A stretch of 64,000 nucleotides of DNA from Sulfurospirillum oryzae (GTDB lineage Bacteria; Campylobacterota; Campylobacteria; Campylobacterales; Sulfurospirillaceae), in contig NZ_JANZKZ010000002.1 in NCBI RefSeq assembly GCF_025770725.1, positions 248,001 to 312,000 of the forward strand. Reading direction: 5' to 3'. The notes below the pieces were generated by a model. That model did not search any database. It was not told where the DNA came from and was given only the letters and a program-made list of their open reading frames with translations. Each line of letters starts with the position of its first letter. Within the stretch, counting starts at the first letter, position 1. Shown one piece after another: positions 1 through 64,000 of this stretch. The translations under genes were made by a program, and so were the position numbers.

Positions 1-888
1 GATGCCAATATGCAAGAAGGAAGCTTCCGTTGTGATGCGAACGTTTCTATTCGCCCTAAAGGCGATACGAAGCTTTATACCAGAGCTGAGATTAAGAACC
101 TAAACTCATTTAAATTTATCCAAAAAGCGATTGACTACGAAGTAGAGCGTCAAAGTAATGCCTGGGAAGATGGCATTTATGAGAGGGAAGTGGTTCAAGA
201 AACCAGACTTTACGATACTGAAAAAAATGAAACAAGAAGCATGAGAGGTAAAGAAGACAGTGCTGAGTATCGCTATTTCCCAGATCCAGACCTATTGCCA
301 GTGCTTATTCCTGATGATATGCTCGCAGAGTGTATCCAAATTCCAGAACTTCCCGATCAAAAGCGTGATCGTTTCCTTAAAGAGTATGGCATTAAAGAGT
401 ACGATGCCAATGTGATTACCTCCAGTGTTGAAATGGCGCATTTTTACGAAACTATGATCAATGAAGGCGCAGGGGCTAAGAACTCTGTAACATGGCTCAC
501 CGTTGAGCTTTTGGCGCGATTAAGTCATGGTGTGACTCTTATGACTTCGCCTGTGGATGCAATTAAACTAGCAGCGATTGTTAAACGCATTGAAGATGGG
601 ACCATTAGTGGCAAAGCGGCGAAAGAGGTACTTGATTATCTGATGGAAGAGCGTGTGAGTGTTGATGATGCCATTGAAAAACTCGGTCTTAAACAAGTCA
701 GTGATGATGGTGCAATTTTAGCAATCATCGATGCAATCATCAGTGCAAATGCTGATAAAGTCGCAGAATACAGAAGTGGAAAAGATAAACTTTTTGGTTT
801 CTTTGTTGGTCAAACGATGAAAGAGAGCAAAGGGGCAGCTAATCCTGCTAAAGTGAATGAACTTTTAAAATCTAGACTTGATGTATAA
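1..888 (+). CDS. gatB: GatCAB amidotransferase subunit B, 3' part (5' end outside window)
   Basis: Carboxy-terminal part (295 residues visible) of the B subunit of the GatCAB amidotransferase. With GatA and GatC it converts misacylated Glu-tRNA(Gln) and Asp-tRNA(Asn) to the cognate amide forms in the cytoplasm. The frame is open from the first base of the window, so the start and roughly the first 180 residues lie upstream. Visible are the end of the catalytic domain ([24 protein letters not shown], both typical of GatB), the helical middle part and the YqeY-like tail that binds tRNA. gpsA follows after 12 nt on the same strand, as in Campylobacter. Confidence 0.97.
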
Positions 889-900
889 GCGAGGGAGAGC

Positions 901-1788
901 GTGAGTATAGCGGTCATTGGAGCTGGGAAATGGGGACAAGCACTTCAGTTTGCACTTTCTCGTAATGTTACATGTAAGATCACCTCACGCCAAATAAAAC
1001 CTCTTGAAAACTTTGTCAGCCTTGAAGAGGCTTTAAAGTGTGAGTACCTTATCTTTGCACTTCCTGCTCAAGTCGTTCGTGGCTGGCTTGAGGCGCATTT
1101 TACATTTAGTGGTCAAAAAATTCTGGTTGCTGCCAAAGGCATAGAGCAGGGAAGTGGGGCATTTCTGAATGAAATTTTTGCCAAGCATGTTCCCGAAGAT
1201 CATCTCAGTTTTTTATCGGGTCCATCATTCGCAAGTGAGGTCATGCAAGGACTTCCTACTGCCGTTGTCATTAATTCAACCAATGAAACCCTCTCCAAAG
1301 AGTTTGCCGCATTTTTCCCAACATTTATTAAAACGTATACTTCTAAAGATGTCATTGGTGCGGAAGTGTGTGGGGCTTATAAAAATGTTCTTGCCATTGC
1401 GAGTGGTATTTGCGATGGACTAAAGCTGGGCAATAATGCAAGAGCGAGTTTAATCGCCCGTGGTCTTGTTGAGATGCGCCGTTTTGGAAAATTCTTTGGT
1501 GCGCAGGATGAGACTTTTTTGGGCTTAAGTGGCGCAGGAGATCTTTTTTTAACCGCTTCAAGTACGCTCTCTCGTAACTACCGTGTCGGTCTTTTTTTGG
1601 CTGAAGGCAAAAAACTTGAAGATATTTTAAATGAATTAGGTGAAGTGGCAGAGGGTGTGTTTACTTCCGAAGCAATCTTCGAGCTTTCCACTAAACATTC
1701 TATTTATACACCCATTGCCCATGAAATAGCACTTATTCTAAAAGGCAAAGAGCCTCGAATAAGCGTGAAAGATTTATTGGCTGATTGA
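901..1788 (+). CDS. gpsA: NAD(P)H-dependent glycerol-3-phosphate dehydrogenase
   Basis: Reduces dihydroxyacetone phosphate to sn-glycerol-3-phosphate, the backbone for phospholipids, in the cytoplasm. The 295-residue protein is slightly shorter than the usual 310-340. It has the N-terminal Rossmann motif GAGKWG (residues 7-12), the AAKGIEQG segment, the SGPSFASEV motif and the catalytic-lysine region GAYKNVLAIASG. The start is GTG, preceded by GAGGGAGA six to twelve bases upstream. It probably belongs to one operon with gatB, the GH3-like gene and the dihydroorotase homologue; its stop codon overlaps the next start. One copy of the TTACATGTAA palindrome lies inside it and encodes Thr-Cys-Lys. 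Confidence 0.96.
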   Translation: MSIAVIGAGKWGQALQFALSRNVTCKITSRQIKPLENFVSLEEALKCEYLIFALPAQVVRGWLEAHFTFSGQKILVAAKGIEQGSGAFLNEIFAKHVPEDHLSFLSGPSFASEVMQGLPTAVVINSTNETLSKEFAAFFPTFIKTYTSKDVIGAEVCGAYKNVLAIASGICDGLKLGNNARASLIARGLVEMRRFGKFFGAQDETFLGLSGAGDLFLTASSTLSRNYRVGLFLAEGKKLEDILNELGEVAEGVFTSEAIFELSTKHSIYTPIAHEIALILKGKEPRISVKDLLAD

Positions 1789-2882
1789 TGCTAAAAATCC
1801 TACTTACTTGCCTACTTTTTTCTTCGCTTTTGCACGCTAAAACACCTCCTTTGGAAGATATGATTGCCCAGATGATTATGATTGGTTTTGATGGAACCAA
1901 AGAGGGTGATAAATGGGTTGACCAAATCGCCAAAGACATTAAGCGTGAAAAGATTGGCGGGGTTTTCTTAATGGATAAAAACATTCAAAGCCCGACACAA
2001 CTTAAAAAACTCAATGAATATCTCAAATCAGGAGCACCTAAAGGACTTCCTTTAATTGTTGCTGTGGAGCATGAGGGTGGAGAGAAGAGTAATTTTGAAG
2101 CTAAAAAAGGCTTTAGTGAAATCCCAAGTGCTTATGAGCTCTTCAAAAGTAAAGATATTTCTGAGACGGAACAACTTTACCAAAAGCTAAGTCAGGATCT
2201 TGCTAAAAGCGGTATCAATGTCAACTTTGCGCCCGTGCTTGATCTTCAACCCAAAAGCGATGTCTTTGAAAGCGCAAAATTACAACGAAGTTACTCTAGC
2301 TATGAAGAGATCGTTACAACGTATGCAATGCTTTTTATTAATGCGCTTCATGCTGAGGGTGTAATGCCCGTTGTCAAATATTTTCCAACAGCAGGTGCTA
2401 ATCTTTGGAATAACTTTTCCAGTGAAGAAGATGTCACCAAAACATGGCGTTTTGAACAGTTAAAACCTTATTATGATCTCATCGCTTTTGGTAAAATGGA
2501 TGCTGTGTTGATGTCGCATGTAATGCACAAAGAGATTGACCCAAAAAATCCAACACTCTTTTCAAAATTGGTTATTCAAGGGCTCCTTCGAGATAAAATG
2601 CACTTTGAAGGTGTTGTTTTTGCTGATAATTTGCGAACAAATTCCATTGCAAGCAGTGTTGACTTTAAACAACGCGTCATTCGCTCTATTGATGCAGGTG
2701 CAGATATATTAGTCTTTACAAACTATTTTGCAGATAACGCCAGTATGCCTTTTACGATTAATAAAATTATTACCGATGCCATTAAAAATGGAGAGTTAAA
2801 AGAGGAGCGCATAGCGCTTTCTTATGAGCGTATTGTGAATTTCAAACAAAAATTATCAAAGCGAGGAAGCCATGTTAATTAA
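1788..2882 (+). CDS. GH3-like (NagZ-related) exported protein with degenerate active site
   Basis: About 364 residues; recognisably the NagZ / glycoside hydrolase family 3 TIM barrel, which in NagZ removes N-acetylglucosamine from muropeptides. It begins with a signal peptide (MLKILLTCLLFSSLLHAK). I chose the ATG overlapping the gpsA stop as TGATG; a TTG one codon earlier is also possible. The family signatures are damaged. The conserved KHFPGHG loop, which supplies the catalytic His, reads KYFPTAGAN. The DxEGGxVxR substrate loop reads EHEGGEKSN. The nucleophile region reads VVFADNLR, keeping an Asp. It may therefore bind peptidoglycan fragments without hydrolysing them; that is inference. 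Its end overlaps the next gene by 11 nt. Confidence 0.8.
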   Translation: MLKILLTCLLFSSLLHAKTPPLEDMIAQMIMIGFDGTKEGDKWVDQIAKDIKREKIGGVFLMDKNIQSPTQLKKLNEYLKSGAPKGLPLIVAVEHEGGEKSNFEAKKGFSEIPSAYELFKSKDISETEQLYQKLSQDLAKSGINVNFAPVLDLQPKSDVFESAKLQRSYSSYEEIVTTYAMLFINALHAEGVMPVVKYFPTAGANLWNNFSSEEDVTKTWRFEQLKPYYDLIAFGKMDAVLMSHVMHKEIDPKNPTLFSKLVIQGLLRDKMHFEGVVFADNLRTNSIASSVDFKQRVIRSIDAGADILVFTNYFADNASMPFTINKIITDAIKNGELKEERIALSYERIVNFKQKLSKRGSHVN

Positions 2883-4104
2883 AAATGCTTTTGTATCAAC
2901 CACGCAAGGTCTTGCGTGTAAAGATGTGCTGATTGAAGAGGGAAAAATCGTTGCAGTTTCAGATCATCTTGATGCATCTACCCATGAAGTCATTGATGCA
3001 AGTGGACTTTATCTCCTTCCTGGTCTTATTGATCTTAACGTGCGTTTTTCCAACAGTTGCCTCAATCAAGAGCATATTGATAAGCTTGCCAACAGTTGTT
3101 TAAAAGGCGGTGTCACTACGGCGGTGGTTATGTCTGATTTTACGCCTCGACTGGACAGTGCAACGCTGCTTGAGTTGGTTAAATTTAAAATTGATCAAGC
3201 CAAAATCACGCTTCAAATCAGTGCTCCACTTGCTGATGAAAAAGAAGATCAGCTTCATAATATCGCTACGCTTTTAAACAATGGTGCAGCGGCAATCTTA
3301 GCAGACTCTCATCGTAATGCAAACTTACTTCGTCGAGGCATGCAATACGCTACAATGAAAAAAAGACCTTTCTTTGTGCAATGTTACGAGCCAAATTTGG
3401 ATGACAATGGTTTGATGAATGATGGTGTTATCGCTTCTAAATTAGGGCTTTCTGGCATTTCAAAAATCTCTGAAACTGCCGAAGTGGCAAAGCTTTCAGA
3501 ACTCGCACGTTTTTATGGTGCAACCGTCGTGTTAAAATCACTCTCAACCAAGCGTTCATTAGAGATTGCAAAAGAGCATAAAGCACTTCAATCTAAGCTT
3601 TACACCGAAGTTTCTATTCATCATCTGAGCAAAAATGATAGCAGTTGCGATGGTTTTAATACCTATGCAAAACTGATGCCACCGCTTCGCGAGGAAACAG
3701 AGCGACAAGCTTTAGTTGGAGCACTCAAAGAGGGGTTAATCGATGTTCTGACTTCCTCACATTCACCAAAGTCCATTTTGTATAAAGATGTAGCATTTGA
3801 GGATGCGGCATTTGGTATTGGCTCTATTGAAGAGTTTTTAACACTTGCGTATACATTCTTGGTTAAAAATGATGTCATTGCTCTTGGTGAACTGATCCGT
3901 ATTTGTTGTCAAAACCCAGCTGAAGTATTGGGACTTTCTCATACAAAAGGTGCCATTAGCGTGGGATACGATGCCGATTTAGTTTTATTTGACCCTAAAG
4001 AGAGCTATACCGTGACCAACAAACATTCACTTTACTGTGGCAATACTCTTTATGGAAAAGTCAAAAAAGTTGTTGTGGACGGAAAGTTACTGCTAAATCA
4101 ATAA
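2872..4104 (+). CDS. pyrC2: Dihydroorotase-like protein, probably non-catalytic (PyrC' type)
   Basis: Amidohydrolase-superfamily protein of 410 residues, homologous to class I dihydroorotase of pyrimidine synthesis. The metal-binding signature DxHxH near residues 54-58 is DLNVR, so both histidines are lost. The later VHCE motif is VQCYE, and the DHAPH-like segment is SSHSPKS. The HH of the EVSIHHLSK segment is retained. In Pseudomonas a non-catalytic PyrC' is a structural partner of aspartate carbamoyltransferase, and that role is the best guess here. Campylobacter carries a pyrC2 gene in the same neighbourhood. A true catalytic PyrC should be encoded elsewhere. Its 3' end overlaps the convergent truA by 7 nt. 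Confidence 0.85.
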   Translation: MLIKNAFVSTTQGLACKDVLIEEGKIVAVSDHLDASTHEVIDASGLYLLPGLIDLNVRFSNSCLNQEHIDKLANSCLKGGVTTAVVMSDFTPRLDSATLLELVKFKIDQAKITLQISAPLADEKEDQLHNIATLLNNGAAAILADSHRNANLLRRGMQYATMKKRPFFVQCYEPNLDDNGLMNDGVIASKLGLSGISKISETAEVAKLSELARFYGATVVLKSLSTKRSLEIAKEHKALQSKLYTEVSIHHLSKNDSSCDGFNTYAKLMPPLREETERQALVGALKEGLIDVLTSSHSPKSILYKDVAFEDAAFGIGSIEEFLTLAYTFLVKNDVIALGELIRICCQNPAEVLGLSHTKGAISVGYDADLVLFDPKESYTVTNKHSLYCGNTLYGKVKKVVVDGKLLLNQ

Positions 4105-4832
4105 AAGACGCGTGAGAGGTAAAGTCCACACGCTGGTATAAGTGATGTGGACACTTTCATTTGACGATCACGCTGTGCGATAAGATCATTAAAACTGAGC
4201 AATCCCTCAGATGCTTTGAGCAAACTTCCACACATCATACGCACTTGTGATCGCAAAAAGGCATCTCCTATAAAATAGATAATAATAAGATTTTTATACC
4301 GATACGCCCCTGCTTTAAAGATGGTACGCTCATCTTTCGTTGTACCCCCACCCAGTTTTTTAAAATACTCAAAGTTATGAAATCCAACAAAAACTTGTGC
4401 ATAATCATTTAATTTCATAACATCTAGTGGTTTTACATGGTAGGCATAATTGGCTAAAAAAGGCTGATACGCACCATCATATAAGACATAGCGATAAAGT
4501 CTTTTTTTTGCATCAAAACGGGCATGAAACGAAGAATCAACGTGTGTAATACTCTGAATGAAAATGTAAGGTTTTAAAAAGCCATTCAGATGGGATTGAA
4601 GTTTTGAAAGATCACTCCAAAAAGAGGGGAGGTCTACATGTAAGACTTGGTGCATTGCATGAACACCTGTGTCTGTTCGTCCACTTCCTACAAGTGTCGC
4701 ATCAACATTCACACGCCTAAAAGCTCTTGTAATGGCCCCCGCAACGCTCTGTGTTGTGATTGTTTCGTTTTTTTGGATTTGGAAGCCATGAAAAGCACTT
4801 CCATCATAACTTACAGTAATTTTAACACGCAT
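4098..4832 (-). CDS. truA: tRNA pseudouridine(38-40) synthase TruA
   Basis: Converts U38-U40 in the anticodon arm of many tRNAs to pseudouridine. The 244-residue protein has the family's normal length. The catalytic aspartate is D54 in GSGRTDTGVHA, and the downstream segments FHARFDAKKRLYRY and the C-terminal GDAFLRSQVRMMCGSLL are classic TruA motifs. It is the last gene of a minus-strand run (glmU, coaBC, unknown, prepilin peptidase, LptF/G, truA), separated from the permease stop by six bases. Confidence 0.96.
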   Translation of the reverse strand: MRVKITVSYDGSAFHGFQIQKNETITTQSVAGAITRAFRRVNVDATLVGSGRTDTGVHAMHQVLHVDLPSFWSDLSKLQSHLNGFLKPYIFIQSITHVDSSFHARFDAKKRLYRYVLYDGAYQPFLANYAYHVKPLDVMKLNDYAQVFVGFHNFEYFKKLGGGTTKDERTIFKAGAYRYKNLIIIYFIGDAFLRSQVRMMCGSLLKASEGLLSFNDLIAQRDRQMKVSTSLIPACGLYLSRVFY

Positions 4833-4838
4833 AGAAAT

Positions 4839-5864
4839 TTAAAAAACAGCACGAATGCGCTTTTGATAGATTTTATAAGCGATAAAAAAAGTTATAAGGA
4901 AAACAACGAGTGGTGCGATTTGTGGCTGCCACGTTGAAACGAGAGTTGTTAGAATAAGATAGATAGAGATCGTTGCAAACATGGCGATATAGATACCACC
5001 TTTGTTATAACGATACGTCACAATACCAATACTGAGTGCAATAAACGTTGAGGCAATAGGGAAAAGTGCAATAAGCAAGAAAAATGAAAGATCGTATGCG
5101 CGTCTTGAATCAACAAAAACACCATCCCAATACTCTTTGATACTTTGCATGGCTCCAACAGCGGTTTTTGGTTGTGAGTTGATGTGCATACGTTCAAAAT
5201 CGACTTGTTGAATAGCATCTTTTGTAAACTCAAAAATTTTCCCTTGTTCAAGGTTAAGTCTAAGGACGCCTTTTTCATTGTCAATTATTGCATTGGAGGC
5301 AATAATAAGCTTTTCATCTTCTTTTTGAGTGGCGACTTGGTAGAGCGTCACACCACTGTAAAGTTTGTTGTCATCGCTGTGTTCAATATAAACTAACCAA
5401 TCAGCAAATTTTTGACCAAATTCATTGGCTTTGATATTAAATTTTGCTTCGGCTTTTTTGTACTCTAAAAAGTTCGCATTGAGCTGTTTTGAAATAGGGA
5501 TAAGCACAAAAATATCAAGAATTAGTAAAAATGAGAGTATGGAGGAGAGTGATAAAAAGAGTTGTGCAATTTTTTTAGGATTGTAGCCGAGCGTAAAAAG
5601 GACAATAGTCTCATTCTCTTTGGAGAGGTTAAAAAGTGTGATACAAAGCGCAATAAAAAACGTAATAGGAAGTGTATAGACCAATGTTTTAGGCAAAAGG
5701 TAGATATAAAGTGTTCCTAGCTCTAAAAAGTTCATCTTGATAATGGCTGTAAGTGCCGTAATTTTGATAAAAAAGACCACCGATGTGATAAAAAAGAGAA
5801 TAAAAAATAACGAGCTAAAGAGCTCACTAAAATGTTGTAAAAGATAGCGACTAACTCTATTCAT
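4839..5864 (-). CDS. LptF/LptG family permease (lipopolysaccharide export)
   Basis: Integral inner-membrane protein of 341 residues of the YjgP/YjgQ (LptF/LptG) family. With the LptB ATPase these proteins lift LPS or lipooligosaccharide out of the inner membrane. The layout is typical: three hydrophobic segments near the N terminus (about residues 12-40, 55-78 and 105-128), a roughly 140-residue periplasmic beta-jellyroll domain, and three hydrophobic segments at the C terminus. I cannot tell LptF from LptG by eye. Its start overlaps the prepilin peptidase stop by 8 nt, indicating translational coupling. Confidence 0.88.
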   Translation of the reverse strand: MNRVSRYLLQHFSELFSSLFFILFFITSVVFFIKITALTAIIKMNFLELGTLYIYLLPKTLVYTLPITFFIALCITLFNLSKENETIVLFTLGYNPKKIAQLFLSLSSILSFLLILDIFVLIPISKQLNANFLEYKKAEAKFNIKANEFGQKFADWLVYIEHSDDNKLYSGVTLYQVATQKEDEKLIIASNAIIDNEKGVLRLNLEQGKIFEFTKDAIQQVDFERMHINSQPKTAVGAMQSIKEYWDGVFVDSRRAYDLSFFLLIALFPIASTFIALSIGIVTYRYNKGGIYIAMFATISIYLILTTLVSTWQPQIAPLVVFLITFFIAYKIYQKRIRAVF

Positions 5865-6585
5865 AGATTAATTCCAGTATATGTAAAATGGGTGTATCAA
5901 AAAGCCATGTGATTAAAAGACCAAGGGCTAAAAAAGGTATAAAGGGAAGTTCCAAGCCACGTTTGCGCAGAAGCATAAACGCTATTAGCGCAATAACGGC
6001 CGCAATGTAAATAGCAACAAATCCCAGCTTTATGCCAAGCAGGGCTCCCATGATACCCGCAATGATAATATCCGCTTCTCCCATAACCTCTTTTTTTGCA
6101 AGTGCCGAGACAAGAAAGCGTAAAAGGGTAAATGCACCCATAAATAAGAGCCCATTTTGCAGTGCTACCAGAGGATTACCAACACAAAAAGCGATGAGAA
6201 GTGCTGGCAGGCTGAGAGCATCAGGAACCGCTTTAAAGCGAAGATCAATGATGCTCAGTGCCAATAAAAGGGCTAAAACACTGCCGACTAAAAGTGCTTG
6301 AAGAACATTCTCTAGGCGTAGATAACAAAGCCCATACAAAAGGGCAGAGCAGAGTTCTACGAGAGGATATTGAAAAGAGATGCTTTCATGACAAAAAGCG
6401 CATTTTCCGCGCAGAGCAAGCCATGAAAAGAGCGGGATATTGTGGTACCATTTGAGCGGATGAAGGCATGATGGACAGTGTGAGGCAGGAAAATTGATGC
6501 TCATATTTTTTGGCATGCGCAAAATAGCGACATTTAAAAACGATCCAATACAAAGTCCAAAAAGTACGATCAAAATGCCTTCCAT
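5857..6585 (-). CDS. Type IV prepilin peptidase (A24 family)
   Basis: Membrane aspartyl protease that cleaves the leader of type IV prepilins or pseudopilins and often N-methylates the new N terminus. The 242-residue protein has the GSFLNVAILRMP start, a four-cysteine zinc motif (C37, C40, C62, C65) as in full-length bifunctional enzymes, and about six further hydrophobic helices. The catalytic aspartates are D114 (IDLRFKAVPD) and D172. The second motif, normally GxGD, reads GEAD here, an Ala for Gly change. No pilin genes are in the window, so its substrates are encoded elsewhere. It starts seven bases after the upstream unknown gene. Confidence 0.9.
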   Translation of the reverse strand: MEGILIVLFGLCIGSFLNVAILRMPKNMSINFPASHCPSCLHPLKWYHNIPLFSWLALRGKCAFCHESISFQYPLVELCSALLYGLCYLRLENVLQALLVGSVLALLLALSIIDLRFKAVPDALSLPALLIAFCVGNPLVALQNGLLFMGAFTLLRFLVSALAKKEVMGEADIIIAGIMGALLGIKLGFVAIYIAAVIALIAFMLLRKRGLELPFIPFLALGLLITWLFDTPILHILELIYE

Positions 6586-6591
6586 AACCCA

Positions 6592-7314
6592 CTAACCCTT
6601 TAAATCTAATACCATATCGCTCAGATCAAAAAGAGGTTTAATCTCTTTTTGCAGAGTAAGGTGTGTAATGATACCTAATTTCGCACTCTCTTTTTGCAAA
6701 TAATGGAAACTTTTCTCATACATTGCGCTTATATGAAGCTCTGTTTGGCTTAAAATGCCCCATAGTGGCCCTAAATGCTCAAAAGCAAGGTAAATAAGAA
6801 GCGTTTCATCTGTCTGCTTTTGAAACTGCACCATGACTTTTTTTCCTTGGTGAATTAAAGGGATATGAATGGTTGCTTTTGAGAGGGCTAGAAGCATATA
6901 GCCGTATATTTTAAAAAGCTCCTTTGAGAGCTGTTCGTTGCTGAGTTGTTTAAGTAAAAAAGCCTTGAAATCATTGAAACTAAAGCTTTTTCTCTCAAAT
7001 AACTGTTCAATGGAGATCGGTAAAAAATAAGCTTCATTTTCAAAAAGTTGTGGCTGTCTGTAAAGGTTTGAAATAGTTAAGATGCCACCTTTACTCTCAA
7101 AAAAATTTGCCCAGTATTTTTGCCCAACTTTAAGGTTTTGATTGCTTTTAGTGGTCAGCTCTTTTCGTCCAATTTTCAAACGATAACGCAAGGCATCTAT
7201 CTGTTTGAGTACTTCAATGGTTACAGGTAAATTGGCATTAAAATTGATACTAGAACTACTGGTATGCCCAATATCTTGACCAATTCCTGCTAATTTATGA
7301 AGCGTAGAGATCAT
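6592..7314 (-). CDS. Conserved protein of unknown function, soluble
   Basis: About 240 residues with no signal peptide or hydrophobic helix. I do not recognise a domain. It contains NFFESKGGILTISNLYRQPQLFENEAYFLP, followed by a helical half. I chose the internal ATG that overlaps the coaBC stop as ATGA; an ATG four codons earlier would overlap by 16 nt. It lies between coaBC and the prepilin peptidase gene. In Campylobacter jejuni, from memory, this block also contains a small unknown gene and uppS; uppS is absent here. The coupling to coaBC suggests co-expression but not function. Confidence 0.7.
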   Translation of the reverse strand: MISTLHKLAGIGQDIGHTSSSSINFNANLPVTIEVLKQIDALRYRLKIGRKELTTKSNQNLKVGQKYWANFFESKGGILTISNLYRQPQLFENEAYFLPISIEQLFERKSFSFNDFKAFLLKQLSNEQLSKELFKIYGYMLLALSKATIHIPLIHQGKKVMVQFQKQTDETLLIYLAFEHLGPLWGILSQTELHISAMYEKSFHYLQKESAKLGIITHLTLQKEIKPLFDLSDMVLDLKG

Positions 7315-8522
7315 AGGTGTGAACACTGCTCCACAATCTGTTCAGCGATCTCAAATTTACCTGCTAAGGCAAATTTTTGGACATGCGAAGTGGTGATAAA
7401 ACTGATCTCATTTTTAGTGCTTCCAAAAGTGTTATGATCTTTAAGGACATTAAGACATACCGCATCTAGACCTTTTTTTTCTAGCATGGCACCTGCATTA
7501 CCAAGCGCTTTGCTTTCATCCATCTCTGCTTTAAAGCCGATGACTTTGAAGCCTTTTTTAGGAAGGGATGAGAGCACATCGATATTGCGTTTAAGCTCTA
7601 AGCTATAGGTCTCACCCAACTCTTCTTTTTTGAGTTTGCCCTCATGCGTTTTGATAGGTACAAAATCACTCACGGCTGCTGCCATGAGAAGATAAGGGGT
7701 TTTATCGTTTTTATTCACATATTGCATTTGAGAGAGAAGGGCACTTTGAAGCTCATACGTGCTTTTTACATGTAACGTATTGATCGCATTAACCATAGGT
7801 GTTTCACCACTGCTGATGAGTGTGACATTGGCACCTTTGAGGTAAAATGCAAGAGCAAGGGCTGAGGCTTGTTTTCCGCTGGAAAAGTTGGTGAGGCATC
7901 TCACATCATCAATTTTCTCCATGGTGCCACCACCCGTGATAATGACTTCTCGATCAACCCAAAAAGACTCTTTGAGAAGTAGCCTAGCGCATGTGTAGAA
8001 AATTTGCTCAACATCAGCAAGCGCACCTACACCTTCGTCATTACACGCAAGTAATTTGGATTGCGGGGCGATGATTTGATAACCAAGTGAGATAAGTTTG
8101 GTAAGGCTCTCTTGTGTGATAGGGTTTAGCATCATATTAGTATTAGCCGATGGGGCTAGAACAATAGTTTTAGTAAATGCGATCGCCGTTTGTGTTAAAA
8201 GGTTGTCTGCAATGCCATGAGCGAGTTTATTGATCGTATTAACCGAAGCAGGGGCTATAATGAAAAGGTTCGCCCATTTACCCGTGTGAATGTGACTAAG
8301 CCCTTCACTCCACGATTCTGTTTCTACATGTAAAACCTTATTTTGACTGATCGCTTCAAAGGTAAGAGGCGTGATAAAACGCTTGGCATCTTCGCTCATA
8401 AGCACCTTAACTTCAGCTCCCGCTTTGATAAAAAGGCGAATAAGCTCTAATGCTTTATAGATCGCAATGCTTCCAGTTACGCCTAAAAGGATTTTTTTAC
8501 CCAAGAGTTGGTTGTTACGCAT
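7311..8522 (-). CDS. coaBC: Bifunctional phosphopantothenoylcysteine decarboxylase / phosphopantothenate-cysteine ligase
   Basis: Carries out two consecutive steps of coenzyme A synthesis in the cytoplasm: ligation of cysteine to 4'-phosphopantothenate, then decarboxylation. The N-terminal CoaC flavoprotein half begins GKKILLGVTGSIAIYKALEL and has the LAPSANTNMM (PxMNxxM-like) motif. The C-terminal CoaB half begins near VIITGGGTMEKIDDVR and includes the NFSSGKQ nucleotide loop. I chose the ATG at 8522, which overlaps the glmU stop by 8 nt. An upstream in-frame ATG at 8576 would add 18 residues and a 62-nt overlap, which is unlikely. A TTACATGTAA copy encodes Leu-His-Val-Lys in the CoaB half. 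Confidence 0.95.
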   Translation of the reverse strand: MRNNQLLGKKILLGVTGSIAIYKALELIRLFIKAGAEVKVLMSEDAKRFITPLTFEAISQNKVLHVETESWSEGLSHIHTGKWANLFIIAPASVNTINKLAHGIADNLLTQTAIAFTKTIVLAPSANTNMMLNPITQESLTKLISLGYQIIAPQSKLLACNDEGVGALADVEQIFYTCARLLLKESFWVDREVIITGGGTMEKIDDVRCLTNFSSGKQASALALAFYLKGANVTLISSGETPMVNAINTLHVKSTYELQSALLSQMQYVNKNDKTPYLLMAAAVSDFVPIKTHEGKLKKEELGETYSLELKRNIDVLSSLPKKGFKVIGFKAEMDESKALGNAGAMLEKKGLDAVCLNVLKDHNTFGSTKNEISFITTSHVQKFALAGKFEIAEQIVEQCSHL

Positions 8523-9816
8523 CTTTTTTTCCAAAAAATTTATAGAAGAATCCCTCAATGATTTTAAGCGGTTCACGGTTGATCGCTAGGGCTCCTTTAG
8601 GGATGTCTTTGGTTACAGTTGTACCTGAAGCAATGAGGACATCATCCGCAATGGTAACAGGCGCAACAAGTTGAGTATCGCTACCGACGAAAACATTTTT
8701 GCCGATGATGGTTTTGTATTTTGCTTTACCATCGTAGTTACATGTAATCGTCCCACAGCCGATGTTCGTTCCCTCATCAATGGTAGCGTCACCCAAATAA
8801 CTCAGATGTCCCGCTTTAACCCCTTTGAGAGTGGACTTTTTAATCTCGACAAAATTGCCAATGTGTGTATCTTCGATGATTGAGTCTGGTCGAACACGAG
8901 CCATAGGCCCTATGTCAGAGTTTTTGATGACACTTTTTTCAATGACCGAGTGCGCTTTAATATGCGCATTTTCTAGCATCGTTCCTTTAAGCAATGTGAC
9001 ACCATTTTCAAGTTTACATTCACCTTTTATCTGCACATCCGCTTCAATGTAGATGGTTTGAGGTAAGCGCATACTCACACCTTGTTCCATAAAACGGCGT
9101 TTAATGCGATCTTGCATCAACTCTTCGGCTTGGGAGAGGTGATATTTAGAGTTGACACCCATAAAGGTTGCTTCATCCACAAAAAGGGCTTTTACTGTTT
9201 TGTTCTCGACATTGGCTAAAGCAATTAAGTCCGTGATGTAATACTCTTTTTGACTGTTTTGGTTGGAAAGTTTAGGAAGATTCTCTTTTAGAAAATCGGT
9301 CTTAAAGAGGTAAACACCCGCATTTACGGCAGTTACTTTTTTCTCTTCAACACTCGCATCTTTCTCTTCAACGATTTTTTCCACGTTATAATGGGCATCC
9401 ATAATGACACGCCCATAGCCAAATGGCTCTTTACATGTAAACGCACTCATGACAACGTCTGCTTCTAAATGTGTAAAATTTTGCATATTTTCTGCTTCAA
9501 GCAAAGGCATATCGCCATTGAGTACCAGCAAACGCTCATATTTTGGTACAACACCACGGATCGCACCACCCGTACCTGGGAAGTTTTGATGGTCTTGTAT
9601 GCTATAGTGGATATTTTTAAAATGACGGTTCATTTTTTCTTGAACAAGGTCTGCTTGGTGGTATAAAATAACATGGATGTCGTCGCTGATCTTTTGTGCC
9701 TCTTTGATGATGTGGTATAACATCTCAAAGCCGCTGATCTCATGAAGTACCTTTGGAAGTGTGGACTTCATGCGAGTTCCAAGCCCCGCAGCCATAATCG
9801 CAATTGAAATATTCAT
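8515..9816 (-). CDS. glmU: UDP-GlcNAc pyrophosphorylase / glucosamine-1-phosphate acetyltransferase
   Basis: Makes UDP-N-acetylglucosamine, the precursor of peptidoglycan and lipid A, from glucosamine-1-phosphate. The N-terminal uridylyltransferase domain starts MAAGLGTRMKSTLPKVLH (residues 8-25), with LNGDMPLL later. The C-terminal half is a left-handed beta-helix of hexapeptide repeats with GHLSYLGDATIDEGTNIG and GTITCNYDG. The 433-residue length is normal for Campylobacterota. Two TTACATGTAA palindromes lie inside it; one falls on the conserved TITCNYDG motif and may be constrained by the protein. Confidence 0.97.
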   Translation of the reverse strand: MNISIAIMAAGLGTRMKSTLPKVLHEISGFEMLYHIIKEAQKISDDIHVILYHQADLVQEKMNRHFKNIHYSIQDHQNFPGTGGAIRGVVPKYERLLVLNGDMPLLEAENMQNFTHLEADVVMSAFTCKEPFGYGRVIMDAHYNVEKIVEEKDASVEEKKVTAVNAGVYLFKTDFLKENLPKLSNQNSQKEYYITDLIALANVENKTVKALFVDEATFMGVNSKYHLSQAEELMQDRIKRRFMEQGVSMRLPQTIYIEADVQIKGECKLENGVTLLKGTMLENAHIKAHSVIEKSVIKNSDIGPMARVRPDSIIEDTHIGNFVEIKKSTLKGVKAGHLSYLGDATIDEGTNIGCGTITCNYDGKAKYKTIIGKNVFVGSDTQLVAPVTIADDVLIASGTTVTKDIPKGALAINREPLKIIEGFFYKFFGKKDA

Positions 9817-9931
9817 TAATTGTGTTCCTAAGAGTCAGATTAAATCTATTTTAACGAAAAGTTGTTTAAAGATTAAAACGTTTTTAACGCAAAACCAACT
9901 AAAATCACAAGATAATATTAAAGGAAGCCAT

Positions 9932-10675
9932 TTGAAGAACGCGAAGAGAATTTTACTTTTACTCTTGATTTGTATGACACCGATGGCTTTTGGTGCCGAT
10001 ACAATCCCTACGGTCAATCTTTCTCTCAGCGCACCTAACTCACCTCAACAGTTGGTAACCAGCCTTAACCTCGTTCTTGTTTTAACCATTCTGGTCTTAG
10101 CGCCTTCACTCATCTTTATGATGACCAGCTTTTTACGTCTTTTGATCGTCTTCTCTTTTTTGCGTCAAGCTCTTGGAACACAGCAAATGCCGCCATCTCA
10201 AGTGATGGTCTCTTTGGCGATGATTTTGACGTTTTTTATTATGGAACCGGTGATGAAAGAGTCGTATGAGGTCGCCATAAAGCCTTATTTGGCAGAAAAG
10301 ATGAGTTACCAAGATGCATTTGAGAAAGGCTCTGCCCCTTTTAAAGCGTTTATGATTCGCAATACGCGTGAAAAAGACTTAGCGCTTTTCTTTCGTATTC
10401 GTAACCTTGAAAACCCTAAAAACATTGAAGATGTACCTTTGACCGTGGCAATGCCAGCATTTATGATCAGTGAGCTAAAGACTGCTTTTGAGATCGGCTT
10501 TTTGCTTTACTTGCCATTTCTTGTTATCGACATGGTGGTCAGTTCCGTTTTGATGGCAATGGGTATGATGATGCTCCCTCCTGTTATGATCTCACTTCCT
10601 TTTAAACTCTTGATTTTTGTTCTTGTTGATGGATGGAATCTTTTGGTGCAAAAACTCGTGGAGAGTTTCCATTAA
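9932..10675 (+). CDS. fliP: Flagellar type III export protein FliP
   Basis: Component of the export gate (FliPQR) of the flagellar type III secretion system. The longest open frame runs further upstream through sequence overlapping glmU. The real start is most likely the TTG at 9932, preceded by AAAGGAAGCCA, giving a 247-residue protein of normal FliP length that starts with a cleavable signal peptide (KRILLLLLICMTPMAFGAD). Family motifs are present: PSLIFMMTSFLRLLIVFSFLR, the QMPPSQVMVSLAMILTFF helix and the C-terminal GMMMLPPVMISLPFKLLIFVLVDGW. Isolated from other flagellar genes, next to glmU, as in Campylobacter. Confidence 0.95.
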   Translation: MKNAKRILLLLLICMTPMAFGADTIPTVNLSLSAPNSPQQLVTSLNLVLVLTILVLAPSLIFMMTSFLRLLIVFSFLRQALGTQQMPPSQVMVSLAMILTFFIMEPVMKESYEVAIKPYLAEKMSYQDAFEKGSAPFKAFMIRNTREKDLALFFRIRNLENPKNIEDVPLTVAMPAFMISELKTAFEIGFLLYLPFLVIDMVVSSVLMAMGMMMLPPVMISLPFKLLIFVLVDGWNLLVQKLVESFH

Positions 10676-11483
10676 CGCTCACTCTATTAAAAATACTCCA
10701 ATAGGTTTTGAACTTCACCATCCGCTTTTTGATGCAACCATTTTAAGACAAGGTGCGCAACTGATTCATTTTCAGCCTAAAGGTGGCGAGCCACTTTTTT
10801 GGAGTGCGGAGCTTTCAACGTTTGAAAAAGGCAAAGCATTTCGAGGTGGCATTCCTCTGTGTTGGCCGTGGTTTGGAAAAGCGGGCAGCCCCGCTCATGG
10901 ATTTGCTCGTATTTTAGAGTGGGATTTGATCAAACATGAAGAAAGCGAAGAGGGTGTGCAACTCATCTTTGAACTGCATGACTCCGCAACGACACGTGCT
11001 CTGTGGTCTTATGCGTTTACCACACGACTCGAAATGAACTTGGGGCGCGATGTTGAACTCTCTTTACATGTAAACGCAGAAAAAGAGAGCACCGCTGCAC
11101 TTCACTCCTACTTTATATGTAAGCATATTAACGATGTGAAAGTGATAGGGCTTGGTCGCACTTATAACGACTCATTACAAAATGGAGCGTCGTGTAAAAG
11201 TGGAGATGAATTTTTACATGTTAATCAAACCATTGATCGTATTTACACACATCCAGAGCCAGAAACTCTGCTTCAAGAGAATGATCGTACCATAAGCATT
11301 TTTCACGAAAATCATAGCGATGTTGTTGTGTGGAATCCATGGCTTGAGGGTAGTTCAAAACTAGCTGATATGAAAGAGGATGACTATACACAAATGCTTT
11401 GCATTGAAAGTGCGAGAATCACAGAGCCTTTGAAGTGCCAAGATCGTTTACATGTAAAGATCAAAACCCTTTTGCTGCTTTAA
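10629..11483 (+). CDS. D-hexose-6-phosphate mutarotase-like (YeaD) aldose 1-epimerase family protein
   Basis: About 284 residues of the galactose-mutarotase fold. YeaD-type members interconvert anomers of hexose 6-phosphates. Visible family motifs are FRGGIPLCWPWFG, AHGFAR, the LHSYF substrate-binding segment and VVWNPW near the C terminus, with a conserved Glu in CIESAR. The start is uncertain because the gene overlaps the 3' end of fliP. ATG at 10629 is the first plausible codon, and family alignment suggests that homology begins near residue 20. The last 36 bases overlap the convergent gene. Two TTACATGTAA copies fall in it, one right at that overlap. Confidence 0.85.
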   Translation: MDGIFWCKNSWRVSINAHSIKNTPIGFELHHPLFDATILRQGAQLIHFQPKGGEPLFWSAELSTFEKGKAFRGGIPLCWPWFGKAGSPAHGFARILEWDLIKHEESEEGVQLIFELHDSATTRALWSYAFTTRLEMNLGRDVELSLHVNAEKESTAALHSYFICKHINDVKVIGLGRTYNDSLQNGASCKSGDEFLHVNQTIDRIYTHPEPETLLQENDRTISIFHENHSDVVVWNPWLEGSSKLADMKEDDYTQMLCIESARITEPLKCQDRLHVKIKTLLLL

Positions 11484-11969
11484 AATACTATCAAAAAGTT
11501 TTTGTGCTTCTTGGAGCATTTTTTCATTCTGTTTTTGGGCTTTTTCTAAAATCTTATCAAGGCTTTTTAAAATTGAATTGTTTGTATAATTTTGTGTATT
11601 GAGATCTTTGATAGTTGGTAGTTTACTGTTGATGTCATAAGCCGTATTGGTTGTTTTTGCTTGCGTTGTTGGACTGTCGCTTTCTTGTACATTTTTAAGA
11701 TATTCGTCCATCATTGGCTGGATGACTTTCATTGCCGCATCAATCTCTTTTTGATCGTTTGCATCAATACCATCGCCTTTATAATGGAAATTGTAGCCAT
11801 ACGCATGGGTAAGTGTCATCGTTGTTGTTTGTGTTTTACCGTCACTTGCTTGTGAGAGTTCGGTTGAGCGTTCATCATACATACTAAGATCAATCACGTC
11901 ACCACTGCTGGTTTGAAGAGAAAATCCAAAGGTGTTTGAACTGTAGCTTGCGGCATTGATACTTTGCAT
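11448..11969 (-). CDS. Unknown soluble protein ending inside a TTACATGTAA palindrome
   Basis: 173 residues, not recognised. The N-terminal half is polar with Ser/Thr-rich segments (SLQTSSGDVIDLSMYDERS), followed by DGIDANDQKEIDAA, which resembles a calcium-loop sequence (D-x-x-D-x-x-D-x-x-E) but is unproven. The C-terminal third is a Lys/Gln-rich helix (ILKSLDKILEKAQKQNEKML) likely to form a coiled coil. It has no signal peptide. The stop codon is the TAA of a TTACATGTAA copy, so the protein ends LYM. It is convergent with the mutarotase gene and overlaps it by 36 nt. Start ATG preceded by AAGGAGTCATC. Confidence 0.75.
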   Translation of the reverse strand: MQSINAASYSSNTFGFSLQTSSGDVIDLSMYDERSTELSQASDGKTQTTTMTLTHAYGYNFHYKGDGIDANDQKEIDAAMKVIQPMMDEYLKNVQESDSPTTQAKTTNTAYDINSKLPTIKDLNTQNYTNNSILKSLDKILEKAQKQNEKMLQEAQKLFDSILKQQKGFDLYM

Positions 11970-12017
11970 GATGACTCCTTAATGATTAGAACCTAAATCG
12001 GCACAAATCATTTTTAT

Positions 12018-13733
12018 TTAACTATCAAAACCACTGTAAAATTTGCGCTCTTTTGAGACAACGATCTCTTTTTGACGTTCTTTTTTGTGCATATCTTTTT
12101 CCACAAAAAGAGGCTTTCGCGTTATAGGGTGTAAGCCTGTATAGTACATGAGTGTTGCATAGGTTGAAGGCGTTGGTGTAAAGATCTGCGCTTGTTCAGG
12201 ATTGATTTTTAACACATTGCTCGCAAACTGCTTTAAGGAGTGCATGTGCTTCTCTTCACAACCTGGGTGTGCGGCAATGAGGTAGTAGGTTAAAAACTGT
12301 TTTTTACCAGACTCACGGCTCAATCTATCAAAAAGTGCTTTAAACTCGACTAAGGACTCTTTTCCGGGTTTCCCCATCAGTGCTAAAATTTCATCGTCGA
12401 TGTGCTCGGGGGCGATTTTCATCTGACCGCTGAGGTGATGCTCAACAATCTCTTTAAGATACTCATACCCATAAGACTTATCATCGCTAATAAGATCATA
12501 ACGAATACCCGAAGCGACAAACGCTTTTTTAATGCCGGGGAGTGCTCTTACTTTGCGTAGGAGATCAAGTTGTTTTTTATGCGTTGGTTTGAGTGCTTTG
12601 CAGAGTTTTGGGAACATACAACTTTTATCTTCACATGTTCCTTTGGAGAGTTTTTTAGAACACTCGTAACCGTACATATTTGCCGTTGGTCCTCCAAGAT
12701 CGGAGATAATGCCTTTAAAATCCTTGTACGTGGTAAAGTGTTTTGCTTCTTTGAGAATGGAATCTTCACTACGGCTTCTGATGGTTCTGCCTTGATGTAC
12801 GCTAATTGCGCAAAAGCTGCATTCACCATAACAGCCTTGATGCGTTGAAATGGAAAATTTAATCGTCTCCAGCGCTTTAACCGCGCCATCTTTTTTATGG
12901 TAAGGGTGAACATCTCGCATAAAAGGAAGCGCGCTTACTTCATCCATCTCTTCTGTGGTTAAGTAAAGTGCAGGCGGGTTTTGAATGAGGTAGCGAGCAT
13001 CCACTTTTTGGCAAAGCCCTTTGGCTGAGATAGGGTCATTGTTGTGGTAAAAGATGTCGAACATGTCCATAAATTTGAGCTTATCCGCAAGCGTTTCATC
13101 GTGGCTTGGAAGCGTTAAATACTCCTCTTTTGGCTCTTTTGAAATGTAGCATAACCCTTTTACATGTAAAGGCTCAATCCCCTTTTTTAGGGCATCTGCA
13201 AACTCAACAATGCTCTTATCTGCCATGCCATACAGGAGATAATCAGCCTTGGCGTCGAACAAAATGGGTTTGCGAAGTTTGTTGCTCCAAAAATCATAAT
13301 GTGTCACACGTCTAAGACTCGCTTCAATGCCGCCTAGCATAATAGGCACCGTGTTTTTAAAGTTTTGGCGGATAAGGTTGGTGTAAACAAGGCTCGCTCG
13401 ATCAGGTCGTTTGTTATTGATACCACCAGGGGTATAATCATCAGAATTGCGAAATCTCTTTGTAGCTGTGTAGTTCGACACAAGCGAATCCACACTGCCG
13501 CCACTGACACCCCAAAAGAGCTTTGGCTCACCCAAACGGCTAATATCATCTTTACATGTAATGTCGGGTTGCCCGATAATGCCTACTTTATAGCCCGCTT
13601 TTTCCAATACACGCCCTACGACAGAAACGCCCATGTAAGGGCTGTCTATATAGGCATCAGAGGTGATGAGAATGACATCAAGTTGTTTCCATCCTCGATC
13701 CAACATCTCTTCGTGTGTGGTTGGTAAAAACAT
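12018..13733 (-). CDS. YgiQ family radical SAM protein
   Basis: Large (about 571 residues) radical S-adenosylmethionine protein of the YgiQ/UPF0313 family, whose substrate is not established. The [4Fe-4S]/SAM motif is CYGECSFC (CxxxCxxC) in the segment ISTHQGCYGECSFCAIS. A B12-binding-like N-terminal region (VILITSDAYIDSPYMG) and the family segments MLGGIEASLRR and KIAPEH are present. The start is set at the ATG at 13733, which has AGGAAGCCT just upstream; an in-frame ATG 15 codons earlier has no such site. Divergent from pgi. Two TTACATGTAA copies are inside (Leu-His-Val and Thr-Cys-Lys readings). Confidence 0.92.
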   Translation of the reverse strand: MFLPTTHEEMLDRGWKQLDVILITSDAYIDSPYMGVSVVGRVLEKAGYKVGIIGQPDITCKDDISRLGEPKLFWGVSGGSVDSLVSNYTATKRFRNSDDYTPGGINNKRPDRASLVYTNLIRQNFKNTVPIMLGGIEASLRRVTHYDFWSNKLRKPILFDAKADYLLYGMADKSIVEFADALKKGIEPLHVKGLCYISKEPKEEYLTLPSHDETLADKLKFMDMFDIFYHNNDPISAKGLCQKVDARYLIQNPPALYLTTEEMDEVSALPFMRDVHPYHKKDGAVKALETIKFSISTHQGCYGECSFCAISVHQGRTIRSRSEDSILKEAKHFTTYKDFKGIISDLGGPTANMYGYECSKKLSKGTCEDKSCMFPKLCKALKPTHKKQLDLLRKVRALPGIKKAFVASGIRYDLISDDKSYGYEYLKEIVEHHLSGQMKIAPEHIDDEILALMGKPGKESLVEFKALFDRLSRESGKKQFLTYYLIAAHPGCEEKHMHSLKQFASNVLKINPEQAQIFTPTPSTYATLMYYTGLHPITRKPLFVEKDMHKKERQKEIVVSKERKFYSGFDS

Positions 13734-13846
13734 AGGCTTCCTAGTCGTTAGATAATAGGTGAAAATATACCACAACACCTCTATGTTTTGGCTTTTTTAA
13801 GATTGTTAGTAGTAATATCACACCAATTATCATTTGGAGGATAAGT

Positions 13847-15112
13847 TTGAAAAATTCACTCTATTTTAACATTAAAGTAGAAGAGGGCATCTTCGATAAA
13901 ATCGTAGCAGAGCAAAAAACAATTGGCTACTATGCATTGCCAGATCAAGACATTAGCGCACTTCTTAATTACCTAGAAGAGTTTAAAGCAAAAAATGACT
14001 ACGATGCGATTAAAGACGTTGCTATTATTGGTATTGGTGGTAGTTCACTAGGCCCTAAAGCGATTTTTAGAGCGCTTCAGGGTATTCGTGATTTTGACAA
14101 ACGCTTGCATTTGTTCGAGAGTACCGATCCTGCATCCATTCGCTCTACGCTCAATAAACTAGACATTAAAAATACCCACTTTTTTGTCATCAGTAAATCA
14201 GGCACAACGATTGAGACAATCTCCGTTTACAAATATGTTCTCTCCCTTTTAAAAGCTAAAGATATTTCACTTGATTATCGCTTTACCTTTGTCACCGATG
14301 ATGGTTCAAAACTAGAAGCACATGCTAAAACATTTAACTCGTTTGTTCTACACATTCCGGTTAATGTCGGTGGACGTTTTTCTGTTTTAAGTGCGGCAGG
14401 ACTTGCACCTCTTTTATTGGTTGGTGTGGATATTCAAAGACTGCTTGATGGTGCTAAAGCGATTAAAAAAAGCTTCTTTGAAGATGGTTACATCAAAGAG
14501 ACGTTGATGAAAAAAGCGACCTATTACGCTAAAAACTCAATGCACTACAACATCAACACGCTTTTTGCGTATTCAGAGAGTTTGGATTGTTTTACGGACT
14601 GGTATGTTCAGCTTTGGGGTGAGAGTTTGGGTAAAAAACAGCGCCACAGCAGCTTTAACGTAGGTCTGACACCGGTAGGGCTTATTGGTCCAAAAGATCA
14701 ACACTCGTTCTTACAGCTCATTGTTGAAGGACTTCGCGATAAAAGTGTTACCGTACTTAAAATCGAAAATTTTGACGATAAGATCAAAATACCTGCCATT
14801 ACGCTTAAAGAACTTGAGAACTTGGATTTGATGAATGGCATTGCGTTTTGCGATCTCATTAATATGCAAGCAGATTCGACCATTGAAGCACTTCTTGATA
14901 AAAAAGATATTCCAATCGACACAATTACCCTTCAACATATTGATGAAGAAAACATCGGAAAGTTGATTTTCTATTATGAGCTTTTAACATCACTTGTTGG
15001 TCAAATGATGAATGTTAATACTTACGATCAACCCGGTGTTGAGAGCGGTAAGAAGATATTAGAAGGAAAACTTCTCGAAGAGAAGAAAAATACAGGTAAA
15101 AAAGCTCACTAG
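13847..15112 (+). CDS. pgi: Glucose-6-phosphate isomerase
   Basis: Interconverts glucose-6-phosphate and fructose-6-phosphate; in Campylobacterota it serves mainly gluconeogenesis. The 421-residue protein is of the short form. It has IIGIGGSSLGPKAI at the substrate site, the SIS-domain segment VISKSGTTIET, the family signature VGGRFSVLSAAGLAPL and WGESLGKKQ. The start is TTG, chosen because TTTGGAGGAT stands five bases upstream. A strong intrinsic terminator follows directly. Single-gene transcription unit, divergent from the YgiQ gene. Confidence 0.96.
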   Translation: MKNSLYFNIKVEEGIFDKIVAEQKTIGYYALPDQDISALLNYLEEFKAKNDYDAIKDVAIIGIGGSSLGPKAIFRALQGIRDFDKRLHLFESTDPASIRSTLNKLDIKNTHFFVISKSGTTIETISVYKYVLSLLKAKDISLDYRFTFVTDDGSKLEAHAKTFNSFVLHIPVNVGGRFSVLSAAGLAPLLLVGVDIQRLLDGAKAIKKSFFEDGYIKETLMKKATYYAKNSMHYNINTLFAYSESLDCFTDWYVQLWGESLGKKQRHSSFNVGLTPVGLIGPKDQHSFLQLIVEGLRDKSVTVLKIENFDDKIKIPAITLKELENLDLMNGIAFCDLINMQADSTIEALLDKKDIPIDTITLQHIDEENIGKLIFYYELLTSLVGQMMNVNTYDQPGVESGKKILEGKLLEEKKNTGKKAH

Positions 15113-15120
15113 ACTTTTAG

Positions 15121-15145
15121 GCTGGGAAGAAATTCCCAGCTTTTT
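15121..15145. terminator. Bidirectional intrinsic terminator after pgi
   Basis: Perfect 8-bp stem GCTGGGAA / TTCCCAGC with a GAAA loop, followed by TTTTT; the other strand has a shorter A/T-rich flank. It sits between two convergent genes, and its T-tract reaches the stop codon of the minus-strand gene. Confidence 0.9.
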
Positions 15146-15542
15146 AAACTGCAGTAAAGACGAGCGCTTGCTCGTAAAGTGATGAACCCATTTTCCCCCA
15201 CATTGAAAACAGATGCATTTCTTTCTCACCTAGATGAAATTTTTGTGCAATTTTATCCATAATTTTGTGTTCATAAATACCAAATTGATCATCAATATGC
15301 ACCAAGACCATCAGCGCAAGGGCAGCAATTTTTTGACTTTGTGCTGATCTAAAAACAGTTAAAGTATCTTCCAAGACAAAATGTTCCAAGTTAATTTCGA
15401 TATTTTCAATGCCCATTTCGGTGCAGTATTCATCTATCACTTCACGCTCTTTGGGACCGTATTCTCCATCTTGTTTTGCAACATATTGCGCGAGTTGTAA
15501 AAAAGCAAATTTTTCTTCAGTTTTGAGTTTCATAAGTAACAA
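15144..15542 (-). CDS. Small TerB-like helical protein
   Basis: About 132 residues, mainly helical. The pattern FAFLQLAQYVAKQDGEYGPKE, acidic helices and the repeat-like LVHIDDQFGIYEHKIMDKIA resemble the TerB/DjlA N-terminal fold, which carries metal-binding acidic residues. Family assignment is tentative. The start is placed at a TTG because AAGGAG lies six bases before it. The ATG three codons downstream has 15 bases of spacing, and the upstream ATG would put the ribosome site inside the gene. Divergent from the TetR gene with a roughly 107-base shared promoter region. Confidence 0.65.
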   Translation of the reverse strand: MLLMKLKTEEKFAFLQLAQYVAKQDGEYGPKEREVIDEYCTEMGIENIEINLEHFVLEDTLTVFRSAQSQKIAALALMVLVHIDDQFGIYEHKIMDKIAQKFHLGEKEMHLFSMWGKMGSSLYEQALVFTAV

Positions 15543-15572
15543 TTTGTACTCCTTTAATATTGGATCGATGAA

Positions 15573-15578
15573 ATTATA
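15573..15578 (-). promoter_or_regulatory. Candidate -10 element for the TerB-like gene
   Basis: TATAAT on the minus strand, about 31 bases upstream of the chosen TTG start. No clear -35 is expected in this group of bacteria. Confidence 0.45.
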
Positions 15579-15609
15579 GTAAAACATTTTAAATAAATAT
15601 TAATAAACA

Positions 15610-15618
15610 TGCTAAAAT
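15610..15618 (+). promoter_or_regulatory. Candidate extended -10 element for the TetR-hupSL unit
   Basis: TGCTAAAAT, about 31 bases upstream of the TetR ATG; an extended -10 type match. The TetR protein might act on this shared divergent region, but I saw no clear operator dyad. Confidence 0.45.
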
Positions 15619-15649
15619 GAGCAAAGTGTATTTCAAAAGGATATGCCAA

Positions 15650-16234
15650 ATGGATAAAAAACGACGTAAAAGCGAAAAGATTTTAGAGGCAGCATTGATG
15701 CTGTTTTCAACACAAGGTTTTTATGCAACTACAATTCCCGATATTGCCAAAGCGATGGGTATGAGTGTCGGCAACATCTATAATTATTTTTCCTCCAAAG
15801 AGTTGCTTGCTAAAGAGATCATCAAGTACTCATCCGATATTTTAGGCGCTGAAATTCGTACAGTCAATGAAGAAGAGTGTCCCATTAAAGAAAAAATACG
15901 AAAAATCGTTGCTGTTTATTTTGAAATGGCTTCTTCCAAACCTCAGCATATTAACTACTTTTTACGTGTTTATTTAGCCAATAAAGAGGTCTTTAAAGAT
16001 GGTTGCGAAGGGATGCTTTGTGTTTCGTCATTTGTAACGGAATTGATGATCTTTTTTGAAGATGGTGTCTCCAAAAAAGAGCTACGTAATCAAGATTTCT
16101 TCTCGGCTTTTGGTCTTTTTATGGGGTATCTAGGTGGTTTTGTTTTCCTCAATGGCGAGGGGGTTTTGGATAAAGATCTCAGGCATTATGTGGATGACAT
16201 ATCTTTAAATATTTACAATGCGTTAAAACAATAG
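15650..16234 (+). CDS. TetR family transcriptional regulator, coupled to hupSL
   Basis: About 194 residues. The N-terminal helix-turn-helix is typical TetR: KILEAALMLFSTQGFYATTI, then PDIAKAMGMSVGNIYNYFSSKELL. The C-terminal ligand domain is unrecognised. The start is set at the ATG at 15650 with AAAGGA eight bases upstream; an in-frame ATG 11 codons earlier lacks a site. The stop is only three bases before the hydrogenase small-subunit ATG, so regulator and hydrogenase are almost certainly one transcript. It may sense redox state or a metabolite and control hupSL; that is inference. Confidence 0.88.
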   Translation: MDKKRRKSEKILEAALMLFSTQGFYATTIPDIAKAMGMSVGNIYNYFSSKELLAKEIIKYSSDILGAEIRTVNEEECPIKEKIRKIVAVYFEMASSKPQHINYFLRVYLANKEVFKDGCEGMLCVSSFVTELMIFFEDGVSKKELRNQDFFSAFGLFMGYLGGFVFLNGEGVLDKDLRHYVDDISLNIYNALKQ

Positions 16235-16237
16235 TCA

Positions 16238-17128
16238 ATGTCTCGCAAATCCTCTATTGTCTGGCTACAAGGTCTTACATGTAATGGCAACAGCCACTCT
16301 TTTTTGAACTACCCGCAAATGGCAAGTTTTGCAGCTTCTTTTGAAATGCTTTATCATCCTTTAATATGTGGCGCGCAGAGTTTTGAAACACTGCTGCAAA
16401 GTGATGAGCCATTTGATTTTTTGATTTTAGAAGGTGCGTTAAGCCATGATGAGCGTTTGCTTCAAAGGTTTAATACCCCTTTTTACGAGATACTGGATAA
16501 TTTTGCAAGCAGAGCCAAGCATATTATCTGTGCAGGTAGTTGTGCTAGTTTTGGGGGTATTTTTAGACTGCGTGATCCTGAGTTAATTTCGGGAGCTCTT
16601 TTTAATGGAAAAGAGAGGGGCGGCTATTGGCTTGAAAAAAGAAATGTAATTAATATTCCAGGATGTCCTGTGCATCCTAGGTGGCTGGTTGAAACACTTT
16701 TAGAGCTGCACCAAGGCAATCAATTGCTTTTAGATGAACTTTTACGCCCTAAGGAAATTTTTGCTTACTTGGCGCATCACGGTTGTTTGCGTAATGAATA
16801 TTTTGAATGGAAAGTTGACAGTAAACAACTAGGGGAAAGAGAGGGGTGTCTGTTTTATGAGCATGGCTGTCAAGGCCCTATGAGCCATGCCAATTGTAAC
16901 AAAATTCTTTGGAATTCTGTCAGTTCTAAAACCAGAGCAGGTTCTCCTTGTTTAGGCTGTACGGAGTTTGATTTTCCTCACATGGCACTCTTTGAAACAC
17001 AAAAAAATATGTCTTTACCTCAAACGCCTTTTGGCATCAGCAAACGTGCTTATTATAGCCTTGCTGGTATTGCCAAAAGCTTTAAGATTGAAAGACTTGA
17101 AAAGAAGTTGATAGATGAAGATCACTAA
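16238..17128 (+). CDS. hupS: [NiFe] hydrogenase small subunit, cytoplasmic group-2-like
   Basis: Fe-S-cluster subunit of a second [NiFe] hydrogenase, 296 residues. Unlike HydA it has no twin-arginine signal, so the enzyme stays in the cytoplasm. The first cluster motif is LTCNGNSHSFL (C-x-G-N), where HydA has CTGC; this resembles group 2 (cyanobacterial uptake or sensor) small subunits. Later ligands appear in AGSCASFGG, IPGCPVHPRW, HHGCLR, EHGCQGP and GSPCLGC. Sulfurospirillum genomes are known to have a hupSL besides the membrane-bound enzyme. The role, uptake or H2 sensing, is not decided by sequence. Its 3' end overlaps hupL by 14 nt. The TTACATGTAA copy encodes LTCN at the cluster motif. 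Confidence 0.88.
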   Translation: MSRKSSIVWLQGLTCNGNSHSFLNYPQMASFAASFEMLYHPLICGAQSFETLLQSDEPFDFLILEGALSHDERLLQRFNTPFYEILDNFASRAKHIICAGSCASFGGIFRLRDPELISGALFNGKERGGYWLEKRNVINIPGCPVHPRWLVETLLELHQGNQLLLDELLRPKEIFAYLAHHGCLRNEYFEWKVDSKQLGEREGCLFYEHGCQGPMSHANCNKILWNSVSSKTRAGSPCLGCTEFDFPHMALFETQKNMSLPQTPFGISKRAYYSLAGIAKSFKIERLEKKLIDEDH

Positions 17129-18458
17129 AGAGATCATACAACGAATCGAAGGAGAGGCAACCTTAGAGCTTGAATGGGAAAATGAGCGTGTTAATTTTGC
17201 TAAAATCAAATTTTTTAACTATCGTGGCATTGAGGAGATTTTACAAAAACGTCCTTTATTAGATGCGCTTGTCTTGACACCTCGTGTATGTGGCATCTGT
17301 TCTCATTCTCATGCGATGGCGTCTGTCTTAGCTATGGAATCTCTTTTAGCGAACACTGGGGAGGTTTTACATGTAAGCCAAAAAGCCAAAGATATTCGTG
17401 AAATTGCACTCAATGCCGAGAAAATTCATAATCATATCAAATGGTATTTTTTCACGATTCTTCCAGAGCTCAAAAAAATAGCCGATCCATCTTATGAGGG
17501 TAATGCTTTTAAAGAGAAACTTTGGTATCATGCTCAACAAGCTGTGATGGAGAGTTTGAGCATGGGATCGCATTTTTCTGGGCAATGGCCTCATGGCTCC
17601 TTTGTGATGCCAGGTGGTGTTACATGCGATCCTCTAAAAAGTGATGTCATAAATGCATTAGGGTATCTAGATCGTGTCATTGCTTTTTGTGAGGAGCACT
17701 TATACGGTATGGAACTTGAGGAATTTTTGAGTTTTGACTCAGCTTTGCAAGTCATGTCAGCTCCCTGCGCACTTGCCTATGGTATTGATGAAATGCTCAA
17801 ATATGGTTTTGATAGTTTAGGCCGAAGTTATGATCGTTTTCTTGCTTTAGGCGAGTCTTTTATGTATGAAGGAGCTCTTAAAGCTAGTAAAACAACGGTT
17901 TTAAGTGCAGATATTAAGTATGTGCATGAAAGTTTAGATCACACTTTTTTTGCGGACAAATACAAAGGTTATACCTATTCTAAGAGTGCTCTGTATAAAA
18001 AAAGTTATTTTGAAGTAGGACCATTGGCGCGTTTGATGGTAGCGAAAGAGCCTTTGATGCGGGATTTCCACAGAAGATTTAAAGATGCTGTGTTAACACG
18101 CGTTGTTGCCCGTGTCATTGAATGTGCCCATTTACTCTCGCGGACGAAAACACTCCTTTTAGAACTCAATCTAAAAGAGCCTTCTTTTTCGCCTCCTAAA
18201 CAAGATATTCACACGTTGAGTGGCGAAGGCATGGGCGTGATTGAAGCGCCACGAGGAACACTCATTCATCAAGTTTCGGCGCATCATGGAATGATTAAGT
18301 CTTATAACATTATCACCCCAACGGTTTGGAATCTTGGTAATGGAGATAGAGATAATCCTGCGACGGCACAAAAAGCACTTATTGGTCTAAATTCATTTAC
18401 CAAAGCGGACTTTATCCTCAAAAGTTTTGATGTTTGTTCGGTTTGTACTACTCAATAA
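17115..18458 (+). CDS. hupL: [NiFe] hydrogenase large subunit, cytoplasmic, without C-terminal processing peptide
   Basis: Catalytic subunit (447 residues) pairing with HupS. The L1 nickel motif is RVCGICSHSH. The L2 motif at the very end is DVCSVCTTQ followed at once by the stop. Most uptake hydrogenases read DPCxxCxxH plus a peptide that a protease removes. Here there is nothing to cut, and the usual final His is Gln. Absence of the extension is a known feature of regulatory (HupV/HoxC) and some group 2 enzymes. This implies maturation by Hyp proteins but without HydD. A 232-base gap separates it from hydA. Confidence 0.88.
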   Translation: MKITKEIIQRIEGEATLELEWENERVNFAKIKFFNYRGIEEILQKRPLLDALVLTPRVCGICSHSHAMASVLAMESLLANTGEVLHVSQKAKDIREIALNAEKIHNHIKWYFFTILPELKKIADPSYEGNAFKEKLWYHAQQAVMESLSMGSHFSGQWPHGSFVMPGGVTCDPLKSDVINALGYLDRVIAFCEEHLYGMELEEFLSFDSALQVMSAPCALAYGIDEMLKYGFDSLGRSYDRFLALGESFMYEGALKASKTTVLSADIKYVHESLDHTFFADKYKGYTYSKSALYKKSYFEVGPLARLMVAKEPLMRDFHRRFKDAVLTRVVARVIECAHLLSRTKTLLLELNLKEPSFSPPKQDIHTLSGEGMGVIEAPRGTLIHQVSAHHGMIKSYNIITPTVWNLGNGDRDNPATAQKALIGLNSFTKADFILKSFDVCSVCTTQ

Positions 18459-18495
18459 TAAATCGTTGGTCGTGTGACAATTTAGCCATTTTTAA

Positions 18496-18501
18496 TATAA
18501 T
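18496..18501 (+). promoter_or_regulatory. Candidate -10 element for hydABCDE
   Basis: TATAAT in the 232-base gap between hupL and hydA, 190 bases before the chosen hydA start. If used it gives a long leader that includes the dyad at 18619-18647. Experimental start-site data are needed to confirm it. Confidence 0.35.
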
Positions 18502-18618
18502 ACTCTTTTTATCCTCTTTTTTTGTTACGTATTTACTCCCTTTGATTAAAAAAGCCTTAATTCCTTGTATTCCCAGCATATTGTGAAACATTTTTTGATT
18601 TAATTCTTAATGAATAGT

Positions 18619-18647
18619 CATTCAGGTAAATAACTATTGCCTGAATG
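18619..18647 (+). promoter_or_regulatory. Dyad CATTCAGG-N13-CCTGAATG upstream of hydA
   Basis: Perfect 8-bp inverted repeat with a 13-bp A/T-rich spacer, 43 bases before the hydA ATG. It could be an operator for a dimeric regulator (centre-to-centre distance 21 bp, two helical turns) or an mRNA hairpin in the leader. It does not match the NikR consensus I know. Confidence 0.5.
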
Positions 18648-18690
18648 GAGAGTCAAAATTGATCTTGGAAAATTTACACAGGAGAAACTG

Positions 18691-19848
18691 ATGGAACACG
18701 CAAAACTGTACGAAAGGCTTGCTGAGAGACTTAGCAATCTTGAGAAGTTCCCCCGAATTAAGGAGGAAAAATCTATTGCGGCATTGATGGAAGAACATGG
18801 TATCAGCCGTAGAGATTTTATGAAGTGGGCAGCAGGTGTTACTGCAATGTTGTCTTTACCTTCAGAATTTACGCCACTTATGGCGCAAGCTGCTGAGCTC
18901 ACAGATCGTTTGCCGGTCGTTTGGTTGCACATGGCAGAATGTACTGGTTGTAGTGAAAGTTTGTTAAGAACAGACGCTCCAACAATTGATAGTTTGATCT
19001 TTGATCACATCTCATTAGAGTATCATGAGACTTTAATGGTAGCTGCTGGTTGGCAAGCTGAGCACAATTTAGAGAGTGCTATTGAGAAATACAAAGGTAA
19101 ATTCATTTTAATGGTTGAGGGTGGTATTCCAGCTGGAAGCAGCGAATTCTTCTTAACTGTTGGACCACACGGACAAACAGGTCAAAAAAGTGCTCAAAAA
19201 GCAGCAGATGCTGCAGCAGCAATTTTTGCTATTGGTTCTTGTTCAAGTTTTGGTGGTATCCAAGCGGCTCATCCAAACCCAACCAATGCTCAACCTCTTA
19301 GCAAAGTAACAAATAAACCCGTTATTAATGTTCCAGGCTGTCCTCCAAGTGAGAAAAATATTGTTGGTAACGTATTACACTATATTCTTTTTGGAACCCT
19401 TCCAGCACTTGATGCTTACAATCGTCCAAAATGGGCTTATGGTCTTAGAATTCATGATCTTTGCGAAAGACGTGGTCACTTTGACGCGGGTGAATTCGTT
19501 CAAGAGTTCGGCGATGCAGGTGCTAAAAAAGGTTTCTGTCTTTATAAAGTGGGTTGTAAAGGTCCTTATACCTTTAATAACTGTTCACGCGAGAGATTTA
19601 ACCAACATACTTCTTGGCCAGTTCAAGCAGGTCACGGTTGTATCGGTTGTTCAGAACCAGGCTTCTGGGACAATATGGGACCATTTGAAGAGCCTCTAGG
19701 TGATAGACTTTACCATACAGTTTACGGTGAAGGTGCTGATAAAACTGCTGATAAAGTCGGTGTTGCACTTCTGACTGCAACTGCGGTAGGTATTGCGGCT
19801 CATGCAGCAATTGCTGCGGTTAAGGGCAGTGGAAAAACTGAAGAATAA
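18691..19848 (+). CDS. hydA: Periplasmic uptake [NiFe] hydrogenase small subunit
   Basis: Carries the electron-transferring Fe-S clusters of the membrane-bound uptake hydrogenase (group 1 type, as in Wolinella HydABC). It contains a twin-arginine signal SRRDFMKWAAG around residues 39-49, so the folded HydAB dimer is exported by Tat. Cluster motifs include ECTGCSES, GSCSSFGG, VPGCPPS and GHGCIGCSE. A C-terminal hydrophobic helix (VGVALLTATAVGIAAHAAIAA) anchors it to the membrane beside HydC. The start is the ATG with ACACAGGAGAAACTG just upstream; a frame-open stretch of 18 codons before it is not needed. hydB follows after 15 nt. Confidence 0.96.
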   Translation: MEHAKLYERLAERLSNLEKFPRIKEEKSIAALMEEHGISRRDFMKWAAGVTAMLSLPSEFTPLMAQAAELTDRLPVVWLHMAECTGCSESLLRTDAPTIDSLIFDHISLEYHETLMVAAGWQAEHNLESAIEKYKGKFILMVEGGIPAGSSEFFLTVGPHGQTGQKSAQKAADAAAAIFAIGSCSSFGGIQAAHPNPTNAQPLSKVTNKPVINVPGCPPSEKNIVGNVLHYILFGTLPALDAYNRPKWAYGLRIHDLCERRGHFDAGEFVQEFGDAGAKKGFCLYKVGCKGPYTFNNCSRERFNQHTSWPVQAGHGCIGCSEPGFWDNMGPFEEPLGDRLYHTVYGEGADKTADKVGVALLTATAVGIAAHAAIAAVKGSGKTEE

Positions 19849-19863
19849 TAGAAGGATAAGAGA

Positions 19864-21612
19864 ATGAGTAAAAGAATCGTAGTAGATCCAATAACCAGAA
19901 TCGAAGGTCACTTAAGGGTTGAAGTTATCGTTGACGATAACAACGTTGTAACAGAAGCATACTCTTCTTCAACACTTTGGAGAGGTATCGAGACTATCCT
20001 TAAAGGCAGAGATCCTAGAGATGCTGGCTTTATGGTACAAAGAATTTGTGGTGTTTGTACATACTCACACTACAAAGCAGGTATTATGGCAGTTGAAGAT
20101 GCTCTAGGAATTGAGCCTCCTCTTAATGCAAAATTGACACGTACATTGATGAACAATGCACTTTTCTTGCATGATCACGTTGTACACTTCTATCATCTCC
20201 ATGGTCTTGACTGGGTTGATGTTGTTTCAGCTCTTAAAGCAGATCCTCGTAAAGCAGCAGAAGAAGCATTTAAATATACAGATGCACCTATTGCGTGTGG
20301 TGCAGATATTCTTATGGCAACTCAAAAAAGAGTGGCAGAATTCGTCAAAAAAGGAAACCTTGGACCATTTGCTAATGCTTATTGGGGACATGCAACCTAC
20401 AAATTGACACCTGAGCAAAACTTGATTGCCGTTTCTCACTACCTTAAAGCACTTGAACTTCAAAGAACAGTCGCTCAAATGATGGCTATCTTTGGTGCAA
20501 AACAACCGCATCCACAAAGCTTAACCGTTGGTGGTGTAACCTGTGTTATGGATCTTCAATCTCCTTCACGTTTAGGCGAGTACATGACGAAATTTAAAGA
20601 GATTGCAGATTTCGTTAACCGTGCTTACTATCCTGACGTTGTTATGGCTGGAAAAGCGTATGCTGGCGAGCCAAGTGTTACAGGCGGTCTTGGTGTTGCA
20701 AATCTCTTTACACAAAAAGAGTTCCAGATCAATGCGAAAGAGTTCTTGTTTGAGAGCGGCGTAATGATGGGCGAAGATGTTGTTAATCTTATTACGGGTA
20801 AACCATTTAAAGTTCAAACATTGGATGAGAGTAAAATTACAGAAGAAGCAACACGTTCATGGTATAAAGATAACGCTGCATACCATCCTTATGAAGGTCG
20901 TCAAGAGCCTAACTATACAGGTTTCAAAGATGCTCAAACCATTAATGACAAAGGCGTACTTGCTCCAACGAAAGTTATCGATGAAAACGGTAAATATACT
21001 TGGGTAAAAGCACCTCGTTATGATGGCAAACCACTTCAAGTTGGACCATTAGCAAACATCGTTATTAACTATGCACTTGGCAACAAGCGTGTTAAAGTTG
21101 TTGTAGATCAATTCTTGAAAGATACAGGTCTTCCAATTACTGCAGTTGCTTCAACACTTGGTCGTACAGCATGTCGTATGATTGAAGCTAAAGTCATTGC
21201 TGACAATGGTTTGGAAGCATTTAACGCGTTGATTAAAAACCTTAAAGTCGATGATTCAACATGTACAAGTTACAAAATTGATAAAAACAAAGAGTACAAA
21301 GGTCGCTACATTGGTCACGTACCACGTGGTGTTCTAAGTCACTGGGTTAAAATCAAAAATGGTGTGATCGAAAACTACCAAGCAGTTGTTCCAAGTACAT
21401 GGAATGCAAGTCCAAAAGATGCTAAAGGTGTTAGAGGATCGTATGAAGAGTCTTTAATTGGCTTAAAGATCACTGATCTTTCTCAACCGCTTGAAATTGT
21501 AAGAATCATCCACTCTTATGATCCATGTCTTGCATGTGCTGTACATGTTATGGATACAAAAGGTAATGAGATGAGCAGTTATAAGGTCAATGTTAACGGC
21601 GCATCTTGCTAA
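19864..21612 (+). CDS. hydB: Periplasmic uptake [NiFe] hydrogenase large subunit
   Basis: Catalytic subunit, 582 residues, oxidising H2 at the periplasmic face for anaerobic respiration. The L1 motif RICGVCTYSH has nickel ligands C62 and C65. The L2 motif DPCLACAVH has ligands C555 and C558 and ends at H561, with a 21-residue tail to be removed by HydD after nickel insertion. It has no signal of its own and is co-exported with HydA. AGAAGGATAAGAG precedes the ATG. Codon use looks biased as in highly expressed genes, and no TTACATGTAA palindromes occur in hydABC. Confidence 0.98.
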   Translation: MSKRIVVDPITRIEGHLRVEVIVDDNNVVTEAYSSSTLWRGIETILKGRDPRDAGFMVQRICGVCTYSHYKAGIMAVEDALGIEPPLNAKLTRTLMNNALFLHDHVVHFYHLHGLDWVDVVSALKADPRKAAEEAFKYTDAPIACGADILMATQKRVAEFVKKGNLGPFANAYWGHATYKLTPEQNLIAVSHYLKALELQRTVAQMMAIFGAKQPHPQSLTVGGVTCVMDLQSPSRLGEYMTKFKEIADFVNRAYYPDVVMAGKAYAGEPSVTGGLGVANLFTQKEFQINAKEFLFESGVMMGEDVVNLITGKPFKVQTLDESKITEEATRSWYKDNAAYHPYEGRQEPNYTGFKDAQTINDKGVLAPTKVIDENGKYTWVKAPRYDGKPLQVGPLANIVINYALGNKRVKVVVDQFLKDTGLPITAVASTLGRTACRMIEAKVIADNGLEAFNALIKNLKVDDSTCTSYKIDKNKEYKGRYIGHVPRGVLSHWVKIKNGVIENYQAVVPSTWNASPKDAKGVRGSYEESLIGLKITDLSQPLEIVRIIHSYDPCLACAVHVMDTKGNEMSSYKVNVNGASC

Positions 21613-21632
21613 AAGCGAAAGGGAGTCTAACA

Positions 21633-22307
21633 ATGAAAAGAGATATAGAATTTGAGTTCTCAGCAGGGCTTCGTTGGACGCACTGGCTTAGAGCAATTGC
21701 TATTTTTGTATTAACGGTGACAGGGTTCTATTTAACCTATGTATTCATCGCTCCTGAAGCATCGGATGAGCCTATCCTCTTCTTGAATGCAAAGTTCAGA
21801 ATGTGGCATGAAATCGCAGGGTTTTTGCTTATTGCAATTACCCTTTTTAAAACCTACCTCTTTTTCGCTGATCGTATCAGTTCAAAAGAGAGAGTATCGT
21901 TTTTAGATTTTATTAGTCCAAAAATATGGTTTCAACAGCTTAAATATTACCTTTTTATGGGGGAACACCCTCATTTAAGAGGTGTTTATAATCCGTTGCA
22001 ATTTGTAGCATACGTTGGTCTTTATGCAATGATTTTTATCATTAGCTTAACAGGATTAATTTTGTATGTTCACTGTTATCAAGGTGGTGGCATTGGTCTT
22101 TTCTTGTATGACTATATGCGACCAATTGAAGCAATGTTAGGCGGACTTTCTATGGTAAGAGAAATTCACCACATCGTTATGTGGGGCATTTTGATCTTCT
22201 TACCAATTCACATCTATATGGCAATCTTTAACTCTATTATGGGTAAAGAGGGTTCAATGGATGCGATTATTAGTGGTTATAAATTTCATAAACAACACAA
22301 ACACTAA
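21633..22307 (+). CDS. hydC: Hydrogenase cytochrome b subunit
   Basis: Di-haem cytochrome b (224 residues, four hydrophobic helices) that anchors HydAB and passes electrons from H2 to the menaquinone pool. Candidate haem ligands are the histidines in GLRWTHWLRA, RMWHEIAGFL, VREIHHIVMW and LPIHIYMAIF, the HydC/HyaC pattern. The start is the ATG preceded by AAAGGGAGTCTAACA; the open frame extends nine codons upstream into the end of hydB. hydD begins 12 nt after its stop. Confidence 0.95.
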   Translation: MKRDIEFEFSAGLRWTHWLRAIAIFVLTVTGFYLTYVFIAPEASDEPILFLNAKFRMWHEIAGFLLIAITLFKTYLFFADRISSKERVSFLDFISPKIWFQQLKYYLFMGEHPHLRGVYNPLQFVAYVGLYAMIFIISLTGLILYVHCYQGGGIGLFLYDYMRPIEAMLGGLSMVREIHHIVMWGILIFLPIHIYMAIFNSIMGKEGSMDAIISGYKFHKQHKH

Positions 22308-22319
22308 GAGAGTTTTGGC

Positions 22320-22859
22320 TTGAAAGTGTTGATTTTGGGCATTGGCAATGTGATGTTCTCCGACGAAGGCGTCGGAGTTCATCTTTGCCGCCTTGTTGAA
22401 CAAAAGTATGCGTTTTCTTCTTCTGAACACACCCTCACATTTATTGATGGCGGTACCCTTGCAGAGAGATTAATCCCTATTATCGTTGAATATGACTATC
22501 TTATCGTTCTTGATTGTGTTGATGCCAATGATGGCGAGATCGGTGATGTTTACTTCTTCGATTTTGAAAATGTCCCTAATTCTATTACATGGCAAGGTAG
22601 TGTGCATGAAGTAGAAATGTTACAAACCCTCTCTATGATGGATTTAGTGGGAGATCGTCCTCCTACCAAAATAGTGGGCATTATTCCCGAAGTTATTGAA
22701 GATACAACGCTCCAAATGACCGATGCTGTCGTTAAAGGAAGTAGCGTTATGGAGAGCGTTTTACTGAAACATTTGGTAGAATTAGGCTTTTCATATCAGC
22801 AAATCAGCGATATTGATATCCAAAGTGTGGCAAACACATCCTGTCTGGAGGATCGATGA
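22320..22859 (+). CDS. hydD: Hydrogenase maturation endopeptidase
   Basis: HybD/HyaD-type protease (179 residues) that clips the C-terminal tail of HydB once nickel is in place. The N terminus MKVLILGIGNVMFSDEGVGV contains the conserved Glu (E16). The other two nickel ligands are expected in VLDCVDAND and in SVHEVEML. The start is TTG, 12 nt after the hydC stop. The gene ends with TGATG coupling to hydE. HupL has no tail, so HydB is its likely only local substrate. Confidence 0.94.
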   Translation: MKVLILGIGNVMFSDEGVGVHLCRLVEQKYAFSSSEHTLTFIDGGTLAERLIPIIVEYDYLIVLDCVDANDGEIGDVYFFDFENVPNSITWQGSVHEVEMLQTLSMMDLVGDRPPTKIVGIIPEVIEDTTLQMTDAVVKGSSVMESVLLKHLVELGFSYQQISDIDIQSVANTSCLEDR

Positions 22860-24529
22860 TCTTAGCATTTGAATTTAATTATGTTTCAAATAACGGTATT
22901 TTAGAAAATTTACTGAAAGAAATCGTGAGTGATTTTGGTATTAGCCATAAGATTATTCGCAAAGAGACAATTGTAACGCTTTTTGTAGAAGCTGATGAGA
23001 CAGTGTTAGGCACGTTTGCCGATACACTCTCTGCTTCTCTTCCATTATCTATCTTTTTTAAATCTTCCAGCGTGGAAGTCGTCGATGCTATGCCTAATGA
23101 GGATGAAGTAATCCCTCTTATGGCATATCGTGTTGAGTTTACGCCTAAAATATTGGCTGCGGTTGATACACCAAATTCTTCATTTTACCTCTCGCCTTTT
23201 GGAATCACATCAAATGATGCCCATTTGAAGCTTTTACAGAACAGCCAAGAGCTTTTACATGTAAAAGATGCGGCGGGTTATGAAGCGCTTTATGAAAAAG
23301 TTGCAGAACTCATTGCCGCAGGTGAAAACGTAGCTATTAAAATCAAAAATGGACATTTTGTTTTTGGAAAAATCGAGAACATAAACGCTTGTTCAAACAT
23401 TAAAAAACCTGAAGTTATCGCGACAGATTTATCCGTAGTTGAACGTATGGTTGTTATTAGAGAGAATGAGATTAAAGCGCTTGCTACATTGGAGCGACCT
23501 TCAATTCGCTTAAAAGTGAATGCAATGTTTGCGCAAAAAGAGATTTTAAATACTTCGCGCATTATGTTGCATTTAGCAGACGATCTTTTACTCTATCAAC
23601 TCTGTAAACGTCTTTTTGCCAAAGGGATTTTATTTCTTTTTAAAGCCTCATTGGAACAATGTAAGGCGGTCTATACTGTTGATTTTGATGTCAAACAAGA
23701 AGCATTGGAGCCTTTGGTCATTAGTGTTCTTGAAAATGGTGCTATTTTGATTGTTGAAGGTCAAAGTTATGCTTCAAATGCACTCAAAGCAAGTTTGAAA
23801 AAATTTGATGAGCCATCCCACGCGGCTTTTGCTGCTATTATGCAAGAACATCAACTTTTTGATACGACATCTAGCTGTGTTTACTTAAGTAAAACACACA
23901 ACGATAGGATTATGCACTACTCGAAAGAGCATGGTATGCTCAATCTTGTGGAGGTTTTAATTCCGACATCTTTTGCAGAACTTTTTGCAGAAGTTGAGCG
24001 CAGTAGCCCAAGTGCTGAACGTTTAGTGGCAAACTATAAAGAGCAATTTCCTGAGATTTATGCAAAAGCACTTGAAACGATTATTCCAAGTGATACGCCT
24101 AAAAACATCTATTCACTTTGGAAGATTATGGCAATTGCCTTAGGATTAAGTGATGATTTTGATAGAGCGGCTTCAAAGCTTATCGAAAATGCAGAGGATT
24201 TTGGTGGTCAAAAAGGTCCAAGAATTGATTATTTCTTGGAAAAAGAAGATGCTCTAAGTTCGGATTTGAATTATGTTAAGTTGCTTCGTAGTGGTATTAG
24301 CTATAAGCTTGCAGGAACAGATGATACGACATTAAGCTTTGGTTATATGGAAAGCCTTTCGTATTTTATCTCTGATATGGCAGATTCCCATAAAGAGCAT
24401 TTTGGCAATCTCAAAATAGCCCTAGCAGGTTCTCTTTTTGGTTATAAGCGTTTGACTGAAATGTTAGTCAAAAATCTCAAACCAAATCACACACTCTGTT
24501 TTAATAAAGAGTTGCCGATTGATCTGTAA
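22856..24529 (+). CDS. hydE: Hydrogenase assembly protein HydE (Campylobacterota type)
   Basis: 557-residue cytoplasmic protein coupled to hydD by an overlapping start. By position and size it matches HydE of the Wolinella and Helicobacter hydABCDE operons, which is needed for hydrogenase activity in H. pylori; its biochemical role is not known. It is not the radical SAM HydE of [FeFe] hydrogenases, as it has no CxxxCxxC. By eye there are no metal-binding cysteine clusters. The C-terminal half contains FFKSSSVEVVDAMPNEDEV-like mixed regions and SYKLAGTDDTTLSFGYMESL. Its end overlaps hypF by 11 nt. One TTACATGTAA copy (Leu-His-Val-Lys). Confidence 0.8.
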   Translation: MILAFEFNYVSNNGILENLLKEIVSDFGISHKIIRKETIVTLFVEADETVLGTFADTLSASLPLSIFFKSSSVEVVDAMPNEDEVIPLMAYRVEFTPKILAAVDTPNSSFYLSPFGITSNDAHLKLLQNSQELLHVKDAAGYEALYEKVAELIAAGENVAIKIKNGHFVFGKIENINACSNIKKPEVIATDLSVVERMVVIRENEIKALATLERPSIRLKVNAMFAQKEILNTSRIMLHLADDLLLYQLCKRLFAKGILFLFKASLEQCKAVYTVDFDVKQEALEPLVISVLENGAILIVEGQSYASNALKASLKKFDEPSHAAFAAIMQEHQLFDTTSSCVYLSKTHNDRIMHYSKEHGMLNLVEVLIPTSFAELFAEVERSSPSAERLVANYKEQFPEIYAKALETIIPSDTPKNIYSLWKIMAIALGLSDDFDRAASKLIENAEDFGGQKGPRIDYFLEKEDALSSDLNYVKLLRSGISYKLAGTDDTTLSFGYMESLSYFISDMADSHKEHFGNLKIALAGSLFGYKRLTEMLVKNLKPNHTLCFNKELPIDL

Positions 24530-26738
24530 ATCACGCCTTAGTTATCACATTGAAGGTATTGTCCAAGGGGTTGGTTTTCGCCCCTTTGTCTATACCATAG
24601 CCTCACGTTACACACTGCATGGTTTTGTACTCAACAATCCAAAAGGTGTGCTTATAGAGGTAGAAGGATTTCAAGAGAGCCTTGATGCGTTTGAACAGGC
24701 TTTGTTTAAAGAACTTCCTCCACTTGCACGCATTGATTTTTGGCAAAAAAATATCCTTACATGTAAAGATGATCTGAGTTTTGAAATTCGTCATAGTGAT
24801 GAAGCAAGTACGAAATCTTCCCTTGTTTTGCCAGATATGTCCATTTGTGATGACTGTCTTAAAGAGTTGCATGATCCTACCAATCGCCGTTATCACTATT
24901 TTTTTACCAACTGTACCAACTGCGGTCCACGCTATTCCATCATCAAAACTGTTCCTTATGATCGTCCATACACTTCAATGCAACCCTTTGTAATGTGTGA
25001 AGCGTGCCAAAGTGAATACACAAACCCGCTCAATCGCCGCTATCATGCGCAACCCATTAGTTGTTCTAAATGCGGTCCAACACTTTTTCTGCGCAGCATA
25101 AATGGAGAACTCCTTGGAACGAATGAAGAGGCGATTGTTAAATTAGCGGATTTGATTAATGCTGGGCACATCGTTGCACTCAAAGGTATGGGAGGGTTTC
25201 ATCTTATCTGTGACGCGACGAGTGATGCGGTGGTGGCACACTTGAGAGAGCGTAAGCATCGTCCTTCCAAACCGTTTGCTGTTATGTTTAAAAATCTTGA
25301 AGCGATCAAAGAAGAGTGTATACTCAGTGCTCAAGAAGAAGAGGGTATTCGCTCACTGCTTCGTCCGATTGTTCTTGTAAAACGTCACACAAAAGCTTCT
25401 AAAATCAGCTCACTGATAGCCCCTCACATCGATCGGCTCGGTGTTTTTTTACCCTATACCCCTTTACATGTCATTCTTTTTGAATATCTCAAAAACCCTA
25501 TCGTGGCGACCAGTGCCAATCGCTCGGGCGAGCCTATTATCAGCGAAGCAACTGTTTTAGAACAAAAGCTCAATGATGTGGTGGAGTATTATCTTGATTA
25601 CAACCGTGAAATAGTCAATTCCAGTGACGATAGTGTTTTACAGTACATTGGTGATAAAACACTTTTGATGCGATCTTCGCGTGGTATTGCACCGAAGAGT
25701 TTTCGCATTGATTCAACGGATGAGCGAAAAATCTTAGCCGTAGGCGCACACCAAAAAAACGCGATTGCTATTTATTTAAATCATCAGATTATTGTGAGTC
25801 CTTATATCGGTGATTTGGATAATATCGCCTCAAATGAACTGTTTGAAAAGATGATAGAAAATTTTGCTCGCTTTTATGATTTTACGCCCGATCTTATCGT
25901 TGGCGATCTACATCCCAATTATGTTTCAACACAGTGGGCAAAAAAGCAAAATATCCCTTTTGTACAGGTGCAGCATCACTATGCGCATATTCTCTCTGTC
26001 ATGTGTGAGCATAAGCTCAAAGAAAAAGTATTGGGTATCGCATGGGATGGTACGGGGTATGGTGATGATGGAACCATCTGGGGTGGTGAGTTTTTAGTGT
26101 GCGATCAAAGTGGTTATGAGCGTGTTGCGTCGTTTGAGCCATTTGCTCTTTTAGGTGGCGATGCGAGTATTAAAGAGATCAAGCGTATTTTAGCTTCTCT
26201 TTTGTGGGATACTTTAGGTGATAAAGCAGATATTCACCTTTTAGACTATTTTGATGCGAAATCACTCAAACTTCTCAAACAAATTTACACCAAAAAGATT
26301 AATTCACCTTTGTGCTCATCGGTGGGCAGGCTCTTTGATGCTGTTGCCGTTTTGTGTGGCATGGAGGGAAATGTGAGTTATGATGGAGAAAGTGGCTTGC
26401 TTATCGAGGCTTTGTATGATGCTTCGATTACAGAGCATTACGCTGTTGAAATCGACGAAAAAATAATTCACTCTAAGTCAATGTTCATCCAAATGCTTCA
26501 AGATCAAGAACCACGCATGATTGCTTCTAAATTTATTAACACACTTGTCCATATTGTTCTGCATCTATCTTCACACTATACGTATCCTGTGATGCTAACC
26601 GGTGGGGTATTTCAAAATCGTACCCTGATGGAGCAAATACTGAAAAATATCACGCATGACCTCTATTTTCCGCTACAATTACCGACCAATGATGGCGGAA
26701 TTTGTGTTGGTCAACTCTACAAAGTCATTGCAACGTAA
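24519..26738 (+). CDS. hypF: Carbamoyltransferase HypF
   Basis: Transfers the carbamoyl group of carbamoyl phosphate to HypE, the first step in making the cyanide ligands of the NiFe site. The domain order is standard in 739 residues. An acylphosphatase domain (YHIEGIVQGVGFRPFVY) comes first. Two zinc fingers follow (CDDCLKEL with CTNCGPRYS; CEACQSEY with CSKCGPTL), then a YrdC-like domain (KGMGGFHLICDAT) and a Kae1-like domain with HHYAHILSVM and GDLHPNY. The start TTG lies inside the hydE end and puts the acylphosphatase at the very N terminus, as in the family. It closes the hyd operon; nikR has its own 80-base upstream gap. Confidence 0.96.
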   Translation: MICKSRLSYHIEGIVQGVGFRPFVYTIASRYTLHGFVLNNPKGVLIEVEGFQESLDAFEQALFKELPPLARIDFWQKNILTCKDDLSFEIRHSDEASTKSSLVLPDMSICDDCLKELHDPTNRRYHYFFTNCTNCGPRYSIIKTVPYDRPYTSMQPFVMCEACQSEYTNPLNRRYHAQPISCSKCGPTLFLRSINGELLGTNEEAIVKLADLINAGHIVALKGMGGFHLICDATSDAVVAHLRERKHRPSKPFAVMFKNLEAIKEECILSAQEEEGIRSLLRPIVLVKRHTKASKISSLIAPHIDRLGVFLPYTPLHVILFEYLKNPIVATSANRSGEPIISEATVLEQKLNDVVEYYLDYNREIVNSSDDSVLQYIGDKTLLMRSSRGIAPKSFRIDSTDERKILAVGAHQKNAIAIYLNHQIIVSPYIGDLDNIASNELFEKMIENFARFYDFTPDLIVGDLHPNYVSTQWAKKQNIPFVQVQHHYAHILSVMCEHKLKEKVLGIAWDGTGYGDDGTIWGGEFLVCDQSGYERVASFEPFALLGGDASIKEIKRILASLLWDTLGDKADIHLLDYFDAKSLKLLKQIYTKKINSPLCSSVGRLFDAVAVLCGMEGNVSYDGESGLLIEALYDASITEHYAVEIDEKIIHSKSMFIQMLQDQEPRMIASKFINTLVHIVLHLSSHYTYPVMLTGGVFQNRTLMEQILKNITHDLYFPLQLPTNDGGICVGQLYKVIAT

Positions 26739-26818
26739 TATTAATTTTTTTATCTAGTAATATTTAAAGAATAGTATGACTAAAATATGACCAAAAGTAT
26801 ATTAATGAAGGATAGATC

Positions 26819-27232
26819 ATGGATAAAATTATTCGTTTTAGTGTTTCACTCCCCGAAAAACTTTTAGAAGAACTTGACAAAAAAGTCGATGCTCAAGGGT
26901 ATGCTTCACGTAGTGAGTTTACCAGAGATCTTATTCGCGAGAAGATCGTAAAAGATGATTGGCAAGATGACAATAGTGATGTTATTGGTGTTTTGACCAT
27001 GATCTATACGCATCATCAAAATGAGCTTGTGCAGAAGATATTGGAGATTCAACACGATGCAAAAATAAACATTATGTGCAATACGCATGTACATGTAAGT
27101 CATGAAAACTGCCTAGAGACCATTATGGTGACAGGAAAAGTATCTGAAATAAAAGACTTTGCACAAAAAATTGCAGGACTTAAAGGGGTTAAATTCTCTA
27201 AACTTGTTGAGGCATCAATCCCTGCTTCATAA
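26819..27232 (+). CDS. nikR: Nickel-responsive regulator NikR
   Basis: Ribbon-helix-helix repressor or activator (137 residues) that binds DNA when its ACT-like C-terminal domain holds Ni(II). The N-terminal [18 protein letters not shown] strand-helix and [14 protein letters not shown] helix form the DNA-binding part. The square-planar nickel site is seen in [10 protein letters not shown] and [14 protein letters not shown] (His, His, His, Cys). Its place between hypF and hypB fits nickel control of hydrogenase maturation or nickel import, though no import genes are in the window. ATG preceded by AAGGATAGATC. The 3' end is three bases from a TTACATGTAA copy. Confidence 0.95.
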
Positions 27233-27235
27233 TCT

Positions 27236-27919
27236 TTACATGTAAAGATTTTTCCTCCACAGCGCCTCTAAAATGAGGCGCTGTTCTTTTTTCTCATAGT
27301 TAAATTTAAACTCTGCTTCTTTAAGATAATAGATAAAATTCTCTTTTTTTATTCCTTTAAAATGATCCAGCCAGTTTTCTAAAAAGATCCAAAAATCGAC
27401 TAAGGCATTCTCAAAGCTCTCGTAATGCGCCACTTTGTGTTGGTTAAGGTAGCGTGCATAAGTCTCTTTTTCAATAGAGTTTTCTTCTAAATTTTTCAGA
27501 TGAGCGAACTGATCGGGAAGCAAAAGCGTGTGAATACGTTTTCCATACAGCATGCTCAAAATTCCGATAGCATCAAAGAGATGTTTTGGATTTCCTCGTT
27601 TACATGTAGGCAGATAATAGTACTCATCGTACTGCGAAAAAGAATCTGTTTGTTCTGCATAAAGGGTTTCGGAATGTCCTATAAGTACGAGTCGTAATTT
27701 TTGATAGCTTTTAGCAACAGTAAGATAATTCAATTTTAAAAGCGTAGCACATTCATAGGCACTTTTGTTATCAATAAAGCAGTCCAAAATGTTCATCTCT
27801 TTAGCATATTTAGCATGACTCCATGTTCGTTTACATGTAACGCATCGGTATTGTGTTTTTGAAATACTGTAAAGTACTTTATTTCCGCAAAAAATGCACT
27901 GTTTTTGATCTGTTTTCAT
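27236..27919 (-). CDS. IS1016/IS1595-like transposase-derived protein, probably domesticated
   Basis: 227 residues. The N terminus is a zinc ribbon (C8, C11, C26, C29), then a helix-turn-helix-like stretch (SAYECATLLKLNYLTVAKSY). The rest follows the DDE domain of IS1016/IS1595 transposases. YDEYYYLPTCKRGN stands where these have a DE-YYFG-RR motif, KRIHTLLLPD matches the next strand, and FWIFLENWLDHFKGIKKENF plus EAEFKFNYE match the family C terminus. The segment carrying the second catalytic Asp is missing and the NGIE-FW motif is altered, so transposition is unlikely. No terminal repeats are visible. It may be a DNA-binding regulator; function unknown. It is divergent from hypB and ends inside a TTACATGTAA copy (LYM). 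Confidence 0.6.
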   Translation of the reverse strand: MKTDQKQCIFCGNKVLYSISKTQYRCVTCKRTWSHAKYAKEMNILDCFIDNKSAYECATLLKLNYLTVAKSYQKLRLVLIGHSETLYAEQTDSFSQYDEYYYLPTCKRGNPKHLFDAIGILSMLYGKRIHTLLLPDQFAHLKNLEENSIEKETYARYLNQHKVAHYESFENALVDFWIFLENWLDHFKGIKKENFIYYLKEAEFKFNYEKKEQRLILEALWRKNLYM

Positions 27920-27985
27920 AAGTGTATTTTTCCTGAAAATAACTAAGAAACTTCTTTTTTTAGCTCTTGTTTAACCGCTTCGGAC

Positions 27986-27991
27986 TATAAT
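27986..27991 (+). promoter_or_regulatory. Candidate -10 element for hypBCDEA
   Basis: TATAAT (context GGACTATAATGG), 31 bases before the hypB ATG, in the 102-base divergent gap shared with the transposase-like gene. Confidence 0.5.
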
Positions 27992-28021
27992 GGATCAAAA
28001 TATAGAGATAAGGACTTAAAA

Positions 28022-28870
28022 ATGTGTAAAGATTGCGGTTGTTCAATCACTCCTACCCAATGGTCTGCGCACGCGCACGAACACTCTCACGATGGTCATA
28101 CGCATAGCCATTCACACGATCACGACGATCATACCCATCATGAGCATCCTCATGCCCATGACCACGATCACCATGATCATCGAAAACATGAAGAAATCCA
28201 TGCCAACCCTCAACTTAACGATAAAAAAACCATAGCGGTTATTACCAAAATTTTGGATGCCAATGATACGCAAGCATCGCACAACAGAGCTCATTTTGAG
28301 GAGCATGGTGTTCTTGCCATCAACCTTATGAGTAGCCCAGGTAGTGGAAAAACCACGCTTTTAGAAGCGACCATTGATACCAAGCAGATTAAGCTCGGTG
28401 TCATCGAAGGTGATCTTGAAACCAACCAAGACGCGGATCGCATCATTGCCAAAGGTGCTCCGGCGCATCAAATCTCAACAGGTCAAGCGTGCCATTTGGA
28501 TGCTTTTATGGTGCATGAAGGACTTCACCATTTGCCGATTGATGGGCTTGATGTTGTTTTCATCGAAAACGTGGGCAATCTTGTCTGTCCCGCGAGTTAC
28601 GATGTAGGGTCACACCTAAATGTTGTACTTCTCTCTGTACCAGAGGGTGATGATAAACCAGCCAAATACCCTGTTATGTTTAGAAGTGCTGACTTGTTCC
28701 TCATCACCAAATGTGACTTGTTACCATACTTTGATTTTAGTGTTGAAAAAGCCATCCGTGAGGCTAGAAAACTCAATCCAAAAGTTGATGTTATTGAAAT
28801 TGACAGCAAGTCTGGAAAAGGGATTGATCAGTGGATCAATTACCTAAAAATGAAAAAAGCATTGAGGTAA
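28022..28870 (+). CDS. hypB: Hydrogenase nickel incorporation GTPase HypB, histidine-rich
   Basis: GTPase (282 residues) that delivers nickel to the hydrogenase large subunit together with HypA. The N terminus has the high-affinity nickel motif CKDCGC (CxxCGC), followed by a stretch with 21 histidines between residues 17 and 60, which probably stores nickel. The G domain has the P-loop SSPGSGKTTLLE, EGDLETNQDADR and ENVGNLVCPA. The TKCDLL segment is the guanine-specificity motif (normally NKxD-like). First gene of hypBCDEA; hypC starts two bases after its stop. Confidence 0.97.
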   Translation: MCKDCGCSITPTQWSAHAHEHSHDGHTHSHSHDHDDHTHHEHPHAHDHDHHDHRKHEEIHANPQLNDKKTIAVITKILDANDTQASHNRAHFEEHGVLAINLMSSPGSGKTTLLEATIDTKQIKLGVIEGDLETNQDADRIIAKGAPAHQISTGQACHLDAFMVHEGLHHLPIDGLDVVFIENVGNLVCPASYDVGSHLNVVLLSVPEGDDKPAKYPVMFRSADLFLITKCDLLPYFDFSVEKAIREARKLNPKVDVIEIDSKSGKGIDQWINYLKMKKALR

Positions 28871-28872
28871 CC

Positions 28873-29142
28873 ATGTGTTTATCTATTCCCTCTCGTGTCG
28901 TTGAAATCGACGAAAATAACTATGCAACGGTAGATACTATGGGTGTTAAGCGTAAAGTGACGCTTGACTTGATAGCTGAAGAGGTAAATGTTGGTGATTA
29001 TGTCCTGATTCATGTAGGATTTGCCATGAATAAGATCAGTAAAGAACATGCAGAAGATAGCATTGCTGCTTACAATGAAATAGCAGAAGCGATGCGCGAT
29101 GGTGAGATTAGCGACGAAGAAGGAAATAGTAACTATGTCTGA
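28873..29142 (+). CDS. hypC: Hydrogenase assembly chaperone HypC
   Basis: Small chaperone (89 residues) that, with HypD, carries the Fe(CN)2CO unit to the large subunit. The start is fixed by the invariant MC N terminus (MCLSIPSRVVEID), whose Cys2 is the iron ligand. An open frame 14 codons upstream lies inside hypB and is not used. VGDYVLIHVGFAMNKIS is the second family motif. Its end overlaps hypD by 8 nt. No second HypC paralogue for HupL is seen here. Confidence 0.96.
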   Translation: MCLSIPSRVVEIDENNYATVDTMGVKRKVTLDLIAEEVNVGDYVLIHVGFAMNKISKEHAEDSIAAYNEIAEAMRDGEISDEEGNSNYV

Positions 29143-30265
29143 AGTTGAAGTGGATCTCATTGAAGGATTTCGTAACCCTGAACACATGAAAGCCTTAGCG
29201 GCACTCATTAAAAAAGAGTGTACGTCAAAGATTAACATTATGGAAGTCTGTGGTGGACATACGCATACGATTATGAAGTTTGGGCTTTCTCAAATTTTGC
29301 CTGATTTCATTGAGTTTGTGCACGGCCCTGGTTGTCCTGTGTGCATCATGCCTAAAGAGCGCATCGATCACGCTATCGCTTTGGCTTCTATGCCAAATAC
29401 GATTCTTGCGACTCTTGGTGATATGATCCGCGTTCCTGGAAGCAAAACTTCTTTGCAAAAGCTTCGCGCTGAGGGGAAAGATATACGCTCTTTATATTCA
29501 CCGCTTGATGTGATTAAAATTGCTAAAGAAAACCCCGATAAAAATGTTGTCTTTTTCGCCATTGGTTTTGAGACAACAACACCAATGAGTGCTGTTTTAG
29601 TGCAGCAAGCTATCGAGCAAAACCTGAGCAACATTTTCTTTCATATAAACCATGTTACCGTACCTGAGGCGGTAGATGCCATTATGAGTGGTGGAGATGC
29701 TAAGATTGATGCTTTTTTAGGACCTTCGCATGTAAGTGTTATCACGGGTTTTAAAATTTATGAGCCAATTGCAGAAACGTACCATACGCCTGTGGTGGTT
29801 TCAGGTTTCGAGCCAACCGATGTTATGGAGTCTGTTTTGCGTATTGTTCGTCAAATGAATGAGGGCAAAAGTGTTGTAGAAAATGAGTATGCAAGAGCGG
29901 TTTCTCGTGAGGGAAATCTTAAGGCTCAAGAGCTTGTTGACACTTACTTTGAACAAAGAGAGCATTTTAGATGGCGTGGTATTGGGGATATTCCTATGAG
30001 TGCTCTAAAACTAAGACCTAAATTTTCTGCTTTTGATGCTGAAATTGTTTTTGATGAAATCTTGCCTAAAACAGAGTTGAATGACCATAAAATGTGTATT
30101 TGTGGTGACATCCTAAAAGGTAAGGCCAAACCCTTTGACTGTAAAGTTTTTGGAAAAGCCTGCACACCTAGCAATCCAATGGGATCGTGTATGGTTTCGA
30201 GTGAAGGCGCTTGTGCTGCGTACTTCAAATACGGTAAATTGAACCTCAAAGGAGCGAAAGCGTGA
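29135..30265 (+). CDS. hypD: Hydrogenase formation protein HypD
   Basis: Fe-S scaffold (376 residues) on which the iron with its CN and CO ligands is assembled together with HypC and HypE. Family motifs are MEVCGGHTHTIMKFG, HGPGCPVCIMP, IGFETTTPMSA and the C-terminal cysteine cluster region CICGDILKGKAKPFDC with CTPSNPMGSCMVSSEGAC. The start is the ATG overlapping the hypC stop; AAGAAGGAAATAG precedes it. Its last bases overlap the hypE GTG. Confidence 0.97.
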   Translation: MSEVEVDLIEGFRNPEHMKALAALIKKECTSKINIMEVCGGHTHTIMKFGLSQILPDFIEFVHGPGCPVCIMPKERIDHAIALASMPNTILATLGDMIRVPGSKTSLQKLRAEGKDIRSLYSPLDVIKIAKENPDKNVVFFAIGFETTTPMSAVLVQQAIEQNLSNIFFHINHVTVPEAVDAIMSGGDAKIDAFLGPSHVSVITGFKIYEPIAETYHTPVVVSGFEPTDVMESVLRIVRQMNEGKSVVENEYARAVSREGNLKAQELVDTYFEQREHFRWRGIGDIPMSALKLRPKFSAFDAEIVFDEILPKTELNDHKMCICGDILKGKAKPFDCKVFGKACTPSNPMGSCMVSSEGACAAYFKYGKLNLKGAKA

Positions 30266-31269
30266 GCCAAAAAAAGATACTTCTCTCTCACGGAGGTGGT
30301 GGAGAAGAGACTCAAAACCTTATCAAAGACCTGTTTTTTAAACATTTTGACAATGACATATTGCTACGCATGGAAGATGCAGCAAGTCTTGTGATGAATG
30401 ACCATAAAATCGCTTTTACAACCGACTCTTTTGTCGTTTCACCGCTCTTCTTTAAAGGCGGTAACATTGGAAAACTTGCCATTGCTGGAACAGTAAATGA
30501 CCTCTCCATGATGGGCGCGAAACCTCGTTATATGACCTGTTCGTTTATGATCGAAGAGGGCTTTTTGTATTCTCATCTTGAAGAGATTGTTATAACCATG
30601 CGCGATGAAATGGCTAAAAGCGGCGTGAAGATTGTTGCAGGTGACACCAAAGTCGTTCCAAAAGGTGGAGTTGATGGACTGTTTATCAACACCTCTGGTA
30701 TTGGTGAAATTATGTGTGAGGACATCTCAGCACACAATTTAGAAAACGATGATGTCATCATTGTTTCCAATGAAGTGGGAAATCATGGTGCCTGCATCTT
30801 AGCAACACGCGAAGAGATAGAGCTAGAGAGTAACCTTCAAACAGACTGTACAAGTTTATGGAAGCCGGTAGAAGCACTTATCGACGCTGGTGTGAAGATT
30901 CATGCCCTAAGAGATGCAACCAGAGGAGGGCTTAGTGCCGTACTCAATGAATGGGCTGTCACATCGCACGTTTGTATTGAAGTTGATGAAGCTAAAATTC
31001 CTGTTGCCAAAGAGGTCAGAGGTGTGTGCGAGCTTTTAGGATTTGAACCTTATGAGTTTGCAAATGAGGGTACTATGGTCATAGCACTCCCTCAAAGTGA
31101 AGTCGAAAAAGCCGTTGAAGTGCTCAAAGGATTTGATGAAACAGCTAAAGTTGCTATTATTGGAAAAGTCAGCGACCTGTACAGGGATAAAGTCATTCTT
31201 CATACACCTTGGGGATCAGAACGCTTTTTAGAGCCACCTAAAGGTGAGCTTTTGCCAAGAATTTGCTAA
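30262..31269 (+). CDS. hypE: Hydrogenase expression/formation protein HypE
   Basis: Dehydrates the carbamoyl group on its own C-terminal cysteine to a thiocyanate, the CN donor for HypCD. The 335 residues show the PurM-like ATP fold: LSHGGGGEETQNLI, FTTDSFVVSPLFFKGGNIG and GDTKVVPKG. The essential C terminus is LPRIC with the terminal Cys. The start is GTG, overlapping the hypD stop as GTGA. Confidence 0.97.
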   Translation: MSQKKILLSHGGGGEETQNLIKDLFFKHFDNDILLRMEDAASLVMNDHKIAFTTDSFVVSPLFFKGGNIGKLAIAGTVNDLSMMGAKPRYMTCSFMIEEGFLYSHLEEIVITMRDEMAKSGVKIVAGDTKVVPKGGVDGLFINTSGIGEIMCEDISAHNLENDDVIIVSNEVGNHGACILATREEIELESNLQTDCTSLWKPVEALIDAGVKIHALRDATRGGLSAVLNEWAVTSHVCIEVDEAKIPVAKEVRGVCELLGFEPYEFANEGTMVIALPQSEVEKAVEVLKGFDETAKVAIIGKVSDLYRDKVILHTPWGSERFLEPPKGELLPRIC

Positions 31270-31284
31270 GTAAGGTACACCATT

Positions 31285-31626
31285 ATGCATGAATTTTCGA
31301 TCGTCAATGCACTCTTAGAAATGTGCGAGAAGAATGCCAGAGAGCATGAAGCCAAAAAAGTGACTAAAGTTGAGATAAAAGTGGGAAAACTGAGCGGTGT
31401 TGAACCTCATCTTTTGGAAACAGCTTTTGATACCTTTAAAGAAGAAACGGTATGCGATGGAGCAGAATTTGTCATGCATGTTCAAGATATTGTCATCCGT
31501 TGTCAGAGCTGTCAGAATGAAGCTGAACTTAGCAAAAATGAATTTTGCTGTCCTAAATGTATGAGCACAGATGTCTCGGTGATTGATGGTGAAGAGATGT
31601 ATTTAATGCGTCTGGAAATGGAGTAA
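31285..31626 (+). CDS. hypA: Hydrogenase nickel chaperone HypA
   Basis: Brings nickel to the hydrogenase large subunit with HypB. The 113 residues start MHEFSIV, where His2 is the nickel ligand, and carry a structural zinc site of two CxxC pairs (CQSC and CPKC; an extra Cys stands beside the second). Last gene of hypBCDEA. Having hypA at the end of the cluster matches Campylobacter. Confidence 0.97.
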   Translation: MHEFSIVNALLEMCEKNAREHEAKKVTKVEIKVGKLSGVEPHLLETAFDTFKEETVCDGAEFVMHVQDIVIRCQSCQNEAELSKNEFCCPKCMSTDVSVIDGEEMYLMRLEME

Positions 31627-31649
31627 AGAGAGGCTAAGACTCAGTAATG

Positions 31650-31655
31650 TATAAT
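31650..31655 (+). promoter_or_regulatory. Candidate -10 element for the acetyltransferase gene
   Basis: TATAAT in the 59-base gap after hypA, about 31 bases before the next ATG, suggesting the hyp operon ends at hypA. Confidence 0.4.
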
Positions 31656-31685
31656 CAGTTATCACATTATTAAGGAAGCGGCTAA

Positions 31686-32186
31686 ATGTTAGATGTGCTA
31701 AGACGTGCAACCATTGAGGATTTGCCAGAAATTATTAAAATTTATAATGAAGCAATCAAGGATGGTATCTCCACTGCTGATAGTAAAATCGTCACAGTAG
31801 AAGATAAATTAGAATGGTTTCATGCACATGATGCATTGCGCCCAATACTTGTCAAAGAGTATCATGGACGTATTATTGCTTGGATCAGTTTGCAACCTTT
31901 TTATGCAAACCTTTTTGCTTATCGCCATAGCGCTCGTATTAATATTTACATCGATAAAAACTTTCAAGGCAAAAAGCTAGGACAGCAGTTTTTAAGTGAA
32001 GCGATAGAACAAGCCAAAGGCTATGAAATTAAAACACTTTTAGCTCTTATATTTTCTGAAAATACACCCAGTTTGAAACTCTTTAAAAAATTGGGTTTCA
32101 AAGAGTGGGGTAATCTTAACCGTGTTGCTAACATCGAAGGTGTCGATAAAGACCTTTTGGTGCTAGGACTTCGTATTCAAGAATAA
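31686..32186 (+). CDS. GNAT N-acetyltransferase, phosphinothricin-acetyltransferase-like
   Basis: 166-residue member of the GNAT superfamily. The start LRRATIEDLPEIIKIYNEAI and the middle part (IAWISLQPF, RHSARINIYIDKNFQGKKLGQ with the acetyl-CoA-binding Q/RxxGxG-like loop reading GKKLGQQF) resemble PAT/YncA proteins, which acetylate toxic amino-acid analogues such as methionine derivatives. Substrate unknown. ATG preceded by AAGGAAGCGGCTA. The HAD gene follows after two bases. Confidence 0.85.
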   Translation: MLDVLRRATIEDLPEIIKIYNEAIKDGISTADSKIVTVEDKLEWFHAHDALRPILVKEYHGRIIAWISLQPFYANLFAYRHSARINIYIDKNFQGKKLGQQFLSEAIEQAKGYEIKTLLALIFSENTPSLKLFKKLGFKEWGNLNRVANIEGVDKDLLVLGLRIQE

Positions 32187-32188
32187 TC

Positions 32189-32824
32189 ATGCGAAAAGAC
32201 GCCTCAATTATTTTTGATATGGATGGAACTTTAATTGACTCTAGTGCGGCTATGACGCACAGTGTCAATTATGTACGTCAAAATTTGGGATTAGAGCCTA
32301 TTGGTCAGAAGTACTTAGAGTATCATATCAATCAGCCAGACCAGCATCTTCCAAAAATCTTTTACAACACAGAAGAGTATGACCCTGCACACCGCGCTTT
32401 GTTTAAAGAACATTATATGCACTTTTCCCCAAGTATGATCTCACTTTATCCTGATGTAAAAGAGATGTTGCAAGTACTGAGTCAAAAAGCTTATTTGGCT
32501 ATTGCGACCAATGCGAGTGATTTTTTTGCGCGCCACATGTTAGAGCAGATGGGCATAATAGAGTATTTTTCTGCTATTGTAGGGGCTAATAATGTCGCCG
32601 AGCCAAAGCCAAGCCCGTTAATGGTCTATCGCTTGATGGAAGAGCTTGGAAGTGTGCCAGAAAAGACAATCTTGGTTGGAGATAGCATTAAAGATGAACG
32701 TGCTGCCGCCAATGCGGGGATTAACTTCGTTTTCGCTCTATGGGGCTATGGAACAAGTGAAACAGCAGAACTTCGCGCTCATAATATCCACGAACTTGTA
32801 GGACTGCTTAACACGATTATTTGA
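32189..32824 (+). CDS. HAD-family phosphatase, phosphoglycolate-phosphatase-like
   Basis: Cytoplasmic HAD hydrolase of 211 residues. Motif I is FDMDGTLIDS (nucleophile Asp near residue 10), motif II is IATNAS, and motifs III/IV are KPSP followed by VGDSIKDERAAANAG. The cap is helical as in PGP/Gph enzymes. It may dephosphorylate 2-phosphoglycolate or another small phosphate ester; the substrate cannot be read from sequence. Coupled to the acetyltransferase; its 3' end overlaps the convergent AsmA-like gene by 8 nt. Confidence 0.88.
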   Translation: MRKDASIIFDMDGTLIDSSAAMTHSVNYVRQNLGLEPIGQKYLEYHINQPDQHLPKIFYNTEEYDPAHRALFKEHYMHFSPSMISLYPDVKEMLQVLSQKAYLAIATNASDFFARHMLEQMGIIEYFSAIVGANNVAEPKPSPLMVYRLMEELGSVPEKTILVGDSIKDERAAANAGINFVFALWGYGTSETAELRAHNIHELVGLLNTII

Positions 32825-35378
32825 AAAGCTCAAGTGGCAATTCTAGTGTACGCTTAATGATGTTCACGGGCGTCTTGAGTGTATCCATAATTAGATGTGT
32901 CTCAATTTTTGGGTCAGTCGTAGAGCCTATAACGTCAACATTAGTTGCAATTCTTTTATCTTCACCAAGGATGATTCCGCCCACCAAAGGGATCATGTCA
33001 ATTGCGGAACTAAAAGTTTTAAGCGTTTTGATTTGAAGTTTAAGATCAAGTGTACTGTTGGTTAAATTGACCATGCCTGCTCCCATAATATCTGCACTTT
33101 TACCCCGTAATTGTACTTCTTTAATATGCATAGCCTCTTTCGTTTGGTTAAATTCAACATAACCATTATCCACAAAATAGCCCTCTGTATTAAAATTAGG
33201 ATCGTTAAAGACAAGTAGGGATGGAATAGCATTGATCGTTGCCATAAGGTTATTGAAGAATTTAAGGTCTTTAATAAAGGTTTTACGCATAATGAAAGTA
33301 CCTTGCATCGTGTGGCTATCTTTTCCTTCAATACTGAGTGAAAAATCTCCTTGATAAAAATAGTGCCTATTCAGAAGTGCATTGGCAGCTTCTGCATCAA
33401 GTGCGCTTGCTTGAATGCCATAACTTCCTTTTTTTTCTTCATACTCAAAAGAAGATTGACCCCTTTTTGAATTAAGGTGAGCCCTATCTTTATACAGTGT
33501 TAGGGTATAGCGTTCACTCAGCACCGTTCTATTGTTGTCCATGTCGATCAAAGAAGAGTTTTCGCCAAAAATAGTTGTTTTGATAGGTATGTCTAAAGGA
33601 TCATCGCCTTGAGGTATCGAAATATTCAGATCTTTTACATGTAACGTAATATCTTTGTCAAAATGAATCGAGAGTTTGTTATTCGTTGTGCTGGCATCAA
33701 GTGTTTGTGTATTGGTCGTGAGTGCAATTTCAAAGTCACGCACTGGTTCACGGTTATCTAAAAGGGGTGTAGTAACATTTTGTAAATTAATTTTAGCATC
33801 AAAATTTTCAAAGTCTTTGGTTAAAACCGTAACAGCGCCTTGCGTTAAAGAAGCATCTTTCATGAATGGTGAATAGGACGCTATTTTGGAAAGGTCATTT
33901 ACGATAAATTGATTGTTGTCTTTTTCAAATATAATTGCAGTGTCAAGGTTTGGTAAAAGCATTTTAGTCGTCGTGTTTTCAATGGCAAACGAAGCATTTT
34001 GATCGACTAGATTAGCAATTTTTAAAAGTTTTGTTCCACTAAAGTCAAGAAGAAGAGAATTAATGTCAATAAAGCCATCAAAACGACTTTTTTTCGCATC
34101 AAAAATACCTGTGGCATTAATATCAAAAAGATTCTTATAGCGAAGATTGGCGTGATCTAGGGTGATCGCAAAGTTATCCAGTCTTACTTCACCCGCTTTG
34201 GTGGACATAGGTACGCCACTTAAAGTAAATTCGCTGGGTGAGAGTTTAAATTTCCCTGTAGCATTGATGTCAAAAGGCAGAAAACGTATATCAAGTCTCA
34301 CTTTAGCATCGGTCTTACCAGACGTTTGAGTAATGGGAACATCAATTTTAAAAGCATGTAAAATTTTATGTATTGGTTCATCAAGCTTCGATGTCGCCGT
34401 AAGATCAACAACAATGCCTGTTCCTTTACCGATAAGATTATAGATATACACATCGGCTTTATCCACAGTTTTCTTTTCATACGTTGGCTCTCTAACATCA
34501 AAGAGAAGTGTGTCATTTTTAAACTCTATGCCTATCTCGTTAACATGGGCAGGAGGAACACTAGGCTCAAAACTTACAATGGCATCTTTAACGGTAGCTT
34601 GACCGTGCATTTTAAGAGGAAAATAGTCAAAGGTTTCAATGTTAAATTGACCTTCAAAATAGTGCAAAATGTACTCTTGCCCGACAATGTTTTTATCAAT
34701 CCAATCCTTAGCAATTGGATCAAGTTCCACTTGCGTCACGATGAAGTTCATAAGGTCTGTGAGTTCTTTGTTGGTAAAGGTTTCACTTTGCAGATGGTAG
34801 GTTAAAAGTTTATCTTTAAGGTCGAAAATAGCAATACCTTTAAGACCAAATGTTTCAAATTCACCTTCAAAGGAGTATGTTTTGGCTTTAAGGTCAATGT
34901 GGGTTTTACCCTTTACATGTAAAGCATAATCTTTAAGATACGCCTCTTGAATCTCAAGATCTAGACTCCACTTATCAAAGGGAGTTATGATGAGATTGAC
35001 ATTAAGATGATTGCTTTCGAGTTTAAATGTCTCACCCTCATAATCGAGTTTAAATGTTTCGTTATTGTAGATCATATTTTGGATCACAATATGGCTGAAA
35101 AATTGGTTGAGATAAGGAAAATTTTTGATGATAGTCGTACTCTCTTCAAGAGAGGTATCGTTTTGTGTATCCTTCTTGATTTCAAGCGTTTGGATGTTCA
35201 CAATCAATTTTTTATCTAGTTTTATATATAATTGATCAATTTTTATCGTCGGTAATGTTAAATTATCGATCGAAATGCCATTTACTAAGGTACCAATTAA
35301 TGCTACGACAGAAAGAACTATGAATAATAAAAGTATCCAGATATTCCTAATGGTGTGTGATGTTGCTTTAATAATCAT
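32817..35378 (-). CDS. Large AsmA-like / DUF3971 envelope protein
   Basis: 853 residues with one N-terminal signal anchor (IRNIWILLLFIVLSVVALIGTL) and a long beta-rich periplasmic part. The repeated short amphipathic strands (for example FDINATGKFKLSPSEFTL, FDINATGIFDAKKSRFDG) and the C-terminal RGKSADIMGAGMVNLTNSTLDLKL and GIILGEDKRIATNVDVIGSTTDP are typical of AsmA/YhdP/TamB-like proteins. These bridge the periplasm and help move phospholipids to the outer membrane. Role by analogy only. Start ATG preceded by AGAGAAG at seven bases. Its 5' end overlaps mltG on the other strand. Two TTACATGTAA copies (both Leu-His-Val). Confidence 0.82.
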   Translation of the reverse strand: MIIKATSHTIRNIWILLLFIVLSVVALIGTLVNGISIDNLTLPTIKIDQLYIKLDKKLIVNIQTLEIKKDTQNDTSLEESTTIIKNFPYLNQFFSHIVIQNMIYNNETFKLDYEGETFKLESNHLNVNLIITPFDKWSLDLEIQEAYLKDYALHVKGKTHIDLKAKTYSFEGEFETFGLKGIAIFDLKDKLLTYHLQSETFTNKELTDLMNFIVTQVELDPIAKDWIDKNIVGQEYILHYFEGQFNIETFDYFPLKMHGQATVKDAIVSFEPSVPPAHVNEIGIEFKNDTLLFDVREPTYEKKTVDKADVYIYNLIGKGTGIVVDLTATSKLDEPIHKILHAFKIDVPITQTSGKTDAKVRLDIRFLPFDINATGKFKLSPSEFTLSGVPMSTKAGEVRLDNFAITLDHANLRYKNLFDINATGIFDAKKSRFDGFIDINSLLLDFSGTKLLKIANLVDQNASFAIENTTTKMLLPNLDTAIIFEKDNNQFIVNDLSKIASYSPFMKDASLTQGAVTVLTKDFENFDAKINLQNVTTPLLDNREPVRDFEIALTTNTQTLDASTTNNKLSIHFDKDITLHVKDLNISIPQGDDPLDIPIKTTIFGENSSLIDMDNNRTVLSERYTLTLYKDRAHLNSKRGQSSFEYEEKKGSYGIQASALDAEAANALLNRHYFYQGDFSLSIEGKDSHTMQGTFIMRKTFIKDLKFFNNLMATINAIPSLLVFNDPNFNTEGYFVDNGYVEFNQTKEAMHIKEVQLRGKSADIMGAGMVNLTNSTLDLKLQIKTLKTFSSAIDMIPLVGGIILGEDKRIATNVDVIGSTTDPKIETHLIMDTLKTPVNIIKRTLELPLELFK

Positions 35379-36258
35379 ATATTCACTTCTCTTTCACTTG
35401 TCCAGACCGATGACTTCTAGTTCGGTCGCCTTTGTGCCACAAGGCTCAATAGGTCAAATTATATCATATATGGTTGAGAAAAATTTTGACCTTCATGACA
35501 AAGTCGATAAATACCTTCTTTACATGATTGGTAAACCTCAATCGGGCTGGGTGAGTATTAATCCAAGCCCTTTAACACGTGGTGATTTTCTCTACAAGCT
35601 TTCTCACTCAAAAGCTCCTTTAAAGGTCATCACCTATATTCCTGGCGAAACGAAAGAGCTTTTGTTTGCTCAAATTGCTTTAGCATTTGATCTTTCCTAC
35701 GATAAACTTATGCAAGAATACGCCCTTGCAACGCCTTATGTAGAAGGATTTCTTGTGCCTGATACGTACTATATCCCTGTGGGTATTAATGAAAAGCATT
35801 TGATTCATTTTTTACTTGCCAATGCCAAAAAGTACCATAAAGATGTTTTCGAAAAGATCTTTGGTGAGTTTAATGAAGCTAAATGGCAAAAGTTCCTTAT
35901 TATCGCATCTATCATTCAAAAAGAAGCCGCCAATAACGAAGAGATGCCTCTTGTCTCTTCGGTTATTTACAACCGCCTTAAAAAAGATATGAAGCTTCAA
36001 ATGGATGGATCTCTTAATTACGGGCAGTATTCGCATCTTAAAATTACCCCACAGCGCATTCGTGAAGACACGTCGCCTTATAATACCTATATGTATAAAG
36101 GCTTACCACCTAATCCTGTGTGTAGTGTGAGTAAAGAGGCAATTTTTGCAGCCATTTTTCCCAAAACGACCAATTATCTCTATTTTGTAAAAAATAAAAA
36201 TGGTACGCACACTTTTTCCCAAAATTATGAGACACATTTGGAAAATATAAAAAATTAA
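35320..36258 (+). CDS. mltG: Endolytic murein transglycosylase MltG
   Basis: Cleaves nascent glycan strands and probably ends their elongation. About 312 residues: a membrane anchor (VCDVALIIIYSLLFHL), a LysM-like part and the YceG domain with the catalytic Glu in IIASIIQKEAANNEEMP, followed by VIYNRLKKDMKLQMDGSLNYG and the C-terminal YFVKNKNGTHTFS. The start is uncertain. ATG at 35320 is taken (AGAAAGAACT upstream). ATG at 35350 keeps the anchor, while ATG at 35410 would lose it but end the 59-base head-to-head overlap with the AsmA-like gene. Confidence 0.9.
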   Translation: MNNKSIQIFLMVCDVALIIIYSLLFHLSRPMTSSSVAFVPQGSIGQIISYMVEKNFDLHDKVDKYLLYMIGKPQSGWVSINPSPLTRGDFLYKLSHSKAPLKVITYIPGETKELLFAQIALAFDLSYDKLMQEYALATPYVEGFLVPDTYYIPVGINEKHLIHFLLANAKKYHKDVFEKIFGEFNEAKWQKFLIIASIIQKEAANNEEMPLVSSVIYNRLKKDMKLQMDGSLNYGQYSHLKITPQRIREDTSPYNTYMYKGLPPNPVCSVSKEAIFAAIFPKTTNYLYFVKNKNGTHTFSQNYETHLENIKN

Positions 36259-36303
36259 TCACATAGATTTAATAAATAAATTGGTAGCATTATCAAAATT
36301 TAG

Positions 36304-38559
<2,256 letters not shown>

Positions 38560-38591
38560 TTTTTTGATTTACATGTAAAGAAGGAGTCTCT

Positions 38592-39545
38592 TTGTCACAA
38601 GGAAAAAAAGTCTCAATTATTGGAGCAGGAAATGTTGGCGCAACAATTTGTTATTGGCTTGCGATGCGCAAAAGTTGTCGCGAAATTGTGATGATAGACC
38701 TCGTTGAGGGCGTTGCTATTGGCAAAGCCCTTGACATTTCTCAAGCTACCAGTCCCGAAGGTAGTCATACGCTCATTAGTGCTTCAAGTGATTATCAACA
38801 TATCGCTAACAGCGATATTGTGGTGATTACCGCAGGCAGTCCACGAAAGCCTGGTATGAGTAGGGATGATCTTTTGATGATTAATGCCAAGATTACCAAA
38901 GGTATCATTGAACAGGTCAAAACTTATGCGCCAGAAGCCATTATTATCACCGTTTCCAATCCTTTAGATGCCATTACTTATGTAGCCATCAAAGCGGGGA
39001 ATTATCCACGAAATCGCGTTATTGGTATGGCTGGCATTTTAGATAGTTCACGCATGGAGACCTTTATTTCACAAAAGCTTGGATTTGGGTATGGTCAAGT
39101 CACAGCGAGTGTTATGGGTGGACATGGAGATGACATGGTTCCGCTTCCTCGTTACTCTTCTGTAAACGGTGTAGCCCTTACAGATTTACTCAGCGATCTT
39201 GAAATTGATGAGATTATTGAAAAAACTCGTCATGGTGGAGCAGAAATTGTGGGGTATATGGGAACATCTGCATATTATGCACCTGCGAATTCTACCGTCA
39301 AGATGATCGAGGCTATTTTGAGCGACTCTCGCGCTATTTTCCCATGTGCCGTTTTACTAGAGGGTGAGTATGGTTACCATAACACCGTTAACGGTGTACC
39401 CGTTGTTTTAGGTGCAAATGGTATTGAAGAAATTGTGGAATTACCGCTTAATTTAAACGAACAACATCAATTTGCAAAAAGCGTAGAATCGGTCAATAAA
39501 TTATTAGAAACATTGCATAAAAATGAGTTTTTTTTGTCTAATTAG
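38592..39545 (+). CDS. mdh: Malate dehydrogenase
   Basis: NAD-dependent malate/oxaloacetate interconversion. The 317-residue lactate-dehydrogenase-like form has VSIIGAGNVGATICYWL at the NAD site, VVITAGSPRKPGMSRDDL, the ISNP-like VSNPLDAITYV and catalytic His in VMGGHGDDMVPL. Arginines of the substrate loop are in PRKPGMSRDD. The start is TTG with AGAAGGAGTCTC directly upstream. Confidence 0.96.
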   Translation: MSQGKKVSIIGAGNVGATICYWLAMRKSCREIVMIDLVEGVAIGKALDISQATSPEGSHTLISASSDYQHIANSDIVVITAGSPRKPGMSRDDLLMINAKITKGIIEQVKTYAPEAIIITVSNPLDAITYVAIKAGNYPRNRVIGMAGILDSSRMETFISQKLGFGYGQVTASVMGGHGDDMVPLPRYSSVNGVALTDLLSDLEIDEIIEKTRHGGAEIVGYMGTSAYYAPANSTVKMIEAILSDSRAIFPCAVLLEGEYGYHNTVNGVPVVLGANGIEEIVELPLNLNEQHQFAKSVESVNKLLETLHKNEFFLSN

Positions 39546-39669
39546 AATCTCGTAACTTAAATTAGAGACAAAAAAAACATATAGTTAGGATTTTTATTGA
39601 TTATGGTGTGCAGATAACTATACAGTCTTGGGATCGAAAGTTTAATTTAAGTCAATGCAGGGAGGTTTT

Positions 39670-40839
39670 ATGAATATTCATGAGTATCAGGCAAAAGAGA
39701 TCTTTAAGAGATACAATGTCCCCACACCGAACGGCTATGTAGCCTTTAGTGTTGATGAAGCTGTTGCAAACGCAAAGAAACTTGGTGGCTCAATTTGGGT
39801 TGTCAAAGCGCAAATCCATGCAGGTGGACGCGGTCTTGGCGGTGGTGTGAAATTGGCACGTAGTTTAGATGAAGTCAAAACACTTGCAAATGAAATTCTT
39901 GGTATGACTTTGGTCACACATCAAACTGGACCTGCGGGCAAACTGGTTCAAAAAGTGTATATTGAAGAGGGTGCAGACATCGCTGATGAGCTTTACCTTG
40001 GTGTTGTCTTAGATCGTGCTCGTGAAATGCCTGTCATTATGGCATCCCGTGAAGGCGGTATGGAGATTGAAAAAGTAGCAGCAGAATCTCCTGAAAAGAT
40101 TATCAAAGTTGCTGTTGATCCTTTTATTGGATTTCAAGCATTTCATGGTCGGGAGTTAGCTTACGGACTAGGTCTTGAAAAAGAAGAGATTAGTAGTTTT
40201 ATTAAATTTGCAGCAGCACTGTATAAAGTTTATATGGAAAATGATGCAGAGATGATCGAAATCAATCCATTGGTTAAAACAAAAAGCGGTTCATTTATTG
40301 CACTTGATGGCAAAATGGGCTTTGATGATAATTCACTCTTCCGCCACCCAGAGATCGAAGCGATGCGCGATGAGAGTGAAGAAAACCCAATTGAGCGTGA
40401 AGCTTCAGGTTATGGACTGAGCTACGTTAAACTTGATGGTAATGTTGGTTGTATGGTCAATGGTGCTGGTCTTGCGATGGGTACAATGGATACAATTAAC
40501 TACGTGGGAGGCACTCCTGCAAACTTCCTAGACGTGGGCGGCGGAGCGAATGCTCAAACCGTTGCTAAAGGCTTTGAGATTATCCTTAAAGATCCAAATG
40601 TCAAATCAATCTTTGTCAATATTTTTGGTGGAATTGTAAGATGTGATCGTATTGCGAATGGTATCTTAGAAGCTACCAAACTTGTGGATGTTCACGTTCC
40701 TGTGATCGTCAGGCTTGATGGCACAAATGCCAAAGAAGCTGCCGAAATTCTTAAAAATGCCAATATCAAAAATATTATTACTGCAAGCGATCTCAACGAT
40801 GGTGCTAATAAAGCCGTTGCTGCAGCTAAAGGAAACTAA
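39670..40839 (+). CDS. sucC: Succinyl-CoA ligase beta subunit
   Basis: ATP-grasp subunit forming succinyl-CoA ligase with SucD. The 389-residue protein begins [18 protein letters not shown], with AGGGAGGTTTT before the ATG; an in-frame ATG five codons upstream is inside the ribosome site. The nucleotide region [19 protein letters not shown] and the C-terminal [17 protein letters not shown] are diagnostic. It is preceded by a 124-base gap after mdh, so it may have its own promoter. sucD starts two bases after its stop. Confidence 0.97.
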
Positions 40840-40841
40840 TT

Positions 40842-41714
40842 ATGAGCATATTGATTGATAAAAATACAAAAGTCATCGTTCAAGGTTTTACCGGTAAAGA
40901 GGGTAGTTTTCATGCTGAACAATGTTTGGCGTATGGTACAAAAATCGTTGGCGGTGTAACACCGGGCAAAGGTGGCACAGAACATTTGGGTCAACCTGTG
41001 TTTAATACCGTTCGTGAAGCAGTTATTGCAACAGGTGCAACGGTTAGTATGGTATTCGTTCCACCTGCCTTCGTAGGAGATGCTGTTTTAGAAGCGGCAG
41101 ACGCAGGTATAGAGCTCTCTGTCATTATCACAGAAGGTTCACCTGTTCGTGATATGCAAAGAGCCAAAGCGTATGCTGTCAAAAAAGGTATGAAAACCAT
41201 TGGACCAAATTGTCCAGGAATTATCACGGCTGAAGAGTGTAAAATCGGCATTATGCCTGGCTCCATTTTCAAAAAAGGCAATATTGGCTTGATTAGTAAA
41301 TCAGGCACATTGACTTATGAAGGTGCAAACCAAGTGTGTAATGAAGGCTTTGGTATTACCACCGCTGTAGGTATTGGCGGTGATCCTATTATTGGACTTT
41401 CATACTTGCAACTTCTTCCACTGTTTGAAGCAGATCCTGAGACTGAAGCGATCGTTATGATCGGTGAAATCGGAGGCGATCTTGAAATTCAAGCAGCAAA
41501 ATTTATTAAAGAGCACATTAAAAAGCCTGTCGTTGCTTTTATTGCGGGTCAAACTGCACCAAAAGGTAAACGTATGGGACATGCCGGTGCAATCGTAAGT
41601 GGTAGTGCTGGAACAGCAGCTGAAAAAATGGAAGCGCTTACAAAAGCAGGAGTACATGTCGTCAAATCACCTGCAGAAATAGGAAAAAAGATAGCAGAGG
41701 TTTTGAAAAAATAA
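40842..41714 (+). CDS. sucD: Succinyl-CoA ligase alpha subunit
   Basis: CoA-binding and phosphohistidine subunit, 290 residues. Motifs are [37 protein letters not shown] and the active-site His in [13 protein letters not shown]. It reversibly links succinate and succinyl-CoA and so connects to the OorDABC enzyme encoded next. A hairpin stands between it and oorD. Confidence 0.97.
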
Positions 41715-41724
41715 TACATTAAGT

Positions 41725-41758
41725 CTGCTAGATGTTATAGTAGTGTACAATCTAGCAG
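41725..41758 (+). terminator. Hairpin between sucD and oorD
   Basis: Perfect 9-bp stem CTGCTAGAT / ATCTAGCAG with a 16-base loop, followed by TTTGTTTGTTTA. It could be a partial terminator or an mRNA processing/stability element inside the TCA block. The T-tract is interrupted, so full termination is doubtful. Confidence 0.5.
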
Positions 41759-41807
41759 TTTGTTTGTTTATAATTCGATAGAGAGCAAAGATAAAGGAGA
41801 ACGAAGA

Positions 41808-42125
41808 ATGGGTTTAATTACCGCTCCAAGTAATACACCGGTATGGGTTAACGTCTCTAGGTGTAAAGCTTGTGATATTTGTGTCAGTATGTGTCCAGCA
41901 GGTGTTTTGGCAATGGTTCAAGCACCAAATTCGACACTAGGATCGATGATAGAGGTTGTTGTTCCAGATGCCTGTATTGGATGTAGGGATTGTGAATTGC
42001 ATTGTCCTGATTTTGCTATTTACGTAGCAGATAAAAGTGAATTTAAGTTTGCGAAACTTTCAGAAGCCTCTAAAGAGAGAGCAGAAAAAGTAAAGCAAAA
42101 TAAATTTAGAAAACTGAGCGCATAA
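41808..42125 (+). CDS. oorD: 2-oxoglutarate:acceptor oxidoreductase, ferredoxin-like subunit
   Basis: 105-residue electron-transfer subunit with two 4Fe-4S motifs, CKACDICVSMCPAG and CIGCRDCELHCPD. The start is the ATG preceded by AAAGGAGAACGAAGA; the open frame continues 16 codons upstream from a TTG with no ribosome site. First of oorDABC, with the same order as Campylobacter and Helicobacter. Confidence 0.96.
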   Translation: MGLITAPSNTPVWVNVSRCKACDICVSMCPAGVLAMVQAPNSTLGSMIEVVVPDACIGCRDCELHCPDFAIYVADKSEFKFAKLSEASKERAEKVKQNKFRKLSA

Positions 42126-42134
42126 GGATCATTG

Positions 42135-43268
42135 ATGGCAAGAGAAGTAATATCAAGCGGCAATGCCTTAGTAGCAAAAGCGGCAGTTGAATGTGGATGT
42201 AAATTTTTTGGAGGCTATCCTATTACGCCTTCAAGTGAAATTGCAGAGGATTTAAGCAAACTCCTTCCAAGATATGGTGGAAAATTTATCCAAATGGAAG
42301 ATGAAATAGCAGGTATTTGTGTCTCTCTTGGCGCTTCTATGAGCGGAACAAAGTCAATGACCGCTTCATCAGGCCCTGGAATTTCTCTCAAATCTGAGCA
42401 AATTGGTTACAGCTTCATCACTGAAGTTCCTTTGGTTATCGTTAACGTTATGCGTGGTGGTCCTTCAACGGGTCTTCCAACACGTGTTTCTCAAGCAGAC
42501 ATTGGTCAAGCAAAGTACCCAACACACGGCGATTTTGCTTCTATTTCACTCTGCCCAGGTAGTCTTGAAGAGGCTTACACTGAAACGATTAGAGCGTTTA
42601 ATATCGCTGAAAAATACATGACACCTGTTTTTGTTCTTTTAGATGAAACTTTAGGACACATGCACGGTAAAGCGATTCTTCCTGATCTTGCAGAGGTTGA
42701 GAAGAGTGTTGTTAAACGTGCTGAATTTACAGGTGATCCAAAAGATTATAAACCTTATGCAGCAGCTCCGACAGAGCCAGCAGTTCTTAACCCTTTCTTT
42801 AAAGGTTATCACTATCACGTAACAGGTTTGCATCATGGTGACATGGGCTTTCCAACCGAAGATGGTGCTGCATGTGAGTACAACATCGAACGTTTGATGA
42901 ATAAAATCAATACAAAAACAGATGATCTCGTTCATTACGAAGAGTTTATGTTAGAAGATGCTGATGTCTGTATTATCGCTTATGGAAGTATCAGCCGAGG
43001 GGCTAAAGAGGCAGTTATGAAGCTTCGTAAAGATGGCATTAAAGCGGGTCTGTTTAGACCAATCACATTGTGGCCAAGCCCTGCAGCAAAACTGCAAGAA
43101 ATTGGTAAAAAATTCAAGAAAATCATGGTAACAGAGCTCAATATGGGACAGTACCTAGAAGAGATTCAGCGTGTTATGAAAAGAGATGATTTCGCGACAT
43201 TGCACAAAGCAAACGGTCGCCCAATCGCTCCACTTGAAATGGTTGCTAAAGTTAAGGAGATGATGTAA
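42135..43268 (+). CDS. oorA: 2-oxoglutarate:acceptor oxidoreductase alpha subunit
   Basis: Combines the pyrimidine-binding and C-terminal domains of a 2-oxoacid:ferredoxin oxidoreductase; it oxidises 2-oxoglutarate to succinyl-CoA with a low-potential acceptor. The 377 residues begin MAREVISSGNALVAKAAVECG and show GGYPITPSSEIAE and MRGGPSTGLPTRVSQAD. The ATG is used rather than the TTG one codon before. Nine bases after oorD; its TAA overlaps the oorB ATG by one base. Confidence 0.96.
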   Translation: MAREVISSGNALVAKAAVECGCKFFGGYPITPSSEIAEDLSKLLPRYGGKFIQMEDEIAGICVSLGASMSGTKSMTASSGPGISLKSEQIGYSFITEVPLVIVNVMRGGPSTGLPTRVSQADIGQAKYPTHGDFASISLCPGSLEEAYTETIRAFNIAEKYMTPVFVLLDETLGHMHGKAILPDLAEVEKSVVKRAEFTGDPKDYKPYAAAPTEPAVLNPFFKGYHYHVTGLHHGDMGFPTEDGAACEYNIERLMNKINTKTDDLVHYEEFMLEDADVCIIAYGSISRGAKEAVMKLRKDGIKAGLFRPITLWPSPAAKLQEIGKKFKKIMVTELNMGQYLEEIQRVMKRDDFATLHKANGRPIAPLEMVAKVKEMM

Positions 43269-44101
43269 TGGCATTTAATTACGATAAATATCTACGTGTA
43301 GATAAAATGCCAACCTTATGGTGTTGGGGTTGTGGTGATGGCGTTATTTTAAAATCTGTTATTCGTGCAATCGATGCAATGGGTTGGGATATGAACGATG
43401 TATGTGTTGTTTCAGGTATCGGTTGTAGTGGACGCTTTAGTTCATATATCGACTGTAACACAGTCCATACAACGCATGGTCGTGCCATTGCTTATGCAAC
43501 AGGCATCAAGCTTGCGAATCCTGAAAAACATGTTATCGTTGTTACTGGTGATGGCGATGGTCTTGCAATCGGTGGTAACCATACGATTCATGGTTGTCGT
43601 AGAAACATTGACCTTAATCATATTTTGATCAACAACTTTATTTATGGTTTGACTAACTCTCAAACCAGCCCAACAACGCCTCAAGGTTTTTGGACAGCAA
43701 CAGCGAACTACGGTAACGTTGATCCATCATTTGATGCGGCAAAATTAGCGGATGCAGCAGGAGCAACATTTGTTGCGCGTGAGTCTGTACTTGACCCTCA
43801 AAAACTTGAAAAAATGTTTGTCGCAGGTTTCTCTCATAAAGGTTACTCTTTCTTTGATGTGTTCTCAAACTGTCACATCAACCTTGGACGTAAAAATAAA
43901 ATGGGTGAAGCGGTACAAAACCTTGCTTGGATTGAAGGTCGTATTGTAGGTAAGAAAAAGTTTGACCTTTTAAGTGACGAAGAGCGTGTGGGTAAATTCC
44001 CAACAGGTATCCTCAAGCAAGAAGAGGGCAAACTCGAATATTGTGACGCGTATGACAAAGTCATTTACGCAGCACAAAATAAAACAACCGTACAGCTATA
44101 A
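43268..44101 (+). CDS. oorB: 2-oxoglutarate:acceptor oxidoreductase beta subunit
   Basis: Thiamine-diphosphate-binding subunit, 277 residues. The early PTLWCWGCGDGVILKS carries cluster or TPP-site cysteines, and the Mg-TPP motif GDGDGLAIGGNH leads to ILINNFIYGLTNSQTSPTT. It is O2-sensitive chemistry, coupled with OorA. oorC follows after ten bases. Confidence 0.96.
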   Translation: MAFNYDKYLRVDKMPTLWCWGCGDGVILKSVIRAIDAMGWDMNDVCVVSGIGCSGRFSSYIDCNTVHTTHGRAIAYATGIKLANPEKHVIVVTGDGDGLAIGGNHTIHGCRRNIDLNHILINNFIYGLTNSQTSPTTPQGFWTATANYGNVDPSFDAAKLADAAGATFVARESVLDPQKLEKMFVAGFSHKGYSFFDVFSNCHINLGRKNKMGEAVQNLAWIEGRIVGKKKFDLLSDEERVGKFPTGILKQEEGKLEYCDAYDKVIYAAQNKTTVQL

Positions 44102-44111
44102 GGAGCCCCTG

Positions 44112-44669
44112 ATGAGAAGACAATTACGTTTCGTAGGTGTGGGTGGTCAGGGTGTTATCTTGGCAGGTGAGATTTTAGCGGTTGCAAAAATCAAAGAGGG
44201 TGGTTATGGTGTAAAAGCATCTACCTATACCTCTCAAGTACGTGGTGGACCAACAAAAGTTGACATCTTACTTGATGAGAGTGAGATCCTTTTCCCTTAT
44301 GCAAATGAGGGTGAGATCGAGTTTATGATCGCTACCGCGCAAGTAAGCTTCAATCAATTCAAAAGCGGTGTAAAACCAGATGGTATCATCGTTGTTGAGC
44401 CAAATTTGGTTAAAGTAAACGATGAAGATCGTAAAAAATGGAAGATCATTGAGATTCCACTCATTACCATCGCTAAAGAAGAAGTTGGAAATGTTATTAC
44501 TCAGTCTGTCGTTGCTTTGGCGATTACCGTTGAGATGACACATGTTCTAGCACATGATTTAGTCCGTGATGTCATGCTTTCAAAAGTACCAGAAAAAGTT
44601 CACGCAGACAATATTAAAGCGTATGAACTTGGTATAAAATACGCTAAAGAAGCGCTCGCTAAACTTTAA
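44112..44669 (+). CDS. oorC: 2-oxoglutarate:acceptor oxidoreductase gamma subunit
   Basis: 185 residues of the gamma (CoA-binding) domain: RFVGVGGQGVILAGEILA, YTSQVRGGPTKVDIL. The start is the ATG with ATAAGGAGCCCCTG upstream; a longer open frame upstream overlaps oorB and is not used. Last gene of the TCA block, followed by an intrinsic terminator. Confidence 0.96.
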   Translation: MRRQLRFVGVGGQGVILAGEILAVAKIKEGGYGVKASTYTSQVRGGPTKVDILLDESEILFPYANEGEIEFMIATAQVSFNQFKSGVKPDGIIVVEPNLVKVNDEDRKKWKIIEIPLITIAKEEVGNVITQSVVALAITVEMTHVLAHDLVRDVMLSKVPEKVHADNIKAYELGIKYAKEALAKL

Positions 44670-44682
44670 TCATTGAGTCATT

Positions 44683-44726
44683 GACCGTCGGGTTATTATA
44701 AGCCCGATGGTCAGTAAACTTTTTTC
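44683..44726 (+). terminator. Intrinsic terminator after oorC
   Basis: Ten-base-pair stem GACCGTCGGG / CCCGATGGTC with one G-U pair and a 10-base loop, then AGTAAACTTTTTTC. It ends the oorDABC transcript. A TTACATGTAA copy lies 11 bases further on. Confidence 0.85.
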
Positions 44727-44753
44727 TACTTCTGCGTTACATGTAAAGCTATT

Positions 44754-45053
44754 TTAAAAAAACAACCACACCAATAAAACCACTCCAAAGCCAAGATTAA
44801 ACCAGCTTACGCCATCTTCAAAGAGTTTGATTAAGATTTCATAGTTGTAGCGCTCAAGAGTTGATGGGTGCATTGCCAAGCCATTTTGAGCGTATTGAAC
44901 AATGTCAACTGAATAGAAATAAGCAACAATTTCAGGCGCAATAAAAAAGAAGATAACACCTAAAATTCCCCAAAGTGATTTTTCAGGTTTCATGTCTGAA
45001 AGCACTTTTGTTGTGGCAGGATGGCGTGCAATTTTTTGGAGTTTATCTCTCAC
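44754..45053 (-). CDS. Small two-helix membrane protein of unknown function
   Basis: 99 residues: a basic N terminus (MRDKLQKIARHPATTKVLSDM), one hydrophobic segment (LWGILGVIFFFIAPEIVAYFY), a polar middle and a C-terminal hydrophobic segment (FNLGFGVVLLVWLFF). I do not recognise the family. It lies between the oorC terminator and a tRNA gene on the same strand, 27 bases after the tRNA 3' end, and could be read through from it. Confidence 0.6.
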   Translation of the reverse strand: MRDKLQKIARHPATTKVLSDMKPEKSLWGILGVIFFFIAPEIVAYFYSVDIVQYAQNGLAMHPSTLERYNYEILIKLFEDGVSWFNLGFGVVLLVWLFF

Positions 45054-45080
45054 GAAGAACCTTTTGGGAAGTTTGAAATG

Positions 45081-45155
45081 TGGAGCGGGTGACGGGAATC
45101 GAACCCGCTACTTTCAGCTTGGGAAGCTAACACTCTACCGATGAGTTACACCCGC
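45081..45155 (-). tRNA. tRNA-Gly (anticodon CCC)
   Basis: A full cloverleaf of 75 nt with encoded CCA on the minus strand. The acceptor stem is GCGGGTG / CACCCGC with T as discriminator, the D stem ACTC / GAGT, the anticodon stem TTAGC / GCTGA with loop TTCCCAA, and the T arm GCGGG-TTCGATT-CCCGT. The loop has T33 followed by CCC, so it reads GGG; the usual Gly isoacceptors of these bacteria have GCC or TCC. Confidence 0.93.
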
Positions 45156-45288
45156 ATTTTAAAGGAGGCATTATAGCACACTCAGCTATTGATGTCGTCA
45201 AAAATAGTTACATGTAAAAGGAAACTTTAGCTTTAGAAGGTAGTTTTCAAAATGCTATTTTTTTCAAACTTGCCTGTGCCATAATGAT

Positions 45289-45454
45289 TAGACTTCTTTC
45301 ATAACCCATTGAAAAAAGAGTATCGCTTATAGTACATCACTTTTTAAAACTAAAAATATCGCCATAGCTTTGGCTATGACTCAATTTTGAGTTTCAAAAA
45401 TTAACGCACTCTAAACAAACTCTTTATCTTTTCAAGGGTTATGAAAGAAGTCTA
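45289..45454. repeat. 166-bp full-length imperfect palindrome, MITE-like
   Basis: The ends are perfect 19-bp inverted repeats TAGACTTCTTTCATAACCC (left 45289-45307, right copy inverted at 45436-45454). The homology continues inward with mismatches across nearly the whole element to a central hairpin CATAGC-TTTG-GCTATG near 45363-45378. The element could fold into one long hairpin as RNA or cruciform. It lies in the 322-base stretch between the tRNA and fumC and ends 24 bases before the fumC ATG, so it forms part of the fumC leader. It contains no ORF. I believe similar motifs recur in related genomes, but cannot check. Confidence 0.75.
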
Positions 45455-45477
45455 TTAAATGCTATAAAGGAGTCATT

Positions 45478-46869
45478 ATGGATTATCGAATTGAAAAAGA
45501 TACTATGGGCGAGATCAAAGTTCCCAATGAACGTTACTGGGGAGCACAAACTGAGCGTAGTTTGGAAAATTTTAAGATCGGCACAGAAAAAATGCCAAAA
45601 GAACTCATCCGCGCCTTTGCACTTTTGAAACGCTCTTTAGCATCCGTCAATCAAAAGCTGGGAAAACTTGATGCTAAAAAAGCAGGAGCAATCATCCAAG
45701 CATGCGACGAAATTCTTGCAGGAAAGTTTGACGGTGAATTTCCTCTTGCCATTTGGCAAACAGGCAGTGGCACACAGACCAATATGAACCTTAACGAGGT
45801 CATCGCCAATCGCGCGACAGAGATATTGGGAGGCGATTTTAGAAAAGAAAAACTCATTCACCCAAACGATCATGTCAATATGTCTCAAAGCTCCAACGAC
45901 ACGTTTCCAACAGCCATGCATATTGCTAGTGTCATCGAGATCGAAGAGCAACTGCTCCCTTCTTTAGAAAAACTCAAAGAGGCGTTAGAGTCCAAGGAGA
46001 AAGAGTTTGGCGGTATTATTAAAATAGGGCGAACCCACTTGCAAGATGCAACACCGCTTACATTGGGGCAAGAGTTTAGCGGTTATCGTAGTATGTTGGA
46101 GCACTCTTCTTCGCATATACTCCAAGCACTTGAGTCACTTCGTGAGCTTGCCATCGGTGGAACTGCTGTGGGAACAGGCATAAACGCGCATCCAAAACTC
46201 AGCGAGTTTGTCAGTGAAGAGCTGACCAAATTGACAGGCAAAACCTTTGTCTCGTCTCCCAATAAATTTCATGCTTTAACATCACACGATGCACTTGTGT
46301 TTGCGAGTGGAGCAAACAAAGGTTTAGCAGCAAACCTCATGAAAATAGCCAATGACATCAGATGGTTGGCTTCGGGTCCCCGTTGTGGTATAGGTGAGCT
46401 TTCCATTCCTGAAAATGAGCCTGGAAGCTCTATTATGCCTGGTAAGGTCAATCCAACCCAAGCTGAAGCTGTTACAATGGTTGCATGCCAAGTATTTGGT
46501 GCCGATACCGCTATTGCCTTTGGGGCAAGTCAAGGTAACTTTGAGCTCAATGTCTTTAAACCCGTCATCATCCTTAACTTTTTGCAACAAGTTAGGCTTC
46601 TTGGCGATGTCATGGAGTCGTTTCGTATTCATTGTGTGGAGGGCATTGAAGCCAATAGTGAGAAGATCGCACACAACCTTCACAACTCGTTGATGCTGGT
46701 CACCGCACTCAATCCTTACATCGGTTATGAAAATGCAGCTAAGGTGGCAAAGCTGGCGCATAAAGAGCATTTAAGCCTTAAAGAAGCATGCGTCAAGCTT
46801 TCTCTTTTAACGCCTGAGGAGTTTGACCGTTATGTCATTCCTTCCGAGATGATTCACCCTAAAGAGTAA
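45478..46869 (+). CDS. fumC: Fumarate hydratase class II
   Basis: Iron-free, oxygen-stable fumarase (463 residues) interconverting fumarate and malate. Signature [10 protein letters not shown], substrate motifs SGTQTNMN and [14 protein letters not shown], and the catalytic-His region [11 protein letters not shown] are intact. ATG preceded by AAAGGAGTCATT. It is a separate transcription unit from the TCA block, with the palindromic repeat upstream and a strong terminator downstream. Confidence 0.97.
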
Positions 46870-46879
46870 AAAGCAGATA

Positions 46880-46909
46880 CGTAGCGACAAAATAGTGTCG
46901 CTACGTTTT
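46880..46909 (+). terminator. Intrinsic terminator after fumC, merging into TTACATGTAA
   Basis: Perfect 10-bp stem CGTAGCGACA / TGTCGCTACG with loop AAATAG, followed by TTTT. The T-tract is the left half of a TTACATGTAA copy (46908-46917). Confidence 0.92.
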
Positions 46910-46978
46910 ACATGTAACATTTTTGAAACTCATGGTATAGCTCTTGCATAAACTCCTTAAAATCTTTAAGGAGTTCTC

Positions 46979-47476
46979 TTGGAAACCATGGTGAAAGGTG
47001 TCAGTAAAATATTGCAGAAAAATGAGCGAAAAATTGGTTCTGAAGCTCCTGCTATCAGCCTTTTAATGCTTGATGGTCAAAGCAAAATCATCGGTATGAT
47101 GGCAACCAAAGTTCAAGTGATGATTACATTGCCATTTCACAATTCGCTGAGTGATGCGCTTTTAAATATCATCCAAAAATACCAAGATCAAGTATTTATC
47201 TATCTCATTAGCGTTCAAGCGTTAGACCAAGAGTTTGATGGATCAAACGCTTCTATAGATTTTGAAGAATTAGCAAAGAAATTTGGTGTGTATGTCGATG
47301 AAACACTGTGTGCCAAAGCTATCTTCATCATCAACAAAGATGGTCAATTTGTTTACAAAGAGATTACGCGTGATGTCGAAGATGCGTTTGATCTTGAGAT
47401 GTTTGAAACAAAACTTCATGAAGCGATTCATTTTAAGAAAAAAGGGCATGTGCATGAGAATTGGATGGGTGCTTGA
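46979..47476 (+). CDS. Thioredoxin-fold protein related to thiol peroxidase, lacking the peroxidatic cysteine
   Basis: 165 residues. The C-terminal half (TLCAKAIFIINKDGQFVYKEI) matches the end of Tpx/AhpC-type peroxiredoxins (ARAVFVLD-NGKVVYxE). The N terminus IGSEAPAISLLMLDG is also redoxin-like. Where Tpx has PSxDTPVC, this protein has ITLPFHNSLSDALLN, and the only cysteine in the protein is in TLCAK. Peroxidase activity by the usual route is therefore unlikely. The start is TTG because AAGGAG stands five bases before it. Single gene after the fumC terminator. Confidence 0.65.
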   Translation: METMVKGVSKILQKNERKIGSEAPAISLLMLDGQSKIIGMMATKVQVMITLPFHNSLSDALLNIIQKYQDQVFIYLISVQALDQEFDGSNASIDFEELAKKFGVYVDETLCAKAIFIINKDGQFVYKEITRDVEDAFDLEMFETKLHEAIHFKKKGHVHENWMGA

Positions 47477-47613
47477 TGTAAGTATTTTTTTTACATGTAA
47501 AACAAGAATATGGCTGCATTGTTCGTAAACCAAGCCAATGTGTAGAAACATTTTTTGGATCATTTCAGTCAACTAAAAGTGATATTTGTATGACCGATAC
47601 GCATCTTTAGATA

Positions 47614-47622
47614 TGCTATAAT
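47614..47622 (+). promoter_or_regulatory. Extended -10 TGCTATAAT abutting the response-regulator ATG
   Basis: A near-perfect extended -10 element that ends only six bases before the ATG, so transcription would begin at or next to the start codon. No ribosome-binding sequence is present there. Confidence 0.6.
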
Positions 47623-47628
47623 AAATAC

Positions 47629-48321
47629 ATGAACTATGATTTACAGAGACTCAAAAATTTAACAGTGTTGGTAGCAGAAGACGATACGGCAGTTTTAAAC
47701 GATATGGCACAAATGCTTTCGATCTTTTTTAAAGAGGTATTACAAGCATCTAATGGCGAAGAAGCCTTTAGACTTTTTGATGCGAACAAGCCAGATATGG
47801 TTTTAAGTGATATTCAAATGCCTTTAACGGATGGGGTATCATTTGCTAAAAAAATAAGAATGATCGATGCTACAACACCGATACTCTTTATAAGTTCGTA
47901 TTCTGAAGGTTCAGCACTTATACAAGCTGTCAATTGCGGGGTTGACGGTTATATTGTGAAGCCTATTGAACTGGAAGAAGTACTACAAGCCATTAGCAAA
48001 AGTCTAAGACGTACAGAGATACCAAAAAAAAATATAGTTTATTTTAAAAACGCTCTAGTCTATAACTATGCTACAAAAGTGTTGACGCAAAATGGTCTTT
48101 GCATTGATCTTGGAGCGAAAGAGCATGCTTTGCTTTCTCTTTTCTTACAGAACCGAAACAGAACGCTTACAAAAAAAGAAATCGTGGATGAGATCTGGTC
48201 TTTGGATGAAATATCTGACAGTGCTTTTAAAAGTCTTTTAACCCGTTTGCGTAAAAAAATAGGCGAAGGAAGTATCGAAAATGACAAAAATAATGGTTGG
48301 AGATTAGTATTAGACTTATAG
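47629..48321 (+). CDS. Response regulator, OmpR/PhoB type
   Basis: Cytoplasmic transcription factor of 230 residues. The receiver domain has acidic pocket AEDD, phosphorylation Asp in VLSDIQMP, FISSYS and the conserved Lys in YIVKPIE. The C-terminal winged helix runs from about residue 135 (LGAKEHALLSLFLQNRNRTLTKKEIVDEIW ... LLTRLRKKIG). The partner kinase is encoded next with a 25-base overlap. The gene appears to be leaderless or nearly so. Targets unknown. Confidence 0.93.
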   Translation: MNYDLQRLKNLTVLVAEDDTAVLNDMAQMLSIFFKEVLQASNGEEAFRLFDANKPDMVLSDIQMPLTDGVSFAKKIRMIDATTPILFISSYSEGSALIQAVNCGVDGYIVKPIELEEVLQAISKSLRRTEIPKKNIVYFKNALVYNYATKVLTQNGLCIDLGAKEHALLSLFLQNRNRTLTKKEIVDEIWSLDEISDSAFKSLLTRLRKKIGEGSIENDKNNGWRLVLDL

Positions 48322-50153
48322 CTATTTTGCTAGTGGCATTCTTTCACATGGCATACGCATACGATACGATTGAGGTATTTAATAAAAATATTAATGTTGT
48401 GCATTCGGGTTATTATATCTCCGATAAAAATATTTCTGCAAACGAAGCCTATACGCTTTTTACGTCTAATGCTTTTTACGATCTACCACAAAAAGCTAAA
48501 AGTTTTGGATTTGATACCAAAAGTTATTGGTATGCTTTTGTTGTTTCCATCGATAGCAATGCTTCAGAGCGATTTTCTTTGGATATTAGAACACCGAGTG
48601 TTGATAAGTCAGAACTTTACGCTTTTTCCAACAACGCTTTAATCAAACATGAGCTCAGTAGCGCATTTGCACCAGAGTCAAAACGCACCATTAAGGAGTT
48701 TTCAACTCAATTTGAACTTCTTGATACCAACAACACCATTACGTATTTACTCAAAATCGACACGAAAGCGCCACGGTTTTCTGCTTTTGCTTTTGGATCA
48801 CAAAGTGAAATAAATGAGACATGGTCTATACACGCTTTTATTTTTGCATTGACTACGGGGATCTTTTTATTTGTATCTTTTTTTAGCCTTGTTTTATATG
48901 CTAAGTTGCAAGACAGAATCTATCTTTTTTATGTGCTCTATATTTTTGGACTCTATGGCTCTGTTGTTATAACGTCTGGTCATGCCAAGCCTATAGTGCA
49001 ATTACTTCCTGTCGTAGGACAGTTTTTTGTCATTATGATTTTACAAGCTCAACTTGTCGGGTTAACTTTTTTTAGCGAAAAACTTTTAGAGACAAAATCA
49101 AAGATACCAAAAATCGCAAACGTTATAAGATATTTACTGTATATCAATATAGCACTTTCCCTTGCTTTTCCTATCAGTCCATTGTTCAAAGCGCTTAGTT
49201 TTGCTATGACTATAGCTCTTTTTATTGCGCTTTTAGTTGCAGCCATCAAAGTATTTACTAGGGAATCCAAAATAGTGCTTTATTATTTAATTGCCACAGG
49301 CATAGCATTGGCGCTTATGATTGCTTTTACGCTCATGCATCAAGGCGTTATCTCTTATGGAGTGTTTAGTTCTAATTTTCTAACGCTAGCTTTGATTTGG
49401 GATATGACATTTTTATCTTTGGCCATTGTGAATAGAATAGAGTTGTTGCAGCGTGAAAGTATGGAAAATGAACGCATTTTAACGCTTAAATCCAGACAAG
49501 AGACTTTAGGAGAACTCACAGGCAATGTCGCACATCAATGGCGAAGCCCCTTGTCTAAAATTGGTGCCATCGTCTCTTCCATGCGTGCAAAACTAATGTT
49601 TTCCGAAATATCAAAAGAGGAAACCTTGGATGATCTTACAAGGGTCTCTAAAATTTTAAAACATCTTTCAACAACGATAGAAACCTTTCAGTCTTTCTTA
49701 ATTGCAAAAGAGAAGCAAGAGAAATTTAATGTCTCACATACCCTTGAAGAAATGATACATTGGGTTCAAACGAAAGAGATAGAACTACGTTATACGTTTG
49801 AACCAGAGTGTTTTGTACTTGGTGAACAGAACGAAATTTTACAAGCTATTTTGGCCATTATTCAAAATGCCAAAGAGGCGATCATAGAGTCTCATGTAGA
49901 AAATGGGTATATCAGCATAAATCTTAGTAAAAATGAATCAGATGTAATCCTCACCATCAAAGACAATGCGGGTGGCATTAAACTGATACCGATTGAAAAA
50001 GTCTTTGCTCCGTATATGAGTACCAAACAAAATGGCACTGGCATAGGACTGCTTTTGGCAAAGACCATTATAGAAAAGCGTCACAAGGGTAAATTATGGG
50101 TCAAAAATGACGATGAAGGTGCTGTCTTTACGATTGAGTTGCCAAGTCACTAA
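48297..50153 (+). CDS. Sensor histidine kinase with 7TM-DISM input domain
   Basis: Inner-membrane kinase, 618 residues, partner of the preceding regulator. It has a signal peptide (LIAILLVAFFHMAYAYD), a periplasmic DISM-type extracellular domain to about residue 180, then about seven hydrophobic helices (about 185-380). A dimerisation helix with the phospho-His in GNVAHQWRSPLSKIG follows, then an ATPase domain with NAKEAI (N box), DNAGGI (G1) and GTGIGLLLAK (G2). Such sensors detect small ligands or envelope signals; the signal is not known. The start is the TTG overlapping the regulator end, since it leads directly into the signal peptide. Confidence 0.92.
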   Translation: MEISIRLIAILLVAFFHMAYAYDTIEVFNKNINVVHSGYYISDKNISANEAYTLFTSNAFYDLPQKAKSFGFDTKSYWYAFVVSIDSNASERFSLDIRTPSVDKSELYAFSNNALIKHELSSAFAPESKRTIKEFSTQFELLDTNNTITYLLKIDTKAPRFSAFAFGSQSEINETWSIHAFIFALTTGIFLFVSFFSLVLYAKLQDRIYLFYVLYIFGLYGSVVITSGHAKPIVQLLPVVGQFFVIMILQAQLVGLTFFSEKLLETKSKIPKIANVIRYLLYINIALSLAFPISPLFKALSFAMTIALFIALLVAAIKVFTRESKIVLYYLIATGIALALMIAFTLMHQGVISYGVFSSNFLTLALIWDMTFLSLAIVNRIELLQRESMENERILTLKSRQETLGELTGNVAHQWRSPLSKIGAIVSSMRAKLMFSEISKEETLDDLTRVSKILKHLSTTIETFQSFLIAKEKQEKFNVSHTLEEMIHWVQTKEIELRYTFEPECFVLGEQNEILQAILAIIQNAKEAIIESHVENGYISINLSKNESDVILTIKDNAGGIKLIPIEKVFAPYMSTKQNGTGIGLLLAKTIIEKRHKGKLWVKNDDEGAVFTIELPSH

Positions 50154-50175
50154 AAAGTATTTACATGTAAAGGTT

Positions 50176-51480
50176 TTACAGATTTTGGGTAAGTGCTTTT
50201 TTCTCAAAAACACTCCAACCACACTCTAACCAGAGGCGTGCAGTTTGGTTAAAGAGTTCACTTTGCAGTGTTGCCACTTTAGCTTTTGTCGTCGCTAAGG
50301 TGGCGATGGCACGGCTGAGTTCATCGGCACTGATGAGTTGGTTGTCAAAGCGACCTTGTGTGAGGTTGGTGTATGATTCGCTGGCTTTCGCTTCAAGTTT
50401 GGCACTTTGTAACTGAGCTTCGAGTGTTTTGATCGTTAACTGGGTATTTTCTACCTCTAAACTCACTTGTTGTTTGTACTCTTCAAGATTGAAAAACGCG
50501 GACATTTTGGAAGCACGTGCCGCATCGATGTTGTGCGCATCGCTAAAGCCATTAAAAAGATTCCACGAAGCACTCAGCCCCACATAGCTTTTATCGGCAT
50601 TGGTGTAACCATCGCCATTTAGTTCAAGTGAGTCACCTTGTCGTTTTAAAACGCCTACCATTGCAAGTGTTGGGTAGTTTTTACTTTTGGCTAACTCTAC
50701 ACTGCTTTGCGCGACATCCATTGCTTTTATCATTACATGTAAATCTTCGCGTTCATTTAAAGCCATCTCTTTAGCGACATTTTCGCTTGGTACTTCAAAA
50801 GCGTGAAGCGTGTTGCCTGAAAGTGTTTCTATTTTGGTATTGACAATAAATGAGAGCTGATTGAGAAGCTGATTTTTTTGATTTTGATGGTGAAGCAGTT
50901 GTGCTTCAATGTCATACTTTTTAGCCTCAATAGCGTAAAGTTCGCTTTGTGCTAGCAGTCCATTGTCATAAAAACCTTTGGCTTTTTTATAGGATTGATT
51001 CATGGCAGACTGTGAACTCAAAAGTGCCTCAATAACGTTTTCTTCTGCAACGATGGTACTGAAAAGTTGGGTGACATGCATGGCAAGATTGCGTTTGAGA
51101 TTGGTCACTTTGAGGCTTGCTTGCTCACTTTCCAATTTGGCTTTATCGATGGCGGCTGAGATAGCAAAACCCGTAAAAAGTGGATAGCTTAAAACCAGTG
51201 CGCCTTCAAGATGTTGCCTTGTTCCAACATCGGCTTTTGTGACAGGAAAAGAGGGAAGGTGTAGGGTCATGTTTGGAATTTCATTAAACTCAATGGCACT
51301 CAGTGTTGCATCAAGGGAAGGAAGGTTTTTACTTTGCGCTGCTTGGTAGAGCGACTGAGATGCGCCCTCAAGTTCTTTAGCACTTTTAAAGCTATTGCTT
51401 TTTTCCAACAAATTTAAAAGTTCAGTGTAGGTTTGCGCGTTAAGGCACAAAGGGAGTAAAAAGAGAAGTAAAAGTCGCAT
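50176..51480 (-). CDS. TolC-family outer-membrane efflux protein
   Basis: 434 residues with signal peptide (RLLLLFLLPLCLNAQ) and the long paired helices and repeated OEP pattern of TolC-like channels (for example ELLNLLEKSNSFKSAKELEG, GLSASWNLFNGFSDAHNIDAARAS). It probably forms the outer-membrane duct for the divergently encoded HlyD/ABC system. It shares a 129-base divergent region with that operon and lies convergent to the kinase gene with a TTACATGTAA copy between. Confidence 0.9.
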   Translation of the reverse strand: MRLLLLFLLPLCLNAQTYTELLNLLEKSNSFKSAKELEGASQSLYQAAQSKNLPSLDATLSAIEFNEIPNMTLHLPSFPVTKADVGTRQHLEGALVLSYPLFTGFAISAAIDKAKLESEQASLKVTNLKRNLAMHVTQLFSTIVAEENVIEALLSSQSAMNQSYKKAKGFYDNGLLAQSELYAIEAKKYDIEAQLLHHQNQKNQLLNQLSFIVNTKIETLSGNTLHAFEVPSENVAKEMALNEREDLHVMIKAMDVAQSSVELAKSKNYPTLAMVGVLKRQGDSLELNGDGYTNADKSYVGLSASWNLFNGFSDAHNIDAARASKMSAFFNLEEYKQQVSLEVENTQLTIKTLEAQLQSAKLEAKASESYTNLTQGRFDNQLISADELSRAIATLATTKAKVATLQSELFNQTARLWLECGWSVFEKKALTQNL

Positions 51481-51513
51481 GAAACGTCCTTGCGAAACAT
51501 CATGATTGTGAGG

Positions 51514-51538
51514 TTAATAGTATTGCTTATCCTATTAA
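51514..51538. promoter_or_regulatory. Dyad TTAATAG-N11-CTATTAA in the tolC/hlyD divergent region
   Basis: Perfect 7-bp inverted repeat with an 11-bp spacer in the shared promoter region. Its length and geometry suit a dimeric repressor of TetR or MarR type. No regulator gene is adjacent. Confidence 0.45.
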
Positions 51539-51560
51539 TCCGCTCTTAATTAGGTCAAAA

Positions 51561-51582
51561 TATAACAAATTAGTTATATAAT
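51561..51582 (+). promoter_or_regulatory. Dyad TATAAC-N6-GTTATA overlapping a TATAAT -10 for hlyD
   Basis: An 18-bp dyad (51561-51578) overlapping the candidate -10 TATAAT at 51577-51582, which lies 27 bases before the hlyD ATG. Binding there would block transcription. Confidence 0.5.
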
Positions 51583-51609
51583 AGTTTTCTCTTCATCCAA
51601 GGAGCGTGA

Positions 51610-52767
51610 ATGTTGGAAAAAATCAAACAGTATCGTTTAGGGGTGGCTATCTTAGCCTTGGTTTTAATGGCTTCGGGACTCATCGTCAATAAACTCAGCG
51701 CTCCCAAACTTGCCGAAAATCTCGTTCAAGGATCAGGTCGGATGGATGGTGATTTGGTCAATCTTAATGCCAAGTATGCAGGACGCATCGCTACTTTAAA
51801 CATTCATGAGGGAGAACACGTTTCTGTTGGGCAAAGCATCGCCGTTCTTGCAAGCCCTGAGTATGAAGCGCAAAAGGCACAGATCGAAGCGCAAATCAAT
51901 GCTAAAGCGCAGGAGCTTAGTGCAAAAAAGACAGAGCTAGAGATTGCTTCTAAAACCATTCCTGAAACACTTTCAAAAGCCAAAGCAAATTTTTCTATCA
52001 AACAACATCAACGTGAAGAACTGGGTAAAAACATCGCTTCTCAAACCAGTGTCCTTGCACAAGATAAACGCGATTTAGAGCGCATTAAAAACCTTTATGA
52101 GCAAAATCTCATCGAAAAACGCCAAGTCGAAACGGCAACTTTAAAACACCAAACCAGTGGAGATTTTCTTTCAAGCTTGCACCAAAAACGAGAACAACTT
52201 AGCCTTGCGATTAATGTAGCAAATAGCGAGCTGATCGAAGCAACAGCGCATCAAAAAACTTTACATGTAATGTCTCAAGGACTTGAAGCTTTGCGTTCAT
52301 CCCTCAAAGCCTTAGAAGCTTCCAAAACACAGATCGAAGCGGTCATCAATGAGATGACACTGCGTTCTTCCATTGATGGTGTGGTCGTGGAAAAAATAGC
52401 CAACCAAGGTGAAGTCATCGGTGCTGGGAGTGTCGTGGCAACCCTGCTTGATCCAAACTCGCTCTACCTTAAAATCTTTGTCGATACTAAGCAAAACGGA
52501 AATCTCAACGTAGGCAATGACGCTGTTATTTTTTTAGATGGAAAACCCAATGAACCCATCCTCGCAAAAGTCGTGCGCATCGAGCAAAAAGCGGAGTTTA
52601 CGCCTAAAGAGGTGAGCGTTCCGAGTGATCGTATTCAGAGAGTTTTTGCTTTACATGTAAAACCACTCTCAGTTCAGCCCACCTTAAAACTTGGCATTCC
52701 TGCTGTGGGTGTTGTCTCAATGGATGGTAAAGGTCTGCCGATGAGTTTGAAAAACGTTCCTGAATGA
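51610..52767 (+). CDS. HlyD-family membrane fusion protein
   Basis: Periplasmic adaptor (385 residues) linking inner-membrane ABC permeases to TolC. It has an N-terminal anchor (LGVAILALVLMASGLIVN), a lipoyl-like half motif (YAGRIATLNIHEGEHVSVGQ), about 150 residues of coiled coil, the second lipoyl half (SSIDGVVVEKIANQGEVIG) and a beta-barrel domain. It resembles YhiI, the partner of RbbA-type transporters. ATG preceded by AAGGAGCGTGA. The ATPase gene begins seven bases after its stop. Two TTACATGTAA copies (Leu-His-Val). Confidence 0.92.
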   Translation: MLEKIKQYRLGVAILALVLMASGLIVNKLSAPKLAENLVQGSGRMDGDLVNLNAKYAGRIATLNIHEGEHVSVGQSIAVLASPEYEAQKAQIEAQINAKAQELSAKKTELEIASKTIPETLSKAKANFSIKQHQREELGKNIASQTSVLAQDKRDLERIKNLYEQNLIEKRQVETATLKHQTSGDFLSSLHQKREQLSLAINVANSELIEATAHQKTLHVMSQGLEALRSSLKALEASKTQIEAVINEMTLRSSIDGVVVEKIANQGEVIGAGSVVATLLDPNSLYLKIFVDTKQNGNLNVGNDAVIFLDGKPNEPILAKVVRIEQKAEFTPKEVSVPSDRIQRVFALHVKPLSVQPTLKLGIPAVGVVSMDGKGLPMSLKNVPE

Positions 52768-52774
52768 GCAAATC

Positions 52775-54388
52775 ATGGAATTAAGTGTTGAGAATGTCCG
52801 TGTTTATCATAAAAAAAATTTAGGCATTGCTGGGGCTAGTTTTTCCGCCCTTGAGGGTGAGATCATCGGCTTTATTGGAGCAGATGGTGCGGGCAAAAGC
52901 TCACTCATTCATGCCATAGCGGGGGTCATCCGTTTTGAAGGTGATGTCACATTTAATGGTGTAACCTACCATTCTCCAAAAGAGGCAGAACCGCTTAAAC
53001 CTTCCATTGGACTTATGCCTCAGGGCATTGGTTTGGTACTTTATGATCTACTCACCGTCGATGAACACTTACGTTTTTTTGCCAATATTCACAACATCAA
53101 ACAAGATGCCACTTTTCAAGCGTACAAACTTCGCCTCTTAAAGATGGCAGGACTGGATGCCTTTCAAGACCGACAAGCAGGCAAACTAAGTGGTGGCATG
53201 ATGCAAAAACTCTCCCTTATCTGCACTCTTTTACACCGTCCTAAACTTTTACTGCTGGATGAGCCTACCACGGGTGTTGATCCGCTGAGTCGCATTGAGC
53301 TATGGGAAATTCTTGACGAGATACGTAAAAGTGAAGGGACGATTTCCATCATCAGCACCGCGTACATGCAAGAAGCCGCAAAGATGGATAAAATTTTACT
53401 TTTTGATGAACAAGAGATCATCGCACAAGGCACTTCAAGCGAACTTTTAGACTCTGTTCGTGCCATGAGCTATGTCGAAGGGATTAAAACGCAAGAGCCG
53501 TGTATTCGCACCCTTCATGCGACCTATTGTCTCACGCCTTTAGAAGCAGAGCACGCAGAGCCAAGCCTTGAAGCACTCTTTTTTGTCAATGCCCTTCAAA
53601 AGGGCAAAAAGATGCCACTTATCGAGATTACCAACAAAGAGAAAACCGTTGACTTACCCGATGTCGTTATGGAAGCCAAAGGTTTGACCAAAGTTTTTGG
53701 TAGTTTCACTGCCAATGAAAATGTCGATATGACACTGCATAAAGGCGAAATTTTAGGGCTTTTAGGGGCAAATGGCGCAGGTAAAACAACGTTTATCAAG
53801 ATGCTTTTAGGGCTTCACCCCATCGATGGAGGCGAGCTCACACTGCTTGGAAAGTCGATTCAAACGCAAGAAGATCGTCAGGCGCTTAAAGCCAGCATCG
53901 GTTATGTCAGCCAGCACTTTGCACTTTACAATGACATGAGTGTCGAGGAGAATCTGCTCTATTTTGCTTCCATGAGAGGCATCACTATGAATGTTGCGAA
54001 GAGTCGCATTGCACGTTATGCCCTAGAATTGGGCTTTGATGAATACCTCAATGCAATGCCTCAAGAGTTACCACTCGGCATCAATCAGCGTTTTTCACTT
54101 GCCTCTGCACTCTTGCATGAGCCTGTCATTTTGTTTCTCGATGAGCCAACCTCAGGTGTCGATGCTATCGCACGAGCAAAATTTTGGGAGCTTCTCAGAG
54201 CGCTTAAAGAGCGTTGGGAAATCGCCATTTTAATTACCACACACTACATGAGCGAAGCAGAATTTTGCGATCGTGTGGTGTTATTGCGCCAAGGCAAAAA
54301 GATCGCCGATCATACCATTGCGGAGTTTTACGCAGAACATCCCAAAGCGCAAAGTTTTGAAGAGATTTTCTTGGAGTACTACCGATGA
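52775..54388 (+). CDS. ABC transporter ATPase with two nucleotide-binding domains (RbbA/YhiH-like)
   Basis: 537 residues. Domain 1 has Walker A GADGAGKSSL, signature LSGGMMQKL and Walker B LLLLDEPTTGVD. Domain 2 starts near residue 300 with GANGAGKTTF and Walker B ILFLDEPTSGVD, but its signature is LPLGINQRF, the variant usual in RbbA-like proteins. It powers export through the two permeases encoded next, of drugs, metals or envelope components; substrate unknown. It overlaps the following gene by four bases. Confidence 0.92.
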   Translation: MELSVENVRVYHKKNLGIAGASFSALEGEIIGFIGADGAGKSSLIHAIAGVIRFEGDVTFNGVTYHSPKEAEPLKPSIGLMPQGIGLVLYDLLTVDEHLRFFANIHNIKQDATFQAYKLRLLKMAGLDAFQDRQAGKLSGGMMQKLSLICTLLHRPKLLLLDEPTTGVDPLSRIELWEILDEIRKSEGTISIISTAYMQEAAKMDKILLFDEQEIIAQGTSSELLDSVRAMSYVEGIKTQEPCIRTLHATYCLTPLEAEHAEPSLEALFFVNALQKGKKMPLIEITNKEKTVDLPDVVMEAKGLTKVFGSFTANENVDMTLHKGEILGLLGANGAGKTTFIKMLLGLHPIDGGELTLLGKSIQTQEDRQALKASIGYVSQHFALYNDMSVEENLLYFASMRGITMNVAKSRIARYALELGFDEYLNAMPQELPLGINQRFSLASALLHEPVILFLDEPTSGVDAIARAKFWELLRALKERWEIAILITTHYMSEAEFCDRVVLLRQGKKIADHTIAEFYAEHPKAQSFEEIFLEYYR

Positions 54389-55503
54389 AACTGGGTGTTG
54401 TTAAAGCGTATGTGCTCAAAGAACTCACGGAGATTATAAGATCACGGCTCATCATCATGGTTTATTTGATGCCAACGATGGTGTTGGTTTTGTTTGGCTA
54501 TGGCATTCGTATGGAAGTAACAAGTGCTCGCACACTCATCATCGACAATGACCAGAGCCACTATTCGCAGCTTCTTGTGAGCAAGTTTGAACACTCCAAA
54601 TACTTTGATGCTACCATCGAAAAACGAGGCGAAGCTAAGGCTCTTGATGAAATTCACAAAGCAAAAAGCGACATACTCATCATCATTCCTGAAAGCTTTG
54701 AAAAACGACTTCTGCACAGGCAAGCCACACAAATTGGCGTGTTTGTCGATGCCGCCTTCCCGATGCGAGGCTCAACGATGGAGAGCTATGTCAAAGGTGT
54801 TGTTCTTGATGCTGCTAGCCAGATGTTAGAGCGTTTAGGGGGCAATGTTCCAACGATTAGCATTAACCAGCGTACACTCTTTAACCAAGCGATGCGTGAT
54901 GAAGATGCCATCGTTCCAGGGCTCATTGGGCTTGTCATGCTTATTGCCCCTGCGATTTTGAGCGCACTATTGATCGTTAAAGAGAAAGAGAGAGGGACTA
55001 TCTTTAATTTTTATGCCTCACCTGTCTCTAAAGGGGAGTTTATCGCTGCGAAGTTGATTCCTGTTTTTTTGCTGCATTCCATCAATATTTTTATTCTATT
55101 TCTCTGGGCAACGTACCTGTTCGAAGTGCCATTTCGAGGCAGTTTTTTGCTCTATTGGCTCACGTCTGAGCTTTACTTGGTGATTAGTCTCTCCATTGGT
55201 ATGCTCATCTCCATCATCACACGCACGCAGATCGTAGCGGTGGTTCTAACGGTCATTGTCACTATCATCCCAGGGTTTTTGTATTCAGGTATTTTGATGC
55301 CAATCTCTTCGATGGTGGGTGTTTCTCGCTATGAAGCACACGTTTTTCCTGTTATGTACTACAACCACATTCTCTACGATGTCTTTTTAGTGGGTGAGGG
55401 GTTGGCTTCGTCTAAAACAGTGACGTACATTTTCATCTTGGCGTTGTATGCTTTTTGTATGCTCACCCTTGGTAGTTTTTTGCTCAAAAAGGAGCTACGA
55501 TGA
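54385..55503 (+). CDS. ABC-2 type permease (YhhJ-like), first copy
   Basis: 372 residues with one N-terminal helix, a roughly 150-residue periplasmic domain (from about residue 40) and five C-terminal hydrophobic helices, the ABC-2 arrangement. KEKERGTIFNFYASPVSKGEF is the conserved cytoplasmic coupling segment. Start ATG overlaps the ATPase stop as ATGA-type coupling, and its own stop overlaps the second permease by four bases. Confidence 0.9.
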   Translation: MKLGVVKAYVLKELTEIIRSRLIIMVYLMPTMVLVLFGYGIRMEVTSARTLIIDNDQSHYSQLLVSKFEHSKYFDATIEKRGEAKALDEIHKAKSDILIIIPESFEKRLLHRQATQIGVFVDAAFPMRGSTMESYVKGVVLDAASQMLERLGGNVPTISINQRTLFNQAMRDEDAIVPGLIGLVMLIAPAILSALLIVKEKERGTIFNFYASPVSKGEFIAAKLIPVFLLHSINIFILFLWATYLFEVPFRGSFLLYWLTSELYLVISLSIGMLISIITRTQIVAVVLTVIVTIIPGFLYSGILMPISSMVGVSRYEAHVFPVMYYNHILYDVFLVGEGLASSKTVTYIFILALYAFCMLTLGSFLLKKELR

Positions 55504-56579
55504 AGATCTTTTGGGCAGTTGTGGGGAAGGAGTTACTGAGCTTCATACGCTCATGGCAGTTAGTCTTTGTAGTGCTGTATGCCTTTAGTTTTGAAGTGTA
55601 CATCGCAGGCAGTGGCATCGAGCTTAAACCTCGTAATATCGCCGTGGGTTATATCGATGCAAGCGGAGGAGGGCTAAGTCAGAAATTTTTGAGTTACTTC
55701 CACGCCCCTGAGTTTTTAGAACCTATTTTATTTGAATCGCAAGAAAAACTCTCTCAAGCGGTGTTTGATAAAGAGATAATGGTAGGCTTAGTGTTTGATG
55801 ATACCTTTGAACAAAATTTTCGCAAAAATCATCATACTAGCTTGCATGTTTTACTTGATGCTACAGCCGCTTCGCAAGCCTTTACGGCGCTGAGCTACTT
55901 GCAAAACATAGCGATCAATTTTACAGCACGGACTTTTCCAGTCGAACTTGTAACGCACAAACTGTTTAACGAAAATGCAGACAATCATACCTTTATGGCG
56001 CTTACGGAACTGCTCTCTATTGTAACGCTTTTATCGGTTATTTTAACAGCGGTTGTGTTTGTAAAAGAGAAAGAAGATGGCACATGGGACATCATGCTTT
56101 TAATGCCAGTGAATGCAAAAATCATTATTCTCGCCAAATCTTTCTCGCAGGTTATCGTTGTTATGGTGGGTATTGTTATTTCAGTAGGGTTTGTGATCTT
56201 TGGTGTTTTTGATACGCCTATCAATGGCTCATTTTTCGCTTTTATGTTACTGAGTTTTCTCTATGCCTTCACGGGGACTGGCATTGGGCTTTTCATTGCT
56301 GCGATTGCCAAAGATGTAATGCAAGTGGCTCAACTTTCCATCGTCATCATGTTACCACTCATTTTTCTCAGTGGGGCATGGACGCCGATTTATGCAATGC
56401 ATCCGCTATTGCAGAAGTTTTCACTGATCTCTCCACTACGTTATTACATTGAAGGAACGGAGAGTATTTTCTTTAGAGGAACCCCTTTTTTAGAGCTATA
56501 TCCGTACTTTTTAGGGGTAATATTGGTGGGGAGTGTGGTGTATCTGATAGGATTTCGTAAGATTGGGCGGTTGTTTTGA
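55500..56579 (+). CDS. ABC-2 type permease, second copy
   Basis: 359 residues, the same topology as the preceding permease, with coupling segment KEKEDGTWDIMLLMPVNAKI and the C-terminal IVIMLPLIFLSGAWTPIYAM helix. The two permeases probably form a heterodimer served by the double ATPase, with HlyD and TolC completing the tripartite pump. It is the last gene of the operon; two hairpins follow. Confidence 0.9.
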   Translation: MKIFWAVVGKELLSFIRSWQLVFVVLYAFSFEVYIAGSGIELKPRNIAVGYIDASGGGLSQKFLSYFHAPEFLEPILFESQEKLSQAVFDKEIMVGLVFDDTFEQNFRKNHHTSLHVLLDATAASQAFTALSYLQNIAINFTARTFPVELVTHKLFNENADNHTFMALTELLSIVTLLSVILTAVVFVKEKEDGTWDIMLLMPVNAKIIILAKSFSQVIVVMVGIVISVGFVIFGVFDTPINGSFFAFMLLSFLYAFTGTGIGLFIAAIAKDVMQVAQLSIVIMLPLIFLSGAWTPIYAMHPLLQKFSLISPLRYYIEGTESIFFRGTPFLELYPYFLGVILVGSVVYLIGFRKIGRLF

Positions 56580-56590
56580 TTTAACAACGC

Positions 56591-56655
56591 CAAACAAGCC
56601 AAACTTGTTTGACTACGTTACACTAGATACTAAAGCTTGCCAACTCACGTTGGCA
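56591..56655. terminator. Two tandem hairpins between convergent operons
   Basis: First hairpin 56591-56611 with perfect stem CAAACAAG / CTTGTTTG and 5-base loop. Second hairpin 56638-56655 with perfect stem TGCCAAC / GTTGGCA and loop TCAC. Neither has a T-run directly after it on the plus strand. They lie in the 105-base gap between the permease and marC, 17 bases from a TTACATGTAA copy. Confidence 0.55.
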
Positions 56656-56684
56656 GAATCGTTTGATGTATTTACATGTAAAGA

Positions 56685-57290
56685 TTAATGTAAAAAGTTT
56701 TTGATGCCTGTAAAGATAAGTTGAGCTGAGAGTGCTGCAAGCACAAGTCCCGTGACTTTACTAAAAACAACAAGTCCCGTACGACCAATGAGTCTTTCAA
56801 TATGCCCTGAAAGATACAGCAACAATCCAATACTAAAAATAGCCGATAAAAGCGCACTTGACCCCAAGAGCAAGTCTTCAACACTGTTCATATCTGCACC
56901 CATGACCATTAAAGCACCCACAGTTCCGGGTCCTACAGTGACAGGAATCGCCAAAGGGACGACGGCATGTTTTAAGATGTCTGTTTTGCAGGTAGGTTCT
57001 GCGTTAATGTCTTTTTGCACCAAATCAACAGCGGTTAAAAAAAGAAGTGCACCCGCACCAATACGAAAGGCATCAAGGGTAATGCCAAAAAGTTCAAAAA
57101 TATATTTTCCAAAAAAGAGAATAATCAGACACGTGATTGAAATGGCAAGGGTTACTTTAATTGCAAGGCGCTTTTTGTCGCTCTCATCAATGCCCTTTGT
57201 CATCGATAAAAAAATAGTCGTAACAAAAAAGGGTGTCATAATGAAAAAGAATTTAACATAAATCGCAAAAAAAGCTGAGAGGTTACTCAT
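56685..57290 (-). CDS. MarC family integral membrane protein
   Basis: 201 residues with six hydrophobic helices and the MarC/UPF0056 pattern: FFIMTPFFVTTIFLSMTKG near the N terminus, FRIGAGALLFLTAVDLVQ and VPLAIPVTVGPGTVGALMVMGAD. Despite the name, no role in multiple antibiotic resistance is established for this family, so function is unknown. Single gene, 71 bases upstream of the HD-GYP gene in map terms and on the same strand. Confidence 0.9.
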   Translation of the reverse strand: MSNLSAFFAIYVKFFFIMTPFFVTTIFLSMTKGIDESDKKRLAIKVTLAISITCLIILFFGKYIFELFGITLDAFRIGAGALLFLTAVDLVQKDINAEPTCKTDILKHAVVPLAIPVTVGPGTVGALMVMGADMNSVEDLLLGSSALLSAIFSIGLLLYLSGHIERLIGRTGLVVFSKVTGLVLAALSAQLIFTGIKNFLH

Positions 57291-57361
57291 AGGATTCCTA
57301 TTTATTTTTTGGGATTGTATAGTGTTTTGCGTGAAGAAAAGGTTAAAAGAGTTTTTAATGA

Positions 57362-58333
57362 CTAATTGTGTGTGCAGCTTTTTCCTATGAAGCGTATAAA
57401 GTCATAGAAGAGTTTTTCATCAAAATCATTGATCATCTCTTGTTTCATCATTTGAAGAGACTTGAAAGAGCTAAAGGCATTTTTGTAGGAACGCTTTGTT
57501 GTTAATGCGCTAAAAATATCACAGAGTGAAATTATTTTTGCAAAATCATTGATCTCATGCAGTTTTAAACCATCTGGGTATCCATTGCCACGAGCTTTTT
57601 CATGATGGCTTCGTACACCCATAAGAATATCTTCATTGATTTCATCGTGAAATTTGAGTACATCATAGCTATGGCATGGGTGGCTCTTCATTAGTGAAAA
57701 TTCTTCATCTGTCAGTTTTCCATTTTTATTTATAATTTCATGTGGAATTTTGTTTTTACCAATATCATGCATCATTGCTGCATATCCAATATTGCGAAGA
57801 TTTTCAAATGAGAATCCTAAATAATTTGCAAAGCCTATGACAAAAACGCTTACATCGACGGAGTGGGTATAGGTATAGTAATCATGTGAGCCTATACTCA
57901 TCATGCTTTTAATGGATGTGTCATAATTTAAAATAATGTTTATTGTATGATCGACCAATGTTTTGGTTCGTTCTAAAGATTTTTTAGACTCAGGGTTCTT
58001 TAAAAGATCGTTGATGGCGTCTGAAGTACTTTTGTAAACCAAGAGAGATTTTTCATTGAGCGGAATTGTATCATCAGATGAAATTTTTTTTAAATAGGAC
58101 TCTATGTGGTTATCGTATGATGGTTTTTCGGTAAGATGGATATAAAAATATTCTGATAAATCATTGGTGTTTTTGATGTTATCCGTTAGCTTTTCAGGAT
58201 ATATATCGCCTTTTTCAACAATCAGATGAAACTTATTTTCTCTTTCTAAATAAAGATTGAAATCAAGTTGCATCCCAGGTTTAATAGCACATAATGGTAT
58301 ATTATGAAAAAGCGGTTCACTCAAAACGGACAT
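57362..58333 (-). CDS. HD-GYP domain protein, probable cyclic-di-GMP phosphodiesterase
   Basis: 323 residues, cytoplasmic, no membrane helices. An N-terminal non-catalytic part of about 125 residues precedes an HD-GYP domain with HDIGKNKIPHEIINK, MKSHPCHSYDVL and the diagnostic HHEKARGNGYPDGL. This predicts hydrolysis of c-di-GMP, controlling motility or attachment. The upstream region contains a dyad (58396-58430). Confidence 0.92.
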   Translation of the reverse strand: MSVLSEPLFHNIPLCAIKPGMQLDFNLYLERENKFHLIVEKGDIYPEKLTDNIKNTNDLSEYFYIHLTEKPSYDNHIESYLKKISSDDTIPLNEKSLLVYKSTSDAINDLLKNPESKKSLERTKTLVDHTINIILNYDTSIKSMMSIGSHDYYTYTHSVDVSVFVIGFANYLGFSFENLRNIGYAAMMHDIGKNKIPHEIINKNGKLTDEEFSLMKSHPCHSYDVLKFHDEINEDILMGVRSHHEKARGNGYPDGLKLHEINDFAKIISLCDIFSALTTKRSYKNAFSSFKSLQMMKQEMINDFDEKLFYDFIRFIGKSCTHN

Positions 58334-58395
58334 ACATTTAAGCCTTGTTGGACTCGAATTTTAAATACAAACAAATAATCCTATCAAACTTTCAA

Positions 58396-58430
58396 TCACA
58401 AATGAGACACATTAAATCAATGATTTGTGA
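58396..58430. promoter_or_regulatory. Nested dyads in the divergent region before the HD-GYP gene
   Basis: TCACAAAT-N19-ATTTGTGA, a perfect 8-bp repeat, with AAATCA-A-TGATTT (58414-58426) nested in its right half. Its orientation is opposite to a CRP site (TGTGA-N6-TCACA), so it is not a standard one. It may be an operator or a hairpin. The rest of the 223-base gap shows no further pattern. Confidence 0.35.
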
Positions 58431-58556
58431 CCATTTTATAACTTTATCCATGACATCGGCATTTTGAATAATGAAATACGACTTGTATGGGTACAAAAAC
58501 TTATAAAGAAGCGCGTAATAAACACTTTTTCAGTTCCTCTTTGGCAGAATGATCAC

Positions 58557-59162
58557 ATGAAAAAAGAGATACTTTACCTAATCGAATACTTAGCGAAGAG
58601 CGAAAATGAGCAAGAGAGAGCTTTTTATGAACTGTTGGTTCAAAACCTCGCTTCACAAGAACTTTATTCGCCTACAAAATTTACACAAGCGCAAATTGGC
58701 TCATTGATGTCTCGACAAGGGTTTTGTGCTCCTTCACATTTTGTTGAGGGCACAAAAGCACTTGATGCCGCTTTTGAAGCTGCTTTGCCTAAACCACTGC
58801 AAGAAGCAAAGAAAAGCCTTTTTATGACACTTTTAAGTGTTAACTTTCCTAAAAAGAAAGGATTTTTAAGTGTCTCACTAGACCTTTTTCTCTCTCAACT
58901 TGAGCCTGTAGAAAAAAGCATTTATGAAAATCTTTTGGCCTATGTCGCTGGACTCAACCGTGCCCTTGCGCTTTTTTTTATTTTAGGCAAAGAAGATACA
59001 CAAAACTTTACACCAGAACATTTAGTGACATTTGCGGAATCTTTACATGGTAAGCTTTTGGAGTTTCTTTTTAATGAAGAAGAAAAAGCCTTACTGAGTC
59101 AAGGTCTTAAAGAGTTGCTTGGTGTTTACCTTAGCCTATATGGCAAATATCTTTACATGTAA
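58557..59162 (+). CDS. Unknown helical cytoplasmic protein
   Basis: 201 residues from the chosen ATG; the open frame runs 31 codons further upstream but without a ribosome site or protein-like composition. It is helix-rich with one molecular-chaperone-like look (TorD/DmsD-like: SLFMTLLSVNFPKKKGFLS, FILGKEDTQNF). I cannot assign it confidently. TorD-like chaperones assist molybdoenzyme or Fe-S protein assembly and are often of about 200 residues. The stop is the TAA of a TTACATGTAA copy (ends YLYM). The DUF1847 gene follows closely. Confidence 0.65.
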   Translation: MKKEILYLIEYLAKSENEQERAFYELLVQNLASQELYSPTKFTQAQIGSLMSRQGFCAPSHFVEGTKALDAAFEAALPKPLQEAKKSLFMTLLSVNFPKKKGFLSVSLDLFLSQLEPVEKSIYENLLAYVAGLNRALALFFILGKEDTQNFTPEHLVTFAESLHGKLLEFLFNEEEKALLSQGLKELLGVYLSLYGKYLYM

Positions 59163-59174
59163 AAGGATTTGCAG

Positions 59175-59834
59175 ATGAAAGAAGATGAAAAAGAGCTCAG
59201 TTGTGCCGAGTGTGGAACGCTGAACTGTCATAAGCACGAAAGCCGTTATCCTAAGTTTTGTTTGACGACCAATGTCGATGAGAAGATGCTAGAAGAGTCT
59301 CTTGAATGTTATAAAGATGAAGATGGAATTGATCGTAAAATTGCGCTGGCAGCCGCTGACATTGAGGGTAAGTACTATGGACAGCTCACACGCGTTGAAG
59401 AGATTTTGGCATTTGCAAGGCGCATTGATGCGAAGAAAATTGGCATTGCCTCATGCGTAGGACTCGCAGCTGAGTCAAAAGTCTTTGCAGAAATTCTCAA
59501 AGTTAACGGCTTTGAAGTTTTCATGGCGATCTGTAAAGTAGGCTCACGTGATAAATGTGAAATAGGACTCAAAGAAGAGCAAAAAATTCGCCCCAATACC
59601 TTTGAGCCTATGTGCAATCCTATACTTCAAGCTAAGTATCTAAACAAAGCCAAAACAGATCTCAATGTCATTATGGGTTTGTGTGTTGGTCATGACTCGC
59701 TTTTCATCAAATACGCCAAAGCAACGACAACGTATCTTGTTGTAAAAGACCGTGTTTTAGGGCACAACCCTGTCGTTGCACTTTACACCACAGGTACATA
59801 CTACAAAAAACTTTTAAGCCCAAAAGAGTACTAA
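59175..59834 (+). CDS. DUF1847 family cysteine-rich metal-binding protein
   Basis: About 219 residues. The N terminus CAECGTLNCHKHESRYPKFC is a zinc-ribbon-like or Fe-S cysteine cluster. Later cysteines occur in IGIASCVGLAAES, MAICKVGSRDKCEIG and FEPMCNPILQA, matching the DUF1847 layout. Function unknown; the family occurs mostly in anaerobes. ATG chosen because AAAAGGA lies seven bases before it. It may be co-transcribed with the preceding gene, 12 bases away. Confidence 0.82.
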   Translation: MKEDEKELSCAECGTLNCHKHESRYPKFCLTTNVDEKMLEESLECYKDEDGIDRKIALAAADIEGKYYGQLTRVEEILAFARRIDAKKIGIASCVGLAAESKVFAEILKVNGFEVFMAICKVGSRDKCEIGLKEEQKIRPNTFEPMCNPILQAKYLNKAKTDLNVIMGLCVGHDSLFIKYAKATTTYLVVKDRVLGHNPVVALYTTGTYYKKLLSPKEY

Positions 59835-59848
59835 ATTCTTTACATGTA

Positions 59849-59880
59849 AAGAGCAAGTTCAATAAACTTGGCTTGTTCTT
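59849..59880 (+). terminator. Intrinsic terminator after the DUF1847 gene
   Basis: Nine-pair stem AAGAGCAAG / CTTGTTCTT with one G-U pair, followed by ATTTTATATTT. It directly adjoins a TTACATGTAA copy (59840-59849) and reaches the stop of the convergent Fe-S gene. Confidence 0.65.
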
Positions 59881-61150
59881 ATTTTATATTTGCCAAAAGT
59901 TTTGCAAAATAACGCGATTTGATCTGTTCACTTGCCATGATCTGTTTAATTGGTGGCAGTTTGAGCAGGACTCCTAAAATAGCTGCCATAGCGCGGTGGT
60001 TCCAAAGTGCTTGATTATCAAAAATGAGATCTTGCAGTTTCCCTCGCTCTATCGCCATCATAACCGTTTTATGTGCGGTATTGATGGGTGTAATGATGCG
60101 TTTAGCACGCTCTTTGAGAGAGATAACATGATCTTTGCACGTCGTGACACATACCCCACAACCCAGACAGCGATTTTCATCCAGAGTCGCTTTCATTTTT
60201 TTAGGTTTTTGCGGATCGTGTGCTGAAACCATTGAGATAGCCTCCACAGGACAAGCCTGAGCGCATTGGCAACAACCATTACATGTCAGATCAATTTCGG
60301 GTAAAAAATTGGTGGTTTCCACAGGATTTAAAAAAGCAAAACGACGAGCGGCGGTGAGAGCTTCACAACAACAACTACAACAGTTGCAGATAAAATTAAC
60401 TCCGCTTTGAGCATTTTCTCCAAACTGTACCAACTTATGCTCTCTTGCTTTCTCTAGCAGTTCTAACCCTTCACTTTTTTCTACGAGTCTTGTGTAGCCA
60501 TATTTTGAAAGAGAATGTGCAGTGTTGCCAAATGTCATACAAATATCGATAGGAGCGTCGCAAGCCGTTCCTAGATGTTGTTTTTTATGTCGGCAATAGC
60601 ACATGCCAACACCCATATATTTGGAACTTTCAATGATATGTGAAGCACGTTCATAATCAAGCACATGTAGGCTATTTTGAGGCGAGAGTGCATTTTCATT
60701 GACAAAGGCTCGACCAGGTTTTGTCTCCCCCGTAAAGAGTGCTTTGATGAACTCCTCTTCTACACTAAGGTATTGGTAAAAAAGCTTCGAAATAACGGTT
60801 TGATCGACATGCCCACCTGTGCGCATTAAGGTAAACTCAAAAAAACCAGCCATAGGAGGAGGGAGCACATACGTAGAGCTTCCTTCTTGTTCAATGTCAA
60901 GAAGTAGTGCTTTTGAGCAGAGCGTATCGAGTGTTTTTTGTGCTTCTAAAACAGTTACTTTCCAAATTTGGGCAGCCGTTTGAGTCTTAAAAGGCTTAAT
61001 GGGAAGAAGTGAAACTAACTGGGCTTCTTTGGGTGTAAAAAGAAGGCTTAGAATTTCATAGAGGGTTTGTGAAGGAGGCGCACCTAAAGGAAAGCGGTTG
61101 AGTCTTTCAATAAGATGCGTATAACCTTCACGGGATGTGAGATGTGACAT
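59879..61150 (-). CDS. Cytoplasmic 2x[4Fe-4S] protein with extra cysteine clusters
   Basis: 423 residues. Order: a winged-helix-like N terminus (RLNRFPLGAPPSQTLYEIL, AAQIWKVTVLEAQKTLDTL), a cysteine motif CYCRHKKQHLGTACDAPIDIC around residue 185, a dense cluster FICNCCSCCCEAL, then two ferredoxin motifs, CNGCCQCAQACPVEAI and CLGCGVCVTTCKDHVI. The combination is seen in anaerobes as a 4Fe-4S protein of unknown role; it may couple a redox signal to DNA binding or serve electron transfer, which is inference. No signal peptide. It follows its own 60-base upstream gap, with ATG preceded by AAGGAGTTTGCC. Confidence 0.8.
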   Translation of the reverse strand: MSHLTSREGYTHLIERLNRFPLGAPPSQTLYEILSLLFTPKEAQLVSLLPIKPFKTQTAAQIWKVTVLEAQKTLDTLCSKALLLDIEQEGSSTYVLPPPMAGFFEFTLMRTGGHVDQTVISKLFYQYLSVEEEFIKALFTGETKPGRAFVNENALSPQNSLHVLDYERASHIIESSKYMGVGMCYCRHKKQHLGTACDAPIDICMTFGNTAHSLSKYGYTRLVEKSEGLELLEKAREHKLVQFGENAQSGVNFICNCCSCCCEALTAARRFAFLNPVETTNFLPEIDLTCNGCCQCAQACPVEAISMVSAHDPQKPKKMKATLDENRCLGCGVCVTTCKDHVISLKERAKRIITPINTAHKTVMMAIERGKLQDLIFDNQALWNHRAMAAILGVLLKLPPIKQIMASEQIKSRYFAKLLANIK

Positions 61151-61210
61151 GGCAAACTCCTTATCACAGAGGTATTTAAAACAATAGTCTCAAAATCCTT
61201 ATGGAGAGCT

Positions 61211-61888
61211 TTATTTAAATAGAATGCTTCCTAATCGAACCATATTAGATCCGCAGGCAATGGCAAGTTCAAAATCAGAGCTCATTCCCATAGAGCAGTA
61301 TTTTGCACCATGAGCTTGCAGTGATTCGTAAATTTTATGTGTCGTTTCAAAGCTTTTTTGGATGATGGCAGTATCTTCACAGTGAGCGCCGATACTCATA
61401 ACGCCTTTTAGATGAAGATTTTTACATGTAAGCATGATTTGCTCATACACTTCAAATGCAACCTCAGGCATTACACCTGCTTTTTGGTCTTCATACGCAC
61501 TGTTAATTTGAAGTAACACATTCATCGTTTTATTCTTTACATGTAAACGTTTATCCATCTCTTGAGCAAGCTCTAATGAGCTTAATGAGTGCATTAAAAA
61601 AGGATCAAGATCAATGAGTTGATTGATCTTATTGGTTTGTAAGCGTCCGATAAAATGCCATTCTAGAGGCAAATGCGCAAGTGCATGAACTTTATCGCTC
61701 ATGTCTTGTACTTTGTTTTCACCAAAAGAGCGTTGACCGATGTTGTACATTGCTTCAATCATCAAAGGCGTTGCGCTTTTACTTGCCGCTACGATTTTGA
61801 CGATGTGATGTTGGCTTACATGTAGGCGCGCTTGCTCAATACGAGTGAGAATTTCATCAAATGTGTTTACAAAATTTTTAGTTTCCAT
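61211..61888 (-). CDS. YggS family pyridoxal phosphate homeostasis protein
   Basis: PLP-binding TIM-barrel protein of 225 residues; YggS/PLPBP proteins buffer PLP and affect amino-acid pools. The PLP lysine is in KIVAASKSATP (motif VAVSKxxP in the family). RSFGENKVQDM, WHFIGRLQTNKI and the C-terminal CSMGMSSDFELAIACGSNMVRLG are diagnostic. Start ATG overlaps the rseP stop by 11 nt. Two TTACATGTAA copies. Confidence 0.95.
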   Translation of the reverse strand: METKNFVNTFDEILTRIEQARLHVSQHHIVKIVAASKSATPLMIEAMYNIGQRSFGENKVQDMSDKVHALAHLPLEWHFIGRLQTNKINQLIDLDPFLMHSLSSLELAQEMDKRLHVKNKTMNVLLQINSAYEDQKAGVMPEVAFEVYEQIMLTCKNLHLKGVMSIGAHCEDTAIIQKSFETTHKIYESLQAHGAKYCSMGMSSDFELAIACGSNMVRLGSILFK

Positions 61889-62936
61889 TAGTTAACCTGT
61901 AAATGTCATTAAAAATGCTAAAAGCCATGAGGCTCAACAGTAGTACCCAACCAGCCGTTGTCATGTTTATAAGAATACGTTCATTAGGTGCTTTTTTAGT
62001 GATTAGCTCGTAAGTATTGAACATAATATGTCCACCATCAAGAGCTGGAATAGGCAAAAGATTGATGACACCAAGATTGACTGAAATAAGAGCAATTAAG
62101 GCAAAAAGTGCGACAAGCCCAGCGGCACTTGCTTCTGATGTCACTTGAACAATAGAGATAATGCCACCCAACTCTTTAGGTGAGACAACACCTTCAACAA
62201 GTTTTTGCAGACTTGTTAAAATGAGTGTCGTTGCTTTGGCAGTTTGATCATAAGCAAAACCAAAAAGTTCATTGGCGCCATAAACCACTTCAATCGTTTT
62301 ACCACTTGGTGCAACCCCAATCATTTTCTTTTGCTTTGTTTCGCCAAACATATTTTGATATTCACTAATTTTAGGGGTTAAAAGGAGTGTTTGCACACTT
62401 CCTGCACGTTCCACTTTTAGCTCGATTTTATCCATGCTTTTTTGAATGATTGCACTGACTTCATCCCACGCCTCAATCACAATACCATTGATCATGACAA
62501 TACGGTCATTTTCCTGAAGTCCCGCTTCAAGGGCAGGGGAGTTTTCACTGATTTTACCAATGATAGGCGCGTATTTGCTAACCCCCATTGCTCCGACAGC
62601 CATAAAAAGAAGAAACGCTAGTAAAAAATTTGAAAAAGGACCCGCAAAAAGAATGATAATACGCTTCCATGGTGCTTTTGTGTTGTAGCTGTCCGCATCA
62701 TAGCTTACTTTAGTGGGATCACGGTCGTCTTGCCCTTTCATCTGCACATATCCACCTAGAGGAATCAGCGAGAGGCAATACTCTGTGTTACCGACAATTT
62801 TTGTGAAGATTTTTTTACCAAATCCGATGCTAAAAACTTCAACGTGTACACCAAAAAAACGAGCAGCTAAGAAGTGACCCAATTCATGGAAAAAAATAAG
62901 AAAAGAGAGAACTAAAATGGAAGTAAGTGTTCCCAT
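61878..62936 (-). CDS. rseP: Site-2 intramembrane metalloprotease RseP
   Basis: Inner-membrane M50 zinc protease (352 residues). The active site is HELGH in FFHELGHFLAARFFG at the first helix, with the third ligand in NLLPIPALDGGH near residue 300. A PDZ domain (ISENSPALEAGLQENDRIVMING) lies between. Its substrates are typically anti-sigma factors or signal-peptide remnants; none is adjacent. Start ATG overlaps the pgsA stop by one base (TAATG). Confidence 0.95.
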   Translation of the reverse strand: MGTLTSILVLSFLIFFHELGHFLAARFFGVHVEVFSIGFGKKIFTKIVGNTEYCLSLIPLGGYVQMKGQDDRDPTKVSYDADSYNTKAPWKRIIILFAGPFSNFLLAFLLFMAVGAMGVSKYAPIIGKISENSPALEAGLQENDRIVMINGIVIEAWDEVSAIIQKSMDKIELKVERAGSVQTLLLTPKISEYQNMFGETKQKKMIGVAPSGKTIEVVYGANELFGFAYDQTAKATTLILTSLQKLVEGVVSPKELGGIISIVQVTSEASAAGLVALFALIALISVNLGVINLLPIPALDGGHIMFNTYELITKKAPNERILINMTTAGWVLLLSLMAFSIFNDIYRLTNGN

Positions 62937-63478
62937 TAATGGCTCTCTTTTTTAGTGTATCCGATGATGTATTCATAGCCTGAGTAGAGTGTTAGAGCAA
63001 CGGCTGCCCAGAGTAAAAGGTTTGCATAAGGCCAGTTCATCATTAAAAAGCCAATGGCGATCATCTGAAGAACGGTTTTGACTTTTCCAGCCATACTTGC
63101 CGCAATATCCTTACCTTCGCCCATTGCCGCTACACGAAGACCTGTAATGAAAAATTCGCGTGTAAGGATGAGAAAGATCGCCCATGGATTGGCTCGATCT
63201 ATCATCATTAGACCAAGAAATGCCGCTAAAGTGAGCATTTTATCAGCTAGGGGATCTAGAATGGCGCCTAATTGTGTCATTTGATTCCAACTGCGCGCAA
63301 TGTAGCCATCGAAGAAATCGGTAGCGCTTGCGATCACAAAAATCAAAGCCGCAAAAAAGTCTATCCAGCTTGGATGTAAACTTGCAAAAAGAGGCAAGTC
63401 ACGATTGACCAAGAGGACAAACATGAGTGGTGCTAAACCTATGCGTAAAGAGGCTAAAAGATTAGGAAGGTTCATCAT
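62936..63478 (-). CDS. pgsA: CDP-diacylglycerol-glycerol-3-phosphate 3-phosphatidyltransferase
   Basis: First committed step of phosphatidylglycerol synthesis in the inner membrane. The CDP-alcohol phosphatidyltransferase motif DxxDGxxAR-x8-GxxxDxxxD is seen as DFFDGYIARSWNQMTQLGAI followed by LDPLADK. 180 residues with about five hydrophobic helices. Two adjacent ATGs overlap the upstream stop; either may be used. The pgsA-rseP-yggS order with an SDR gene upstream matches Helicobacter and Campylobacter. Confidence 0.95.
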   Translation of the reverse strand: MMNLPNLLASLRIGLAPLMFVLLVNRDLPLFASLHPSWIDFFAALIFVIASATDFFDGYIARSWNQMTQLGAILDPLADKMLTLAAFLGLMMIDRANPWAIFLILTREFFITGLRVAAMGEGKDIAASMAGKVKTVLQMIAIGFLMMNWPYANLLLWAAVALTLYSGYEYIIGYTKKESH

Positions 63479-64000
63479 TTAAACGTTGTTCCACCATCAA
63501 TTAACATGGTATGCCCTGTAATCCATGATGCCTTATCTGAACAGAGAAACAGACATGCGCCCGCTAAGTCTTGTGGTTGACCCATACGACCCAAAGGTGA
63601 AAGTTTAGCTGTAATGTCGCGAACTTCTTCATAGTTTGTAAATGCTCTTAAAGCATCTGTTTCAATGGGGCCACCACTCACGGCATTAACGCGAATTCCC
63701 ATGCAACCAAGTTCAGCCGCAGCGTAACGAACCATGGTTTCAACAGCTGCTTTTGCGGTACCATGACCTGCATAGTTTTCAATGTAAACGAGGTTACCTG
63801 TTGATGAAAGAGAGATGATACTTCCTCCACCCACTTTTTCCATACGTTTTGCTGCTTCTTGAGCGCCTACAACAAATGCGTTAACGGTTGCCGTAAAGAT
63901 GTTATTGATACCACGAGGTTTAAGTTTCATAAACTTGGTATATCCACCTACAACAGGACGACCTGAGATGATCGCATTAGAGATAAAAAAGTCAATACGA
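63475..64000 (-). CDS. FabL-like enoyl-ACP reductase / SDR oxidoreductase, 3' part
   Basis: The last 174 codons of an SDR-family reductase; the 5' end lies beyond the window, and the frame is open to position 64000. The catalytic pair is spaced Tyr-x6-Lys in ENYAGHGTAKAAVETM, as in enoyl-ACP reductases, not the Tyr-x3-Lys of ordinary SDRs. The segment VNAVSGGPIETDAL and ending ITGHTMLIDGGTTFK resemble Bacillus FabL more than FabI. It probably reduces enoyl-ACP in fatty-acid elongation; an ordinary oxidoreductase role is possible. Its stop overlaps pgsA by four bases. Confidence 0.8.
   Translation of the reverse strand, partial: RIDFFISNAIISGRPVVGGYTKFMKLKPRGINNIFTATVNAFVVGAQEAAKRMEKVGGGSIISLSSTGNLVYIENYAGHGTAKAAVETMVRYAAAELGCMGIRVNAVSGGPIETDALRAFTNYEEVRDITAKLSPLGRMGQPQDLAGACLFLCSDKASWITGHTMLIDGGTTFK

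Follow-up and report, generated by a model that had tools for sequence, protein, structure and literature searches.

A 164-bp palindromic sequence directly upstream of fumC in Sulfurospirillum oryzae is almost certainly a MITE that, judging from its ends, its target sites and the distribution of its copies, was probably moved in trans by an IS5-family (ISL2-like) transposase and landed at the predicted start of fumC transcription. The assignment to a new MITE family of an already known kind of element is well supported: the sequence is of MITE size (164 bp, i.e. under 600 bp) and has no transposase ORF, it carries terminal inverted repeats (TIRs) flanked by a 3-bp target duplication, its copies are dispersed and their orthologous sites can be found empty, and there is an autonomous insertion sequence (IS) with the same ends. 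These features bear out the preliminary description of this region, which had proposed a mobile, non-autonomous element.

Like the Correia/nemis elements of Neisseria (~105 and 155 bp), the MITE is a short TIR element that contains no ORF, has the potential to form hairpin RNA, is scattered between genes in many copies, frequently right in front of a gene, and comes with internal-deletion variants. In contrast to Correia/nemis, it makes a 3-bp ANT duplication and is palindromic over nearly its full length, with no IHF site or promoter shown, and the 26-bp TIR of the Neisseria elements is unrelated. Correia elements are associated with a TA-type duplication. The present family adds to the Campylobacterota a MITE with an identified IS5 partner. 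No open-access paper dealing with both Sulfurospirillum and miniature inverted-repeat elements was found, which, given the incomplete coverage of the literature, is weak evidence of novelty.

Structure and borders of the element

Within the window (the whole 64,000-nucleotide stretch that was analysed), the full-length MITE copy occupies positions 45290–45453, with no strand assigned, as delimited by the inverted repeat, the 11 copies in the genome and the alignment of TIRs and target duplications. The perfect 18-bp left TIR, AGACTTCTTTCATAACCC (45290–45307, + strand), matches both ends of a 907-bp IS in a congener, G006, and the right TIR, found by inverted-repeat detection (45436–45453, − strand), is its reverse complement; across the 64 kb, the TIR 16-mer is confined to these two ends, in opposite orientation. 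The element is bounded on each side by ATT (45287–45289 and, from the flank alignment, 45454–45456), the 3-bp target duplication, and ATT or AAT is the duplication of the G006 IS copies, too. Between the TIRs, the two arms pair imperfectly as far as a central hairpin, CATAGC-TTTG-GCTATG (45363–45378), which is predicted to fold and has a terminator-like pattern on both strands. Folded as RNA, the 166-bp span that includes one base on either side of the element has a free energy of −53.6 kcal/mol (z = −9.2), whereas 200 dinucleotide-shuffled versions average −20.8 ± 3.6 kcal/mol and not one of them (0/200) is as stable. None of the ORFs of at least 60 amino acids in the window overlaps the element, and no outward promoter was found inside it on the fumC strand.

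The near full-length palindrome upstream of fumC with its perfect terminal inverted repeats, the central hairpin, the lack of an ORF and the 24 bases that separate the element from the fumC ATG (45478) had all been reported in the preliminary description, and all are present in the sequence. The size given there has to be revised, however: the inverted repeat is real, but the proposed 166-bp element with 19-bp TIRs (45289–45454) is too long, because the T at 45289 and the A at 45454 belong to the 3-bp target duplication. A 166-bp element that makes no duplication was considered and rejected; by eye, it gives gapless alignments at two loci, fumC in S. oryzae and a copy 3' of fumC in G017, but six other empty sites fit the element plus 3 bp.

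Distribution of copies and insertion sites

The genome of S. oryzae (G000; 2.63 Mb in 11 contigs) harbors 11 full-length copies, including the one at fumC, to which the identity is 85–95%, along with three remnants of 31–32 bp and three truncated copies; there are no further copies in the 64-kb window. Across the genus, matches were detected in 17 of the 24 genomes, with identity of up to 97%. Orthologous fumC genes were found in 15 genomes including S. oryzae, the 14 relatives being 88–98% identical, and the fumC leader is occupied solely in S. oryzae, all 14 relatives with orthologous fumC being empty at this site. The remaining ten full-length copies also have empty orthologous sites in relatives (10/10), and conversely, G017 carries a separate copy just 3' of fumC at a site that is empty in S. 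oryzae. The multiple copies and the vacancy of the relatives' fumC leaders, for both of which the preliminary description had called as a check, speak against a fixed structure at this locus. When the alignments are read by eye, the insert matches the element plus 3 bp to the base at six sites (3, 4, 5, 6, 7 and 11); at the others it deviates by one to a few bases, the discrepancy being 1 nt at fumC, whose leader evolves fast.

The search for short (2–9 bp) target duplications, proposed at the same time as that for empty sites, was likewise positive. Exact 3-bp duplications flank 26 of the 50 copies with good ends (12 ATT, 11 AAT, 1 ACT, 1 AGT and 1 AAG), compared with a mean of 11 and a maximum of 19 in 2000 trials in which the flanks were re-paired. 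None of the 11 full-length copies in S. oryzae lies inside a large ORF. According to crude, uncurated ORF calls, eight of the 11 are located no more than 30 bp in front of a predicted gene start. In the window, the same holds for 66 of 270 ATT/AAT sites that lie between genes, so that the comparison is only suggestive of a preference for gene leaders.

Another palindrome, TTTACATGTAAA, is found 29 times within one mismatch in the 64 kb, compared with 0.6 expected from shuffles (for example, at 9430–9441, 11063–11074, 45207–45218 and 47490–47501), and adjoins many MITE sites in the relatives as well.

The insertion in front of fumC

The gene for class II fumarase, fumC (45478–46869, + strand; an ORF named after the preliminary description and by sequence resemblance), has as its divergent upstream neighbour a tRNA-Gly (CCC) gene (45081–45155, − strand; tRNA match). 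Just upstream of the insertion, most of the 15 leaders of fumC share TGTGCCATAATGA, and the alignment of the fumC upstream regions from 15 species points to an extended −10 element, TGC-CATAAT (45277–45285, + strand). Since TGTGCCATAATGA is read as an extended −10, transcription of fumC is predicted to start near 45292, i.e. only a few bases into the MITE. The copy landed 4 bp past the predicted −10 box, and fumC would be transcribed from the conserved promoter with the MITE as a hairpin leader, so that the leader would have grown from about 25 nt to about 190 nt, with the long hairpin coming first. The fumC gene of this species has an unusual predicted hairpin leader that is worth weighing when its expression is compared across species.

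Whether the MITE now also alters fumC expression, be it by exaptation or as mild damage, is finely balanced; such an effect would add to the MITE explanation, not compete with it. An effect through the RNA hairpin or RNase III is plausible and is favoured because the insertion lies at the predicted transcription start: the 5' hairpin might stabilise the mRNA, RNase III might cut the hairpin, or a part of the transcripts might terminate early. The element is inserted between the −10 box and the Shine–Dalgarno sequence AAGGAG (45467–45472, + strand), which lies outside the hairpin in the leader fold and would be left free, and in Neisseria, MITEs in leaders act through RNase III or promoters, with Correia elements being bound or cut by this enzyme (PMC2649163, PMC10969869). 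Against this possibility, the pairing of the resident copies shows no sign of constraint (see below), the fumC copy itself having no ortholog for comparison.

The fumC ortholog in G005 (L205, G005:C1:1241118-1242503) contains one in-frame TAG.

Decay of resident copies and probable origin of the matched arms

The congeners, with their full, shortened, remnant or empty sites, provide a natural record of the birth, spread and decay of a palindromic element. At three orthologous sites (L259, L292 and L027), a remnant of 31–32 bp in one genome faces a full copy in another: site 2 has a remnant in G017 and full copies in S. oryzae and G001, site 3 has a remnant in G007 and a full copy in S. oryzae, and C3:226213 has a remnant in S. 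oryzae and full copies in G001 and G007. In the full copies, the collapse junctions coincide with short direct repeats, GAAAAAAG and GAAAGAAG, and because both junction points sit in such repeats, the collapse is as expected for slippage across the hairpin. An 89-bp version occupies site 5 in G017, and additional internal-deletion forms are found elsewhere. At the C3:226213 site, G006, G010, G005 and G004 (L385–L388) contain other inserts, of 89–149 bp, none of them clearly similar to the MITE.

Ten ortholog comparisons, all of copies other than that at fumC, which has no ortholog, yield 30 stem changes that postdate insertion; all 30 are one-sided and none is compensatory, and 24 of them switch a position between the paired and the mismatched state. 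A separate analysis of orthologous insertions gave a few two-sided differences, most of which come from a shifted alignment at a single locus. Because the stem changes are all one-sided, the resident copies decay as unconstrained DNA, and this speaks against the maintenance of an RNA function.

These one-sided changes also weigh against the reading that the element controls fumC as a fixed attenuator or regulatory RNA, i.e. a conserved leader hairpin kept by selection, which is very improbable. The stable fold, the predicted position at the very start of the fumC mRNA and the core hairpin, which resembles a terminator on both strands (2 such patterns compared with 0.1 expected), are all compatible with such a role, but the fumC leaders of 14 of the 14 relatives lack the element, it sits at many unrelated loci, and a search of Rfam produced, apart from tRNA, only generic hairpin matches below the cut-off. 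An ancestral regulatory function of the hairpin at fumC is accordingly largely refuted.

When single copies are compared with the family consensus, the same change is often seen in both arms (for example, AGATTTTTTTC in both arms of L007 and AGACTTCTTGC in both arms of L010). Among the two-sided changes at 46 loci, 85 are matched and 10 are unmatched, and the family alignment contains 102 matched two-sided cells compared with 27 in column shuffles, all these counts being inflated because they ignore the kinship of the copies. Covariation due to selection at the RNA level was considered as the cause and rejected, given this inflation and the lack of any matched change arising after insertion in the orthologs. 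For the latter reason, the matched changes probably arise on the mobile lineage, where the arms could be matched by template switching from arm to arm, by TIR conversion, or by selection for matching ends. There is a precedent for matched ends in single copies in ISWpi1 of Wolbachia, also of the IS5 family, one TIR of which is reported to have been converted to the sequence of the other (PMC3004938); ISWpi1, however, is an autonomous IS with short TIRs and its conversion was accompanied by inversion.

The partner insertion sequence

Scanning 84,980 species genomes for the TIR yielded 84 stretches, mostly from Sulfurospirillum and Sulfurimonas. In Sulfurimonas NORP9 (L102), the ends enclose a 907-bp element with AGT duplications, as identified by end pairing. 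It encompasses two overlapping ORFs that match HTH_Tnp_4, DDE_Tnp_4 and the NCBIfam IS5 model; PF13613 and PF13359 score above the cut-off, and NF033581 is matched below its curated cut-off by each half in both NORP9 and G006, probably because the transposase is split over two ORFs. G006 carries four copies of the 907-bp IS (L175, L182, L186 and L193) with ATT or AAT duplications, the same two-ORF layout as in NORP9 and ends that are identical to those of the MITE over 18 bp. G004, G005, G007, G011 and G022 carry a relative of this IS that is 916 bp long and whose ends (AGACATCTTGCAAAACTC) have diverged (loci L176–L178 and L180 in the first four of these genomes). When the two types are pooled, exact ATT, AAT or ACT duplications are found at all 18 listed IS loci with both ends. 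A single genus thus hosts two IS5-family elements, each in several copies, that are related but differ in length (907 and 916 bp) and in their TIRs.

The ISL2 group is characterised by a 3-bp target duplication of the ANT type. Similarly to the partner IS (~907–916 bp), the ISL2-group elements of the IS5 family, such as ISCaa2 and ISCaa3 of Amoebophilus, have two overlapping ORFs, a TIR of ~18–23 bp and a transposase with HTH and DDE_Tnp_4 domains. This resemblance and the ANT-type duplication, not a tree, are the basis for placing the partner IS in the ISL2 group. ISCaa2 and ISCaa3 are 914–916 bp long and their two ORFs are connected by a −1 frameshift (PMC3196728).

The MITE uses ends of this type but has no ORF, and its similarity to the IS is limited to the terminal 18–20 bp. 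Because just these ends are common to both, the MITE is not a simple internal deletion of the 907-bp IS, and the link between the two rests on their ends and choice of target. Under the trans-mobilisation scenario, the two-ORF 907-bp IS5-family transposase would recognise the 18-bp ends and insert the element at ATT/AAT, or rarely at ACT or AGT, duplicating 3 bp. The search for a transposase gene with the same ends, another of the checks suggested beforehand, thus turned up the 907-bp IS in the congener G006, and no matching IS5-type transposase was found in the S. oryzae genome. Because the matching transposase is gone from this genome, its copies should be immobile unless the enzyme is supplied from elsewhere.

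A MITE of the Tc1/mariner–IS630 type (or Correia type), with a 162-bp core, a 2-bp TA duplication and a DDE_3 partner, is suggested by the TA on both flanks of most copies but is extremely unlikely and was ruled out, given that the bases beyond the TA are repeated too (ATT..ATT or AAT..AAT), the empty sites fit a 3-bp duplication, no IS630-type DDE_3 domain (PF13358) was found in the S. oryzae genome, and the IS with these ends belongs to the IS5 family.

Palindromic elements in other genera

The same TIR delimits palindromic elements of ~267 bp in Sulfurimonas MAGs (L093, L097, L110, L115, L125 and L153) and of 80–95 bp in Alkanindiges (L122 and L124), most of them flanked by an ATT/AAT duplication. 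These elements fold over 72–85% of their length, and no similarity of their interiors to the fumC-type MITE is detectable. These observations suggest that IS5 elements of this kind have produced fold-back MITEs on more than one occasion. Extended to a general model, which we put forward tentatively, transposases of the IS5/ISL2 type would repeatedly spawn fold-back MITEs across genera, alike in their 18-bp ends and almost complete palindromy but unrelated in their interiors. On the mobile lineage, template switching or conversion between the arms, as the DNA is replicated or transposed, would keep the arms matched, with resident copies that only decay, down to the 32-bp remnant left by slippage.
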